Below are positions 1 through 64,000 of a stretch of 64,000 nucleotides of DNA, piece by piece. The number at the start of each line of letters is the position of its first letter. Position 1 is the first letter of the stretch. Made by a program: the position numbers and the translations under genes. The notes below the pieces were generated by a model. The model saw nothing but the letters and a program-made list of their open reading frames with translations, did not search any database and had not been told where the DNA came from. Source of the stretch: Tetramitus jugosus (lineage: Eukaryota; Heterolobosea; Eutetramitea; Acrasida; Vahlkampfiidae); contig OW569377.1 of the NCBI GenBank assembly GCA_937625935.1, forward strand, positions 395,823 through 459,822, written 5' to 3'.

Positions 1-2440
1 CCAAAGAGACAAACCATTTATGACCCTATCCTGGATTAAAGTTTGGAGTATCTTGGCTCAAGGATGACATGAATGAACCTATTTTTATTTGTTGACGAAT
101 TGGTCAGTAACTTGAAGGAATGATATTTGCATGTGAGAAACACACATTCATTATCCCCATTCGAATTGAAGTTTGTAGCGAACCTTCGATTCAATTCTAA
201 CTACTGATGAAAAAGTTGCTTAGTAGCAGTATTCGAATGTTGTATGTGTCCTCGTGTAACTTTAATAATGGAAATGATACCATTCCCTCCCTTGTAACGA
301 AAATAAAGTTATCCAAAGCGAGCCATACGTGATGGAATAACTAAAACTGTTTTCGATCAATAATAATTACATGCTCTTGTCTTCAGAACTCATACGTATA
401 AGTCATCTGCCAAAACCAATTCTCCACTCGGCATTTGGTTTCATTTTCATTGTTGATTAAACGACCATATTGCAGAGAGGTGTGGTCACAATTATTTCAA
501 AGACTTCACTGTAACCTCTTTGAACAATGCACAATGACTATCTATTTCACTGTCCTGGCAATCTAGAAAAGTGATGGTGGTGATGATTAGACATGCATGG
601 TAATTGCACAACGATCAAGTCAAAACATCGATCAAAAACGATTTGGTTGAATTCGGCGAAATAGAGAACAACAGAACCGACGGTCGGTTTTTATTTTCGT
701 TTCGTTTTTACCATTCACTCATGTCCGTGATATTCCAAGATCTAGTATTACTGTTCTATTTGAAGCAAAGAGCAATTCATACATATCGCACAAAAGCGTC
801 GGATTTGGGTCTTGGGTTAATATATCTTGGGAAAAAGCAATGGATAAGTTTTTATAAATGTGGGTTTGAACTTCAGAATTTCACGCCCTCTCCATGTGAA
901 AATTCAAGGAACAAGTCAGCAACTCCTGTGAGAATTAATCAGGAAGTAATGATAGATCAAATGATCCAATAAGTAACCGAAACAATCCTTCAGCTCAAAA
1001 CAAATCTGAACATGGTATTGTTGATGCAATCAGACACTCTTATCACTCAGTAGTCAATCAAAAAGAGACACTTCAGAGAGAACATTGAGAGGAAGATCAT
1101 TGAAGATCCATTTATTGATAGAGTGGGAGCACGGCACCACTCAGTTGTTGACCAATTTGTGGAATTAACATATCGATGACATCTCTTCTTCATTCTCCAT
1201 GAGCATTGAAAATCCTCTTCCTGTAACATTTAACATATGTTGACGCAGGAATATTTGTTAGAAAGAAGCTTGTAGGATGGCCTACTCAGATTTAAAATGT
1301 ACGAGTAAACATTTAACCGTGTCAATGAAGGTCTGGAATCATCAATGTCATGAAAACTGTCCAACAACTGTAATCGCGAAGCAAACTCCTTCCTTGTCGA
1401 TTCATTATGGATTGTTGTTTTATTTCTAGTGGCCATGCATGTTCATCCTCAATAAAATAGTCTGAGATGAACTGATCCTGGTCATCTTCCATTTGTTATT
1501 TGTTTGGTTGGAAAGTTTCGATTACAAGATTGAATAATCCAATCACATGAAAACGTCGGAAAAACGACATAAAAAAGTCAAAATGTGACGGGGTTTTACA
1601 AGGCAAAAAGACAGGTACAAAAAAGAAATATTCTGAATTCTACATGAAAAAGGGTCTAACACTATTCATATGTGTTTCTCCAACATCACCCCAAAAGACA
1701 TTTTTCAAACATTGTAATTGCAATCTGTTTGTTTCTTGTGCGCTTGCGATTCGACGCTTCTGGGCAACATACGTAACAGTGTGTGCTAATATATACTCAC
1801 ACACTGTTACGTATGTTGCCCAGAATATACTTAACTAACAGTTCTTATAGTATAATGTCAGGTTGAAGAATCAAATTCAGAATATATTGCCAGACTTCTC
1901 TTTGAAGACAGCACCAAATTAGATGATACTCACTTGATTGTATCTTTCAAATTTACCGAAAATCGGCCAAACTGGAGTTCACCAGTATTACCATGGCAGA
2001 GAAATATAAGGTACTTAACAAATGTTGTGTTCAGTAATGACTCATTTATACAAAATTGTGAAGCGCTATTTAATCGGAGAAAATCATCTTCTGTTTCGGG
2101 ACGGAAAGTTAAGAGCGAATCTCCGACATTGTCGCAACTGTTGGTGATCATATATTGATAGTGTTCAGCGAAAAGATATCCTCGATCCCAAATCCCTTCA
2201 ACAAATAATATAACTATTCTTTCGTCGTTTCACTTTATTTCCAATATCCATTGAGATCACCTGGCCCAACTTTTAGCGGGGTTTTCAAGCCCAACATACC
2301 ATTTCTGACAATCCTCTTCCACCGGTCTCGTCCTTTGACTCTCTGACATTTTCTTGGGCTTTTGCCACTAAATCACGACGACCGGAATTTTACATATGTT
2401 TTGTCGAAAGTAAACTTGACAAGCCAAAGCTCCGGCTTCA
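1..2440. other. Decayed or intergenic region, no recognisable gene
   Basis: No open frame longer than about 120 codons occurs here, and none shows a family I recognise. Two things stand out. One is the perfect hairpin at 1758-1825. The other is an exon-like open stretch on the + strand from 1862 (just after a possible acceptor, TCAG) to a stop at 2158, reading VEESNSEYIARLLFEDS at its start. It has no ATG and no identifiable upstream exon. Both strands are open at 1934-2151, so coding sense is uncertain. I read the whole block as old, partly degraded sequence. Confidence 0.5.
1758..1825. repeat. Perfect 28-bp inverted repeat (hairpin)
   Basis: Left arm 1758-1785 and right arm 1798-1825 are exact reverse complements over 28 bp, separated by a 12-base A/T-rich loop. 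The arms start TTCTGGGCAACATACGTAAC. The flanks show no direct repeat that would mark a target-site duplication. A perfect arm of this length in a decayed region implies recent origin or selection. It could be a tiny foldback element, a hairpin RNA precursor or a cruciform. Confidence 0.85.
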
Positions 2441-2683
2441 ATGTTGGACATATTCGAGGAGAGAGGTTACTATGGCCATCCAGATATGCAAAGATTGGCA
2501 CGAATCAACAAAGCAATCGACGATCACGTTCAAAAATCTAACTGTGCACACTTCACAATTTGCTATGGTGTCAGAATCATTCCAGGTTTTGATTTATGTA
2601 GAAGTTCTTGGCGGATAAGAAGCAATGACAACAGTGGAGTATATGGAGAAGTCGTCAACGGAATTAGATCTGCAAGAAAGTAA
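2441..2683 (+). CDS. Unrecognised 80-codon open frame
   Basis: An ATG-started frame of 80 codons with mixed composition and no motif I recognise. It lies among degraded sequence, with no clear leader and no neighbour to explain it. It could be a fragment of an old retroelement or gene, since retroelement-like relics follow from 3100. Treat as a doubtful ORF. Confidence 0.15.
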   Translation: MLDIFEERGYYGHPDMQRLARINKAIDDHVQKSNCAHFTICYGVRIIPGFDLCRSSWRIRSNDNSGVYGEVVNGIRSARK

Positions 2684-3127
2684 CGAGATGTTGCAGTTCC
2701 ATTTACAGAGTGGATGAAACTGCGCGCTCAGATTAGCATATGACTTCCATCGACATCAAAATCAGGCAATGTGTGGTTTATAGCCAAAGTACTGACATCC
2801 AACCTACTAGAGCTTCTGTCATCAAATTGAAGCAATGACAGTATTGTGGTCTCCCCCAAAGAATAATTTACCTCTACTTGCCATCTCCCGTATCATATGG
2901 GAGAGGAAGATCTACGAGTGAGCCTGTGGTCGACAAAGGATAGACCAAACTGACAGATTACGCAGTATCCAGAGCTAGATACGAAGAGGGAAGAAGAGAG
3001 AAGCCAGTGCAATTGAAGAAGAAGTCCCACAGAGGAAGGTAATACTAACAAACTCCCCAGGAGGTACTGTCCAGATTAACAAAGCACAACAAATTTCTGT
3101 GCGCAGCGAGGAAATGCCACAGAACCT

Positions 3128-3256
3128 ATGAGCAAGACTTTGAATGTGGTCTGGTACAACATCCGAGGGCTTAAAATTAAACGGATTGGTGTTGTATCAA
3201 TGATGGAATCAAGCCTAGATATAGATGTGTTGAAAGTGTCCAAGAACGTAGAATGA
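3128..3256 (+). pseudogene. Possible AP-endonuclease-like (LINE ORF2) relic
   Basis: Reading + from the ATG at 3128 gives a peptide containing LNVVWYNIRGLK, then about 18 residues later LDIDVLKVSK, then a stop at 3254-3256. This order (strand, then an N-R-G-L motif, then a helix, then D-I-x-x-L-x-x-S) matches the first strand-helix-strand unit of the exonuclease-endonuclease-phosphatase fold that opens ORF2 of many non-LTR retrotransposons. Nothing downstream continues the domain, so if real it is a short remnant. It is antisense to the tail of the RRM-like pseudogene. A chance resemblance is possible. Confidence 0.3.
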
Positions 3257-3269
3257 TTGCTGGCAATGG

Positions 3270-4120
3270 AAGAATCCTTGCTGTGTAGGTCGCTTGTGGT
3301 GAGACGTGCTGATCTTTTATTGTGTTCATTGAGTGGTGGTTGGCTCTTGGGTGACCGTAGTTGGAGTGGCGGGATGGGATTCCGGCATGATCGACTCCCA
3401 GTCATCGGTCGTAGACGGAGTCGAAGTTCGAATTCGGAGATTCGCTCCGGCGTCCTTGGAGACGGGTCGCGAGGGGAATCCGGTTGATGGAAGCCATATC
3501 TTTTAATACACTGACTTGGTGGCGCAGGTCGTCCACCACAGCCAGTAGCTCTTGGTACATCTTGGTCAGCCTCTTGCTGACAGCCTTGACCGTATCACGT
3601 GGGCGTGGAAGGAAGCGCTTTGCTTCCACCTCCACTGGCATGGATTGAACGTTCCGAAGCAATGCTTCGGCATACGTTTCGAACTCCATCACAACAAAGG
3701 CGGTGTCGTGCTTCTTGAGCACGTTCTTGACCTTTGTTGTACCAAGCATGGCCTTGATGTCGTCCTCCGTCTTACCTTTGACACCGTGGAGGACGACCTT
3801 CTTGGCACAATCAACGTTGTGCTTGAGTGCTGCCTTGCAGCCACTCATCTTCTTGTGGCGGTTGAAGGATTCAACAAATGGGTAAATGTTGTCATCACAA
3901 CAGTTACCCACGCAACAAACCTCTTGGGGCCCTTCTTGATGACTTGAACCCTGGTGAGCAAATCACCAAAATCCAAGCCAATCTTCTTGGCCAAGGCAGC
4001 CTTTCCAGTGATGATGACCTCCTTGCTGCTTGGTGCAGTTCCTCTTGGTGCTGTGGTCCACACAGCATAGCGTGGATTCTCATACTCACGAACAACAGGG
4101 GTGTGTGTTCGTTTTTTCAT
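3270..4120 (-). pseudogene. Broken tandem copy of RRM-like/coiled-coil protein
   Basis: This is a frameshifted, shortened copy of the intact gene at 4304-5470. It starts at ATG 4118-4120 and matches the intact protein through RFVAWVTV (first RRM-like fold). The frame then changes near 3885-3900, and the homology continues in another frame to 3402 (VDCAKKVVLHGVK, DTAFVVM, then the coiled coil LTKMYQELLAVVDDLRHQV). A third frame below 3402 holds a segment like KRSARLTTSDL that matches the C-terminal tail of the intact copy, so the middle is deleted. The leaders are also similar (GAATTCAATTAC followed by A-rich sequence). Confidence 0.7.
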
Positions 4121-4154
4121 CGGCGTTTTTTTTTCTACGTTTTGTAATTGAATT

Positions 4155-4188
4155 CTTTTTTTTTTTTTTTATTTTTTTTTTTTTTTTT
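4155..4188. repeat. Long poly-T/poly-A tract
   Basis: A run of about 33 T on the + strand broken by a single A. Read on the minus strand it is a poly-A tract just upstream of the broken RRM-like gene and below the end of the intact one. It may be the retained poly-A tail of a retrotransposed copy whose body lies at higher coordinates (4304-5470 on the minus strand), or a simple A/T-rich spacer. Confidence 0.6.
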
Positions 4189-4303
4189 CCATACAACCAT
4201 GTGTGCTTGCGCAGCACGATTGCTCATTTATTGACTTGTTTTGTGAGTGACGACCCGTAGGGCGTCATTCACTCTTCTTCTCTTGTTGTCCCCGACGGTG
4301 CAT

Positions 4304-5470
4304 CTACAGGTTGGAAGAATCACTCTGGTGAGTGTTTTGGTTGATGCCCTTCATCAAAGGGTGTAACCTTGTAGTAGGACCGTCGATGGACACAGAGCCA
4401 TCTGTTGTTTTTTTCTTGTTTTGGGCCTTGTTGCTCATCAGATCACCCAGTGTGATCCTAGCACTCCTCTTCTTGTTGTCATTGAGTTGTGGACTCTGAA
4501 TCTCCTTTTCGGAGTCATCATCCACATCCACAATGACTGGTTCGTCCTCAGTCAAACCATACCTTTTGCGTGCAGCAGCCAGCGCCAAAGCAGCAATTTC
4601 CTTTTTCACTCTGGCGAACACTGGAGAAGTGGCATTCACTTGCTCCAGAATTTGCCGGTTCTCAGCACTGAGCTGTACAACAGGCACTGATGGCAGTGGT
4701 GTTGCTACAGTCCTCTGTTCTTCTGCCTCCACTAGCTCAGGAGTAGTCTCCATCCTAGCAGTGACTTGGGCAACTTCTTGTTCCGACATTGGAACCGGTT
4801 TGTTGCCCCCTTGACCCTTTGTCTTTGCCAATTCCTTGGTGAATTCTGTGACCTGTCGACGCAGTCCGTCAACCACCGTCAGCAGCTCCTCGTACATCTT
4901 CGTCAACCTCTTGTTGACCGCCTTGAGAGGATCATGTGGTCTCTCGACGTATCGAGTGACCGTGGCCTTGACCTTGTTCTCTCCGCTGAGCACTGCCCGT
5001 GCATAGGTTTCATCACCCATGACCACGAAAGCAGTGTCACGCTTCTTTAGCACACTGGCAACCTTCTCAGGTCCCAGTAGCTTCTTGATGTCGTCCACTG
5101 ACATATTCTTCATGCCATGGACGACCACCTTTCTTGTGCAATCAACGCTGCGCTTGGGTGCAGCAGTGCTGTTGCCAATCCTCCTCTGTTTGTTGAATAG
5201 CTCAACAAACTCATAGATGCGGTCACCCTTGACCGTCACCCATGCAACAAAGCGTTGCTGGCCTTTCCTCTTGATGACCTGGACTCGGTTGAGCCAGTCA
5301 CCAAACTCCTCTCCTATCTTTCTTGCCAAAGATGACTGAGAGACACCATTACCGTTGCCAGTAATGACGACCTCTCTGTCACTTGGCCTAGAGCCTTTCC
5401 GTGCAGTGGTCCACACTGCATAACGGCTGTTGCCGTATTCCTTCACCAAATTTGTTGAATCACCAGACAT
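4304..5470 (-). CDS. RRM-like/coiled-coil protein, possible retroelement ORF1-like
   Basis: A 388-aa protein starting at ATG 5468-5470. Two beta-alpha-beta-like blocks resemble degenerate RRMs: about residues 30-95 (VVITG, then FVAWVTV) and about 108-165 (RKVVVHGM, then RDTAFVVM). A predicted coiled coil follows at about 180-215, then a long acidic and polar tail with a basic KKRSARI segment. No CCHC knuckle or catalytic domain is visible. RRM plus coiled coil is the architecture of many LINE ORF1 proteins, and a damaged tandem copy lies downstream. The start is only 70 bp from the 5' end of a tRNA gene, a preferred landing site for some amoebal retroelements. The assignment as ORF1-like is inference; a host RNA-binding protein is the alternative. 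Confidence 0.55.
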   Translation of the reverse strand: MSGDSTNLVKEYGNSRYAVWTTARKGSRPSDREVVITGNGNGVSQSSLARKIGEEFGDWLNRVQVIKRKGQQRFVAWVTVKGDRIYEFVELFNKQRRIGNSTAAPKRSVDCTRKVVVHGMKNMSVDDIKKLLGPEKVASVLKKRDTAFVVMGDETYARAVLSGENKVKATVTRYVERPHDPLKAVNKRLTKMYEELLTVVDGLRRQVTEFTKELAKTKGQGGNKPVPMSEQEVAQVTARMETTPELVEAEEQRTVATPLPSVPVVQLSAENRQILEQVNATSPVFARVKKEIAALALAAARKRYGLTEDEPVIVDVDDDSEKEIQSPQLNDNKKRSARITLGDLMSNKAQNKKKTTDGSVSIDGPTTRLHPLMKGINQNTHQSDSSNL

Positions 5471-5539
5471 GTGATTCCGTTTTTTTCTGCGTTTTTGTGT
5501 AATTGAATTCCTTGTAATTAAGAGATATTGAGATGTACA

Positions 5540-5612
5540 GCGCCTTTAGCTCAGTGGATAGAGCACTGGACTTCGGATCCAGGGGTCATGGGTTCGACTC
5601 CCATATGGTGTA
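5540..5612 (+). tRNA. tRNA-Arg (anticodon TCG)
   Basis: A 73-nt cloverleaf: acceptor strand GCGCCTT, then TA, D stem GCTC/GAGC, anticodon stem CTGGA/TCCAG with loop CTTCGGA (anticodon TCG, reads CGA), a five-base variable loop, and T stem ATGGG/CCCAT around TTCGACT. The acceptor stem has two G-U pairs and one U-U mismatch at pair 6, weaker than usual but acceptable. No intron. A T-run (5641-5650) about 30 bases downstream could end Pol III transcription. Confidence 0.9.
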
Positions 5613-5726
5613 CGTTTTGTGATTTCTTGCTGGCAACAAGGTTTTTTTTTTGCCAGTTCGTTTGTGACTGTTTTTTTTTAGTTTAATACATGAAAACTCA
5701 CCAAATGTGCATTTCTTATTTACTGA

Positions 5727-8700
5727 CTAACAAAAACGAACATCGAATACAAAAGTACCTACTTCGTTTCCAACATCATCCAATATTCTGGTTCTAATTC
5801 TCTTCTTTGTCCTTAGTTTGGGAGGGGTAAGTGTTTGCTTGGCAAGTTGAATTGTGTATCTCTGTTCTTCACTTGCAGGACTGTCTTCGATGGGAGTTAC
5901 GACCGTTCTCTTGCTTGACAATCGTTGTTCCACATGGCAAGATTTTACATTTCCGAGAGCATAGTACGCAATCTCAGCATGAAATGTGAATACTTTCTTC
6001 AGAGGTAGCTTAAGGCATGGAATCGTGTTGCTCTCACTATTGCCACTACAGAGTTCAAGTGGACAGGGAAGACCATCTATGTGAACACTCATTGACTCAA
6101 GCACTATGCAGCTTTTCAAACATTGAGGAACACTTACATGGAAAGTATTCAAAGTTATTAGTTGCAGACTATTGATGGAGCCACTGGATTCAACTGCTGG
6201 GCCAAAGGAACCAGTGAACGATCTCTCTCCCTTGTTGAAAGTGAGTGCGTAGGGAATATCAAACACTGAGATAGCGGGTAACTTGAGAACTTGTAGGAGA
6301 ATATGACAAATCTCAGTTTTTCTCTCGGACCATAACAGCTCATCACTTCGATTATGTGTGTGGATGCAGAGGAAATTGTCACTGAGACTACTAACAGATA
6401 TCCGCTCAATGCTCGCAAAAGGAATAACTGTCTTGCACTTACTGAAACGATGGTCCAATAAAAATATACTAGAGTCAGTAATGACCAAGGCAGCTCTTCT
6501 TCTTCGCAACTTTCTTGTGTATCTAGTGACACTGTCACAGAATTGAATGTTATCAATGAGAATATCTGACAGTTGAGATATTTGTTTCATATTGCGATAA
6601 CCATTCACTGGAATATATAATCCAATATAGTCTCTGTCGATAGAACATCTTCGTCTCATCTTTTTCCCTCGGTAGACATCTTGAATGGATGTCTTGGTCT
6701 GATCCATACTTCTGCTCATGTGAATCAATTTCTGCCTAGGGGTAGTGCTCTGTTGCAGCAGGAGCTTGTTGGCTAAGAATGCCGTATCGGCCCAGTTTGG
6801 ATTGTACGTGACAATCCAATGATTGGCATTGGTAGAGCTTCTGCAGATCATAAACTCACTATCCAATGACTCCCTGGATTCAAATGTTGCATTGATGATA
6901 TCTCCATTAGATTTGGGAAGAAAGGCCACTGAAGAAGCTACTTGAATTGAGAGTTCTTTTCTTGAATTGTACTTTGGCTGAGCTACCCATTGCAGTATTT
7001 CGATGATTTCAGTTTTCTTAATGGATGATAAGAGAAAGTCGTGAGGTTCTGAGCATTGAATTGCAAAGAAGTTGTCATCACCAGAACTGACTGCCAAGCT
7101 CATAATGCTTTCTACAGGAATTCGGCATCGAACATTGCCTTCCAATCCATTGAAAAGATAGACAGCAGAATTTGTGATGACCAAACGGCATTCCTTGCTA
7201 CTCATTCCTGATGATACAATGTAGTGTACCATGCTACTGAAAACAACCACAGGTTCTCCAAAGTGTTTCTCAAAATTTGAAAACAGTGCACTACTACAAA
7301 AGGCTGTGTAATCACCATCATATCTGGAGTTTGATGTAACGCTGGACAATGACCCTCTCCTCCTTAGTTTCTTCCCCTTGTATACATCGTTTTCAAAATA
7401 TTCTTGATCTCCGTGATCGAGTAGTTCAGGATCGTTCTTCAATACCTTTTGGAAGCATTCAACTTCATCATTCAAAAATCTCAATAGTTCCTTGTCCAGT
7501 TGAGAAATTTCTCTCGTAGTTCCAACAATCGCAGCGTCCTGTTCGTTTACATTGCTCTCTAGAGTGTAACTTAGATGTAAACATCGCTCCTTACTTGATT
7601 TGAGAGTTCGAATGGCTTGTTCGAGCTTCTCCAATTCGTACTCGTGAGACACGATTTCATCATTCAGTTTATGAATTCGTCTTCTCATCTCAAGGGATGT
7701 TGTTTGGTAAATCTGGAGCTCTGTTTGAGCAGAGCATCTATGATCACACAGTTTTTGTCGCTTCTCTGCCATATCAAGCAGAGAAGTCCCATGACCAACA
7801 TTACATCTTTGTTTGTACGCTTCCTGGCTATTTTGGATACATCCATAAACCAATCCTTTAAACTTTGAGAATAGAACTTGATGGTTGTGCACCTTCTTTT
7901 CCACATCAGAAGGGCTTCTAATCAATAGCGTTTGCTTCATATTATCGACCAGAGACACAATTTTAAATGTGTGACTACTAGGTTTCGATACCATGGAGCA
8001 AAAGTGAAGGAACAACACGAGAATATTCTGCTGTGATTCCGAGCGCTTGAGCGTTTTGCTCAATAGCTTGTCTCCGGTCGTCTCTGGCAATAAAACGACA
8101 ACATCACTAAACAAATAAGCTGAATAATTGCCATGAGTCGAGAATGCACTTTTTTCTCCCTTGGTACCTCTTCGTCCCCGAGCTGCACTCTTGATTGCCT
8201 CAGAGTTGGCAGCTTCAACAAAGTTAAGTCTCGAACAAATGATGGAACAATTGACTTGAGCTGACGCAACAAATCTGCGATGAGATTGTATAAAATTGTT
8301 AATGCCAAGCTCTTTGCTCAACACAGTTGAGATGTAACTGAAGGTACTCAAGGTATCGGAAGCTGCCTTACTTTTATCACAGTGATGGGCAATATCTGTG
8401 ATGAGCTTCACTGCTTGTTGAATACGTGGATAATCATCCATCGATTCATCTGTCACCTCGAGAATGTTCTGAAGTAACATTTGATATCTTGGAATTCTCT
8501 GAATGGGAATAATAAGCAACGTTGCCAAATCGTTGGCGAGACCAGAATTGGATGGACTTCGACTTGAAGGTTGACCTACACATGATTCAACATAGGATTT
8601 GAACCACTTTTGTTTTCTCAACTTTTGATACAGCTCATATGCTTCATCATAATTATTTACAAAATCAGTGTACAACTTCAAACATGGAGCAGTTTCTTGA

Positions 8701-9482
8701 AAAACTCTTCCTATCGCGGAGAATTCTTCATTTCCTTCACCCACAGAACTGACTTCATTCTTGAGCTTCTCCAACAGATAGGTGTTAGCTCCCAAAATTT
8801 GCTTAATATTGCCAAAGAGGCATTTGTATTCGCTCTCAGAGAATGTTGATTGATTATTCAATGGCAGACCATTGGTCGAGCTATTTCCTAGACTAACTTC
8901 ATTCATCATTCTCCAAGCTTCCTTTGCATACACCTCAACAAACAAGGTCAAATTCCTGACATAGATCTCTTCTGTTGTAATTGTTTCCTTGACCAACTCT
9001 CTTCTCTTTGTCAATTTCCGACTGACAATCGCGATCAACGTGGATGGAGGAGCAGAAAATATGGTTGGTATCGACAAGTCTTCCTCTGACGAGTTCTCTT
9101 TGATTTCTTCTACATGAGTATCCTGCTGTTTGTTAGGTGAAGACACAGGAGTAATATCAGTACCAGAATATGTATTGTGAGATTGACTGCGAGTCGTCGC
9201 TTCGCATGACTTGAGTACACTTGCTACTTGTGAAGAACTCGAGAAGCTAGAGTTGTTATCATATGATGATGATAACAGTTCACTATAATCATACTGCCAC
9301 GAATAAGAAGAACTCATTTTGTTCAGGATTCCATCAGGATTGCTTACGTTTCTTCTGATGGGCGGTTTTGCAATACTATCCAGCCTACTTCTCATTCGAG
9401 GGGACATCTCTATCGTATTGGATGACTCCACCATTAAATTCGAACTGAAAGTACCAGTATTAGACTGTATGGATTGTGTCAT
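5727..9482 (-). CDS. RhoGEF (DH-PH) with two myosin-tail TH1 domains
   Basis: A 1251-aa protein; I use ATG 9480-9482 because the frame above it opens only at GTG. The Ser/Asn-rich N-terminus (to about 140) is followed by a DH domain (about 160-390) with the CR1-like RRELVKETITTEEIYVRNL and CR3-like IIPIQRIPRYQMLLQNILEV. Next come a PH-like region, a coiled coil (about 560-660) and two modules, each opening with GKK-x-RRR (about 695-865 and 935-1075) and containing lliTd-like strands and a K-x-E-I-I-x-x-L helix. These match the myosin-I TH1 fold, which binds acidic phospholipids. The inferred role is activating Rho/Rac GTPases at membranes. There is no myosin motor in the protein. Confidence 0.8.
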   Translation of the reverse strand: MTQSIQSNTGTFSSNLMVESSNTIEMSPRMRSRLDSIAKPPIRRNVSNPDGILNKMSSSYSWQYDYSELLSSSYDNNSSFSSSSQVASVLKSCEATTRSQSHNTYSGTDITPVSSPNKQQDTHVEEIKENSSEEDLSIPTIFSAPPSTLIAIVSRKLTKRRELVKETITTEEIYVRNLTLFVEVYAKEAWRMMNEVSLGNSSTNGLPLNNQSTFSESEYKCLFGNIKQILGANTYLLEKLKNEVSSVGEGNEEFSAIGRVFQETAPCLKLYTDFVNNYDEAYELYQKLRKQKWFKSYVESCVGQPSSRSPSNSGLANDLATLLIIPIQRIPRYQMLLQNILEVTDESMDDYPRIQQAVKLITDIAHHCDKSKAASDTLSTFSYISTVLSKELGINNFIQSHRRFVASAQVNCSIICSRLNFVEAANSEAIKSAARGRRGTKGEKSAFSTHGNYSAYLFSDVVVLLPETTGDKLLSKTLKRSESQQNILVLFLHFCSMVSKPSSHTFKIVSLVDNMKQTLLIRSPSDVEKKVHNHQVLFSKFKGLVYGCIQNSQEAYKQRCNVGHGTSLLDMAEKRQKLCDHRCSAQTELQIYQTTSLEMRRRIHKLNDEIVSHEYELEKLEQAIRTLKSSKERCLHLSYTLESNVNEQDAAIVGTTREISQLDKELLRFLNDEVECFQKVLKNDPELLDHGDQEYFENDVYKGKKLRRRGSLSSVTSNSRYDGDYTAFCSSALFSNFEKHFGEPVVVFSSMVHYIVSSGMSSKECRLVITNSAVYLFNGLEGNVRCRIPVESIMSLAVSSGDDNFFAIQCSEPHDFLLSSIKKTEIIEILQWVAQPKYNSRKELSIQVASSVAFLPKSNGDIINATFESRESLDSEFMICRSSTNANHWIVTYNPNWADTAFLANKLLLQQSTTPRQKLIHMSRSMDQTKTSIQDVYRGKKMRRRCSIDRDYIGLYIPVNGYRNMKQISQLSDILIDNIQFCDSVTRYTRKLRRRRAALVITDSSIFLLDHRFSKCKTVIPFASIERISVSSLSDNFLCIHTHNRSDELLWSERKTEICHILLQVLKLPAISVFDIPYALTFNKGERSFTGSFGPAVESSGSINSLQLITLNTFHVSVPQCLKSCIVLESMSVHIDGLPCPLELCSGNSESNTIPCLKLPLKKVFTFHAEIAYYALGNVKSCHVEQRLSSKRTVVTPIEDSPASEEQRYTIQLAKQTLTPPKLRTKKRIRTRILDDVGNEVGTFVFDVRFC

Positions 9483-9798
9483 TCTGAAGTTGTGTTGTGG
9501 TTGTTTCGTCTTTTGTGTTCCAGAGAACCGTGTCACAGACAAAACAACCAACACTTTGCTGCAGTGACATCTAAAAACCTCTACCGGTTGGTGAGCCCAA
9601 ACAGTCCGTGGGAATATTCAATGTGATATCATTATCCACACAACAACATCACACGATGGACTATTTTCGATTTTTCAGATGGTTCAGAGAGAGAAAAAAA
9701 ATTCTGCTATCGTGACAAATTCAGCTTGTCAGACATCAGCGGCTTTTTTATGGCAAAATAGAACAACTCCTTGACAGCGCAGAGAAAAATCTTTGACA
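9483..9798. other. Intergenic spacer
   Basis: About 315 bp between two minus-strand genes, holding the leader of the RhoGEF gene and the tail of the F-box gene. I see no ORF, RNA gene or repeat here. Confidence 0.6.
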
Positions 9799-12045
9799 TC
9801 ATAGATCCTGGATGCCAAACAATCTGTTTCGATCCACAATACAAGTAATCTCGGGCCTGTGTTGCACCGAAAACGAATGCTCACTAAACATCCGAAACTT
9901 ACCAACCCAGGATGGTATGTGATGAAAGCTCACATACCTTAATTCTATTACATCCTTGTTATGCACAACATTTAATTGATCCAACACATTGCACAGAGCG
10001 TTAGAATCTGTTGTGTGTCGGAACGGAAATTCCTTCTCTCTATGCCTCACAATCTCATAGGGTGTCTGATTCTGTAACAACCAACTCGAGCTTGGAATAA
10101 TGAGTGAAGATGAAGACAAGCGCTTATGCATTCTCTCGTCTTCTCCGTCTTCGCTTTCATTGAGACTCTTACTCTCCTCAACACTCTTATCCACACTCGT
10201 ATCATTCTTGTACTCACTATCAACAAACACGCGATAACACGTATCGTCCACGAATATTGTTGAACAGTACCGAGTGTCATAATCGTAGCATAGAGTTGAA
10301 GTTTCAATTGGTCCCAAAGTAGATCCCGCATGATTCACATAAGCAGAGCAAGTCGTTGTCCCAGTATCCCATTGAGGACTATAATGATAGTGCACATAGT
10401 TGCCATAACGACTCAAATTACGCACCTTTCTCTTTCCAATGTTGGAATGTGCGGCCAAACCAAATGAAAACCGCTGTTTCACATCAGGTTTCTGTCCAAT
10501 AACGTCGCTCGAAGCTGTTTTGAACTCGACGCTCACTGCTGATCTCCCTACATGATAACAATGATGATTCTCCTGCAAAGAAGCATCACCACTATTATTG
10601 TTATTAGTACTATTGTTCCACTCTCTCAGCATTGGCAAATAAAACTGAGAGCTCAACGTACTCTTGTTTTGCAAATTTTGACACTGAATAAGACTGACTC
10701 GCTTGAGAGAAGCGAATTTGAACCTAGGTTTTTGTTGTTTTTGTTGGCTTCTTTTTTGCTCAACATCAACAACAGCTTCTTTGGTTGCTTGTTTTCTTGT
10801 TGTCATTGTCGACATACTTGTTCGTGGTAGTGGTGACTTTAAATGCGGTACCACATTGTTCTTTCCATTTTTCACTGCACAGTCTGTCATTTCATGAAAT
10901 GACGCAACCAATGTCGTTTCATTTTGCTTATTATTATTATTGTTCACTGTTCTGAAACAATCATCATCATGATCATTCACTCGTGCACAATCAGTGCCAT
11001 TCTGAATCACACTTTTTCGCCTTGTCTTCCCCTGTTTTTCATCATTATCACCACCGCTACTATGACTACTATTACTACTCTTGTTGAGTTCATGATTGTT
11101 ACATTGACATGATGATTCAACTCCCAATTGAATGTGTTCACAAGAGTGACCAGACTCACTCTTCTCATACAAAATGTTGTACGCTACATCACCTTCACTC
11201 ACTTCATCACTCATTTCATCACCTCCTCTATTCACATTATTCACATAATCTTCTTCATGATATTCATCGATTTCGTCACTTTCATTATTATCATAGTAAT
11301 CATAGTAATCACCATAGAGACCACATTGAGCAAATTGATCATGATGATGATGACTATTGTTATTATTATTCTTAATATTCGATGAAGATGATTGTTTCTC
11401 TTGAGTCAGATTAATAATTTGATATTGTTGCTTATATTCGTTGAAACTCTTGTCCAACATGATGACAAATTGTCGAAATGATGAATCAGAGATGCGTGTA
11501 AAATGAGGTTGTTTTGTTTTTCGTTGATGTTGCTTATTTGCATGAGTATTGTTGTTATTTGATGATAAGGATGATGATGCATGATTTTGATGATGATGAT
11601 GATTTGTTGTTGATGATGATGATGATGAATGATCACCATGATGATGACTATGATGATGCTGATGATGATGGTTGTTGTTGTTGTTGTTGTTGGTAGTGCA
11701 ATCGATTCGTTCAAACACAAAAGCTTCTTGCAATGATAACCAATAGGACACAATGTGATACCATTGTGATTTATTGACTTGTTGAATCATGAATTTAGTT
11801 CTCATGTCCAAGTACTCTAATATGTGAAAAGCTAACTCGTGTGGTAACAAGAAACCACTATCATTGTTATTGTGATTGTGAGAGTCATGATTGTTGTTGT
11901 TGTTGTTGTGATGATGATGATCAAAGTGACTAGCGGTCGACGATTTTCTCATGTAGGAGAATTTGCGGCCATGATGTTTTTGTCTCGGTGACAGTGCCCA
12001 TGAGGAAGTTGAAACTCGGAAAAAGAAACTCAATTGTTGTCCCAT
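9799..12045 (-). CDS. Asn/His-rich F-box protein
   Basis: A 748-aa protein from ATG 12043-12045. Residues about 62-110 (LLPHELAFHILEYLDMRTKF and the following helix with QQVNKSQWY) fit an F-box, the Skp1-binding motif of SCF ubiquitin ligases. Most of the rest is low complexity: long His, Asn, Ser and Asp/Glu runs encoded by CAT/AAT/GAT repeats. The last 90 residues are of normal composition but I do not recognise them as a substrate-binding domain. The likely role is a substrate adaptor in protein turnover. The target cannot be inferred. Confidence 0.6.
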   Translation of the reverse strand: MGQQLSFFFRVSTSSWALSPRQKHHGRKFSYMRKSSTASHFDHHHHNNNNNNHDSHNHNNNDSGFLLPHELAFHILEYLDMRTKFMIQQVNKSQWYHIVSYWLSLQEAFVFERIDCTTNNNNNNNHHHQHHHSHHHGDHSSSSSSTTNHHHHQNHASSSLSSNNNNTHANKQHQRKTKQPHFTRISDSSFRQFVIMLDKSFNEYKQQYQIINLTQEKQSSSSNIKNNNNNSHHHHDQFAQCGLYGDYYDYYDNNESDEIDEYHEEDYVNNVNRGGDEMSDEVSEGDVAYNILYEKSESGHSCEHIQLGVESSCQCNNHELNKSSNSSHSSGGDNDEKQGKTRRKSVIQNGTDCARVNDHDDDCFRTVNNNNNKQNETTLVASFHEMTDCAVKNGKNNVVPHLKSPLPRTSMSTMTTRKQATKEAVVDVEQKRSQQKQQKPRFKFASLKRVSLIQCQNLQNKSTLSSQFYLPMLREWNNSTNNNNSGDASLQENHHCYHVGRSAVSVEFKTASSDVIGQKPDVKQRFSFGLAAHSNIGKRKVRNLSRYGNYVHYHYSPQWDTGTTTCSAYVNHAGSTLGPIETSTLCYDYDTRYCSTIFVDDTCYRVFVDSEYKNDTSVDKSVEESKSLNESEDGEDERMHKRLSSSSLIIPSSSWLLQNQTPYEIVRHREKEFPFRHTTDSNALCNVLDQLNVVHNKDVIELRYVSFHHIPSWVGKFRMFSEHSFSVQHRPEITCIVDRNRLFGIQDL

Positions 12046-12370
12046 TATGAATTATGTGCTTGTTTTGTGTGTGGTTGTTGTTGTGGAAGTTTGATGCACT
12101 ATTCGTTTTTGAGGTGATTGATCATTTGATTTTTTGTGTGATGATGGAGAAGGCAATTGCTCTTGTTTGTTGTGTGTTGATTTGTTGTGTTCTTTGAGTA
12201 ATGATTGGTGATTGGGCTTGTACTCGTGCAGATTGAACTGGTTATTGCTGATGTGTTGTCTTGGGGGTATGTGATGCGAGCCGCTGTGTTTTTTTATGGA
12301 AGGCCCCGTCAACAGTCAGCTGCAGGGAGGTATGATGAAAAGGGATAATGACGATGTGGTGAGCTCTTTC
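12046..12370. other. Intergenic spacer / leader of F-box gene
   Basis: An open frame at 12052-12312 on the minus strand begins only at TTG and has Ser/Thr/Lys/His-rich composition. I read it as an untranslated leader, not a gene. The 3' end of the next minus-strand gene lies at 12371. Confidence 0.5.
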
Positions 12371-14428
12371 TTACAAGGGATTTTGCTCCAAGTACTGCAT
12401 GATGAAGCTTGGATGTGAACCTTGACAATGATACCGTGGTTTCTGTTTCTTGGGCTTGAATACAAAGGAGTGACGTACAAGAATTTCTTGTTCCAAATCA
12501 TAGAACTTCTTCATATCGTCCAGAGCTGGGCGATTCTTCTCCAATTGGTCGAGATACTCTTGATCCACTTGTTTTCCTATTCGCTTCTTTTTCTTGTAGA
12601 TGTCCTTCTCGTCAGAGAAGTCATCTTTGAGATTTTTATCCCTCCCAGATTCCTTTGTCCTCTTCTCGCTAGGATTTATGAGCGTCTCTATCTCAGGAAG
12701 ATTAGAAAACATGCGATCATCTGGTTTGTAATTCAACACCTTTGATGTTTCAGGTGTGATACTGTTCAACTCGATGGGTCCTGTGGTTTCATTAGGCTTG
12801 AACTTAGCGTTCTTCATCTTCTCAATTTTGTTTCTCAATAGTCTGGTTGAGTTCAGGACCACAGGAGAAGTTGGAAATACTGTTGTTTTGTTACTTGAGA
12901 GTTTAGATAATGTGTCTTGAATCTTATCATTGTTTCCAAAGTTAAAACTTCGTGGATCTCTTCTAGACCCCTCTGAACTAGACTCAAACTCTAACCTCTC
13001 TGGTTCAGTGACGAACGAAACAGTTGGTTTCCTTTTGAATACTCTTCGGTCTTCCTTCGGTTTAGAATGGTTTGGATAAGGTTCTGGTTGAGGAACAACT
13101 TTCATTGGAAACTCTCCTTCATCAAACAGCATTTCTTCGTCGTCGTTGACAGTAACTTCTTCATCTACAGTTCCAAGAGATAACACCGATTCATTCTCAT
13201 TGAATTCGGAGTACGTCATGGCTTCTGATTCATTGTCATCTCCTTCACTCGCGTAATCTTCGAATTGAATACCTGGGTGACACTCATCGTTGTGATACTC
13301 TGATGTCTCTATCAACAGCTTTGATAGAGTCCATGCTGCGCCACTACCATCACTGAACACAACAAGTAGTCTTTCCTCGATACTCCCATTGTTATTTTCT
13401 GTTACAACAGTACAATACACTACTTCTTGCTCAAAGGGGCCGTAATGAAGATATAATTGACCCTCTTCATTAAAAAGTTGGATAGAATTCGATGTTCCCT
13501 TTGTACAAATAATGTAACTGATACCTGTTGTTGTATTGAAGTGAGAAAGCCAAGTGATTTCGGACTGTTCTCCTGCCAAGTTCGAATACATAATATCTAC
13601 CACCTCGATGGTTTCGGCTATCCGTATTCGAAACACTGTTCCCAACATGTTTCCAAGCAATAAATCATTCCCAGAATCGAGCTGAATGAGATCAGATAGG
13701 TGAGCTATACTAGACTCGATGATGAACTCTTGAATCTTCGAATGGTCTGAGATGTTGTAAAAAATCAATCTTCCAAGGTCACAAGCTACAGCGATCAACT
13801 CTTCACTCACAAAGAATATTCGATAGTTTGCTCGCTTACTTCCAGTTCCAAACAGATTCGACAAGTCAATCTTTGTATTTTTCAAAACAACTGGTCTTTC
13901 GAAACTCTCATCCATATCTAAGACATCCAACTCTCCATCTGTAGAAACGCAAGCTACCCTTTGTCCTGTTGGGGACACTTCAACCTGAGCTATACTAGAG
14001 CTCATTTTGTTCAATACAAACACATCTCCAGGGACTGTTTCTTCGTCATTCCTGTGTCGAAGTAGCGCATAAAACATCTTGTTTGAATGCACATGAACAA
14101 AGATAATCGACAAGCGAGGTAAAAACTGAAATTGGTTCCACTTGGTGGTAGTTGGAGACAATTTCATTGCTCGATCTCTTTTTCCTGATTGAGCAACAGT
14201 AATGCAATACACATTACTTGCGTTATTCGTTAGATCCAACACAGTAAATAAACCTCTGTTATCACTGGACCCCACAATCAATGGAGAATCCTCCTCGCCA
14301 AACAAATACTTTCGACAGCAATTTGTATGACTCAGGGATTCTGATTGCACATCTTTAATATAAAACTCTCCCTCCACTCCTGAGATCTTTTGAAGTTGAT
14401 AACAGGACCGCGTTACTTCGTTCATCAT
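12371..14428 (-). CDS. WD40-like beta-propeller protein
   Basis: A 685-aa protein starting at a double ATG (14423-14428). The N-terminal 370 or so residues contain repeated beta-strand blocks of propeller type, for example QVEVSPTGQRVACVSTDGEL and LIAVACDLGRLIFYNISDH, without canonical GH/WD signatures. A Glu/Asp-rich linker (about 385-455) and a Lys-rich C-terminal half follow, ending in a conserved-looking helix and tail (EQEILVRHSFVFKPKKQKP). This suggests a scaffolding protein, but I cannot name the family. The gene has no visible intron. Confidence 0.5.
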   Translation of the reverse strand: MMNEVTRSCYQLQKISGVEGEFYIKDVQSESLSHTNCCRKYLFGEEDSPLIVGSSDNRGLFTVLDLTNNASNVYCITVAQSGKRDRAMKLSPTTTKWNQFQFLPRLSIIFVHVHSNKMFYALLRHRNDEETVPGDVFVLNKMSSSIAQVEVSPTGQRVACVSTDGELDVLDMDESFERPVVLKNTKIDLSNLFGTGSKRANYRIFFVSEELIAVACDLGRLIFYNISDHSKIQEFIIESSIAHLSDLIQLDSGNDLLLGNMLGTVFRIRIAETIEVVDIMYSNLAGEQSEITWLSHFNTTTGISYIICTKGTSNSIQLFNEEGQLYLHYGPFEQEVVYCTVVTENNNGSIEERLLVVFSDGSGAAWTLSKLLIETSEYHNDECHPGIQFEDYASEGDDNESEAMTYSEFNENESVLSLGTVDEEVTVNDDEEMLFDEGEFPMKVVPQPEPYPNHSKPKEDRRVFKRKPTVSFVTEPERLEFESSSEGSRRDPRSFNFGNNDKIQDTLSKLSSNKTTVFPTSPVVLNSTRLLRNKIEKMKNAKFKPNETTGPIELNSITPETSKVLNYKPDDRMFSNLPEIETLINPSEKRTKESGRDKNLKDDFSDEKDIYKKKKRIGKQVDQEYLDQLEKNRPALDDMKKFYDLEQEILVRHSFVFKPKKQKPRYHCQGSHPSFIMQYLEQNPL

Positions 14429-14546
14429 TGTTGCTGATTTAATTCACCGATCAATCTGTAGTCGCCACAATGGCGCGAACGTGTCCAGTGCAGAGAATAA
14501 TGTATTGGTCACAATTTCACTTGTTCTACTTCATCCGGTGTGTTTA

Positions 14547-17333
14547 TTAGAGATGTGCCTTGATCAGATCCTTCTTTGTGACGACTCCAACGAGCTTACG
14601 TCTCGACAATACCCACGCATGACTCAAACCAACCATCTGAATCAAAAAGTGAACCTTTCCAAGCTTTGTAGAAGCAGCAATAGAAAATGCTGATTCATCA
14701 ACAGGGTAGTTCACTTTTTGTGCCAAAATATTCTCTGGGGCTTCATCCGTATTGTCACTCTGACGCAGCACGCTATCAAGGTATGTCAATAGTTGACGCC
14801 TCGTGGTTGATCCCAAAAAGTTCATTGATTCATCATCCTCCACAACAGGGTAAATCAAGTGACCAGTCTTGTTGAGTGTTTCGACGAGCTTACCTACGGT
14901 CATATCGGCTGAGATCCAGTCCAAGTTCGTTTTCATGATATCCGCTGCAGTTAGTTTGTAACTCTTGGCGTGTCTGATGCTACCGAGGTAAGGTAGACCT
15001 CTAAGATACACAATTGTATCATAAATAGACTTGTTAAATAGATCACCAACACCAACAGCAACCACAGATGCAATCATTGTCGGAACCATGAAAGATAACT
15101 GGCCAGTCATCTCAAACATGACCACAATAGGTGACAGCGTACGGGTAACACCTGCTCCGAGCGCAGCAGCACCTACAACTGCATACCCGCCTGGGACCAC
15201 ATCGCCCCAGAAGAAGGCTGTTGTCTCTCCAATCAAACGACCAACTGCCGCACCAATCATCATGGATGGACCGAAAACTCCACTTGTCACAGGCATCACC
15301 GCAATGGCAATCGTAATAAAGAACTTTTGGACAATTAACACGAGTAGTGTCAGGAAAATCTTGTCCTGGGGCAAATGATCGATACCAAAGAGCTGAGTCA
15401 TGACACGAGTCGAAGATGCAAAAAGCAGAGGATACATGGAGAGACTGAGAGTTGCAGTAATGAGTGAAACACTGCCAACCATGAAATATCTCCTGTGTCT
15501 GACCAGGGAGAATGTTTGCCTCAATCGGACAAGCTTATGGAAAACAGAGATGAACAATGCACTGATCAATCCACACGCAATACCAATCACAACAAACAAA
15601 AAGTACTCCTTTGGCGAATAAGCCAGAGGCTTGAACTTTGTCGAGTAGAGTGTAGGTTCCGTGTTACCCAAGAGACCAGTTTGTCTCCATGTGTAAAAGA
15701 ACAGAGATCCTACGAGAGAACAAAAAATGGCTCGCCACAAGTTTTCAATCTTGTAATAATTGCTCGTGACCTCAACAGTGAACAAAACACCACCAAAAGG
15801 TGATCCAATGGCACCAGCCACGCCAGCAGCACAAGCCGCAGCCAACATGCTCGTCTTCTCCAATTCATTCTTGTTCAATCTCGCAAACGGCTTCAACTTC
15901 AACAATTGGTTGCAAATACATCCAGCAATGTGAACACTGGGACCGTAACGAGCAGCAGGAAAACCAGCACCAATACCACAAATAATACCCAAATACTTTG
16001 CAGTCAATGTTTTTAAATTCAAGTATCGCTCCATCATATTACCCGAAAGAATAGATTTCATTTCAGGCACACCGGAACCAGGTGACTCACCACTAATCAA
16101 ATGCACGCAACCAGCGGCCAAAACAGAAAAGCAGAGACAAAATATCACATAGATGGCACAATTGACTGCGAACCAAGGTGTCAAATCATAAATCATGTTT
16201 CTCGCAATTTCCACTCGATGAATCACAAAATCCAACGAAATGTTCATGAGAGCGCAACACACGGCCAACAAGGTCAAAAAAGTCACATTCAAAAACGGCA
16301 TATTCTTCAACACGTACTTTCTAAAGTAGTATTTTAGCTTATTCAAATGTGAATCATAGTGTCTGCTCGCCCTCGTTCCAATTTCACTCAAACTTCCACT
16401 TCGAAGCACAACAGCACCAATTCCTCGTTCAATTTTTGACAAATCAGCATACGACTTTTTACCCGTGGTCGAATTGCCATCATCATCTCCACCACCACTA
16501 CCACCATCAATGCCACCACTTCCACTACCAATCAGGCCTACACTACTACCACTACCAGTGATACCAGGATTCTTATCAAGATCATTCTTCTTCAGATTGT
16601 TCTTCATCATGACGTCATTTCGCTTATTATTTTCTTCATTGAAATCATCATCATCGTCCGCCATTTCAAACGTAGAGTAATAATCCACTGATTCAAACGT
16701 TTCATCCTTCAATTTTGGTTTCTTGTGATTACTGGCACGACCAATCGTTGTTTTTCTGTTGACTAGTGTGTGACCCAATCGAAGTCCACTACTAATGGAC
16801 ATGGAATGTGAAAGAGAAGGAACGACACTATTCGCATCAGCAGTTGTTGATGATGTCAATGATGATGGAGGAGTATAAATTTGTTGATGACTCATGGTAC
16901 GAACCATGGAACCATCACCACTACCATTAATGCTATGACGATTCAAATGCTTGTTATTATTGTTGTTGTTGTTGTTCGTGTTATTGGTATTGGTGTTGTC
17001 AATGGGTGAATGAAAGCTATTGTAGGTACTGAATGAGACTGAATGGGATCTAGTGTGACCACCTCTCCTGGATCCAGGTGTTGGTGAAGCTGATCGATTA
17101 TTATTTGAAATCACATTTTGTTGATTATCGTTGAGACGAAGTTGGTTGAGGTTGAGAGTAGATGAGGGAGGTGATGTGGGCGGTGTAGCTGATATGACTT
17201 GAATCGCTATGTTGTTGTCGATATGCTTGTTACTGTTGTTGTCGTCATGCTTGTTGTGATTATTGTTGTTGTTGTTGGTATCATCATTGCTATTGGTATT
17301 GTTATTGTTGTTGTTGTTATGACTTGTTGACAT
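14547..17333 (-). CDS. CLC-family chloride channel with CBS domains
   Basis: A 928-aa protein. ATG 17331-17333 is chosen because the longer frame starts at GTG. The low-complexity N-terminus (about 300 residues, Asn and Ser runs) precedes a full CLC core. The selectivity motif GSGVPE is near 418, ARYGPSVHIA near 463, and VTSGVFGPSMMIGAAVGR and NKSIYDTIVYLRGLPYL (pore Tyr) follow. Two CBS domains end the protein. The gating Glu of the usual G-K/R-E-G-P motif is Tyr463, and the internal proton Glu is Val (TVEVTSNYY), as in vertebrate channel-type CLCs. That predicts a chloride channel with altered or absent fast gating, not a proton-coupled exchanger. Membrane location (plasma or contractile vacuole) is unknown. 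Confidence 0.9.
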   Translation of the reverse strand: MSTSHNNNNNNNTNSNDDTNNNNNNHNKHDDNNSNKHIDNNIAIQVISATPPTSPPSSTLNLNQLRLNDNQQNVISNNNRSASPTPGSRRGGHTRSHSVSFSTYNSFHSPIDNTNTNNTNNNNNNNNKHLNRHSINGSGDGSMVRTMSHQQIYTPPSSLTSSTTADANSVVPSLSHSMSISSGLRLGHTLVNRKTTIGRASNHKKPKLKDETFESVDYYSTFEMADDDDDFNEENNKRNDVMMKNNLKKNDLDKNPGITGSGSSVGLIGSGSGGIDGGSGGGDDDGNSTTGKKSYADLSKIERGIGAVVLRSGSLSEIGTRASRHYDSHLNKLKYYFRKYVLKNMPFLNVTFLTLLAVCCALMNISLDFVIHRVEIARNMIYDLTPWFAVNCAIYVIFCLCFSVLAAGCVHLISGESPGSGVPEMKSILSGNMMERYLNLKTLTAKYLGIICGIGAGFPAARYGPSVHIAGCICNQLLKLKPFARLNKNELEKTSMLAAACAAGVAGAIGSPFGGVLFTVEVTSNYYKIENLWRAIFCSLVGSLFFYTWRQTGLLGNTEPTLYSTKFKPLAYSPKEYFLFVVIGIACGLISALFISVFHKLVRLRQTFSLVRHRRYFMVGSVSLITATLSLSMYPLLFASSTRVMTQLFGIDHLPQDKIFLTLLVLIVQKFFITIAIAVMPVTSGVFGPSMMIGAAVGRLIGETTAFFWGDVVPGGYAVVGAAALGAGVTRTLSPIVVMFEMTGQLSFMVPTMIASVVAVGVGDLFNKSIYDTIVYLRGLPYLGSIRHAKSYKLTAADIMKTNLDWISADMTVGKLVETLNKTGHLIYPVVEDDESMNFLGSTTRRQLLTYLDSVLRQSDNTDEAPENILAQKVNYPVDESAFSIAASTKLGKVHFLIQMVGLSHAWVLSRRKLVGVVTKKDLIKAHL

Positions 17334-17977
17334 AGTAGACACTGTATACACCCTAATGTGAATTTCGCTCTTGTGTGGGGTGAGGAATAGGAAAACGTGT
17401 TTGTTGGAGTCTTTTTGTCAAAAAAATGAACGAGCACAAAGCCCAATAGGCTTTGGCGAATGATCAGACTCTCTGTGTCGTCGAAAAGAATCTGGCGGGA
17501 TTACATGCCTTATTTGTAATTTACAGCCAGAAAACGTGTCTAGGAATCCGAAAAATTGTCCGCAATCTACCCGAAGTTTACAACGAAGCGTTGACCTTTT
17601 GTAAACTTGAAGAAAAAATACAGTTAATTTTGTATGGAGAATACAACATACTTTTCAAATATAAAAGTGGTTGGTTCAATAATTATTGCAAGAGTTCATG
17701 TTTTTATTGCTTAGACAAAATTGCATTCATGTGGCTCTCATCATTAATAACTTACAAGTGTGTTGTTCTTGGTTTGACGACATTGTTGTTCAGCGAGTCG
17801 TCTTTCGCTGCGTTTGTTCAACTTGTCTGAACAGCTGATGTTGGAGTGGGTTTTCATGGATTGATGTTTCATTTGTACAAGGGAGGACTAATTGGTGCGC
17901 GCCAGAATAAATCACCTAACCGTCAAATGCAAACGGCAAATAACCTACAGAGGGAGTGAAAGCAGACAATAGTCGCT
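17334..17977. other. Intergenic spacer, nothing recognised
   Basis: About 640 bp between the start of the CLC gene and the 3' end of the small basic-protein gene. A 125-codon frame at 17453-17830 (+) begins at TTG, has no early ATG and no family resemblance, so I do not call it. No RNA gene or repeat was seen. Confidence 0.5.
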
Positions 17978-18307
17978 TTAATCCTTCTTGGTGTTCTTCT
18001 TTGTAGCAGTTGTCTTCTTTTGCTTTGTGATTCTCTTGGTTGGATTGCTTTGTCTCTTCTCCAACACGTTGGCAGAGGTTCTTTGGACCTTCTTTGCCTT
18101 CCTTCCCAAGTTCAAGTCACGATAGTTGATTTCCTTTCTTGCACGAGGCTTGGAAACCATGTTTGCTTCCTTGATTTCAGCAGACTCAATCTTCTTTCCA
18201 GTGTCTCTTGGCTTGCTTCTTCTGTTGCTCCAGTGATCTTCAGAGAGTGGTTCAGCTGACTTCTTGGTCTCAGTCTTCTTGGTGGTGGTGCTCTTTGCTT
18301 TTGGCAT
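17978..18307 (-). CDS. Small Lys-rich basic protein
   Basis: A 109-aa protein from ATG 18305-18307. It is strongly basic (Lys/Arg/Thr/Ser rich, with TKKTETKKS near the start and a run of TKKNTKKD at the end) and has no hydrophobic segment. One central patch, KEINYRDLNLGRKAKKV, is less repetitive and may be the conserved part. Composition suggests a nuclear or chromatin/RNA-binding role, but no family is recognised. Its codon use looks like that of its neighbours and the ATG is well placed, so I think it is real. Confidence 0.55.
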   Translation of the reverse strand: MPKAKSTTTKKTETKKSAEPLSEDHWSNRRSKPRDTGKKIESAEIKEANMVSKPRARKEINYRDLNLGRKAKKVQRTSANVLEKRQSNPTKRITKQKKTTATKKNTKKD

Positions 18308-18964
18308 TGTTGTTATTTATTATTGGTCGGTTGATTGACGAGTCGTTTAGACGGTTTTAGTGTTCGTTTGTTGTTGTGGTTTGAAAGCTGGACGTGACAG
18401 ACAGAAGAAAACTGGGGAACTTTAAGAGGGACCGGCCAAGGAAGAGCAACTGCTCAGAGATTGACTTCAACGATAAAACGATAATCGAAAAAATGTTGGA
18501 GGATTTTGAAATTAATGGAATATTTTGGTTGACGAGGGTACCCCCTCTAAAAATTCTCTGGCGCCGCTATGCATTTTTACTTTTTCACTTCTTGATCTTT
18601 CAAGTCCTCCCCTGTGTCTCTCTGAACAGCACATTTCAACCCCTTGCAGCAAACGACCATTCATATTAATAACATGAAGCTACAATGTTGATTCAACGAC
18701 CAGAACTTTTCACAAACACCACCTTGCAGTGAAAAAATATGCAGCGACAACGACTCTTCTTGTCGCCTGTCATCGATTTTCCGAACATGTCACTTGAGAT
18801 GACGAAAGAGGATCCTCACTTCACCAAACTGTTTTGTCTAAAACACAAAGTGTTCACATACCCATCGGTAAACAGCAACAAACCACCTCGTTATCGCACA
18901 AACTTATCCACACAAGCGCACTTCTCACATAAAATAATTATTCATCTCAGAACCGTCAACAAAA
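18308..18964 (+). other. Divergent spacer and leader of RhoGAP gene, with uORF
   Basis: This stretch separates the basic-protein gene (minus) from the RhoGAP gene (plus), so it should hold two promoters. An ATG-started 77-codon upstream frame at 18739-18972 overlaps the RhoGAP start (18965) in another frame. If it lies in the mRNA it would reduce translation of the main frame. A second frame at 18394-18669 shows nothing recognisable. Confidence 0.4.
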
Positions 18965-21571
18965 ATGAGTAACAACAATAACATGAGCGCTCATGACTCA
19001 CCAACACCCAACAGTACTGGTCATGCGAACAGCAACAACAACAACAATAATAATAATAGCTTTGCTAGGAGAATGACCAACTGGGTGTCCACCAGTTTGA
19101 AAAAGGGTCAATTTTCGCAGGCCAAAATGGAGCGCGAAAATTTTTCCAACCAACACCCTCATCATCATCATCCTCACAGCAGCAATGACTATGCTACGAC
19201 ATCTCCACGAGCACACAACCCAACCTTGTCCAACAATGAATCGACCAACAACAACAATAATAATAGCAGCAATAGCAACAACTCTCTCAAACCAAGCATG
19301 ATTGTAGGAGAATATTTTATTCAAATGAACAGAGAACATGATTTGATGCAGAGGTATTACACGGAGACGGATAAGCGAATCTCACGAATGAAGAAACACT
19401 CAGAGTCACTCCAAAAGGAAGAACAATTGCTAGGTAGTGCCATGGTTGATTTTGCAACCTATATGCAAACCAATGTTGAATTTGCGTCCGTTTGCAAAAA
19501 ATTTGGTTCCAATTTTCAGAGCATGGCCGCACTGAGACAACAGACACAACAAGTGTCCATGGACTACTTGTCAGTCACTCAGAAACTACAGAGAGAAGAC
19601 AAGGAAGTGGGTAAGCTAAAGCAAAAGTATGATGAAATGAAGAAGCAATACATGGATTTTCACTTGGTTTTGCCTTCTTTACTAGGATTTGAAACTGCAT
19701 CATCATCATCATCTACAGCTACATCTACCACAGCTTCAACAAACACAACTGCAGCTACAGCTACAGCTACAACAACATCTAGTTCATCATCAACAACATT
19801 ATCCTCTAGTCAAGAATCAACAACAACAACACCATTAGTGTCATCTCAAGCATCTGCTTCATCGAGCAACAATCATGTCAATTTACATCAACACAGTAGC
19901 ACAGTGTCGCATCAACAACACGTGTCGCAAATTTTGAGTCGCATGGACCTCAATGCCAAAAAGGAATATTTGAGTAAGCTTGAAAAATTACAAGGTGATT
20001 TTTTCCAAGTCGCCAAAAATTTGAATGTGAGCTACTCGGATTTGTACAATGAGCTAGAGTATCAAATCAGGAGAAGAGATATCGTGTATTATGAGTCATT
20101 TAGATCTCTCATGTACGCTTATTCCTGTTACTTTGAAACTGGTAATCAACTGTTTCAGCAATTGGAGGGCATCTGTAGGCCAAAGGTGTTGTCTGAAGAA
20201 GAAACCATGAGCACGTCTCTCAGAGAAGAGGCAAGTGCCATGGAACGAGGAACCATTCTGGATAGAAGTTTGTTGAGTAAGATTGATGGCTCAGCGAACA
20301 GCAACAGAGACAAGGAAGGTTTCTCTGATGCCACACTCGGACGCTCTCAATTCCAAAAGGTGAGCAAATTGAATGCTCGTCGAAAGATTGTCGACATTCC
20401 ACCCACTGTTTTCCCTTCAATTTTGGGAAAGGACAAGTTGTTTGGCATGGAGTTGAGCAGAATCATGATTGCCGATCCAATAAGACAGAAACGTGTGCTA
20501 CCAAAGCCCATTCAGCAAATGTTTGCTCTGTTGAGTGATGTGGGTGTCAAATCTGAGGGTATTTTCAGAATTCCTGGCGATACAAACTACATGGAAACAC
20601 TCAGAGACACGTTGGAGAGTGGAAATGAGATTTCTGACTTGTCAAAGCCCTATCTCATCCATTCTGTCTCTGGTCTATTCAAGCAATTCTTTAGAGATTT
20701 GCCAGAGCCTCTCATGACATTTGATTCGTTTGATACTATTGTTCCTCTAGGAGCGGTGAATGCCAAGAAGTCTGATGAGGAAATTGTTGCTGTGATTACC
20801 GATTTTCTAACAAAGATCCCACAGGACAATTACGAAGTTCTCTATCAGTTATGCAAGCTCCTGTCACGAGTTCATGATCATCGCGATATTAGCAAGATGG
20901 CTGCATCGAATGTTGGTGTCGTCTTTGGTATGAATCTGTTCAGACCAAAGGTTGATGATCCAGTGAAGGTTGCAACCAATATCAGTAACATGAATCGTGT
21001 TACAACTGTCATGGTTTCTCACTTTGCCACCATTTTTAGTCAAAGATTGGAAGAGGACCAAGAGTGGGAAAGAATCGAGCAGGAGGAGAAGGAAAAACAA
21101 CGACAACAGCAAGAATTAGAACAAGCTGCAGTTTCATCTGATGTTGATCAACATTTGGAGGAGTCGTCAGAGATTGAAACTCAACAAGAAAACGCCAATG
21201 ATCAATCACAAACAGCACTATTAGGAACACAATCAGACAAACCTATTGTGTCAGATAATGTAACGGTTGTACATAGTCCTAACGTTACAAATGACGACAA
21301 TCCATCATCCGTAGATCCTGTTGTTGAACTGTTTAATGATTCAAACGAATCATTACCAATTAAACAACAACGAGAAAGGCCGAAGAAGAAGGTAACAATT
21401 GCACAAAGCAGTGGCGATGATGATCCGTTTGAGATGTCGCAGTTGGAAGCTGTTTTGGCCCCAAGTCTCATTGCCAATGTGGAACACTTGAAAGCTCACG
21501 ACACATACTCTTTGAGAAGAATATCTCATCGACACAACAATGCAAGACATGCACGTGGTAACGAAGATTAA
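18965..21571 (+). CDS. RhoGAP with BAR-like N-terminal coiled coil
   Basis: An 868-aa protein from ATG 18965. An Asn/His-rich N-terminus leads to a helical region (about 115-240 and 325-410) with the long amphipathic helices of a BAR/F-BAR-like dimer, interrupted by a Ser/Thr-rich insert. The RhoGAP domain (about 485-700) has the arginine-finger motif GIFRIPG with Arg535, followed by FKQFFRDLPEPLM and MAASNVGVVFGMNLF. The acidic, Gln-rich tail is of low complexity. The protein should stimulate GTP hydrolysis on Rho/Rac at curved membranes, opposite in sense to the RhoGEF at 5727-9482. The acceptor GTPase is unknown. Confidence 0.85.
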   Translation: MSNNNNMSAHDSPTPNSTGHANSNNNNNNNNSFARRMTNWVSTSLKKGQFSQAKMERENFSNQHPHHHHPHSSNDYATTSPRAHNPTLSNNESTNNNNNNSSNSNNSLKPSMIVGEYFIQMNREHDLMQRYYTETDKRISRMKKHSESLQKEEQLLGSAMVDFATYMQTNVEFASVCKKFGSNFQSMAALRQQTQQVSMDYLSVTQKLQREDKEVGKLKQKYDEMKKQYMDFHLVLPSLLGFETASSSSSTATSTTASTNTTAATATATTTSSSSSTTLSSSQESTTTTPLVSSQASASSSNNHVNLHQHSSTVSHQQHVSQILSRMDLNAKKEYLSKLEKLQGDFFQVAKNLNVSYSDLYNELEYQIRRRDIVYYESFRSLMYAYSCYFETGNQLFQQLEGICRPKVLSEEETMSTSLREEASAMERGTILDRSLLSKIDGSANSNRDKEGFSDATLGRSQFQKVSKLNARRKIVDIPPTVFPSILGKDKLFGMELSRIMIADPIRQKRVLPKPIQQMFALLSDVGVKSEGIFRIPGDTNYMETLRDTLESGNEISDLSKPYLIHSVSGLFKQFFRDLPEPLMTFDSFDTIVPLGAVNAKKSDEEIVAVITDFLTKIPQDNYEVLYQLCKLLSRVHDHRDISKMAASNVGVVFGMNLFRPKVDDPVKVATNISNMNRVTTVMVSHFATIFSQRLEEDQEWERIEQEEKEKQRQQQELEQAAVSSDVDQHLEESSEIETQQENANDQSQTALLGTQSDKPIVSDNVTVVHSPNVTNDDNPSSVDPVVELFNDSNESLPIKQQRERPKKKVTIAQSSGDDDPFEMSQLEAVLAPSLIANVEHLKAHDTYSLRRISHRHNNARHARGNED

Positions 21572-21925
21572 ACAACTTTTTCCTTCACACATGCATTGTA
21601 AATCTTATCTGACAGCCTAAAACACCGATTCTGATTGGATCAAAATTGCGCCATTTTTATCTCCAATCAATTTCATGATACCGGACACTTACGGACTCTA
21701 TGTCATCACGTCTTGACCTAGGTGACCAATTACTCCTGCTTCCATTCGATTGCCCACGTTGGGTGGAGACACGCTGGCTTGGTGGAGCTTCACACAGTGT
21801 TCATGTGAAAAAACCAAAAAGCCTAACGTTCTCTCAATCCAACTCTTTGTTCAAAAAGCTAACAATACACATAACAACAAAAAAAGAAAGAACACCAACA
21901 CAAATCCATTTATTATTAAAAAAAA
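21572..21925. other. Intergenic spacer upstream of BCAT
   Basis: About 350 bp holding the RhoGAP tail and the leader of the aminotransferase gene, which ends in an A-rich run right before its ATG. Frames seen here at 21700-22068 lack a plausible start and are not called. Confidence 0.5.
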
Positions 21926-23284
21926 ATGTTGAAGAGGATTTCTGCTTCTTGTGTCAAACAATCCATCGCTCTCACACAACAACAACAAAAGCTTTCCTTG
22001 GTCAGAGCTTACTCTTCCGTCGGCAAGGGACCTTATGGCGAATTTTATGTAAGTGTGTCAAAGCATGATGTTCTCTTGTTTTTTCTCGCGCCCATTTTTT
22101 GTTTACGCCACACACGTTAGCTCACACGCATCTTTCTTACTCTATCCAACCAACAAATAACAACAACAACACTACAATAGCATGAACAATTGACAATTGA
22201 AAAAACCAATACTCACAAGGAGAAACCACAACCAGAGACACTGGTATTTGGCAAGACATTTACTGATCACATGCTCGAAGTAGAATGGACTGAACAACAA
22301 GGCTGGTCCAAACCAAAGATTGTTCCCTATCATAAGCTTGAACTCCACCCAAGTTGCAGTTCACTTCACTATGCCATCCAATGCTTTGAAGGAATGAAAG
22401 CTTACAAGAGTGATGATGGAAAAGATTGTTACTTGTTCCGTCCTGATATGAATGCAGCTCGATTGAACAAGTCTTGTGCTCGTCTCGGATTGCCCAACTT
22501 TAACAATGAAGAATTCATAAAGTGTTTGGCCAGTTTGGTCGAATTGGAGCGTGATTGGGTGCCTGAAAAGTTTGGTTACAGTCTGTACATTCGCCCTACA
22601 GTGATTAGCACTGAAGAGACATTGGGTGTGTTGCCACCAAAGAGTGCACTCTTGTATGTCATCATGTCTCCTGTTGGACCATACTTTAGAACTGGATTCA
22701 AGCCTGTAAAGCTGTTGGCCGAACCAAAGTACGTGAGAGCGTTCCAAGGTGGCACAGGAAGTGTCAAATTGGGTGCCAATTATGGTCCAACCATTTTGCC
22801 TCAGATTGAAGCAGCAGACAAGGGATACAGTCAAGTGTTGTGGCTGTATGGCGACAATCACGAAGTGACTGAAGTTGGAACCATGAACGTCTTTTTCTAT
22901 TGGATCAATGAGAAGGGCGAAGAAGAATTGGTGACTCCACCATTGGTCGATATTGTGTTGCCTGGTGTGACACGTGACACGATTATTAACATTACTAGAA
23001 ACGAGTGGGGAATGAAGGTGAGTGAAAAGACTGTGACCATGAAGGAAGTGGTCAAGGCGATTGAAGAAGGAAGAATGATGGAGTCGTTTGGTGCGGGAAC
23101 TGCCTGTGTCGTGGCACCCATCAGTGGCATCAGTTTCAAGGAAACAGAGTACACTATTCCTGCTCCTGCCAAGGAAGAAGGAAGCTTGGCTCACAAGCTG
23201 TTTGATCACATGCTCAACATTCAGTATGGTAAGATTGAGTCCAAGTACCGTTGGTCCGTCAACGATCTCGTGTCAAAACAGTAA
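21926..23284 (+). CDS. BCAT: Branched-chain amino acid aminotransferase, mitochondrial
   Basis: Two exons, 21926-22048 and 22181-23284, joined by a 132-nt GTAAGT...ATAG intron in phase 0, giving 408 aa. Exon 1 is an N-terminal basic, Ser-rich stretch that looks like a mitochondrial targeting peptide. Exon 2 carries the class IV PLP fold: the pyridoxal-phosphate Lys is Lys237 in SVKLGANYGPT, followed by EVTEVGTMNVF and FGAGTACVVAPI. The enzyme swaps amino groups between Leu/Ile/Val and 2-oxoglutarate, the first step of branched-chain amino acid breakdown or the last step of synthesis. Length matches eukaryotic BCATs. Confidence 0.93.
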
Positions 23285-23375
23285 AGAAAACGCATCGATT
23301 TTGGGATATTTACTGCTGAGTGAGTTTCATGGTTTTGTTATGTGATTTGATTTCGTTTGCTTGTCAACTTGTTTG

Positions 23376-24131
23376 TTACAAGAGTGATTCTCGCACCAAG
23401 TCCTCCAACTTTGTTGTCTGACTTTCTCGGTAATTGACTTTGAGTTCATCTAGCTTCTTGAGCAATTGTTGTTTGACTTGTTCGGGCATCAGTGTTTCAA
23501 TTTCAATCTCGTACTTTGTTCCAAAGGTATACACTGTCTCATCCAACTCAATCTTCACTGGTAGGTCCATGCATTGTGAGGGATCATTTTCATCTGTTGG
23601 GCATACACAATCCCAATTGTAAACTTTCCTCAATGTTTTGTATCCACCAAGACACTTGAGACTCGATAAATGATACTTGGCTTTGATATCATTCACCAAA
23701 TTGGTGTCCCATTCGAGCAAGCTATTGGGATCAGAAACTGCTCGATGAGCCATGTCGATATCCTTGATGATTTCTTCCGTCTAGTTCATTGAACAGAAAA
23801 CAAAAGGAATTGTAAAATTTCAATAATCCCAAAACAAATCACGCATTCGACTTCATACCTCCTGGGCTGTACTGATACCATGTTCGAGTTCTACTCCAGC
23901 TTTGTGAGTCAACGAAGCAGCTTCAGACTCACCGTGAGCGCCAATCAGAAATCGTATTCTCATTCCTGCTCTATTCTTAGCCAGTTCGTTGTTTGGACCA
24001 TCAAAGAACCAATCGTGTTGGTGGATGATTGCTTGTGGTTCCTGCAACCACGCAGCCACATGTTCGTAATCTGATCTTCTATGGAGTTGGATCTTGATCT
24101 CAATCTCCTTGTGTTCGTGAGGAATACGCAT
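23376..24131 (-). CDS. CYTH-domain triphosphatase (TTM3-like)
   Basis: Two exons on the minus strand, 23859-24131 and 23376-23780, around a 78-nt GTATGA...CTAG intron in phase 0, giving 225 aa. The signature E-x-E-x-K (KEIEIKIQL) sits at the N-terminus, followed by WFFDGPNNEL, a basic GMRIRFL strand, CLGGYKTLRKVYNW and ELDETVYTFGTKYEIEIET. These motifs and their spacing closely resemble plant TTM3-type triphosphate tunnel metalloenzymes, which hydrolyse inorganic tripolyphosphate. Thiamine-triphosphatase activity is the alternative. The tunnel Arg/Lys/Glu residues appear intact. Confidence 0.8.
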
Positions 24132-24253
24132 CCTTATGGATCAACTAGAGCTCTCTGTTGTTTCTTTTTCAACTTTTTTGATTGTTCCAGATCTCTGGTG
24201 AAGCTTGTAAAGTAAATATTTTTGTTTTAAGTTTGAGGGGCAGTGCTGTTTGT

Positions 24254-27200
24254 TTATTCGCACTTGCTATAGTTTTGTTGTTGCTCCTGCTGCATTCGAG
24301 CAATTTCCAACAATTGTGAATCGTCAAAGAACTTGTTGACACTAACATCTTCACTCAATCCCTTACGACGTCTGGTTTTCACGAGGAATTCACGTGCCAA
24401 GTACTGTGGAGGACTAGGTTCCAATGGTCGAAGAACAATGTCCTTGTCTAGTGGATCACCAGGCACTGTACTCCAATGACTGAACACACTGAGGCAGAAT
24501 GCTTGTCCTTGGGTGTGACTTCGAATGTCTGTTTCGAGACCAAATGAGTCAATTACAGGTACAAATGCTCTGATGATAAATAATGGAGTGCCAGGCTTTG
24601 GTACATCTTGAACAATGTTGCCTCTTCTGCGCTCCAATACCTTTGTGATGGCACTAATGGCATCCAGTGGACAAATGACCTGTACTTCGTACACTGGTTC
24701 CATGAGTCTCGGTGTGGCCATCAGGAAACTGCTGTACACGACACGTCTGGCTGCAGGAATGATTTGTCCTCCTCCTCTGAACAGTGGCTTGTCAGAGATA
24801 TCAGCGTTCAATAACCGGAACTTGCAGTTTCGAATAGGTTCGTCACACAGTGGTCCTTCACGCGTTCCCCAGTTGAATCCCTGGACGATAGAGTCGCGCA
24901 CAGTGCTTAGGAGCTGTGGATTGACCTCGTGTGGGAATGTTTCATTCAGGAGCGCATTTGGTCCATTGTCTCCTGGACCAAAGGCCCACAGAGAATTAAC
25001 TGCAAGTCCATCCCATCCATATCGATCCTGGAAGAACTTGTTCTTGGTTGCTCTGTCCCATTGATGAAGTTTGATCCGGTTTGATTCAATGTCGTCAGCC
25101 ATGTTCTTGTCTAGTTGTTCACAGATCATTGTCAACTTGTTTTGCTTGTTTGCTGTTTCGGCATAGCATTGTATGCTTGATGCTTCGGCAACTGTTTCGC
25201 ACAGTGATACTACGGGATCAGCAATCTTTATCTCGATATCACCATACATTTTTCTGAGATCGTGCATGGCAGCATCCAAGTATAATTCGCCTGTTCCGAG
25301 AACAATGTGCTCTCCGCTCTCTTCTACCTTTGTTGTTAGAAGAGGATATGATTTGCTAATTTTTCTAAGACCTTCAATCATCTTTGGAAGGTCACTTGGA
25401 TTCAATGGTTCCACAGCAATCTTAATCACAGACTTTGTGTTAAAAGTCAATGGTCTAAAGATGTGAGGAGAACGATTCGTAGTGCTTGTGATAGTTGCAG
25501 TCTTGAGAATTGAATCATCAACTCCTTCGAGAAGCACCCAAGAACCAGCAGAAGCCTTGTTCAACTCTATTCTGTATCGACCATTATACACGTACAGAGA
25601 GGTGACATCTGCATCTGTCATCTCTTCTTCGTCATTCTCTGTAAATGTTTCGAACAGTACACGGACCGTGCTTCCCTTCTTCACCGTACCACTCATTATT
25701 CGACCGAATGCATCGAATCGAGAGCAGTCTGGCTTATGGTACAACTTTGTGATGTAAATCATGAGAGTTCCATGTGGATCACAAGCAATCATTTCTTTTG
25801 CTACTTCACTGTCTTGTGGTCCCGTGTAGCAGTGTTGTACTTTTACAGCATTGCCTCCTCTGTTTGGAGCAGGTATGAATTGAGATACCATGTCAACAAA
25901 TCCCTTTGGATGTGCTGAGAAGAATGAGTTAAATATGTGTTGAATCAGAGGTTTCGTATCAAACATCAAATGTCGTTTTCTGAGACGAACACCAACATGG
26001 CGCATCGACTCTGCCAACTCCTCGTCTGTTGCCGATCCCAATATATGACTATATATCTTGTAAAGTGGTTCGAGAACAAACTCTACAAATGATCGCCTTG
26101 GATTCGTATCACCTGATGCAGGCTTCTTGAAAAATCTTCGAGATGATGCATGATAAAACACATCACCCCACAATCTCTTTGCAAATCGTAAGTGATCCAT
26201 TCCTATATCTGAATAATCGGCATAAATCTTGGCAAAGGATGCTAGATTGAAGCACCATCCATTGGTAGAACTTGCGAAACAAACATTTCCTTCCTGAGGA
26301 ATCATATACTGCGGCGTTTCACCTGACAACGTATGCTTCTCAATCAAATTATTAACGTCTGCCAGCGTGTGCTTCAATTTATAGTATGCATCATTTGGTG
26401 GTAACTTGAGTTCGAGTATCAACCGATCAACCTTGTTAATCAATAGCACCATGGGTAATCTCTCCTGTATCGCGTGTTGAATGATGCGCTCTGTTTGAAC
26501 CATGACACCTTCTAATGCATCTACAACCAACACAACACCATCAGAGATACGGAAAGCAGCAGTAACTTCGTCTGAAAAGTTGACATGACCCGGCGTGTCC
26601 ATCACATTCACCAAAAAGTGCTTATCTCTCGTGTCATGCAATAACAGTGACATGGGAGTGGATTTAATCGAGAGTGCTCGTTGTTGTTCATCGATCCTAG
26701 TGTCCGTGTAACGCATCGGTTGATCCAAATGAACTCCTTCATAGTGAGTGTGCGTCGATTGAACAAGCATGTCCATAAACGATGTTTTTCCATGTGATAA
26801 ATGACCTGCAATAGCAACATTTCTGACCAAACTCGGATGATCCATCATTTCAATCATGTATTGCTTGGTGTACTTTGTTTGTGGAATTTCGGGCTCCAAC
26901 AAGTCCCATTTCGTGATTTTTACAGGTTGAATAATCGGTTGTTCAATTGGTTGAGTGTCCTCATCTTCTACCAGTGTTTCCACGCCTTCACCATACACAT
27001 CTTCTGCCTATTATTATCATTGTGATCACAACAAGCAACAACAATAACAAAAAAAAAAGTAAAAAAAAAAAGAAGCAAAAATTCGAACAAAAAACATTTG
27101 TAAGTCAACTTGGATATCCATAAATTCTACTCTTGAGAAAAAGTACTTACCGATGGATAATACTGCTTGTCTTCATGCAACACAATGGAAGATGGTTGAC

Positions 27201-27486
27201 TAATGGGTTCACTTGTTCGATACAGTTGCATCACACCTCCATTTTCTTCATCATTTTCATTCTCATATAAGCTTTCTTCAATGATGGGAGCTTCATCATC
27301 GTCGACATCATCACCATCTTCTTCTTCATCATGATGGTGACGATGACGACGAGTTTGATGAAAAGCTTCATCTTCATCTTGCATCATTTCTTCATCGTCT
27401 TCTTGTTCATTTTCACTTTCACTTTCTTCGAGCTCTGGACCAATGTAGTTTCCAAATTCATCATATAGTGGTTGATCACCATCCAT
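24254..27486 (-). CDS. EFTUD2: U5 snRNP GTPase Snu114/EFTUD2
   Basis: Exon 1 is 27151-27486 (ATG 27484-27486, starting MDGDQPLYDEFGNYIGPEL) and exon 2 is 24254-27004, around a 146-nt intron, giving 1028 aa. The intron end at the second AG (GCAG) is needed to keep frame: YYPS joined to KNVYGEG. The acidic N-terminus, the G1 motif GHLSHGKTS, DTPGHVNFSDE, NKVDRL and the EF-2-like domains through RRRKGLSEDVSVNKFFDD match the spliceosomal translocase that controls U4/U6 unwinding with Brr2. It is full length, with no missing GTPase motif. Confidence 0.97.
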
Positions 27487-28442
27487 TTTTCTTGTATTGA
27501 TCAGATGTGTTTGGTGTTTGGGTTGGTGTGGTGTTGGTAAAATTGAAATTTGTTGTTTGGTGTGAGATCGATTTTCTTTGGACTGTTTTTTGTTGATGAA
27601 GTGTGCATGTGAAACGATGAACTTTGCGGAGAAATTAAGCAGTGGAACAACAATCCATCCATCTGGACATATTATCCACATTTCCGTCAATATGACAGTC
27701 CAATTACCAAGGCAATTGCTGAAGATCTGACAGATCTATTCTCATCGATGAATGATCTTCATGATGTGTCAACCAATTCACAGTTGCACCGACAGGATAT
27801 AGTTGGACGAAGTGAAAAATACATATTCCAGATGTTATGAGGAGCTTGTGCAAAAATATGGAGCCAACTTGAAGAGAGAACCATTAATGAGTACAAGGGA
27901 TACAAGTTTAACCCTAACACTTCAGAAGAACTTTTGAATCCTTGGGATATGAACTCACTGATGTTTAAGACCAGATTTGAAACTACTGGGCGGCATGAGG
28001 CAGGCCCAAGCACCTCTGGACGTTGTTCGATCCAACGAGGCACTCCATTCTTGAAGTGCTTGAACCGCAAGTAGAAGTTAACAAATTTACTCAGACAATC
28101 GGTTTGGATCTGCAAAAAGAGTTGATACAGCCTTCAATACTAAGGCTTACAACTCTTGAATGCAAAAGGAGAAGGAGTCCACAAGTGACAGATGTGAAAT
28201 GCTCAGGCATTACCGGAGAATTTGATAATAAAAACCAATCTGACAGAAGAAGCCGAAAAAAAGCAAAAAGTGCAATCTGTGTTCGCGTATCTTTCTCTCC
28301 TCCTTCCACCACTTTCACGAATCACCTCGCAGCACACTTGATTTGACCATCAAAAAAAAATCAGCTGTACATACTCATCATCATCCAACCACACCACCTA
28401 TAATTTATTTTTTTTAACAAGAAGAACAGCAAGTACACATCA
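27487..28442 (+). other. Intergenic region with a possible degraded coding frame
   Basis: Between divergent genes. On the + strand from about 27810 to 28071, one frame reads a normal-looking peptide (for example GYKFNPNTSEELLNPWDMNS) broken by a stop near 27837 and ending in TAG at 28072-28074. No family is recognised. It has no ATG-started complete frame, so I take it as a relic. The stretch from 28075 to 28442 holds nothing I can name apart from A- and T-rich runs in the leader of the next gene. Confidence 0.35.
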
Positions 28443-31400
28443 ATGAAAGTCGATGAATGCATAGCACTTGATCTACCACAAGACAAGAGAGGTATGGAGG
28501 TCATCACTGTTTATTGTTGTTTTCACTTGTTGTCCAATGATTCGTTTTTTTTTGCTAACACATTTGTTGTGCTCGTCGTCAATCAACCATAATTGAAAAT
28601 ATTTTCATCTCTATACTAGTATCAAGAGTGAAAGCTGCGAGTTTTCATCCTATTCAAAACAAGATTGCCATTGGTTTCAGAAGAGACATTTATGGTATGT
28701 CTATCAGCTTTTTTTTTCTTTGTAGATCATCAATGAATTTACTTCTCACACATAATAACAACAAAAAAAAAACAAAAACAGAGTATGATTTGGTGAGTGG
28801 ATCAAGAGTGGCTCAATACACGACAGAGAGTGAAATTACTCATTTGGCACATGCTCACACGCACAATGTTTTGATTGCTGCATTGAAAAATGGATGTTTT
28901 AGTGCATTGGACTTGACGAGTCACACGTTAACAGCGTTTCACGTTCCTATACGATCCACTGAGAAGCGATCCGTTTCTTATTTTGCAGTTTCGAGAACGA
29001 GACCCTTTATTTTTTATGTGAGAGATCGTGCCTTGGCCGTGTGTGGTATCGAAATGTTTGCCGATTCGAAAAATAGAGTAGAGTATGCGCACAAGAAGCC
29101 CATTTCGTGCATTACGACACATCCAACAAGAAACATTATGGCCAGTGGTAGCATTGATGGAAATGTGAGAATATGGGACACTGCTTCGCACACATTGTTA
29201 TCTGCTTTTGATGAAATTGGATCATTGAACAATGTTGATAAGTCATTGAGATCTCCAGTCACAGGATTGTGCTTTTATTCAAGCAAGGACAGGACTTTGT
29301 CCACTTCACCGAACAACTCGAGAGCCAGTACCAGTCACGGTGGTCAGATGACAAGCAGAGGAACAAATGGATTCACTGCTCAAAACTTTGGTTCCGAGTT
29401 GTTGATTACCGGAACAAAGAATGGCAGAATTCAAGTGTGGTATATTGCAGCCAATGAGCAGCGTGTTGTTGCAACGTATGTTACCTGTTTTATGTTTTTG
29501 TTGCTGTTGTTTTTGCTGTTTTTGCACCGAATAGCATCTTATCATTCTTTTTGACCACTATTATTACGACAGAATCAATTTGCAAGAGTGGATTGTCGAC
29601 ATTTTCTTCCATGCTACTTTACCGTGCTTGATGGTGTTAAATCACAAGGGTTGCTTGAAGGCTATTAACATTGGACACTTGATTACCAATTTTAATGCTG
29701 GAAGCATTCCTTCCATGAAGGGAATTTTGACAAAGTTTGGTATGTAGAATGATTTATTAACTACATTAAGAGTTTTGCTTTCAAATGCAATGAACTGACA
29801 CGATTGACTTTCTTCAATAATTCATTCTTCATTCTATAGACATGGTTGATACTTATTATGCACCTTTGCATGATACTTCCTACCTCACGACTCAAAAGCA
29901 CTTGCAATCTCTTGTTCCAGCCATTTCTGCCCGGATGAACGAAAACTCTGGTGTACTTGTCTTTTGTGGCAAGAATTACCAAGTCTCTAATTTAAATACT
30001 CCTAACATGCATGGTGTGATTGTATCAGAGTATTTCCCAGTGTTTAATACTGTGGATGACTCTGATTTCCCTGTGAGTACTTTGCCACAGTGCAGTACTC
30101 TTCCATTCACATTGGACATGGTGCTAAATCAGAAACTAGATTCTTCAGATGATTTGGAGTTCGAAGTGCCAATCTCTGACTTGTTATATGTCGACACATT
30201 TACTGCGACACCGCACGATATTCTCATGAAGTATAATATGGCAACCGACACATCCGCAAAGGTGCAATTGCTGAAAATCAATTCTGCACTCTCGGAATTC
30301 CATCGATGCATTCAAGTGAAGTGTCGAACAGGATTGAAAACAAATCAACACTTGTTGATCTTCTATGAAAAACAGAGACTTCAATCGAGTTACAATACAG
30401 ACAGTAGAACAAGGTTCTTCTTGGCATTAGATTTATCGAAGAAGTCAGAGTTACCGCCATTGGAGGCAGGAAAAGATGGAGACTTCTTAGAAGCAGACAA
30501 TCCAAACAATAGAGAATTCTATATTCTAGAAGAGGATGGAATTACCGTCAAGGTGTACGAATTGGGAAATCCTTCACCAATTCGCTCAGTCAAACTAGCC
30601 ATCAAGATCTCAAGAGTATTCAGTTGTCCTTTCAGAAAGAATACCAATCTGTATTATAACAGAGCAAATGCCCTGCTTGGATTTGCAAATGATGACTTAA
30701 CATTCGGAATGAGCAAACGACCAACATTTGATTTGAGACAAAATGAAGTACCAGTATCGGTTCAATGGCAACAAGTATACAAATCGGAGACAGGTGCCTT
30801 CTTTATCGCATTGTTAACTACACACAGAGTTCTGATTCTGGATCAAAACTTAAATATTAGAGCGTTCGTAGAATCACCGAATCAAACAAGAAGCTCTCTG
30901 TACTTCCAGAGTTGTTTATGGCTTGGAAATATTCTTCTGTACAACACATGCTCTGCAGTTTATTGCTTGTGTCCAAACATGTTGGAACAAACATCAGGTG
31001 CTCAATCCAATTTTGCGCTCTGTACCCTGGAGCATGCAAACTCTGTACTCAGTGGAGTTCTCTATGATCGAATTTTCTTCACATGCTACCGAAACAACTG
31101 TCCTCAAATGTCGGTGCGTTATGTGAACATTGTTGAACCACTCCTTCTCTCAATCATTTCTCTCGAAACAACACAGGACAACAAATTGAAGATGATGCAA
31201 CCAATAATGAGCAAGTTTGACTGTCGATCAGTGAGTGAACCCACATTGTTGGCGCTGGAAAAGAGTGGATTTGCTGATTTAGCTAGTGAATTAATTATTC
31301 ATTCCGTTTATGATTTCTCATGGGAGATTAGATTCCGGTTGGCTCTTCGCAGCTTGCAATTTGAATACGCCTTTGAGATATTGCGTGCTCAATATCAACG

Positions 31401-33510
31401 AACTGTGATTCAGGACCAAGTTGAGGCTTCTCCAACAACTCCACAGGACTATGATGGATTGAGAGATAGCAGTAGTGCCCATCAGAAGTTATATGTGTCG
31501 GATGAAGACTATTGCACTGAGAAGTCAGCATTTTATGACCATTTTGTTGATCTCGCGCAACTCAGTATTGAGTATGCCTACTATTCAATTGCAGCCAAAT
31601 GCTACGACATCACAAATAATTCCTGGGCACTGTTCAAATTGTTTTCCATGTATGCAAAAGAGTTGGCTGTTATTCCTCTGAGTAGACTGGCTATGAGATG
31701 CAAGAACTCTCCTGATCTGTACACTATTTACATGGCATGCCGTGTTGTGCTTGCTGATGCATACAACGAGTCTGAGGAGGATCACATTTTTAATTTATTT
31801 AATGGAACATTCGGTAAGAAGAGACTCAGCCTAGAGTTGCATACACTAGAGAGTATTGAATGGAGGAAGCAAAAGGAATCTGTTTCCAACAAACGATCAT
31901 ACGATTTGGGAACAAGCTTCAAGGCAGTTATGAAGATTAAGGAAGAAAAGAAGGTATCAAACGATCCTACTGGCTTGGCCATTTCTAATCTAGCTATTGA
32001 TCATAATATCATTGAGCCATTGTCCATGAACAACTTTAGTCAATGGATGGGATACAACACCACCGAAACAAAGAAGTTGGATCAAGATTGGGACCGAGTT
32101 GACTTTACTCTATCCGATTTTGGTTCTGGTGCTCGACCTAGATCTACTAGTTCAGCCAAATCTACACCAACCAAGATTCCATCTCTGCCTTCGTTGCCTT
32201 CCATGTCCTCCTTGGATCTACCAACATCTGGTGTGCCTTCTCGAGTCGAAGATGGAATGGAGACAGACAGAGATGCCGATGGTGAAGATGTTGCTAGCGA
32301 GGCAACACCTACTAACAAAGACAGAGATGAAGATGGATTCGCTGAGCAACCAGATTTGGATAAGATCCGTAAACAGTATATGGGTGGATCCAGCAGTGAC
32401 CAGAGTAGTGATGAAGATGGTGACGGTGACACCTATCGCAAGAAACGGAAGCTGTTCAGAAAACTTAAGATTAAGGACAAGTCGGAGGCTTCTACACCTG
32501 CAAAGGTTGATTTCTCTGCTTTCAAACTCAGTGGACCAGGAAATCTTGGTGTTGGTGGTCCCTCCGCTGCTTCAGCAATAGGCGGACCAGCTGCCACTAA
32601 CCCAAGAGCCTCGCTGAGAAGAGCAAGAGGCAGAACCACGACAGTCGTGGCTGATGTATCCCCTGTCTTGGGCTCTCAAGTGTCCGAGGAGAATACTGAG
32701 AGTAATGAGAGTGCGACTGCAACTGATACACAAAGCGATGCCACTCCAACTCCACAACCTCAGGTATCTCAACCTACACCATCAGCTCCAGTTCCTAAAA
32801 AGGTTTCCATACCTGCTGTTAACACTTTGGTCAACCCTGCTGAATCATTGAAGAAGGGTATGGCACTCATGGAAGCTGCTAACTATCGTGAAGCCAAGCA
32901 GTGTGTCAATGACGCAATCGTCGCCATGATCAACGACAACTCTGAAGTATTGAAGAAGACAAATCTTTTGTTGTGCGTGAGATACAAGTTGCTGATAATG
33001 ATGCTTGCGAACAATCAACGCATCGAGGGAAAGGGTGAGCCAACAATGGTGCAAGATTTGGCTCGTAACTCGTTCTTGCTATCTCAAATCAAACTCGTTG
33101 CCAAGCATCAAGTCATTTGTCGAAATATGTCCTGCAAGAGAAACTTGCAAGCACAAAACTTTGGCATTGCAGCTCGCTCCATTCGATTGCTATTGCCTGT
33201 CACTCCACCACAGCACTTGCCTGAGATGCAACAACGATTGAAACAATGTGAAGCTCAAAACTTGAGAAACGAGAACAAGGAGCTCGAGGAAGCTGTGACA
33301 AGAGCAGAACAGGACATTTCAAGCGAAACTGATCAAGAATATCTTCCAATCAGATTCTGTTGGCGAACATTTGAGCTCGTTAAGCCAGCACAACCACTTT
33401 GTGCATGTCCATATTGTGACGCCACATTCCTGCCTGTGGAAGGATTCGAAGAAGGTCACACGTGCTCCTACTGCTACTATGGCACACTGGAGTCTCGCAT
33501 GCCAAACTAA
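28443..33510 (+). CDS. TSET complex TTRAY-like coat subunit (alpha-COP-like)
   Basis: Five exons: 28443-28491, 28620-28694, 28782-29475, 29573-29739 and 29840-33510 (introns of 128, 87, 97 and 100 nt, all GT-AG). Together they give 1551 aa in one frame. The N-terminus is a WD40 propeller (VKAASFHPIQNKIAIGF near residue 20; ASGSIDGNVRIWD near 155). A second beta-rich region follows, then an alpha-solenoid, an acidic Ser/Pro linker (about 1075-1270), and a C-terminal domain with CPYCDATF and CSYCYYG Cys pairs. Propeller-propeller-solenoid is the alpha/beta'-COP plan. The first propeller resembles the TWD40/TTRAY subunits of the TSET membrane-trafficking coat more than alpha-COP. Alpha-COP itself is the main alternative. 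Confidence 0.6.
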
Positions 33511-33563
33511 AGTTATCATCATCAGCACTCAACTATCATTTAAATATAAATATATACATTTAC

Positions 33564-33652
33564 CTTAATTATAATCATCAACAACTCTCTCGTTCCCAAA
33601 CAAGCCACACATCCATCATCCAGATGAGAGGTTGTTGATGATTATAATTAAG
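33564..33652. repeat. Intergenic 22-bp inverted repeat
   Basis: 33564-33585 and 33631-33652 are exact reverse complements (CTTAATTATAATCATCAACA and two more bases), with 45 bases between. Four further bases pair inside after one mismatch. It sits in the spacer between two co-oriented genes, 54 bp after the stop of the first. It could fold in the 3' UTR as a long hairpin, act as a transcript-end structure, or be a small foldback element. Confidence 0.75.
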
Positions 33653-33750
33653 TATCGTGTCGCGGTTATCTCTGCATTTCTAATTGCGACGATCGAAATC
33701 CAAAATCAAAGCAAAAACCAACAACAAAAAAAAATTCGCGAATCAGAGAT

Positions 33751-34968
33751 ATGACATCAACCACTACCACTACGACACCAACTGAATCATCAACATCTAT
33801 GATTCCACATCTCGAGACTGTGTTTGACTTGAGCCACGGTGATGAAATTGTCTGTCAACAAATTGAACAAACTCTTGTTCGAGACTTGACATTTTTATTA
33901 TTATCATCACATGAGAATGAAAATGATGAGAATGATAGCAAGAATAGAGTTCATGTAGCTCCACTATCTGGTGGAAACACAAACAAACTGTACAAGATTG
34001 ATATCACTATTGAAATGGATGAAAAAAGAAGTGAAAAAAGAGGTGAAAAAAGAAGCATATTGTGTCGAGTGAATGGCATTGGAACAGAATTCTTGTTGGA
34101 CAGACAACAAGAGATGCATTACATGAGACAATTGTCATTGTTTGAGAAGGGACCAAACGTACTCTGCACGTTCAACAATGGATTTTTTTATGATTTCATT
34201 CCTGGTCGATGTTTGCAACCGAATGAACTGTTGGGTAGCAATGTTCATGTGGCAAAACATTTGGCTCATTTTCATAAAGTGACTGTAGAGAGTCAGAATC
34301 AAGAGAGTGAGAGTGAAAAGCATAGGGAACCCATTTGTTTTGCAACAATTCGCAAGTGGCTTGCCGATTGTATGCAATTCAAGTGGAATGAATCCGAGTT
34401 GGAGAAAAAGGAAAAGTTGAACTTGGATTTGGATCAAATGAAGCAGTATGTGGATCAATTGGAACAATTTGCACAAAATTATGGATTGGATGTCGTGTTT
34501 TGTCACAATGATCTCCTGGCGTACAATATTTTGAAGAATGAACAAGTGGACAAGTATTACTTTATTGATTACGAGTATTGTGGATATAATTATAGAGCGT
34601 TTGATATTGGAAATCATTTTTGTGAGTATTGTGGATTCACGGTCGATCCGTCCAAGTATCCTTCTGTTGAGGCACAAAGACAGTTCATTAAGGCGTATTT
34701 GCAAGCCGCAAAAACAGAAGAGGGAAAGGAAGAGGAGGAACAGAGTGATGCAGTTGTTGTATCCGATGAGGAGATTGAAGCATTGAGAGTACAATGCAAT
34801 CTGTTCTCTCTGGTGGCTCATTTGTTCTGGTCCACATGGGGCGTTTGGCAATCAAAGCACTCCAACATTGATTTTGATTACTTGAATTACGCAGGTGAAA
34901 AGTACGCATGGTTCAATCAAGTAAGAGAACAGTACATGCAAGAGTTTGTAAAGTTTTACGAAAAATAA
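33751..34968 (+). CDS. Ethanolamine/choline kinase
   Basis: A 405-aa protein from ATG 33751. The kinase-like fold shows APLSGGNTNKLYKI (ATP-binding region), the phosphotransferase motif HNDLLAYN with His252, Asp254 and Asn259, then FIDYEYCGYNYRAFDIGNHFCEY with the metal-binding Asp273. Family length and motifs fit the enzyme that phosphorylates ethanolamine or choline in the Kennedy pathway of phospholipid synthesis. Substrate preference cannot be told from the sequence. Ser/Glu-rich inserts at about 55-70 and 325-350 are low complexity. Confidence 0.88.
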   Translation: MTSTTTTTTPTESSTSMIPHLETVFDLSHGDEIVCQQIEQTLVRDLTFLLLSSHENENDENDSKNRVHVAPLSGGNTNKLYKIDITIEMDEKRSEKRGEKRSILCRVNGIGTEFLLDRQQEMHYMRQLSLFEKGPNVLCTFNNGFFYDFIPGRCLQPNELLGSNVHVAKHLAHFHKVTVESQNQESESEKHREPICFATIRKWLADCMQFKWNESELEKKEKLNLDLDQMKQYVDQLEQFAQNYGLDVVFCHNDLLAYNILKNEQVDKYYFIDYEYCGYNYRAFDIGNHFCEYCGFTVDPSKYPSVEAQRQFIKAYLQAAKTEEGKEEEEQSDAVVVSDEEIEALRVQCNLFSLVAHLFWSTWGVWQSKHSNIDFDYLNYAGEKYAWFNQVREQYMQEFVKFYEK

Positions 34969-34977
34969 ACTCGTTTC

Positions 34978-37900
34978 TTATTCTTCATCGTCAGCAAGCA
35001 TCATTCTCACACTGGAATCAGCATGAACGCAATCAATTGTTTTTGGATCGACCACATGTTCCTCGTTTGTATAGATTTTGTACATGGGTTTGCGCATCAT
35101 TGCTGCAATGTCACCCAACAAAGAAAGCCACTCTTGGGTCATGAACATCAACTTGTTGTTCTTGCTGACCAACTCCTGGATCGGAGAAGCATCTGCTACT
35201 TGATCCTCTGATGTCAGTACCACAGAACCGAACATTACAAGTTTGACGTATTCGTAGACTCGCTCTGCCACAGAAGTATAGCTCTTTTTGCTCTGTGCTA
35301 GCAGCACAGTTTGAACAACAGCACAAGGATTGAGTGCGATTTGATTTTCATCGGTCAAGCGCGTGAACCATTCGGGTAATGGATGATCTGGATGACACGT
35401 CCATATTTTCGTGACGAGTGTGCGGAATGCTTCCTCTTCAACTTTGATCTCTTGATATTCGTTGCCATCATCAAAGAGCATTTTCAGGCTGAATGATTGT
35501 ACTTGAGCTTGAATGAACTCTTGATTCTCATGGTTAAAGTGGAATAACAATGGAACAATACTATCACCAGGCAGTGAAAAGCCCTCCACAGTTCCATCAT
35601 TGTAGTTGACGGAGATGATGGAAGGATTAGAATTATCGAGAGTTAAATTACCATAGCTACGGGTTGGACCAAAGGACGCATTGGCATGCTTGGACTTTGC
35701 CATTTGTTGCTGGGACACACGTTCTCCTAGTTTGGTAAATACATCCTTATTTTTCACTGTCCACTCAGTAACACTGCTAAGTTTGTGTTTAAACGCTGGT
35801 TGCGAAGGTCTAATAACTGCATCACTAGCTTCATTTGCCAGACAAACATACATTCCATTTGATCGATCAAAATCTTGGAGAGTCAAATTGAAAAATGAAT
35901 AGCAACAACCACTCTGAATAAAGTCCCATCCAATAATTCTCGTTTCGCTTTCACGAAGTCGGATTAACAGTATTCTATCATCTGTTGATCCATCAGTTAC
36001 ATATATTTCCTTCACTGTGAATGTAAAGTTGTTCTTTTTTGATGTGTACGACTTTGGCGGTGCTGTCGAGAGAACTACACCTACAAAGTCAAACTGGTGA
36101 TTCATATCTGTGTTTGATAGCTCCGTGATAGATAGTGGGATTCGTTGATAGACATTCAATTTAACTTTCTCTTCATCGCTCATATCTCGTGCTCTCTTGA
36201 TAACACGCCAACACGTCGAACGCGAGGCAGATAATGAAAGATGAATATCCTGACCGCCAGAATAATTGTTCACTTGAAGGTTGTAAATTCGTACTTGGTT
36301 GCCTTCTTCGAATACTTCCATTGCTTCATCCCCTGCGTCATATATTCTAAATATACATTCATTTTGATAAGAATCAATCCGACCATCTTTTTGTCGGTGA
36401 GGGCAACAATCTCTGATCTTGATGTCTAGCGTTCGGGTGACCTCTCTTTGTACTTCGTCCATCTCGCTTTTAATTCGGTCCTCAAGTTCAAGCATCTCTC
36501 TGGCTTGTTGATTGTCAGCGTAGCTCTGATATGCTCTTTGTTGATCAAGAGTTAGCAATGAAAATTCGGCATTTGGATCACCATGCTTTTGCAGGGCTTT
36601 ATACAAGGAATATCCATCAGTTAATGTTTTCAAAGTAGCTCTCGACACAGGTTTCCATCTTTGTCTCTCCTCTCGCTTCTCTTGCTCCATTTCCTTTATA
36701 ACATCTTGAGCAATTTTTTCTCGACTAATACTCTCTCGCTCTTCTACTAGTCTAGATGCTTCTATTTCTGCTCTGTCAGAGCGAATAATGTTCGGCAAGT
36801 TTTGAGCTTTCCTCTTTTCCATGTGAAGCACAGGAAATCTCTTCTGTACGACGATATCGAGACAAGGAATACCACCTCCCTCTTTATGAATAGACTTGAT
36901 GTTCACCCTAAAGTTCTCTTGACATTGGAATCCCAAAGGTGCGTCCCATCTTGCCTTCCTAACACCATTAATGTGCAATAGTAAGTACATGGAAGATGTA
37001 ATCTCTAAGGGTGGTACACCATTATCTGCTCCGACTATTTGAGTACCACATAGGCGAAGTTTTTGACCTTCAACCAGCTTTCCAAAATTTCTGAGTCTCA
37101 ATAGGGGATCATCAAGCTTGGCTAATATGCTGTACCAGCCATCTGTAAGTTCAATCATGTAATCATCCAAGTCTGAATTCGTGCGCATTGACATTGGTGG
37201 GGAGAGTGATGCGACACAGAGAACCATATATGGCTGAGGTGTCGCATCCTTTTCAGTAATTTTTGCAATTGAAGATCGCTTACCAGTACAGTACTCACGA
37301 TCATATCTAAAGATAAGCTGTGATAGTGTCTGCTCTGGTGTCAGAAATTTCGAAGCACACTTGGTTGAAAATCGACGTTCATATGAAGCCAACTTCCATA
37401 CTATCCATCTAAAGTGATTTTGGACCCACAGATTTGTCACTATGTGCTCCGCAGCTCCCAAATGCAATAACAAGAGTCTAAATGTCTTAAATCCAATGGA
37501 TGCACTAGTGTTAGTTGGGAAAGAACTTGACCCTGAATCATGGTCACATTTGAAGTTCTTATTGTTTTGAGCCTCTTCAATAAGACTTAAAAAGTTCGAG
37601 GACACAGAGAACGATGCATCAAACCGAAAATCTTGAGCAGATTGGCTCGTCATGTAAAGAATCTTTTGGTTGACTTGAGTCAGTGCGAGAGAATACAGAG
37701 ATTTGGCATCTTGAGCGCTTGCAAGATTAGATAATCTTATCTTATTGGCTCGACCTGGCTTCTTAACATTAAGCCAACTTGGTGCTGTAATTTTTAGTGA
37801 GGATGGCTTGACCGGAGCAGGAGCTGGTGTTCGACCTAGATTAACTCTTGGCGCTCCAGGCGTCAAGGGTGGTGTCACAGGTGTGGCAACCTTGAAAGGT

Positions 37901-40152
37901 GTGACAAACTTGTTTCTCTTGTGTGTCAATGCACTCTTATTGGGAGTCACAAATTCAGGTGATTTCTTCCCTGGTGTTTGCTGAGAAGGGCTCGATACAT
38001 CAGATCGGACCGGTGTGTTGGCAGAGGGAGTAACTCTACGTGGTCGTGCACCAAGGATAGATTTAGTTACTGGAGTACCCACCTTCCGAGTTTGAGAAGA
38101 TGATATCACTTGTTGTTGTGTGCCTGATGCATTACATGGGAGTTCCTTGTTTGGGGATGATCCTGTCACCATCAACGATTGTTGTTTCTCAACCGTCTCT
38201 TTCTTTCCAGTACCACTGTCGGATTCATCCTTTTTCGGGGCCAATCTCCTCTCTGCAGCCTTCAGTTTTTCAGCAGAAAAGTCCAGCTTCTTCCCACGTC
38301 CCGAGGAAAACAGACTTCCAATGTCAGTCACTGGTGGTCTACTCTCAGGTCCTCTTGTCTGAATAGAGGATGCATCGTCATTGATCGTTGATAATCTCGT
38401 CTCTGTCTCTTGTTGCTCTTCAACTGTCTGCTCTCGACTACTGGAGGCAGGAGATTCACTATCCTTACTTGTTACCTTCGATATCTCCTCAGATTTTTTT
38501 TTCTTACTCAACAAGCTCTCTGCCTTGTTCAACTTTTCTGAGGAAAGTGCAATTGACTTTCCCCTCGCTGAAGCGAATAAAGAAAAACCACCTCCTTTGC
38601 TTGGTTTCTCTGTCTCCAGTGACATCAATGATTGGTCCTTCTCTAATTCACTCTTCCCATTTGTTACATCAGATACATCATCAGAGTTATTCTTTTTCTT
38701 ACTCAACAAGCTTTCAGCTTTGTTCAATTTTTCTGAAGAAAGTGCAATTGACTTTCCCCTGGCTGAGGCAAACAAAGAAAAACCACTTCCGCTTCTTGGT
38801 TTCTCTGTCTCCAATTCCGGCAATAGATGTGCCTGCTCTACGTCACTATTCGTATTTGGTACCTTCGATATCTCCTCAGATTTCTTTTTCTTACTCAACA
38901 AGCTCTCTGCCTTGTTCAACTTTTCTGAGGAAAGTGCAATTGACTTTCCCCTCGCTGAAGCAAATAAAGAAAAACCACTTCCATTGCTTGGTTTCTCTGT
39001 CTCCAGTGGCATCAATGATTGTGCCTTCTGTAACGTCTCACTAGAAAAAGATAACGACCTCCCAGTAGCAGAACGAAACAGGGACGAAATATCATCGCTA
39101 TCAGCGCCAATCGAGGATATGATAATCTCTTGTGGTTGTTGTACATGGGTATCGTATTGATCGTTATGGTCATTAAGGTCAGTTTCGAACTCGCCCAGCT
39201 TGTTTCTCTTGCTCATGTGTACAGGAGATGAATCTTCATTTTCGTGTTCTACCCTTGTTCTTTTTCTGTTCTTTGAGCTACTACTTGCGGCATTGGTATT
39301 ACTCTCCACTTCTGTCTCCATACGAATCACTTCCATCGCATTGTTGTATCTATTCACTTCGCTATGTACACTAAGACTCTCTTCACTATCAACATTAGAT
39401 TTCGCACCTGGGATGTTCCCCTCTTGAGATGTTTGTTGTTGACTAAATTGACTCATCATATCTAACAAGTCAGATAATGCTCCACCTCCACCATTCTGTG
39501 TTGAAGTCTGACTACTGCTGGTGCTGCATTGTGATAGAGGTTGTTGAACATTACTGATTGTTGGTTGATCACTATGATTATTATTACTCTCATCAGTAGT
39601 TGTTTGTCTGCTATGAGTGAAATTGGTACTCTTGTTGGCCTTATTCTTTGTTAACAAACTCTGAGCTTGATTCAACTTTTCCGAAGACAATGTGATCGTT
39701 TTTCCCCGAGCAGATGTAAACAAAGAAAATCCACCAATACTACCACCACCATTAGTGAGGTTTTTATCTGTATCGAATGTGTCCAATGATTGTATCGTCA
39801 ATGGGGCATCATCTGCCTTCTTCGAAATTGTGATACAAACTTTTGATTGTTTAACAGGCGGATCAACAACAACAATTTGTTCGTTGTTATTATTATCATC
39901 TGTGTCATCAATGACTCTATCATCATCATCACTAATTTCTTCATTGTTGTTATCAGTATTATGGATCACTAGTGGTTCAATGACATTTAACACTGGTTGA
40001 CTCGGTGGTTCCTCCATAACAATGTCATCATCATCGCTCGATTCGTCATCCTCCAACAAAATGACAATATTTTTGGATTGTTCCGAGGTAGTGTATTGAA
40101 TTGGTTGCTGCTCTGTATCATCAATGTCTATAATGATTGGATCGTTGCGCAT
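34978..40152 (-). CDS. BRCA2: BRCA2 homologue with six BRC repeats
   Basis: A 1724-aa protein. ATG 40150-40152 is used because the frame above starts at GTG. Six BRC repeats of F-x-x-A/G-x-GK type lie near residues 142, 357, 397, 462, 526 and 614. Three of them share the identical core FSLFASARGKSIALSSEKL. The helical domain (about 820-920) and the OB folds follow, with DGWYSILAKLDDPLLRLRNF near 1005 and KARWDAPLGFQ near 1070. A long charged helical segment (about 1108-1240) fits the tower insertion. The protein loads RAD51 onto single-stranded DNA in homologous recombination. The 3' end lies 9 bp past the end of the convergent kinase gene. Confidence 0.93.
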   Translation of the reverse strand: MRNDPIIIDIDDTEQQPIQYTTSEQSKNIVILLEDDESSDDDDIVMEEPPSQPVLNVIEPLVIHNTDNNNEEISDDDDRVIDDTDDNNNNEQIVVVDPPVKQSKVCITISKKADDAPLTIQSLDTFDTDKNLTNGGGSIGGFSLFTSARGKTITLSSEKLNQAQSLLTKNKANKSTNFTHSRQTTTDESNNNHSDQPTISNVQQPLSQCSTSSSQTSTQNGGGGALSDLLDMMSQFSQQQTSQEGNIPGAKSNVDSEESLSVHSEVNRYNNAMEVIRMETEVESNTNAASSSSKNRKRTRVEHENEDSSPVHMSKRNKLGEFETDLNDHNDQYDTHVQQPQEIIISSIGADSDDISSLFRSATGRSLSFSSETLQKAQSLMPLETEKPSNGSGFSLFASARGKSIALSSEKLNKAESLLSKKKKSEEISKVPNTNSDVEQAHLLPELETEKPRSGSGFSLFASARGKSIALSSEKLNKAESLLSKKKNNSDDVSDVTNGKSELEKDQSLMSLETEKPSKGGGFSLFASARGKSIALSSEKLNKAESLLSKKKKSEEISKVTSKDSESPASSSREQTVEEQQETETRLSTINDDASSIQTRGPESRPPVTDIGSLFSSGRGKKLDFSAEKLKAAERRLAPKKDESDSGTGKKETVEKQQSLMVTGSSPNKELPCNASGTQQQVISSSQTRKVGTPVTKSILGARPRRVTPSANTPVRSDVSSPSQQTPGKKSPEFVTPNKSALTHKRNKFVTPFKVATPVTPPLTPGAPRVNLGRTPAPAPVKPSSLKITAPSWLNVKKPGRANKIRLSNLASAQDAKSLYSLALTQVNQKILYMTSQSAQDFRFDASFSVSSNFLSLIEEAQNNKNFKCDHDSGSSSFPTNTSASIGFKTFRLLLLHLGAAEHIVTNLWVQNHFRWIVWKLASYERRFSTKCASKFLTPEQTLSQLIFRYDREYCTGKRSSIAKITEKDATPQPYMVLCVASLSPPMSMRTNSDLDDYMIELTDGWYSILAKLDDPLLRLRNFGKLVEGQKLRLCGTQIVGADNGVPPLEITSSMYLLLHINGVRKARWDAPLGFQCQENFRVNIKSIHKEGGGIPCLDIVVQKRFPVLHMEKRKAQNLPNIIRSDRAEIEASRLVEERESISREKIAQDVIKEMEQEKREERQRWKPVSRATLKTLTDGYSLYKALQKHGDPNAEFSLLTLDQQRAYQSYADNQQAREMLELEDRIKSEMDEVQREVTRTLDIKIRDCCPHRQKDGRIDSYQNECIFRIYDAGDEAMEVFEEGNQVRIYNLQVNNYSGGQDIHLSLSASRSTCWRVIKRARDMSDEEKVKLNVYQRIPLSITELSNTDMNHQFDFVGVVLSTAPPKSYTSKKNNFTFTVKEIYVTDGSTDDRILLIRLRESETRIIGWDFIQSGCCYSFFNLTLQDFDRSNGMYVCLANEASDAVIRPSQPAFKHKLSSVTEWTVKNKDVFTKLGERVSQQQMAKSKHANASFGPTRSYGNLTLDNSNPSIISVNYNDGTVEGFSLPGDSIVPLLFHFNHENQEFIQAQVQSFSLKMLFDDGNEYQEIKVEEEAFRTLVTKIWTCHPDHPLPEWFTRLTDENQIALNPCAVVQTVLLAQSKKSYTSVAERVYEYVKLVMFGSVVLTSEDQVADASPIQELVSKNNKLMFMTQEWLSLLGDIAAMMRKPMYKIYTNEEHVVDPKTIDCVHADSSVRMMLADDEE
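38480..39004. repeat. Tandem DNA duplication encoding three BRC repeats
   Basis: Three units of about 190-195 bp inside the BRCA2 gene. The units near 38480-38620 and 38867-39004 are almost identical in DNA. The middle one (38675-38815) encodes the same core protein with several synonymous differences. The outer pair being closer than either is to its neighbour points to recent gene conversion or a two-step duplication. Confidence 0.8.
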
Positions 40153-40290
40153 GTTGTTTGTTGGTTTTTGTTGTTCGGGTTTCTCCTCAAAAATTCCACA
40201 AAAATTTAGAAAAAACTCGAACTTCACACGTGTCGGGAATTGTGAAGCAACTCAGTGCTGAACAAGAGATTAAGGTTTCGCAGTCGTCTT

Positions 40291-40425
40291 ATGCTCGGCA
40301 GTAGCTTCTCTCTTCCCATTCGTGCAATGCATGAACAAGCAGCACCAAAAAGAAAAAGAGTTGTAAATTATTCGTTTAACGGATTTATTATCTCCGACTC
40401 CGACAGCTCACAAACGCAGAACTGA
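40291..40425 (+). CDS. Short ORF upstream of BRCA2, possible microprotein
   Basis: A 44-codon frame from ATG 40291 to TGA 40423-40425, divergent from BRCA2 and ending 15 bp before the convergent membrane-protein gene. It contains a nuclear-localisation-like PKRKRVVNY and an acidic SDSDSSQTQN end. The balanced composition is coding-like, but it is too short to judge. It could equally be a first exon or chance. Confidence 0.25.
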   Translation: MLGSSFSLPIRAMHEQAAPKRKRVVNYSFNGFIISDSDSSQTQN

Positions 40426-40439
40426 GTTAGAACGATATT

Positions 40440-41474
40440 TTAGGTGATCAGCTTATCTGTGAGAGGCAGAGATTCATAAGAACTCCTTCTTCCTTTGTAA
40501 ATGCAAAATGCTGTAATAATCAAGCCTATGCCTACCAGTAGCGCACCAACAAGACCCAGAGCTATACATACTACTATCACAGTTGGGAGATTGCCATTCT
40601 TTTCCTGAGGACCAGATTTCTCTATGGTTAAGATTTGAGGAAGGTATGCATAGTAACCATTGTTTACTTTGCCAGGTAGCTCTACTCCCACATTTACGAT
40701 GTATTGACCATTGCTCGTAACATGCTTTGCTAAATCTACTGAAGTATCAGATACAGATACCTTCAAGGCACTTTTAGGAGCCATCAGTAAACCACATTCA
40801 CAACCCATATTATTCTCCTGAGGAGACAATTTCTCAATGTAGATTGTGTATTTAGGCTTGGTAATTGATAAGATCTTTTTGCACTTTGAAGTATCAATGG
40901 GATCACCATATTCGCAGTATTCAGGAGCCCTCCATGCCAAGTTGAGCTTTGAAGCTGATATGGATTTGGAATTCAAAAATGTCCCTTGGACGTTACTGGT
41001 ACCAGCAGTTCTGAATACAACCTGTACTGTTGCTTGGTCCATGCTTGAGTCCGTGAGTGCAACTCCGTAAAAGAATACTTTCTTATCGTTAGAGGTTGTT
41101 CTGCCAAATGAGAGTGTTCCTTGCCCAGCTTTACCCAAGGTGCTATATTGCTTGTTTTGAAAAGATTTCTCATCTGGGAACCATGAGTCACTGCCATCAT
41201 CACAACCGGCTGTTCCTGTTAGGCATGCAGACGAGTATGCAGTAATTTTGCCACCAGTGCAACTAGAGAACAATACTTCGAAAGCTTGAATTTCATTGGT
41301 ACGATACACTTGCAATCTGAAGAAGGAAATTGGTTTAGCTTTACTGAGAGTTAGGCGATATGGACGATCTGCAACTAATTGAGGTTCATATTTCTTCTGA
41401 GCACCATAAGAAACTACGGTGAGAGAGAGGAGAAGAACGAATGAGAGAAGACACAGAAGTGTTTGTCTTGACAT
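40440..41474 (-). CDS. Secreted/type I membrane protein, unknown family
   Basis: A 344-aa protein from ATG 41472-41474. It opens with a signal peptide (LLCLLSFVLLLSLTVVSYGA, cleavage near residue 25), then a Cys-containing extracellular domain with several conserved-looking Cys pairs. A single transmembrane helix follows near 303-330 (VIVVCIALGLVGALLVGIGL), with a short cytoplasmic tail (KGRRSSYESLPLTDKLIT) that has a YxxL-like sorting motif. I do not recognise the ectodomain. It is likely a surface or endosomal receptor-like protein. Confidence 0.7.
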   Translation of the reverse strand: MSRQTLLCLLSFVLLLSLTVVSYGAQKKYEPQLVADRPYRLTLSKAKPISFFRLQVYRTNEIQAFEVLFSSCTGGKITAYSSACLTGTAGCDDGSDSWFPDEKSFQNKQYSTLGKAGQGTLSFGRTTSNDKKVFFYGVALTDSSMDQATVQVVFRTAGTSNVQGTFLNSKSISASKLNLAWRAPEYCEYGDPIDTSKCKKILSITKPKYTIYIEKLSPQENNMGCECGLLMAPKSALKVSVSDTSVDLAKHVTSNGQYIVNVGVELPGKVNNGYYAYLPQILTIEKSGPQEKNGNLPTVIVVCIALGLVGALLVGIGLIITAFCIYKGRRSSYESLPLTDKLIT

Positions 41475-41786
41475 TATTGGTTGGTAGGTTTGTTTGTTGG
41501 ATGGTCTTGGAATTCAATATTGAATATTGAATAACTTTTAATTGCAGGGAAGGGAGGGGTGCAAGGTGTAGTTTCCAATACAGTGGTAGACAAGTCCACA
41601 GTCGAGTTTGCAAGGGGGCAGCTTTTTGAAACATAAAAGAGAGTTGGTGGGGAGTAATGCAAGTTGTCAACTTCAAGTGCAGCGCTCCAGATTTGAGACC
41701 AACCGGAATTTTTGGCACTTTCGACAGCGTTTTCGGGAAAATGGGAGTGACCCCCTTCCCTGCATGCATGTGAATGATATATTGGC
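41475..41786. other. Spacer between membrane-protein gene and the Fanzor element
   Basis: About 310 bp carrying the leader of the minus-strand membrane-protein gene. Nothing else is recognised. Its last bases form the flank next to the TTAA at which the Fanzor element is inserted, so they are the candidate guide/target flank for that element. Confidence 0.5.
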
Positions 41787-41803
41787 TTAAGGTGGCGGTC
41801 TAC
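41787..41803 (+). repeat. Left terminal inverted repeat with TTAA
   Basis: TTAA at 41787-41790 plus 13 bp to 41803. The 17 bp are perfectly reverse complementary to 45851-45867. This end is next to the 3' end of the Fanzor gene. Confidence 0.88.
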
Positions 41804-41811
41804 TGTCGATC

Positions 41812-41865
41812 AAGCCATAATAAAAAAATTATGGTTTCCCGATAACGCTCCTACATAATCGGGAT
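41812..41865 (-). ncRNA. Candidate 3' part of Fanzor guide-RNA scaffold (two hairpins)
   Basis: Between the Fanzor stop codon (41866-41868) and the left TIR lie two hairpins. One is a 7-bp stem at 41837-41843/41858-41864 (TCCCGAT/ATCGGGA, 14-base loop). The other is a 7-bp stem at 41815-41821/41828-41834 (CCATAAT/ATTATGG, 6-base loop). In TnpB and Fanzor systems the structured part of the guide RNA overlaps or directly follows the 3' end of the nuclease gene, and the guide continues past the element end. Position and fold fit that plan. The transcript itself is inferred. Confidence 0.45.
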
Positions 41866-43779
41866 TTACATAGCAGCTTGATGGAGTGAGCCTTGGAGGT
41901 GTTCCACCATTTTGATTAATTCTTTTGCGACCTTTTTCTTCCTCTTGAAGGCATCGGGACGTGACTGTCCATCCATTTCTGTTCTCAGTAGATGGAGCAT
42001 GTTCTTGGCCGCATTGATGTCTCTGTTGTGAGTCACTAAACATTTAGTGGTTGCACACTGTTTAACTCCACGGACGACAGAGACATTCAACGTTCCATTC
42101 TTGTCTACTCTCTTATGCTTGACTGGCTTCATGTGAGAATGGCAATGATGACATTTCTGACTTGTCATGAACTCGTCGATCATTTTCACTTTGAAGTGCT
42201 CATTCAACTTTTTCAATAGCTTTCCTTTTGGTGTTGGAGCATGTCCTTTGTAACAATGACCAAAACCAGCATTGCCCATCCCAATTAACATGCTTCTTCC
42301 ATTTGTTCTCTTTCGAAAGTCATTCATAACATTGGCAATCGTCTTATCTCTCATTATATAGCTATCCCAATTCAGTCTCTTCACCTTTGGGGTGCAATAA
42401 AAATTCAACAAATCATCCTCGACTTTCAATACAGAATTGATGTGTTCAAGGAACAGACCACTTGTTGGTACACCGGCCTGTTTGATTGAATTTTGGAGTT
42501 CATCCAAGTTCTTCTCATTCATTTCGTTCCATTCTGCTTTGTATTTCAACAATCGCTTGGAGTTTTTTGAATGGTGGGACAGATGTCTATATGTTTTGTT
42601 AGACAACTCCCACTTCTTGCCATCTGAATCAACACAACTCACCAACGTAACAATACCCGGGTCAATCCCAACCAAATATTCAGCACCTTCGTTCATACTT
42701 GTTTCTTTCTTTCTCTTCTTTGCTTCTTTCTGGCCCTTGGATTCCTTTGCCTTATTGTTCTTGTGATTGCCAACGAGTTGATGTCTGATAACAACAGAGG
42801 CCTGAATACCGTCAGTTCTGATTGAGTCGATTTGAATCTTCTTTGTTCCAACATTCAAACACTTGAGATTACACTTCAATTCAGTTGACTCATCGCCCTT
42901 CTTTTGTCTTCCTTGTTTCTTCTGTTTAAGCATATCAACTAATTCCTTTGTGCCAATCTCCATACACCTGCACTTGAAATGAGACAAAGGAAGTAGTGCA
43001 AACGATTTCATATCATTGTTGATCAGAAATTGTTGAACATGCCAGTAAAACTTCAGCATGTTATTGATGTTGTTGTTCACAAATGATTCATCAATTACTT
43101 CATCAGTTTTAGCACCAACAAGTGCTCGAACCTCTCGGATCAACACAGGAATCGTCTCTATCAACTCTTTTGGAGGCAATTTGATAAAATCATGGACAGG
43201 AGTGCTAAATGTCAACCTTCTGATAATGTATTCAACAACCCTTCTTTGTTCTGACTTTGGAATAGATGAGTCACTGTGTAGTTGATTCATTCTGACCCTC
43301 AGATACTTCCTCAGTCTTGGTTCCAATGTGAACTTGAGCATGTTGGAGATGTTGACATTGAGAGACCTGGCAACATAATTGATGGACGTGGCAAAACTCT
43401 GATAAATCTTTCTGAGCTTGACTACTACATCGTCCATGTTGACAGACTCGTTGATGAGAATTACGTTATTGTCTCTTGGTTTTGAATTGCGTCCAAACAA
43501 CACAGAACCTAATCTTTGAAGAAACACTTGATCTAATAAAGGGATTTGATAGTTAGACTCCAAATGTCTCAAAACGAATATGTTTATAAATCTTGTGAGT
43601 CGAAGAGCAATCCTTGTAATCTCCAGAGCTTGAGTTTGTATGATTGGTAACAGAGTTGGATGATGCAACAATAGAGACTTCAGACCGACCTTGACCACGT
43701 AATGTGATGAGTATTCATCCTTTTTGACAGTCTCTCTCTTTCTCTTTCTCTTGCCGTCCTTCGGCACGCCTCGTGGCAT
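41866..43779 (-). CDS. Fanzor RNA-guided nuclease (TnpB-like RuvC)
   Basis: A 637-aa protein from ATG 43777-43779. The first 20 residues are a basic, nuclear-localisation-like stretch. A long helical, partly basic recognition region runs to about 360. The RuvC core follows: RuvC-I with Asp373 in YLVGIDPGIVTLV, the Fanzor-typical GMGNAGFG and GHAPTPKGK (501-520), then IDEFMTSQKCHHC with Glu536. The zinc ribbon is Cys543/Cys546 with Cys575/Cys580, and RuvC-III has Asp587 in HNRDINAAKNM. Placement of the catalytic Glu in the DE-x-x-TS-x-x-C segment is the rearranged site described for Fanzors; E445 in GLFLEHIN is a second candidate. All catalytic positions are intact, so the protein is probably active. 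The division into Fanzor1 or Fanzor2 is not decided here. Confidence 0.9.
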   Translation of the reverse strand: MPRGVPKDGKRKRKRETVKKDEYSSHYVVKVGLKSLLLHHPTLLPIIQTQALEITRIALRLTRFINIFVLRHLESNYQIPLLDQVFLQRLGSVLFGRNSKPRDNNVILINESVNMDDVVVKLRKIYQSFATSINYVARSLNVNISNMLKFTLEPRLRKYLRVRMNQLHSDSSIPKSEQRRVVEYIIRRLTFSTPVHDFIKLPPKELIETIPVLIREVRALVGAKTDEVIDESFVNNNINNMLKFYWHVQQFLINNDMKSFALLPLSHFKCRCMEIGTKELVDMLKQKKQGRQKKGDESTELKCNLKCLNVGTKKIQIDSIRTDGIQASVVIRHQLVGNHKNNKAKESKGQKEAKKRKKETSMNEGAEYLVGIDPGIVTLVSCVDSDGKKWELSNKTYRHLSHHSKNSKRLLKYKAEWNEMNEKNLDELQNSIKQAGVPTSGLFLEHINSVLKVEDDLLNFYCTPKVKRLNWDSYIMRDKTIANVMNDFRKRTNGRSMLIGMGNAGFGHCYKGHAPTPKGKLLKKLNEHFKVKMIDEFMTSQKCHHCHSHMKPVKHKRVDKNGTLNVSVVRGVKQCATTKCLVTHNRDINAAKNMLHLLRTEMDGQSRPDAFKRKKKVAKELIKMVEHLQGSLHQAAM

Positions 43780-44204
43780 GATGTTATTGTATTTGTTGTG
43801 TGTTGTATTTGTTGTGTGAGTTGAATCAAACAGCGAAAAAGACAGCGCTTTTTAAACCGAGGTAGATGGCCGTTGTCGTTGTAAAGACAGTCTCAACGGA
43901 AATTGTTACAACTGCACCAATTCCGCAGCTTAGAGGAAACTGATACAACATTTATTGTATTTTTTTATAATATATCCACCTATCTATCCAATCTTGAACC
44001 AAACGAAAAACTTTCTCTCTGACACGACAACAACAACGAAAAACACAAGTCGCACAACGAACATCAACAACAACAACAACCAAATCAATCAAAAAAGATG
44101 GAGAGTCGACAAGAGGTGTCTTTTTGCAGCATTTGATCTCTGGTGTTGGCAAGTTGTTGAGTGCTGAGAGAGCGAGTCTGTTCCTTATTCTCTAGATTTG
44201 GTTA
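43780..44204. other. Leader of the Fanzor gene inside the element
   Basis: About 425 bp between the Fanzor start and the end of the VPS35-like fragment, both minus strand. It is A/T-rich with CAA-rich runs and no recognisable gene. It should contain the Fanzor promoter. Confidence 0.4.
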
Positions 44205-44909
44205 TTAAATAGCAATCTCGGCATACTTTTCAGAATCACTCCTCTTCTTGGATCTCAAATAGTTGATAGTGTTGCGATAGAAGACATTGGTTGGTGCAAA
44301 GACATCATCAGGAGTCTCCTCTTCTTCAATCTTTGAGATATTGTCAGCGATTAGATCAATGAGACCGTTAATGTACTCGGCAGTCACCTTGTCATTGTCC
44401 TTGTCAAAGTGATAAGCGTACACGTTCAAAATGTCAACAAACAATGGAATTTGTTGTGCAGGCATGCATGCCTTGACAATCTTCAACGACCATTGCAAGC
44501 ATTCAAGTGCCTTTGAACTGTTCTGAAGCTCTTCGTTATTCACGAACGGCCAGAACAGATGAGAGCAAGTGAAGGCAGCTCTGCACTGATCAGGCTTCCT
44601 CAATAGCTTGGATGAGTATTGGCAGGTCTTTGTGGACAATGTGTCATAGTTTTCGCATCTCACAATGCTCAGTGCAATAAACTTTCTCTGTTCATATCCA
44701 AGAGAATGAATAATATCACCATACTTCTCCAACTTCAAAACTGTTAGCACATTGTTGTATGACTCGAGTGGCACCAACAACAATCGCTTCAACATGTCTA
44801 CAATTTCATCTGAAGCAAGTGCAGTGCTATTCAATTGACTAGCAATGTTATTAATAATCTTGTTGACATAGTCAGTGTTATCAGGATATGTTTGAAGAGC
44901 AAGTGTCAT
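44205..44909 (-). pseudogene. Internally deleted VPS35 (retromer) fragment in the Fanzor element
   Basis: A 234-codon open frame from ATG 44907-44909. Residues 1-80 match a middle segment of VPS35 (YPDNTDYVNKI, then PLESYNNVLTVLKLEKY). From about 83 on the sequence matches the C-terminal segment (SSKLLRKPDQCRAAFTCSHL, then EYINGLIDLIADN). Some 200 or more residues that separate these in VPS35 are missing, as is the N-terminal half with the VPS26-binding end. Homology continues about 11 residues upstream of the ATG to a TAG, so the 5' end is truncated. VPS35 is the retromer core for endosomal sorting. This piece cannot replace it but keeps an open frame: captured exon-like cargo or a young pseudogene. 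Confidence 0.65.
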
Positions 44910-45165
44910 CAATGAGATCTGAATACTCAAGTTATCGGACAATTCAACACCTCTCTAATGGTATCAATAGGACAGAATTTGACAAACATCAGAAAACTCA
45001 TACTCATCATCAGGTCACTCGCATTCACGATGTCCTTCAGAGTGTTTGTTTTCTGTGTTTTGCAAGTTTTTTTTGATGCTGAGCAGCAACTTTGGTGTTG
45101 GTTATGTCTTCTTTTGGCGCCTTTTCCTTGTTTTCCCATTTGTTCCTTGAGGCTTACCGTGCAAA

Positions 45166-45372
45166 TTGCAAAGGAAACGTGGAACCCAGTACTGTCACAT
45201 TCACCAAAACTACACCTCCAATGGACAATTCTATCAAATTGATGATGTTCTGGATTGGAAGTATCAAAATGGTTCTTGGTATGGTTATGTGAAGTGGAAG
45301 GGATTCTACTTGGCATGTTCATGGGAACAATTTGAATTGGTCCCTGGAGGGTGGAGAGTTGTTAATCAATGA
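45166..45372 (+). pseudogene. Chromodomain-like fragment in the Fanzor element
   Basis: An open frame without ATG (it begins after TGA 45148) reads FYQIDDVLDWKYQNGSWYGY, then VKWKGFYLACSWEQFELVPG, then a stop. The pattern Y-x-I-D-x-V-L-D, V-K-W-K-G, S-W-E is that of a chromodomain, the histone-methyl-lysine reader also found at the C-terminus of some retroelement integrases. It lacks a start and any partner domain, so it is probably a fragment or exon. Confidence 0.5.
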
Positions 45373-45850
45373 TAAACAACCTTACAGAAAATATTTAGAC
45401 AACAGAAAGATGACGTTACTCGTTTGGCAAATGCTTTATTTCTTCTTGGGTGGTTCAATCTCGCGTCTTGAAAGAAAACGTCCATCGTCCATCCTCTGAA
45501 CCAATACACACAACAACCGAAATCATCTACTGGAGGAGACTCCAATATGAAACTCTACCAAGTATTGCATCTTTGACTCAGAACTTGTTTAATGACAACG
45601 TGTGGATGACTCATCATCCAAGTGTGTTTTTGTATTCTCCAGAGAGATTCAATGTTCCTGTCAACTAGCCCAAATAAAGAAGCCCGAACCTCCGCCGCAG
45701 AGAAATCACAAAGCACGAAAGCGTTGCTTGTAACCGAGAATTCACAGTATTGTGGATGATTAACACTTGTGTATGGATTCTGATGTTTTTTGATCGACCC
45801 ACATCTTGCTTCTTTTTTCTCAAACAAAAATCATTTTATACGAGGAGCTG
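45373..45850. other. Undefined right part of the Fanzor element
   Basis: A + strand frame at 45450-45668 (about 72 codons, GTG start only) has no recognisable motif. The rest, up to the right TIR, holds only the short subterminal inverted match at 45790-45798. Confidence 0.4.
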
Positions 45851-45867
45851 GTAGACCGCCACCTTAA
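45851..45867 (-). repeat. Right terminal inverted repeat with TTAA
   Basis: GTAGACCGCCACC followed by TTAA (45864-45867). It is the perfect reverse complement of the left end. It adjoins the 5' side of the element with respect to the Fanzor gene, where a TnpB-type target-adjacent motif would be expected. Confidence 0.88.
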
Positions 45868-46098
45868 AATTTTCTAGAAGAAGAGGAGCAATAATTGTAC
45901 AGCTCACCACAATGCCAACAACAGTTCTTCTCACGAGACAACAGAAGAAGAGTGGACTTCAAAAACACCTGGCATGTTCACTTTTGCGAAGAAGGGAGAT
46001 AGAAAAACGAGGTTTCTGGCGTTGTACTTGAGGAACGCACTCACAATAAACTTGAGTGAATACATCGGTTCGAGAGAGCTTTTATTTTTTTCGCTTCT

Positions 46099-47682
46099 TC
46101 AAAATTCGTCATCACCATCGTCAGAGTAATCATCTCCCGATCCATCACTCTCTTCCTCACTTTCAGAGTTCACAACTGCTCCCCTGTTGTTGCTTCTCCC
46201 AGAGGTTTGGTCGTCGCTCTCTTCCTCCTCGTCATCGTCTTCTTCGCTCTCGTCACTGCTATTGTACATCATGGCTGCCTGGTTGACTCTTTTCTGGTGA
46301 TTGGCAGGATTGCCATTGCTTGGCTGGTTTCCAACACTATTACTATGCTGATTCATGGACATACTCTGTCTCATTTGGGAGTTTACATTCTTGTCGACTA
46401 CCACCATTCCTGAGGCTGCTGCAGAGGGATTGGATAGTGGATCTCTGTGAGGCCTTCTGCCACTTGCTGCTCTGGGTCGTCTTGAAATGTTCTGATTCAT
46501 GGGGGATTCTTCATCACCATCGTCTTCTTCCTCGTCATCTTCGTCGTCATCTTCATCGTCTTCGGATCCATCGGAAGCACTGTCTCCATATTCCTGTTCC
46601 ATGTCACCAAATTGGTGATCTCCTCTCATGATGGCCAATTCCTCTTCCTTCATCTTCTTCCTCAGAACTGCCAACCTCCTTCCATTTTCTTCCATGGCCT
46701 CTGCTTCTGCTTTCCTGTATTTGTCAAGTTCATTCTCTAGGTACTCAATGTTTCTGTATCTCTCAACATACTGTGTGTACAACTCTTGAAGCTCTTTCTC
46801 TCGACCTTCGAACTCATCCATAAAACCAGGTCTGAATCCTTGCATACGCAGCAATCTTTTCTTTGAACGAGCCAAGTCGGAGCTCTTTGTCTTTAACTTT
46901 TCCTTTAAACTATCTTCGTCTTTCCTCAAACTATTGATGTTGTCTGTCATGCTGCTAATCATTTCGTTCGCTTCAATATTTTTCTTCGATATAATGTGTT
47001 TAATTTGGTCAATATTGTGAGGTTGAGAAATTGCCATCTGCCTTTCTTTTCTCAAATCCAACTCTTCTTCTAACAAGTCGTACAGCTGAGATCCCAAGTC
47101 GGTCAATTCTGAAGCAACAATCCGAATATTCTTTACATTGTCTTGAAATCGACTGCTTCGTAGTTGAATAGAATTGATTTCTTCGTCCTCTTTGTGTGAA
47201 GAAGCTATTAGAGTAGCTGTATTCAGAACTGTTGCTAGCTTAAGCAATTCTTTCACTGCATAACCGTCAGCACCGTATAATTTCTTGATATTTAACTTAA
47301 TTCTAGCTTTGTAGTACTGAGGGCGATGGCAAAGCAACATGGTGAATAGGAAGTACCTTCGAGAAAAGGATGAAACAACTGGGTCATTGTACATACCACT
47401 AGTTGAGCAATGGATTTCAGGAACGCGATTCGATCGCTCTCTGTTGCAATTGAATCAGGAATATCAACATTTTGGTCATATCTCTGCACCAACCAATACA
47501 GTATATCAGAGACAAGCACGAAATTAGGTGTCCGAAAGTTTTCCATCGATATCAATCGAGGATAACCCAAATTTCGCATAATCTCGGTAAAATCTGCAAG
47601 GTATTAGTTCACACTTATCTTCTGTTCCTTTTTCATATCGATTTCATGAGCCATACTTACTTCTCAGTTCTCGAAACGACAT
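46099..47682 (-). CDS. CLUAP1: Clusterin-associated protein 1 / IFT38
   Basis: Three exons on the minus strand: 47661-47682, 47397-47593 and 46099-47316, with introns of 67 and 80 nt (GTAAGT...GCAG and GTATGT...TCAG). Together they give 478 aa in frame. The protein starts [20 protein letters not shown] and continues [11 protein letters not shown], then [20 protein letters not shown]. This is the calponin-homology-like N-terminus of CLUAP1/IFT38/DYF-3. A coiled coil (about 200-345) and a long acidic, Ser-rich tail follow. It is an IFT-B subunit needed to build flagella, which fits an amoeboflagellate. The exon joins restore the family spacing exactly. Confidence 0.95.
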
Positions 47683-47941
47683 TTTGTGAGTCTTCCTAGA
47701 ATTTCTGAAGTTTAATGGACCAAGCGAGGAGAATTCGGAACTCTCTTCTCTTCTTGGCCATTAGTCTGTAAACCATGCTGGCGGGAAAAAAATACCCCTT
47801 CACTCAAATCGTTGAACGTGTGTGTGAAAGTCGCATTGTGCAGTTCCTCATCAGGAGTAAAAGGGCACCTTTCCAACACGGCAGCACAAATTGGAAACAC
47901 ACCAATCAAACACAGCAACCAACCACAAACAACCAAACATC

Positions 47942-48835
47942 ATGTCTGCCTATGGTTCCAGAGATGGCTCTCTATTAGATGATAATGTGGATGCTTCCTA
48001 CATCCCATATGAAAGATCTTCTCTTCTTGATAACTCTTCATCATCCAACAACAAGCAAACAAGTCAAGGTAGTTCCATTCTATGGAAAATCATCTGCTCC
48101 ATCCTTGTTCTGTTTGCTTTCTTGGTGATTGTCGGAAGTTTGATTGTTCCTATCATTTTGCGCGCCAAGTGCAAGCGAATGAGTCAACAGACTAGCAGCA
48201 TGATTGCTACCAATGAGACACACTCAACAGCTCACATTCAAATTCACACTATTGGTCATTTGAACATTGCCCCACAAATAATGAAAGACAACTTTTTCGA
48301 AGGAAATGACACAAAAACAGGTGACTATGCATATCAAACAAAGAGAAAATCAGTGACAAGATCTGCAAGAGGCGATTTCCAAACATTTATTCAAAAGAAT
48401 GGAACTGTTTTGTCTGTGAGCTCTGTGGACACTGTTGGTAAGAGAACTTTGGCTTGCAAATCATTTGAATCAACATTGTTTGTTCCTACTGGAGATGTTT
48501 CATCCGAGGGAGTATCACTTGACGTTCAATTCCATAAGAATAGCACTGTTGTACCACAATTAACCATTGCACGTGATGTTACATTTGTGCACATTGACAC
48601 AAATTCATTGAATGGTAACACCAATGTTGTTTTGAATGTGGAGGCTTATGCCGGAGCAAACATTGTGTTGCACACTGAGAGTGGAATGTTCAATGTGGCC
48701 AGCAATGGTAACATTGATATCATTACTCAAACAAACACCAAGATTGAGGCTGTTGTCGTTGGAAATCCTCCAGTCGTTGTCCAAACGATTACTCTGCGGT
48801 CCACCAGCGGTAACATTGCCATCACTGCCAATTAA
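47942..48835 (+). CDS. Single-pass membrane protein, unknown family
   Basis: A 297-aa protein. ATG 47942 is preferred over the upstream TTG. The cytoplasmic N-terminus (about 45 residues, Ser/Asn rich) leads to one strong transmembrane helix (SSILWKIICSILVLFAFLVI, then VGSLIVPIIL), then an extracytoplasmic beta-rich domain of about 220 residues with repeated Thr/Ser/Asn and a repetitive GNIDIIT / GNIAITAN pattern at the end. The layout resembles type II proteins with adhesin-like beta-sheet ectodomains. No family is recognised. Confidence 0.6.
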   Translation: MSAYGSRDGSLLDDNVDASYIPYERSSLLDNSSSSNNKQTSQGSSILWKIICSILVLFAFLVIVGSLIVPIILRAKCKRMSQQTSSMIATNETHSTAHIQIHTIGHLNIAPQIMKDNFFEGNDTKTGDYAYQTKRKSVTRSARGDFQTFIQKNGTVLSVSSVDTVGKRTLACKSFESTLFVPTGDVSSEGVSLDVQFHKNSTVVPQLTIARDVTFVHIDTNSLNGNTNVVLNVEAYAGANIVLHTESGMFNVASNGNIDIITQTNTKIEAVVVGNPPVVVQTITLRSTSGNIAITAN

Positions 48836-49013
48836 ACATGAATTTACTCATAGAATCAAGTCGTCTTGTGTTATCTTCATTCACACCACAACACCAGTCA
48901 AGTCACAAACTCGAAAAATCCCGAGTTCGAACAACGTGAACGAAACACTTTTTGCCGGGACATCCGGATCGGACAATTTTTCACACAAGAAAATTACTGA
49001 AAAAACGAAGCGA

Positions 49014-50088
49014 ATGAACAACAACGAAACCCTCGAGGAGTCATCGTCGATAGGAACAACGAGTACGACAATAACAACAACAACCAATAAAAACAATGGT
49101 AAAAAGAGCGGGTGCTGCGGTGGCGGCAACAATCGATCATCCAACTTGAACACTGATGACTCTGCTGTCATTACAGACAACAACAACAATGACGCTCAAA
49201 ACAAGAAGAATAAGGAAAATATTTTCACAAATTATGATTATTTGTTTAAGGTCATTCTGATTGGAGATAGTTCAGTAGGTAAGATTAATAGATTTAGTTT
49301 TTCACTTGGTGATAGTACATGATAATCAACATTCTTTTCTATGATTCTTTTTGTTGTTTATTGGTTGTTGTTGTTTGTCAATTGGTTACGATTGAAGGCA
49401 AGAGCTGCTTCCTGCAGAAAATGGTTGATGGAAAGTTTGTTGGAGATTTTTTGTCCACTATTGGAGTTGATTTTGTATGTATAACAGCTGTTGGTTGTTG
49501 GTTGTTGCTAGTACATGTCGTCTCTCATTCGACAAAAGTGAGTGATAGAGACTGATTGAGATGCTTAAGCTTTCACTCGCTTAACAATTTTAATTTAAAA
49601 CAATCTATTCACATTCCATTTGTTATGTATGTTGATTTTATTGTTGTGCCCGATAGAAAATAAAAGTCATGGATATGGAAGATAAAAAAGTCAAGATACA
49701 AATATGGGACACTGCAGGTCAAGAGAGGTACAGAAATTTGACTAGATCATACTACAGGAATTGTAATGGCATTGTTGTCATGTACGATATCACAAAACAA
49801 CACACTTTTGATAGTTTGAAGGGTTGGATATCGGAAATTACAAATTCTGGCAATTCAGATATACCCATACTGCTACTGGGCAACAAAAGCGATTTGTCAA
49901 ACCGGAGAGTGATATCGACAGAACAAGGGTCCGAGTTTGCAAAGACACATGACTTACAATTTCATGAGATTAGTGTGAAGACATCAGAGAATTTAGAGCA
50001 GGAGTGCATGAATAATTTTGTAAGACGCATGATTGAATTTTATGCGAAAGACCACGTGCAAGACAATGAAGAAATATGTGCCCATTAA
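49014..50088 (+). CDS. Rab-family GTPase lacking C-terminal prenylation motif
   Basis: Three exons: 49014-49278, 49398-49474 and 49657-50088 (introns of 119 and 182 nt), giving 257 aa. After an Asn/Thr-rich N-terminus of about 75 residues containing SGCCGGG, the Rab core shows GDSSVGKS (P-loop, split by intron 1), STIGVDF (switch I Thr), WDTAGQERYRNL, GNKSD and EISVKTSENL. The C-terminus ends ...NEEICAH, with no CC, CxC or CAAX. Either an exon is missing, or membrane attachment uses another route such as the N-terminal Cys pair. The start is the first in-frame ATG after the previous gene. Confidence 0.85.
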
Positions 50089-50564
50089 AACTTGCTATTA
50101 CTTTGAGCAGTTACCTTGTCTATTATTGTTACTGTCGACACTACACCTACGCTCGAAGAAAACAAATGACTCGAAATTTAGGGTTGTCGATTCCACAAAG
50201 TCCAGGATCAACAAGATGAATTTGAGCCAAGACGCTTCTTTTCAGAGATACTCAATCCTCGGACTGGATGGAAGTTGCGATTTATCTAAAAAAGCTGCAG
50301 TATTTTCTGGTTCCTGGATAATTTCTTTTTGTAAAAACAACAATGTGAAGTCGTGAAGGAATATCTTTTGTTGGGCCCTCTCTAAATACGGCCCCAGCCC
50401 AGCACAGGAATCAAGAGGGGTCCGAATCATGATTTACTGTTGTAAGCTTTGTAAAGCTTCTAGTTCATTCAAACGGAGTCCAATCATCCTTTCAAAGAGC
50501 TTAAGATTAAAACTCACGGGCCCACGACTAAATCAAATAAAAAGAACTAACACACCTATTGATA
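50089..50564. other. Intergenic spacer
   Basis: About 475 bp after the Rab gene. A frame at 50033-50356 overlaps the Rab gene and shows nothing recognisable. A GC-richer patch near 50370-50420 is not explained. Confidence 0.4.
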
Positions 50565-51154
50565 ATGAATAGATCACAATTGTTGATTGTAGCCTTCTTT
50601 TTGATGTGTGTCACAAGCATATCCGCGCTGGAATTTATTAAAATGTCAGATTCAGTCGAATACAACATTGACCTAAACTTCAATGACAGTGACGAAGCGT
50701 TCTACTTTGAGATTAATGAGCCAAACCATCTCACATATGTTGAACTTTATGAAGCCAGCAGAAATTATACTGGAGCAGCACCAACCGAAGACCCATTTTG
50801 CGCAGCGTTTTCTTACCAATCGAAGTGTGTACTACAAGACAGGAGGGAAGCACCGTGATTGTAAAAAATGATATGAAACAAATTTTTACCAATCCTGTTT
50901 CATGTAAGCATTACATAAGGGTCAATCCTGCCCCGCAAATTGATCAAGAACCGATTTCCGAGGGATCTTATTGTCGATTAACACTTGTGTACGTTCGACG
51001 AGATAGGATCGCGGAATACATGAATGATTTTTGCGATGCTGCAATTTGTACAGCTGCACCCAGTTCAAGTGGTTCTTCAACAAATGGTTCAATTATGTTA
51101 ACACCGAACTATACTTTCCTGTTCGTTGTCCTAGCATTGTTCATCTCATTGTGA
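50565..51154 (+). pseudogene. Frameshifted gene for a secreted/GPI-anchored-like protein
   Basis: ATG 50565 opens with a signal peptide (LLIVAFFLMCVTSISA), followed by a beta-rich ectodomain with Cys residues, and stops at 50856-50858. A second frame, overlapping from about 50800, continues a plausible protein to 51154 (QIFTNPVSCKHYIRV, then a Ser/Thr-rich stretch and a hydrophobic end FLFVVLALFISL, GPI-anchor-like). The switch lies in about 50820-50860. No GT-AG intron of normal size fits, so it is either a one-base frameshift pseudogene or a sequencing error. Confidence 0.6.
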
Positions 51155-51284
51155 ATAAAGAAGAATTATTGGACCCCAATGAGTATCAAATCTCATTGTT
51201 TTTTTGTTGATTTTGTTTGGGAAAACAAGATTTGGAAATCAAGAGGTTTTTTGTGTGAAAGATTACCACAATAAAAACGAAAGC

Positions 51285-51929
51285 ATGTCTCCCACAAACT
51301 CCCAACTTCACATTCGGAGGGCAACAAAGGATGATGTCACTCTTCTCACACTCATCGGCAGCCAAATGTATCGAGACACCTTTGACAATCAAAATACTGA
51401 AGAAAATATGAGAGCCTATTGCCAAGTGGCTTTTGGTCATCAACAACAATTGACTGAATTGTTAGATTCACGGAACATCATCATATTCGTCGAAGTTGAT
51501 TGGTGTGCTGATGTAGAAGATTGCATCCGAACAACATCAGGTGAAGAACGTTTACAATTGTTGAAGAACAAGTTTACAAGCAGGAATAACGAACAACTGG
51601 TACCTAGACTTGTGATAGCGTACAGTAAACTTACTCATAGCGCGGATGAGCCATTTCTTTCGTACAAACAGAATGATACAGTTGAGTTGTGTCGCTTCTA
51701 TGTTCTTCAAGAATGGCATTCAAGAGGGGTTGCTCACCGACTAATGCAAGAGTGTTTGAGAATTGCTCGTGAAGAATTAAGTTGTAAGTCCATCTGGTTG
51801 GGTGTATGGGAGCATAATCATAGAGCCCAAAAATTTTATGGCAAGTATAAGTTTGAATCTGTTGGTGAGCATGTCTTTCAGATGGGAGATGACGCACAGA
51901 CAGATTATGTTATGGAGTTGATTTTGTAA
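51285..51929 (+). CDS. GNAT-family N-acetyltransferase
   Basis: A 214-aa protein. ATG 51285 is chosen because the frame above begins at TTG and the GNAT fold starts right after it (LHIRRATKDDVTLLTLIG). Strand 4 and the acetyl-CoA loop are seen in VELCRFYVLQEWHSRGVAHR (R/Q-x-x-G-x-A), followed by IWLGVWEHNHRAQKFYGKY, a typical motif B with Tyr. It transfers an acetyl group from acetyl-CoA to an amine. The substrate is unknown; simple single-domain members often act on small molecules. Confidence 0.85.
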   Translation: MSPTNSQLHIRRATKDDVTLLTLIGSQMYRDTFDNQNTEENMRAYCQVAFGHQQQLTELLDSRNIIIFVEVDWCADVEDCIRTTSGEERLQLLKNKFTSRNNEQLVPRLVIAYSKLTHSADEPFLSYKQNDTVELCRFYVLQEWHSRGVAHRLMQECLRIAREELSCKSIWLGVWEHNHRAQKFYGKYKFESVGEHVFQMGDDAQTDYVMELIL

Positions 51930-52581
51930 TGAAGGTTCCACTTTTGTATACTATCATCTTTTGCTTCTTCAAATGTTGATGTCATCAAAGCTAGTCTCAT
52001 TCAAGTCTTCATGGTGTTCTCTCGTATTTCCCTCCCTTTGCCTTCTTGGCTTTCCGCAGCGCACCTCTGCCGTCGACTTCCTCCGCGGTGCTCAGTGATC
52101 CCTAGGCATCCTGAGGCTGCTTTGTACTCATTTCAAAAAGGACCAAAGTATCACACTTTGCTGGTGATTCAGTTGGTTGTTAGTTGTACTGCCTCGGTGG
52201 CATTGTTGTGTGGGTGCAAGCTAAAATTGATTACTAATTTAATGTTTACAACTCCGAACATAGTTGGGTACCTAATGAATTCAGTTTCATTTCCACTCTC
52301 ACTGATTTGTAAAAGTTCTTATGGAAGTGTGGGGTAGGCAAGTGGGGTGGGTAATTTAGGAGTAGTATCTTGAAGTCAACAGCTCTTGTTGTAAGATTAA
52401 AAAAATGCATTTTCCCCTTGACAGCACAAAGCACAGAAGAGGTCCACAAAATACATGTATTTCTTTTTTTCTGGTATGCTTCGGGTGTTTAGAGAATGGC
52501 AAGGCATTCAGACGAAGATCTGCGGTCGTGAAATTAGAAACCAAAAACCTTGCGAATGGGATCAAACAAAAAGAAAAAAAG
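51930..52581. other. Intergenic region upstream of the repeat-protein gene
   Basis: About 650 bp. A frame at 52011-52337 starts with ATG and has a GC-richer first third (near 52030-52125), but nothing is recognisable in it. The long frame that joins the repeat protein from 52405 has unprotein-like composition before ATG 52582 and is read as leader. Confidence 0.4.
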
Positions 52582-53913
52582 ATGTCCACACAATCGGCTC
52601 GTAAGTATGATACCCCAAGTGAGAACAACCATACAGCTATCAAACGAAGGAGAATCAATGAAAGTGAGGAGAATGATTACGTAGGGATGGGAATTTGTTC
52701 TTTTCTCTGCAGGGATGTCTGGTCAAAACTCATCGAGTATTGTGACACTCGAGAGTGGTTGCAATTGAGTTATACTTGCAAAGGAATCAATCAATTCAAC
52801 TTCAATCGATTGCTCATGTTCAACAAGACGAGGACACTAAAACGCCTTTTAAGTAAGGAAGAGATTGAACACTGGTTTCGATTGGCTAAAGGAACACTGT
52901 TCAATGTCAACTTGAGCGGACATCCAAATGTGGTGAATCAACATTTGCAACTGTTGGAAGGCATTCACACGCTCTCTATGTTTTGTTGCACGAATATCAC
53001 AGATGACGCATTCACTTATTTGTCTGGTATTCATACAATCAATATACATGGTTGTGAGCAAATCACAGACAAAGCAATTCAATTTTTGACAGGAATTCAT
53101 ACACTCAATATGAGTTATTGTCACAAGGTTACAGGCAATTCATTTTGTCACTTGACTGGAATTCACACACTCGACATGAGTCATTGCAATCAAATCACAG
53201 ACAACGCATTTGCTTATTTGACTGGTATTCACACACTTTATATGCGTGATTGTGAGGGTATCACAGACAATGCATTTCGTCATATAGTTGGCATTCACAC
53301 GCTTGATATAAGTCATTGCCATCAAATTACAGATCAAGCCTTTTCTCATTTGGCCGGTATACATACACTCGGTATGGGAAATTGTGACAGGATAACAGGC
53401 GACACATTTTGTCATTTAGCTGGTATTCACACACTAAATATGAGTGGCTGCAAGAATGTATCAGACACTGCATTTCCTCATCTGACAGATATTCACACAC
53501 TTGATATTAGTTATTGTCATGAAATATCAGATCGAACCTTTGCTTGTTTGACTGGTATTCACACACTGAATATGAGTGGTTGCGAGCAAATCACGGATGA
53601 TTCATTCCGTTATTTGGCTGGTGTTCACACACTGGATATTAGTGGTTGTAAGAATATCTCAGACAATGCATTTCCTCATTTGGGAGGCATTCACACGTTG
53701 TATATGTTTGGATGTCAAAAATTGATCACAGACAAAGCATTCCTTTATCTGAAAGGAATTAACAAACTCAGTTGGACTGATTCTGAGCGAGACAATGCCT
53801 TTATAGAAAAAGTAGTTGGTTATTTCGAATCCAGTTCAACAATTACTATTCGAACGACTCAAAAGAATCTTCCACTAGATCAGGCGTGGATTGATTACAG
53901 TCAGGCATGGTGA
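52582..53913 (+). CDS. F-box-like protein with twelve 22-residue Leu-rich repeats
   Basis: A 443-aa protein from ATG 52582, after an A-rich leader; ATG 52405 would add 59 unlikely residues. An F-box-like helical segment (about 40-75: SFLCRDVWSKLIEYCD, then LSYTCKGINQF) is followed by twelve repeats of 22 residues (66 bp), consensus L-x-G-I-H-T-L-x-M-S-x-C-x-x-I-T-D-x-A-F-x-x. The repeats span about residues 125-395, with a degraded thirteenth. The regular I-H-T-L and Cys positions give a cysteine-type LRR solenoid. An SCF adaptor role is inferred. DNA repeats are diverged enough to be stable. Confidence 0.75.
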   Translation: MSTQSARKYDTPSENNHTAIKRRRINESEENDYVGMGICSFLCRDVWSKLIEYCDTREWLQLSYTCKGINQFNFNRLLMFNKTRTLKRLLSKEEIEHWFRLAKGTLFNVNLSGHPNVVNQHLQLLEGIHTLSMFCCTNITDDAFTYLSGIHTINIHGCEQITDKAIQFLTGIHTLNMSYCHKVTGNSFCHLTGIHTLDMSHCNQITDNAFAYLTGIHTLYMRDCEGITDNAFRHIVGIHTLDISHCHQITDQAFSHLAGIHTLGMGNCDRITGDTFCHLAGIHTLNMSGCKNVSDTAFPHLTDIHTLDISYCHEISDRTFACLTGIHTLNMSGCEQITDDSFRYLAGVHTLDISGCKNISDNAFPHLGGIHTLYMFGCQKLITDKAFLYLKGINKLSWTDSERDNAFIEKVVGYFESSSTITIRTTQKNLPLDQAWIDYSQAW

Positions 53914-54106
53914 TTTCCATCACACAATTTGGACATCCAATGTACGATGTCGGTGACATTGAGACTACATGTGCAACTTTGAGGGAATCTGTGAGAACAA
54001 AGCATAAATGAGAACATAAGATTGCGAAATCTGAATCTTAGTGTAATGGATAGTGATAAATCAAATAATTGTATTTGTTGTCAGATCAGTCAATCTTTAG
54101 CATTAT

Positions 54107-55420
54107 TTATGCGTACTTGTGTAACTCTGGATCAGCTAGTAGCTTGTCCATGTGTACTCGAAGCAAACTGAGTTGAATAGATATAGTACCTTTTGTTTTT
54201 CCTTCCACAAGCTTAAAGACACCGTCCAGAATCGTAGGTATCTCACCAACAAAGTATGGAGTTTCATGGTGCTCAAACGCGATCGAGTACAGATCGAAGG
54301 ACGCCCATGATGTTGCAAATACGTCAGTACCAAACAGCACATTCATATCACTTGGTTTCACTTTGGGTGTCACAGTAATCCAGTCGATAAACGATTGAAC
54401 AAAAGCAGGAGTCACCTGATTAATCGCCCTGCGAGAAAAGGTGGCAGCGTGGGAAAGAGGAGATGTGATTAGTTCGTTGACAGTCATACGATCTGTTTGA
54501 CCATTCATAACCACATAACCAACATAATCGGAAGGTAAAGGTGGTTGTATCTTCTTCCGGACATTACAAGCATGTAACAGACAAGTCTTGGAGTTTGATG
54601 GAAGATCTCTCGCTTTAGTAATGAGCCTCCACAAGTGGGAACAAAGAGCGTCATTGGTACTGATCCATGAAGTGGTAGCTGTATTGGAATTAGCAGCCTT
54701 CTTCATTTCTTGCAATTCTTTGGCAGAAAACTCAATGAGTTTAGCGGTACACATCGGCAACTTAGCAAGCAACTCTTCATAATTTGGTGCCTCATCACTC
54801 TGATGCCAAAGAGGAAAAGAAGTCGGTGGAGGATTTACGCCAGATGAACGGATAAGTGTGCGATCAAGCACAGGTGGAACATATGGCTGATTGTTATGAA
54901 TGTTTGCCCATTTGTGCATAATCATAGAATTGGTTTCAGCATCACCGAGTTGATGAAGCATCTCTGAAACCAGAATGATACCACCACAAGTAAAGTAAGT
55001 GATCTGAACTTGCCAAACTGGATCATCTGGTTTGGTCCATTGTGTACAAATGCCCTTTGGCAATTGATCATAATCTCCCATGTCGAAATCGTCCAATCTC
55101 ATATCAGCATGTGCAACAATGAATGGAACTCCAACATCGTTACACTCAATGTACCATTTCCTGTCTTCCACATTCGCTGTTCCAGCCATCAGAGGGAAAT
55201 CAACGAGCAACTTGGCTAACGAAGCTTTCATGCTTTCTGGTCTCATAAAATTTGCATTCTTCTTTTCATTCTTATACACGAATTGAAAGTGGAATGATGT
55301 TGTGGGAGCAAGGTTATCAAACGGAGATAATTCGATGACTTGATGTTTGGATGGCTTAATCGGCTTGATGAACTCGAGAGATTGTCTTGTTACAATGGTA
55401 TCAGCAACGGGATGGGACAT
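54107..55420 (-). CDS. BAHD-type acyltransferase (HXXXD)
   Basis: A 437-aa protein. ATG 55418-55420 is chosen over the TTG-started extension. The catalytic motif HQLGD (His156, Asp160) sits where the HXXXD of BAHD/CoA-dependent acyltransferases is expected, and DVFATSWASFDLY near 370 corresponds to the region of the DFGWG motif, though DFGWG itself is not kept. KASLAKLLVDFPLMAG and the CTQWTKPDDPVWQVQI strand also fit. It should transfer an acyl group from CoA to an alcohol or amine. Members occur in plants, fungi and some protists. The substrate is unknown. Confidence 0.75.
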   Translation of the reverse strand: MSHPVADTIVTRQSLEFIKPIKPSKHQVIELSPFDNLAPTTSFHFQFVYKNEKKNANFMRPESMKASLAKLLVDFPLMAGTANVEDRKWYIECNDVGVPFIVAHADMRLDDFDMGDYDQLPKGICTQWTKPDDPVWQVQITYFTCGGIILVSEMLHQLGDAETNSMIMHKWANIHNNQPYVPPVLDRTLIRSSGVNPPPTSFPLWHQSDEAPNYEELLAKLPMCTAKLIEFSAKELQEMKKAANSNTATTSWISTNDALCSHLWRLITKARDLPSNSKTCLLHACNVRKKIQPPLPSDYVGYVVMNGQTDRMTVNELITSPLSHAATFSRRAINQVTPAFVQSFIDWITVTPKVKPSDMNVLFGTDVFATSWASFDLYSIAFEHHETPYFVGEIPTILDGVFKLVEGKTKGTISIQLSLLRVHMDKLLADPELHKYA

Positions 55421-56419
55421 AATTGAGTTTTCTTTGTGTTTTTTGTTTTTTGTCCTCAAGCTCTAAACATCAAGTTTGTATCAATCTCAAGGTTGAGAGT
55501 TTCTAATTATCCGACCCCAATTTTTTTTGTGTATTCAATGGGTGCATGGTGTTTGACATGTCAAAACAATAAACCGATTTCTGTAAATGACAGGACATAA
55601 AATTTTCCTGTCATTCCTTGAACGTCAATTATCTTGCCACATTATTCAGCCACATCGTTGTAGAGGGCATACACAACACTTACCTCGCCTTTCAGGTCTA
55701 CATGAGAGTCAGAACGTCAGAGGAAGTTCAACTACAGTCACCTCCACTGTTCAATGCTATTCAATATAGTTTAGGAAAGGAATGAACAACAGCTCTTGCA
55801 CAGGTATAAATGGTATCCACAATGGATTGGAACAACTTCTTTTTGTCCACTGACTGGTACGCTGACAGACAATATGCTTACTTTTGAAAATGAATGCCAT
55901 GAGCTCCAACGGAACTACCAGCGCCTTTGCTGATTGATTTAAATTCAACTGGTGGTCTTGTGACTTGGTTAGAGTGTACCTTTCATTGAAGAAGATGAAA
56001 ATATATTCATCATATCAATCTTGAAACAGAGAAATTAAGAGTCGATGAAATTTTTGTTGGTTCTTACAGGCATGCCTTTCAAATTCATATTTTCAGGCTA
56101 TCATGGTTAAAAGATATCTTCCCCTCTTACTTGACTATTGATATTGGGCATATACCTTTCGACGATTCTCATCCAAAATTAGTATCTGAACACAGTTAAC
56201 TGACATTTTTGTTGTGACACTGGTTGTTTCTCCTTCACATAAGGACTACAAAATCAACAACAACAACAAGAAAAAACAAAACTGAATCGACTGATATTAC
56301 TAGCTCATAAACTTCAGGTCGGATGATTATTTATTTGAATTATTTTCGCTGAAGTGAATCACTCCAACAAACGGTAAAATTCAATTGATGAAATCATGAC
56401 AAGGAAAGTGGTGTTATAG
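55421..56419. other. Gene-free stretch, nothing recognised
   Basis: About 1 kb of A/T-rich sequence with short frames only. I see no RNA gene, repeat or motif. It begins the gene-poor distal part of the window. Confidence 0.5.
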
Positions 56420-56640
56420 ATGGTGACTTCCTTCAAGAAAAGAGTTCGTCCTCGTGGTTGTGTCAGTGAAGCTGACAACATCTACGAGATGGAAAAAATT
56501 TTGGCTGTTGGTTTTAGCCATCAGTTCAAAGTTCGTTGGAAGCACTATAAGGCTGATGAGGATTCGTGATCTCAGTGAAGTGAAAGCAAAACCAAACAAA
56601 AGTTTAGCAAAAAACGAACTCATGTGGTGAAGAACAAGCG
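56420..56640 (+). pseudogene. Chromodomain relic with nonsense codon
   Basis: From ATG 56420 the frame reads DNIYEMEKILAVGFSHQFKV, then RWKHYKADEDS, then TGA at 56567-56569 exactly where chromodomains have Trp (TGG to TGA), and continues basic beyond it (KRTHVVKNKR). The first aromatic and the W-K pair are kept. It is a single-domain remnant, perhaps from a retroelement integrase tail or a host chromatin protein. Confidence 0.65.
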
Positions 56641-57205
56641 ATGTGTATTTTGGGAGATGCGCAGAAGAAGGTGAAGAAGAGTGAAAAAAACAAATTAGAA
56701 GGTCGTGGTTTTGTACTTTTTGACGAGCAGAATAGAATCCTGGACTCAGTTCTGAACAATTTTAAGACATGTCGCTATAGAGTAAGTGCATTCATGTCTA
56801 CTTACCACGTTCTACTCTGAATCAATTCTCTCAATTGTTTACAACTGAAATTACATCCTGGGGTAGCGATTGGAAGAGAGTATAACATCTGGACATTCCC
56901 CCGTAGAGTAGACATTGTGAAACTTTGTTGTTTCACATTATTGTTGGTTCTTTGGTACAGAAATAATGGGCAACTCAGTGTTTCTGTTTGATGTATTACT
57001 TTCTCTGCCCGTACGCGCATAGAAAAAACCCTATAAGCGGTTATAGATGACGCGGCAAAAATTCCCCCAAAAAAATTAACCGTTACGTTCGTCCAGATTT
57101 ACAAATCATGCTCTATTGTTTGCATGTGGAATAAGTGATATGTACTCGAGCTCTAGCAATTACACAGTATCCAACATTAATCTTCGTCTTCTTTTTCCGA
57201 TTGGC
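56641..57205. other. Non-coding stretch, nothing recognised
   Basis: Short frames without family resemblance. No structure was noted apart from A-rich tracts near 57020-57080. Confidence 0.4.
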
Positions 57206-57470
57206 TTCTTCATCAGTTCACAACACCACTTCAGAACATGTACACCAACACTGTTACAATTATCACTACTCTCATCCTCTCCAACGTATCATCAATAGCT
57301 ATACATTGCTTCTCACTTCTCATTCTTCGTATCCATGCACTGCTTCTCTTCATCAGTTCACACAACACCAGAACATCACCTCTTCTACATCAATCACCAC
57401 ACTGTCATAATTACCACTACTTACTTTCGTCCCCTCCAACTCATCATCAATAAATTTGAACAGCTATACA
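57206..57470. repeat. Imperfect tandem duplication of about 140 bp
   Basis: TTCATCAGTTCACAACACCA near 57210 recurs as TTCATCAGTTCACACAACAC near 57352. Both are followed by related C/A/T-rich sequence (GAACAT, CACTGT, AATTA-CACTAC, CATCAATA). The unit is about 140 bp, with many substitutions and small gaps. No gene is evident. Confidence 0.55.
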
Positions 57471-57929
57471 ACTTTACGTTTTGTGCGATCGTACGGTGTG
57501 ATAGTTCTCGTTCTTCCGTTTCAAGTCGTACCATCTCCGGTTACAAATAGTCACATTCTTACTGTCATATCATTCTTGTTCTTGTCACGACGTACCAGAT
57601 CTTGTGAGTACTTGCTTCGTGTCGTCGAGATATGAGAAAACGTCAGGAAACGTGTTCAGAAATGAATACAATGATTTTATGGGATACAGGACAATGCTTA
57701 AGTGACGTTCAAGGTTTGGGATCAAACTTACCTGCTTTGTCGCATCTTGTTGTTGTTGTGTAGACATTGACTACTGTAGCAATTGTCATTACCACCCGAC
57801 AATCTAAGGGGACAAGATGATTCGAGGTGTTTTGGCGGTCAGACAGTTTGATACGACAATGGAAAGGAATAACGTCTCAAGAAGAATTACCAAATACGGT
57901 AACGCAGTACCTGGTGTGTGCCAGAGATC

Positions 57930-58491
57930 TTAAGCACTTCTACTTCGGAAATGACAAGTTTGTGGAGAGCGCGCGATGGAAGGTAGATGAAATGATTGCA
58001 GGTGATTCTTCAGCACACATCGATGACGAAAGTGAAGTGGTATACACCATTGATGACTATGGAGATGATGAAACTCGACCAGATATTTCATGTGATGCAA
58101 CTGCTGCAAACACTGATCCAGCATCAATCCACCAAAAAAATTGTGGGGTTTATCTGAAACACCCTCGCCTCCCATCGAATCACTTTCTTCATCCTCTCCT
58201 AGGGATTCAAATTCATGAATGTCTATTAAAGTTTGTGTTATCGGCATCATCTCATCGCTGAGCTTAAACACATCGTCGCTTGGGGTGAGGTTTCGCTGGT
58301 TCTGCATTGACATGTTGCCGATCTAATTGTTGCTGACGTTTTGCATTTCTTTTGTCATTCCTTTTCTCTTTCTTGGTTCTTGGTCTTGCACACTTCTTCA
58401 TCCTGTTCTCTTGTCGTTTGCGTTTGTGAGTATATTTTATTTTGTTGGTGAAACAAAACAAATTTTTGTATTCATCACATAAATTTATCAT
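57930..58491 (-). pseudogene. Possible frameshifted basic/acidic protein relic
   Basis: On the minus strand, a Lys/Arg-rich frame (58264-58491, with TKKEKRNDKRNAKRQQQ) overlaps a second frame (57930-58313) that begins with an acidic, coding-like segment (DIHEFESLGEDEESDSMGGE). A one-base frame change near 58270-58310 would join them. The opposite strand also has an open, acidic frame (57827-58261, starting only at non-ATG), so which strand was coding is not settled. Confidence 0.25.
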
Positions 58492-58879
58492 CCCACAGTT
58501 TTAGGGAATATAGCAACAACACAAAATATCACAAGCCAATCCTATCCACCAACATTGCCCAACAACCCACTTTCGCGCCATTTTTTGTTGAAGTTTCAAT
58601 AATAATTGAAAATCTTTGCCACAAGACCAAGTGAAAGAAGCCCAGTCCTTGAGGTCGTGTTCCTCGTTCTGATGAATTTTCTTCACCATGTGTAGTTTTG
58701 ATTATATACTTCTCAATACTCAATCGATCTTGTTATGACATGTTCCTTGAATTTTTGTGTACATCATCCTCAAATTTTGAGATGGTGTGGGTGCCTCAAA
58801 TATTTCAGTGACCTCGTCCTTCTTTTCAACTGTATCATTGGTTAGTGGTGTTATCTTCTCAACTTCCCTGCACTACCAG

Positions 58880-59050
58880 CGGATTAGGTAATTTTACCTA
58901 GGTAAACTCTACCGAGTAGGTGACACTTTTTACCTGGTATTCTGAGAACCAGGTAATTGAACTAGTAGAAACCAGGTAAAATACTAGGTAAATGGATGCG
59001 ACAAATTTGTGAATTGAACCTGGTAATTTTATCTAGTATGAAGCAAGTAA
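58880..59050. repeat. Cluster of AGGTAA-type short repeats
   Basis: Within about 170 bp the words ACCAGGTAA, CTAGGTAA, TTAGGTAA and their complements TACCTGGT and TTACCTAGG occur about ten times in both orientations, with irregular 10-30 bp spacing. The density is well above chance in this A/T-rich region. This could be a protein-binding array, a decayed minisatellite, or splice-donor-like words by accident. Confidence 0.6.
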
Positions 59051-59074
59051 ATGAATGAAGCTTATATCTCATAT

Positions 59075-59404
59075 TTACTGCTGTGTTGATGCACAATCAA
59101 TACACAGATACCGATTCTTATGTTCCTTGGTTGGAGCTGCACAGGTGCCACAGATTATGTTGGAACATTCATCACCAGAACAAATATGAGAGCAATCTCC
59201 ACAGAACAGCTTCTTGCAGTATATACATTGCCTTAATTGTAACAGTTGGTGCAAGTAGTTCTCTTTCTACCTCTGGTACTTCTCTGAGACTGGGCTCTTC
59301 TTGATGTTCCTCTGCTTCAGTAGTTAATTCATCCAATCCGAGCAGAGCTATATTTAATCTGAGTATTTCCTTTGTAGTTACCCTGTTTTCGATGCAGAAA
59401 GCAT
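59075..59404 (-). pseudogene. Cys-rich zinc-finger relic with a frameshift
   Basis: The minus strand, ending at TAA 59075-59077, reads QCIYCKKLFCGDCSHICSGD, then ECSNIICGTCAAPTKEHKNR, then YLCIDC: eight or more Cys in C-x2-C pairs plus His, as in a treble-clef or B-box-like finger. The upstream acidic part (NRVTTKEILRLNIALLGLDE up to APTVTI) is in another frame, and the change lies near 59215-59235. No ATG is clear. It is a damaged gene or a missed exon border. Confidence 0.45.
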
Positions 59405-59765
59405 TCAAACTTCTCTAAACATCTAGATGAGTTAATGCTTTTCTGTCGCGAGTCTTTAACCGAATGACTGACTGTTTTACTATTCACGGTGAGTGTTCAT
59501 ACATTCTGGGGAAACGCGTCCCAACAGTTCTGACCAGTTCCCACTGACAGTACTACCGTAAGTAAGCATAAAAACTACACAATGGTCTGTGCTGGGAGAG
59601 TGAAGCAGATTATATCATAATTTATTCAACCATAGCTAGGAAGCTTCTGCGTACATCACGAATCATTCATTTAGAGGTCCTCGAATGCTGATTCAACTGA
59701 GGCATGTTTTTGCTTCATTTTGATATATTCGAGCAATGTTGTTGAGATCAAGATGTCTTGTTTTA

Positions 59766-60231
59766 TCAGAAATAGGTGTCCACCATCTTGGCAATAATAT
59801 CGCGCAGTGCAATTTCTGGATCGCCTCTTTCTTCTTGTTCTTTCTCACTTTCTAGTGCTTTATCGTCCACACTTGTTTCCCTCTTTTCTTTTTCAGAATT
59901 TTCTTCGGATGTGTTCTCCATCATTTTGAGATGGAGAAATTCTTTTTACAGTTTTCCGTAGATGTCATCGTACACTTCTTTGGCTAAAGGTTCCTCCCAT
60001 CCGTTTTTGTCCAATAATGCTTGTACAGCTAAGAAGAACCAACACCATGTTCCGCTTCTACCCCGTTAACATTTGAGTGTGCTTTGAAATTTCTGATTGG
60101 GCGCCTGCGTTAAGTACCTCAAAAATATTGAAGAGTTGTGCCCGTATTATTCTGTTTGAGACACGGGAGGGACTGATGTTTAAGCGTCGAATGCGTTCAA
60201 GGAGGATTTCAACATCGTTGTTGCTTTCCAT
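59766..60231 (-). pseudogene. Broken small acidic-protein gene
   Basis: ATG 60229-60231 starts MESNNDVEILLERIRRLNIS and runs into a stop after ...HTQMLTG. A second frame then gives AVQALLDKNGWEEPLAKEVY, then a TAA. After the TAA the same frame continues to MMENTSEENSEKEKRETSVD and a final TGA at 59766-59768. Skipping a 33-nt GTAG...TTAG segment nearly restores frame but leaves one base extra, so a one-base shift and one nonsense codon remain. No family is recognised. Confidence 0.4.
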
Positions 60232-60589
60232 TTTGTTGTTGGTTGTTTTTTTTCGGACAAATTTTACAAAGATAACCCACAACAAACAATATTAGCAAGA
60301 TGACGAGCAAGTCAGACGAAAAAACCCTTTTGCAAGAAGTCTTGGGTGAAAAAATATTTAAAAGGACTATCTCACTTTTTGGGAGGAAATGGCGTTAGAA
60401 ACTTGTGGGACCGACGAGAAAAAAACCCAGGAAAAACCCTTTATTTTGGTGCGTGATAGCAATGTTTGGGAAAAATGTATCGAGGTAGGGTATTTGTTCC
60501 AGTCATGTACTATTTTCTATCAAATCATATTTGGCATGGTTGAAATCCGCCAATGGTTATCTCACGAGTCTCGTTGAAGGCCACTTGAC
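60232..60589. other. Spacer with short ORFs only
   Basis: Two short + strand frames start with ATG near 60300 and 60389 (about 32 and 62 codons). Neither shows a known motif, and neither looks clearly coding. Confidence 0.35.
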
Positions 60590-63309
60590 GATCGTAGATG
60601 AGAAAATGAAAGAGGAGATTGATCGTCATTAGGGTTGGGTTGGGGTTGGGTCTGTCTTGTTGTTAAGGAAAACCCGAGAATTTTGCTGTATTTGGTATCA
60701 GAGCGTTGAAATTTACAGTTTAGTGTAAAAAAAAAATTGAGTTCGGTTGAGTTGTGGCTTATAGGTTGAGGGAGTAAAAAGAAGACATATAGGACAAGAG
60801 CTGTATGGCTTTTGGAGTCTATTATCAGATCGGAGATATTGAGGTTCAACGAACAGGGAGGTTCACGGTCCAGGACCGTGAAATGATTTCCTGTATTTCA
60901 TCTCAGGTCAATTCTCTGTGGAGCTTTTTGGCTTCAGCAAAGAATTTCGACCAATGAGCGAAGTGATTGTAACGGATTAAGAAGGAATACCACACAGCAA
61001 CATGAATATGCCAGAAGACTTGTGAAGGAGTTCAACCTGAAATTCAATAGTTAACTATATTTTGTCTTGATCATGATCTGTGACTACTAATTACGACTTA
61101 TAGATACGCCGCAACATGATTTTTAAGTAGTTTGATTTGATGTCTTTCTGCTCTATCTGTTTCCTGCATCGTATCCTGTTGCATTTTACGTTTGTTTTAT
61201 CGTGAACACTGTTTTTTAGAGTGATACATCCTCAAACTTCGACTCTATTTTTTGGATCAACTTGCCTTCAATAGTGTCTGTACTAAGGGTTTGGGTTTGG
61301 GGTACGCAGTATTTAAATAACCTGCTTTTTTAGACGTTTCCTTTTTAGGCAGGTTGTTTTTTGAGATTTTTTTATTGCTCTAAAAGCTTCAACTGATTGA
61401 GTTGAAGAGTTTGGCGTGATTTTCAACTCAATGGGTTGGGTTTGGGTTTGGGGATACATCCAGGATTCCCCAACCTAAGGAAACGATTTCCTTATATGGT
61501 AATTTTTTTTTGAGATTTTTTATTGCTCTATGAGCTTCAGATAGATGAGATGAAGAGATTAGCGTGGTTTTCAACTCGATTTGAGCTTTATCGGCTCGTA
61601 GAGCCGATATATCTGTGCTGTATTTAACAGATTTTTATCTGCAACAGTGTTAAAACTGCAACAGATTTTAGATGACTTTGATTCTATACTGGGGGTAAGA
61701 CGTACGAGTGAAACATGATTTCTTTGTTTTGAATCAGGGTATTGAGACAGTATTTGATCATTTTTAACATAATTATCTTCCAACTTTATTTTTTGCCTCA
61801 GTTTCTGAGTACCTGATTTTTCAGAAATTTTGACTGACTTGATTTAGTGTTTTTCTGGATAAAATCGAGAGTTTTTATCAAATAATCACTGTAGGATCAG
61901 ATGTTTTATCTATTATTGAGACTTTTCGATTTAAAATCCTGTAAGACAGTGAAATAGTCAAGTTTCAAATGTGAATCGAGTTTATAGTTGAAACGCCAGA
62001 CTCAACCCGTCAGAAATCGAGAGTACTAGCTTTGTTGAACGCCAATTCAGTTTTACGAATGTTATAGACTGAAAATCTTGGGAAAGTTCTTCTTCTGGGG
62101 GGGTGGGTTTTGGGTTTGGGACTTTATATTCGCTTCTGAACCGACAAAATATTGCCTTTTATGGAAGAGGATTGTCTAAATATGGGAGAGTTTTGAGTTT
62201 GAGTTTGGGGTTCATGTCATAAGTCTAGACCCAACCCGAAGGAATTTTCAGTACAAATACTTCATCTCAACGAGCTCTAACAGGATTTAACAGGATTAAA
62301 ACTCTATCATCTCGAAGAGACGATCGCTCCCTGCTGTAACTAACAGATTTTCTCTGCAACAGGATAAAAACTGCAACAGACTTCTATGAAAGGATTTTTC
62401 AGAAAAGCTTGAGATTATCACTGGACTGTATGATAAGAGAACAGTTTTTACAGATTTTAGACTGAAATTTTAGACCTCTAGTATTCATTTGAAGCATTAA
62501 TTCAGTTATTTCTGTTCTTTTTTGTTGTTGTTTGACATATTGAGTTGCATTTCGGTGCTCTGGCTTTTGATTGACTTAAAATTCTCTTGACCTGAAGATT
62601 ATCACCGGTTTTAGAGATATTACGGATAAAATTGAGATATTTCATTGTTGAATGAAATAGTTTAGGTCGAATAGGCTCATTTTTTGAATTTCATTTTGTG
62701 AATCATATGAAACACTCTTGAACTGGAGAAATCAACTAATTTGTACCGAATTATTGATGATGAACGAGAGATTTCATTCTTGAAGGGAATATTTTGACAT
62801 ATTTGACAGGCAGAATGAGATTTAAACTTCTCAGTTCGTAAGATGAGTGCAGAGTAATAGTCCAGACCCAATCTTCATAAAATAAGAGTAGATCTTGCTT
62901 GTTGATAAGAATTCATACCTATGAACGTAATTGACTGAGAAATATTGCAGAAAATACTATTTTGGAGTGAGATTGGCTCGTGAGAGAAATATATTTCTAT
63001 TATTCAGACTTCCTTGGATGCAGAGTTGAATACCCAGACACAACCTGTCATTACTGAAGAGAAATAGAAATGATTACATGTAAAACGTGTATATGACTCA
63101 CTTGATTGCCTCTAAGCTTTCCAGATGTTGAGCTTTTTATGAGGAGATTTCTGTTTTGGACAAAAGCTGAGGAGTGAATGTCAAATGATGGAAATAGAAA
63201 TGGGGCGAGTGGTTTAACTTCCATTTATCTTATTTGATCAGATTTTAGATGATAGATCGGTTCTGTTTTGAATTCGAATGAAATTTTTGATTTTTGGGAA
63301 GAAAGTTCA
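60590..63309. repeat. Subtelomeric region with degenerate telomere-like and internal repeats
   Basis: No gene is recognised. Interstitial telomere-like tracts occur near 60632-60652 (GGTTGGGTTGGGGTTGGG), 61288-61302, 61435-61458, 62100-62121 and 62193-62212. A segment of about 80 bp (TTTTTTATTGCTCTA, then GCTTCA, GAAGAG, TTTTCAACTC) is duplicated at 61352-61434 and 61500-61583 with about 75% identity. A second pair sharing CTGCAACA, AAAACTGCAACAGA lies near 61625-61670 and 62338-62375. CCAGACCCAACC-like words recur near 61989, 62225, 62863 and 63031. This is the usual texture of decayed subtelomeric repeats. Confidence 0.75.
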
Positions 63310-64000
63310 TTTGGGTTTGGGTTTGGGTTTGGGTTTGGGTTTGGGTTTGGGTTTGGGTTTGGGTTTGGGTTTGGGTTTGGGTTTGGGTTTGGGTTTGGGT
63401 TTGGGTTTGGGTTTGGGTTTGGGTTTGGGTTTGGGTTTGGGTTTGGGTTTGGGTTTGGGTTTGGGTTTGGGTTTGGGTTTGGGTTTGGGTTTGGGTTTGG
63501 GTTTGGGTTTGGGTTTGGGTTTGGGTTTGGGTTTGGGTTTGGGTTTGGGTTTGGGTTTGGGTTTGGGTTTGGGTTTGGGTTTGGGTTTGGGTTTGGGTTT
63601 GGGTTTGGGTTTGGGTTTGGGTTTGGGTTTGGGTTTGGGTTTGGGTTTGGGTTTGGGTTTGGGTTTGGGTTTGGGTTTGGGTTTGGGTTTGGGTTTGGGT
63701 TTGGGTTTGGGTTTGGGTTTGGGTTTGGGTTTGGGTTTGGGTTTGGGTTTGGGTTTGGGTTTGGGTTTGGGTTTGGGTTTGGGTTTGGGTTTGGGTTTGG
63801 GTTTGGGTTTGGGTTTGGGTTTGGGTTTGGGTTTGGGTTTGGGTTTGGGTTTGGGTTTGGGTTTGGGTTTGGGTTTGGGTTTGGGTTTGGGTTTGGGTTT
63901 GGGTTTGGGTTTGGGTTTGGGTTTGGGTTTGGGTTTGGGTTTGGGTTTTGGGTTGGGGTTTGGGTTTGGGTTTGGGTTTGGGTTTGGGTTTGGGGTTTGG
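63310..64000 (+). repeat. Telomere array, TTTGGG hexamer
   Basis: About 630 bases of exact TTTGGG copies, followed from about 63945 by variant units (TTTTGGG, TTGGGG, TTTGGGG) among normal ones up to the window end. The G-rich strand runs 5' to 3' toward the edge, as at a chromosome end. Unit length and composition are unlike TTAGGG but plausible for a telomerase repeat. The variants could be real template slippage or consensus error in the array. Confidence 0.9.

Follow-up and report, generated by a model that had tools for sequence, protein, structure and literature searches.

How is a DNA transposon that encodes a Fanzor nuclease and no visible transposase maintained, and does the Fanzor itself have a part in this? 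The question is raised by an element in a 64,000-nucleotide stretch of Tetramitus jugosus DNA (the window, meaning the whole stretch analysed), for which the first-pass annotation had considered either a piggyBac- or Sola3-like mover acting in trans or maintenance by the Fanzor. The biological role of Fanzor endonuclease activity remains unknown according to Saito et al. 2023 (PMC10432273, here and below as excerpted).

The element in the window and its Fanzor

The exact 17-bp termini first reported for the element (TTAA plus a 13-bp TIR) were confirmed: TTAAGGTGGCGGTCTAC occurs at 41787-41803 (+) and 45851-45867 (-) with 0 mismatches, a pair unique within the window, where no third site with up to 3 mismatches was found (0.07 expected by chance), and 0 of 100 shuffled windows gave two sites. 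The element indeed encloses an intact Fanzor (637-aa ORF, 41866-43779, minus strand), and its three largest minus-strand ORFs contain no transposase domain, in agreement with the earlier description. The element is mosaic, its outer parts being of type A and its interior, which includes two pieces of the host gene VPS35, of type B/C. It is composed as follows:

41787..45867, no strand: whole TTAA-bounded Fanzor element, a mosaic copy (end search and comparison with other copies)
41787..41803, plus strand: left end, TTAA plus 13-bp TIR, Fanzor-3′ or presumed omegaRNA end (exact end match)
41866..43779, minus strand: Fanzor (Fanzor1-like) coding sequence, 637 aa, with RuvC D373/E536/D587 and C4 zinc ribbon
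43944..44129, no strand: part common to B/C-type copies and missing from the type-A copy L018 (copy comparison)
44204..44656, minus strand: captured piece of VPS35, 99.8% identical, from the 3′ portion of the host gene (L038)
44654..44991, minus strand: captured VPS35 piece, 97.4% identical
45092..45370, no strand: part common to C-type copies, a 59-bp piece in inverted order plus 221 bp
45393..45867, no strand: type-A right end, Fanzor-5′ side, with a TATAAA-like motif near the terminus
45851..45867, minus strand: right end, TTAA plus 13-bp TIR, Fanzor-5′ end (exact end match)

The ORF at 44205-44909 is formed jointly by both captured VPS35 pieces, and the junction of the piece at 44204..44656 recurs in copy L009. 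The sole Rfam match over 41500-46100 was CrcZ, by chance (E 0.43).

Asp373, Glu536, Asp587 and the zinc-ribbon cysteines (Cys543/546/575/580) are unchanged across 8 aligned sequences, and the three acidic residues pair with the same catalytic positions, D383/E541/D606, of SpuFz1, the Fanzor1 of the Spizellomyces punctatus element Spu-1 (hand count along the alignment; numbering of PMC10432273), which bears out the catalytic and zinc-ribbon residues initially assigned. The Fanzor/TnpB motif D-X(125,275)-[TS][TS]-X-X-C4 zinc finger-X(5,50)-RD, as excerpted from Bao and Jurka, is represented by D373, T539 S540, C543/C546/C575/C580 and R586 D587, and Cas12f1-like_TNB (PF07282) matched with 7.8e-10. 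A Fanzor1 groups with Fanzor1 and sits in DDE- or Helitron-type transposons, not IS607; here SpuFz1 (8gkh; E 4e-13, residues 131-614) was the only Fanzor among the solved-structure matches and the host element has TIRs, so that Fanzor1 is a tentative assignment by structure match. The dN/dS ratio was 0.09-0.28 in 66 pairs from 12 Fanzor copies and 0.14-0.28 in the 11 pairs involving the window copy. The genome holds 19 intact full-length Fanzor ORFs, and 19 full-length genes are given for Spu-1 (PMC10432273). Protein searches yielded 5 and 6 relatives, metagenomic or unnamed, among up to 7998 candidates scored, and viral contigs scanned with the Fanzor alignment gave 69 pattern-matching stretches and 0 relatives; an AlphaFold model from 5 sequences (mean pLDDT 37) was set aside.

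Copies across the genome and the search for a mover

Further TIR copies beside TTAA, as sought, proved to be many. Counting both ends, the genome has 26 exact sites for the window left end (TTAA plus 13-bp TIR) and 9 with one mismatch. Over its 26.3 Mb the Fanzor-3′ (presumed omegaRNA) end is kept in 39 events, 21 of them two-ended and 18 one-ended. The two copies with the other end alone (L030, L032) were tallied separately. L044, an internally deleted copy of 319 bp, was placed with the two-ended copies, since CCTTAA is still present at the close of its damaged right end. Outside the end counts are L001-L008 (same places as L009-L015 and L047), L060 (segmental copy of L052), L038 (host VPS35), L040, L043, L045 and L046 (no ends found), L049 and L061-L064 (piggyBac) and L054-L057 (flank extensions).

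The Fanzor elements of this genome have three end types, and TTAA lies on both sides of 20 of the 21 two-ended copies, with unlike flanks, which points to TTAA target duplication; L016 has CCAA on one side. With the many copies, the end types and the TTAA bounds, the assignment of the Fanzor to a TTAA-type DNA transposon is supported. Diverged Fanzor cores are bordered on either side by near-identical end tracts, whose edges lie ~300, 350 and 1100 bp away from the omegaRNA end. Gap repair of the ordinary kind, following excision, could also produce such end-anchored tracts, and RNA constraint could account for part of the identity near the omegaRNA end.

A TTAA target and short TIRs, as found in these 20 copies, are marks of the piggyBac superfamily; its other marks, an encoded DDE_Tnp_1_7 domain or shared TIRs, were found neither in the three largest minus-strand ORFs nor by the TIR searches. 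The genome contains 12 matches to piggyBac transposases (PF13843), and the one family with readable ends has TTCGGCCAGATTTTACC inverted repeats, unlike the Fanzor element ends; further piggyBac copies lie at C18:150749, C30:266267, C5:7489 and C7:272910. Genome searches for the Fanzor TIRs (1-2 mismatches) returned only Fanzor elements or short omegaRNA-end pieces and no transposase partner, the surroundings of seven short pieces being read for up to 500 bp, beyond which a partner gene may lie; a full-length relative with a piggyBac transposase and these ends, as the first-pass annotation had envisaged, was thus not found. A 125-aa ORF adjoining the type-B tip L052 (35 bp) corresponds to no known transposase; it gave a weak match to Muted, under the cut-off, and has 3 matches in the genome. 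A mover of the Kolobok or Sola3 type would be expected to have GGTGGCGGTC or GGATGTAG ends.

Flank duplications at one-ended copies

One-ended copies keep the omegaRNA end in 18 cases and the other end in 2 (p 4e-4), and in 6 of the 18 the host flank adjoining this end, on the predicted guide side, recurs at the opposite junction, where the repeat stops right at TTAA, as opposed to 0 of 21 two-ended copies (Fisher, p 0.006); these p-values are rough because copies may not be independent. The exact repeats, in letters and with TTAA included, are:

L015: 13
L026: 16
L028: 13
L039: 15
L051: 13
L053: 12

The repeat extends to 20 with one mismatch in L051 and to 25 with one 1-nt gap in L053. In cross-locus controls (40 loci including L060, 1560 ordered pairs), 0 of 1560 exact-match pairings qualified and the longest exact match was 11; one-mismatch controls peaked at 13 (3/1560) and one-gap controls at 11. 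Matches reached at most 7 in the remaining 12 one-ended copies, at most 9 in 20 two-ended copies and 5 in L044. A mirror test at the other end (22 copies) gave a longest match of 10, and L030 and L032 showed no duplication (5 letters each). L052 may be a different element with only its 35-bp tip in common, and the count would then be 6/17. In L028 and L039, three repeat letters (ACG and GAC, respectively) also belong to the element edge. A similar stretch 118 bp to the right of L024 was rejected as an insertion duplication and looks rather like a repeat inside a host coiled-coil gene.

The flank part of the duplications is ~9-21 nt, plus TTAA, and for the four published Fanzors the cuts lie at a distance of 9-21 nt from their TAMs (SpuFz1 at 16-17 and 20-21, GtFz1 at 14-17, NlovFz2 at 19, MmeFz2 at 17-18 and 9-14 nt; PMC10432273). 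The twelve one-ended copies without a duplication would need end resection or another cause if cutting by Fanzor generated the others.

The same copies might arise by aberrant, one-ended transposition, in which the transposase joins the 41787 end alone, the broken other end is end-joined to a staggered target break and Fanzor is uninvolved. We judge this improbable: piggyBac-type TTAA transposases make 4-base staggers and staggers of 13-25 bp would be needed here, and either end should do, yet the counts are 18 and 2, and L030 and L032 lack a duplication. One-ended transposition does yield one-ended copies with variable duplications, and filler and short shared junction letters (L028 ACG, L039 GAC) indicate end joining; it is also what Bao and Jurka proposed for Chlamydomonas, yet the duplications there track Fanzor and not the transposon type (PMC3627910, here and below as excerpted).

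Less probable again is that aborted synthesis-dependent strand annealing from the sister, repairing the gap left by excision, gave rise to the truncations and mosaics, the duplications being chance or later events. Aborted gap repair after excision occurs in other cut-and-paste elements, and it explains internally deleted two-ended copies such as L044 as well as the wide spread of truncation lengths and the end-anchored tracts. No duplication is expected, however, because the excision break sits at TTAA, and 9-21 nt of the opposite flank could be obtained from neither broken end; the cross-locus controls make a chance origin unlikely. Of the two possibilities initially offered, maintenance of the element by its Fanzor gains the best evidence, from the target-side duplications in truncated copies; a piggyBac- or Sola3-like mover may still act in trans, and the TIR searches found no piggyBac partner with the same ends.

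Target context and a possible role of Fanzor

On the presumed TAM side, A/T directly precedes TTAA in 28 of 29 targets, whereas the mirrored side has A/T in 22 of 39 (Fisher 1.8e-4). For TTAA sites of the host the share is 56% (binomial, 1.1e-6), and in the window it is 61%. All 40 omegaRNA ends of elements have CC before TTAA. A further skew, at guide-side position 1 (C in 1/39), is one that homing does not predict. A transposase preference could likewise cause the A/T asymmetry, and if it alone did, Fanzor could be a passenger selected for another role, e.g. transposase regulation. The dN/dS values, which show merely that the protein matters, fit this reading too; we consider it very unlikely, as the duplications and the omegaRNA-end bias are left unexplained. 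The features relevant to targeting are the following:

41787..41911, minus strand: putative omegaRNA region, made up of the final codons, 75 bp past the stop codon and TTAA, from the SpuFz1 layout (PMC10432273)
41766..41786, minus strand: predicted guide/target, the host flank adjoining the omegaRNA end and starting right after TTAA, from geometry
45868..45873, minus strand: host side preceding TTAA in a would-be empty site (..AAAATT)

The putative omegaRNA region folds with z -2.7 in the window copy and z -0.1 to -2.7 over 8 copies. A seven-row alignment of omegaRNA ends gave a weak consensus fold of 3 outer pairs and a 7-pair hairpin; the hairpin is partly broken or gapped in L048 and L037.

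Starting from the observed ends, copies, selection, retention bias, duplications, target asymmetry and mosaics, we suggest that the element is probably a non-autonomous TTAA transposon, with a Fanzor that looks functional, whose copies and duplications are explained by RNA-guided cutting of empty sites and copy-back. Some TTAA-specific transposase would move it in trans by cut and paste. RNA from the Fanzor-3′ end would run into the host flank, which would serve as the guide because the RNA reads into it. On an element-less allele (post-excision or homologue), Fanzor would recognise T/A-TTAA (TAM = TTAA) and cut up to ~21 nt into the flank, and repair of the break would use the other allele as template, so that the element is copied in, omegaRNA end first. 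Complete copying would restore the element, and aborted copying would leave a solo omegaRNA end flanked by the TTAA-to-cut duplication. Since the TIR replaces the base before TTAA, the element end, CC-TTAA, would not be a TAM and the element would therefore not cut itself. The omegaRNA, TAM, cutting, copy-back and mover are all predicted from sequence.

Known systems share parts of this arrangement. Spu-1 likewise has a ~80-nt RNA region between stop codon and 3′ inverted repeat, and a transposase between its repeats is reported as not found; it differs in its 30-nt inverted repeats (13-bp TIRs here), its TAM (CATA, as against the inferred TTAA) and its ghost elements, which retain both ends where here omegaRNA ends are one-ended (PMC10432273). 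Its conserved CA upstream of the 5′ inverted repeat, together with CATA (PMC10432273), may mean that the TAM extends beyond the element. GtFz1 of Guillardia theta, known here by description and absent from the solved-structure matches, has the TAM TTAAN, as a TTAA transposon would predict, and its loci seem to be without inverted repeats or a clear transposase (PMC10432273).

The Chlamydomonas Fanzor1 Helitrons CRe-1/2/3 also keep the 3′ end in 5′-truncated copies and have duplications of 7-19 bp just after a fixed tetranucleotide (TTTT; TTAA here); they differ in their Helitron ends and were interpreted as products of one-ended rolling-circle transposition (Bao and Jurka 2013, PMC3627910). 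Related Helitrons without Fanzor had duplications in 1/200, some copies had far longer ones (44-443 bp), and in CRe-3 merely ~10% of copies had any (PMC3627910). The insect-virus Fanzor1 elements HVav-1, SFav-1, PUgv-1, HAgv-1 and HAmn-1 are described, in excerpt, with 4-bp TTAN duplications, 13-bp TIRs and no transposase information, and differ in residing in viral genomes; these excerpts describe no pattern of truncation. For TnpB of ISDra2/IS605 a similar logic has been proposed, again as excerpted, in which the element copies itself following a break on the sister chromosome beside the TAM; these elements have an HUH peel-and-paste transposase and neither TIRs nor TTAA.

We lean slightly towards the view that a eukaryotic Fanzor has carried out RNA-guided homing here and that the truncated copies are the molecular fossils of this process. 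Such homing scars are not named in the titles or abstract openings among the literature matches listed on Fanzor, TnpB and transposon repair. If this is true, the duplications of the Chlamydomonas "one-ended Helitrons" would be reinterpreted, and Fanzor would gain the natural role it has lacked, serving ordinary cut-and-paste transposons as a drive-like device for copy-back. If the scars are real, this role would be readable in assemblies through truncated copies, one-sided duplications, TAM context and self-protection of the element's own ends; because the duplications run from TAM to cut, genome sequence alone would yield the TAM, the guide side and the cut distance. Every genome with multi-copy Fanzor elements would then be a test, in which scars predict TAM and cut distance before biochemistry.

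The window element and its relatives

The element at 41787-45867 lies near genes encoding, among others, RhoGEF/myosin-tail, RhoGAP and Cluap1 proteins. The exact 17-bp termini and intact Fanzor claimed in the first-pass annotation were both borne out, with exact matches at both ends and a 637-aa protein on the minus strand. The catalytic residues claimed there, D373, E536 and D587, align with D383, E541 and D606 of the published Fanzor SpuFz1 (positions counted along the alignment), which was the sole Fanzor matched among solved structures (E 4e-13), and the protein satisfies the published Fanzor motif. A TATAAA-like motif, possibly the Fanzor promoter, was observed ~25-35 bp in from the Fanzor-5′ terminus at the five right ends inspected (L018, L047, L024, L012 and L048), and at ~45830-45845 in the window.

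Searching the same genome (26.35 Mb in 56 contigs) for further copies by DNA, TIR and protein yielded many: both ends are present in 21 copies, the Fanzor-3′ end alone in 18 events at 19 loci, and the other end alone in 2 copies. Three end types occur.

End types among the copies
Type A: TTAAGGTGGCGGTCTAC at each terminus; seven copies measure 2.55-2.77 kb and the window copy 4.08 kb
Type B: TTAAGGATGTAGTTCGGTGA / ..CGTTGG; 3.4-4.0 kb
Type C: ..GGTCCAC / ..CCGTCCAC; 3.2-4.6 kb

L048 is a compact 2.18-kb type-B relative whose Fanzor is split between two ORFs. Host flanks are unlike from locus to locus except at L052 (G000:C47:119538) and L060 (C52:91097), which were taken as one segmental duplication and counted as one event. 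These two loci carry a 35-bp type-B tip adjoined by a 125-aa ORF with a weak Muted match and a third relative at C1:696987; the tip is either a solo end predating the segmental duplication or belongs to a different element with a common tip.

Stop-free full-length Fanzor ORFs number 19, and dN/dS was 0.09-0.28 across all 66 pairs of 12 representatives out of 21 extracted long ORFs. More Fanzor fragments, at ~43-77% identity (G000:C48:10490, C7:634422, C26:15957, C38:436822 and others), seem from their divergence to reflect earlier Fanzor lineages that passed through the genome.

Mosaic interiors and the mover

In the window copy, type-A termini enclose a B/C-type interior. Captured pieces of the host VPS35 (retromer) gene (L038; Pfam PF03635; G000:C22:81500-86500) are carried by the window copy and the compared B, C and L031 copies, and are absent from L018 and L048. 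The window pieces (44204-44991) match the host gene at 99.8% and 97.4% identity; the L031 piece is longer (1169 bp, 98.9%). Measured against the reference copy L018, the copies L034, L035 and L036 are 90-100% identical over the first 350 bp (except the L036 type-B tip, 68%), mostly 40-80% across the Fanzor gene and back to 96-100% near 2050. Identity in the window copy is 94-100% up to 1100 (80% at 50-100), 60-94% until ~1800 and 94-100% afterwards; in L024 it is 94-100% up to 300 and 70-86% up to 900. Such end-anchored tracts fit repair copying among copies.

C-type elements carry a 254-aa ORF with repeated pieces (L024:2009-2773, minus), which looks like another captured host gene and appears, by eye, F-box- or chromo-like; it gave no Pfam matches above cut-off.

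As to the trans-acting piggyBac- or Sola3-like mover proposed earlier, the genome holds piggyBac transposases (twelve PF13843 matches), but the ends of the family at C18:38735 differ, with inverted TTCGGCCAGATTTTACC repeats and no adjoining TTAA. Inspection of the 3.5 kb surrounding the C34 copy turned up no inverted TTAA repeat. The pair C18:150749 and C30:266267 (L063, L064) shares 99% identity over the 500 bp read at the 3′ side, short of the element end, a sign that this transposase family may have moved or been duplicated recently. At the mismatch limits applied, none of the TIR matches across the genome was seen to lie in a transposase-bearing element, seven short pieces being read over at most 500 bp; thus the mover either works in trans and has divergent ends, is absent from the assembly or from view, or has been lost.

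Truncated copies and flank duplications

At the Fanzor-3′ end (window left), 79 bp separate the stop codon from the outer TTAA edge. Because this distance is near the SpuFz1 layout, described as roughly 80 nt (PMC10432273), this end should be the omegaRNA end. Across eight copies, folding of the putative omegaRNA gave z values between -0.1 and -2.7, with weak covariation support. Truncated copies retain this end rather than the other by 18 to 2 (p 4e-4; this and the other p-values given here are guides, as the copies are related).

At 40 loci, the longest suffix of the guide-side flank (the host flank adjoining the presumed omegaRNA end) plus TTAA was sought downstream of the element, with 1560 cross-locus pairings as control. 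Exact duplications of 16 (L026), 15 (L039), 13 (L015, L028 and L051) and 12 letters (L053) exceeded the control maximum of 11 among the 1560 pairings, and all six copies are one-ended. In the same exact test the longest match was ≤9 in 20 two-ended copies, 5 in L044, a two-ended copy with a damaged right end, and ≤7 in the remaining 12 one-ended events; a mirror test at the opposite end of 22 copies gave matches ≤10. With one mismatch allowed, L051 reached 20 and L026 18; since controls then reach 13 (3/1560), L015, L028 and L053 exceed controls in the exact test only. With one 1-nt gap, L053 reached 25, and no control exceeded 11. Three of the repeat letters in both L028 and L039 are common to the element edge.

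Proposed RNA-guided cutting and target context

A break left by transposase excision would sit at the TTAA, and neither side of such a break would hold the opposite flank. A guide-side repeat of 9-21 nt beyond a truncated element would instead require a break within the flank, with TTAA and flank still joined, as in an empty site, where Fanzor would cut inside the flank. Four published Fanzors are described as cutting 9-21 nt from the TAM, which for GtFz1 is TTAAN (PMC10432273). Repair copying would begin at the flank common to the element-bearing allele and enter via the omegaRNA end, and aborted copying would leave a truncated element with the guide-side flank repeated at its far side. Judged from sequence, these repeats point to RNA-guided cutting of empty sites.

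They share their geometry with duplications at the Chlamydomonas Fanzor1 Helitron elements CRe-1/2/3, for which retained 3′ ends and duplications of 7-19 bp immediately after TTTT, some of 44-443 bp, are described (PMC3627910). Related Helitrons without Fanzor showed a duplication in only 1/200, and the authors leave open whether Fanzor accounts for the difference (PMC3627910).

On the expected TAM side, the base preceding TTAA is A/T in 28/29 sites (22 right flanks, 6 duplications and L044) versus 22/39 mirrored on the guide side (Fisher 1.8e-4); host TTAA sites have A/T in 56%, and in 61% within the window. The second base before TTAA is A in 0/29 versus 10/39 mirrored (Fisher 0.004). Part of this skew could be due to transposase preference. 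A skew is seen at guide position 1 too (G 16, T 12, A 10, C 1), which the cutting model leaves without explanation. At the element's own omegaRNA end, CC precedes TTAA in 40/40 loci, so the predicted W-TTAA TAM would spare the element itself.
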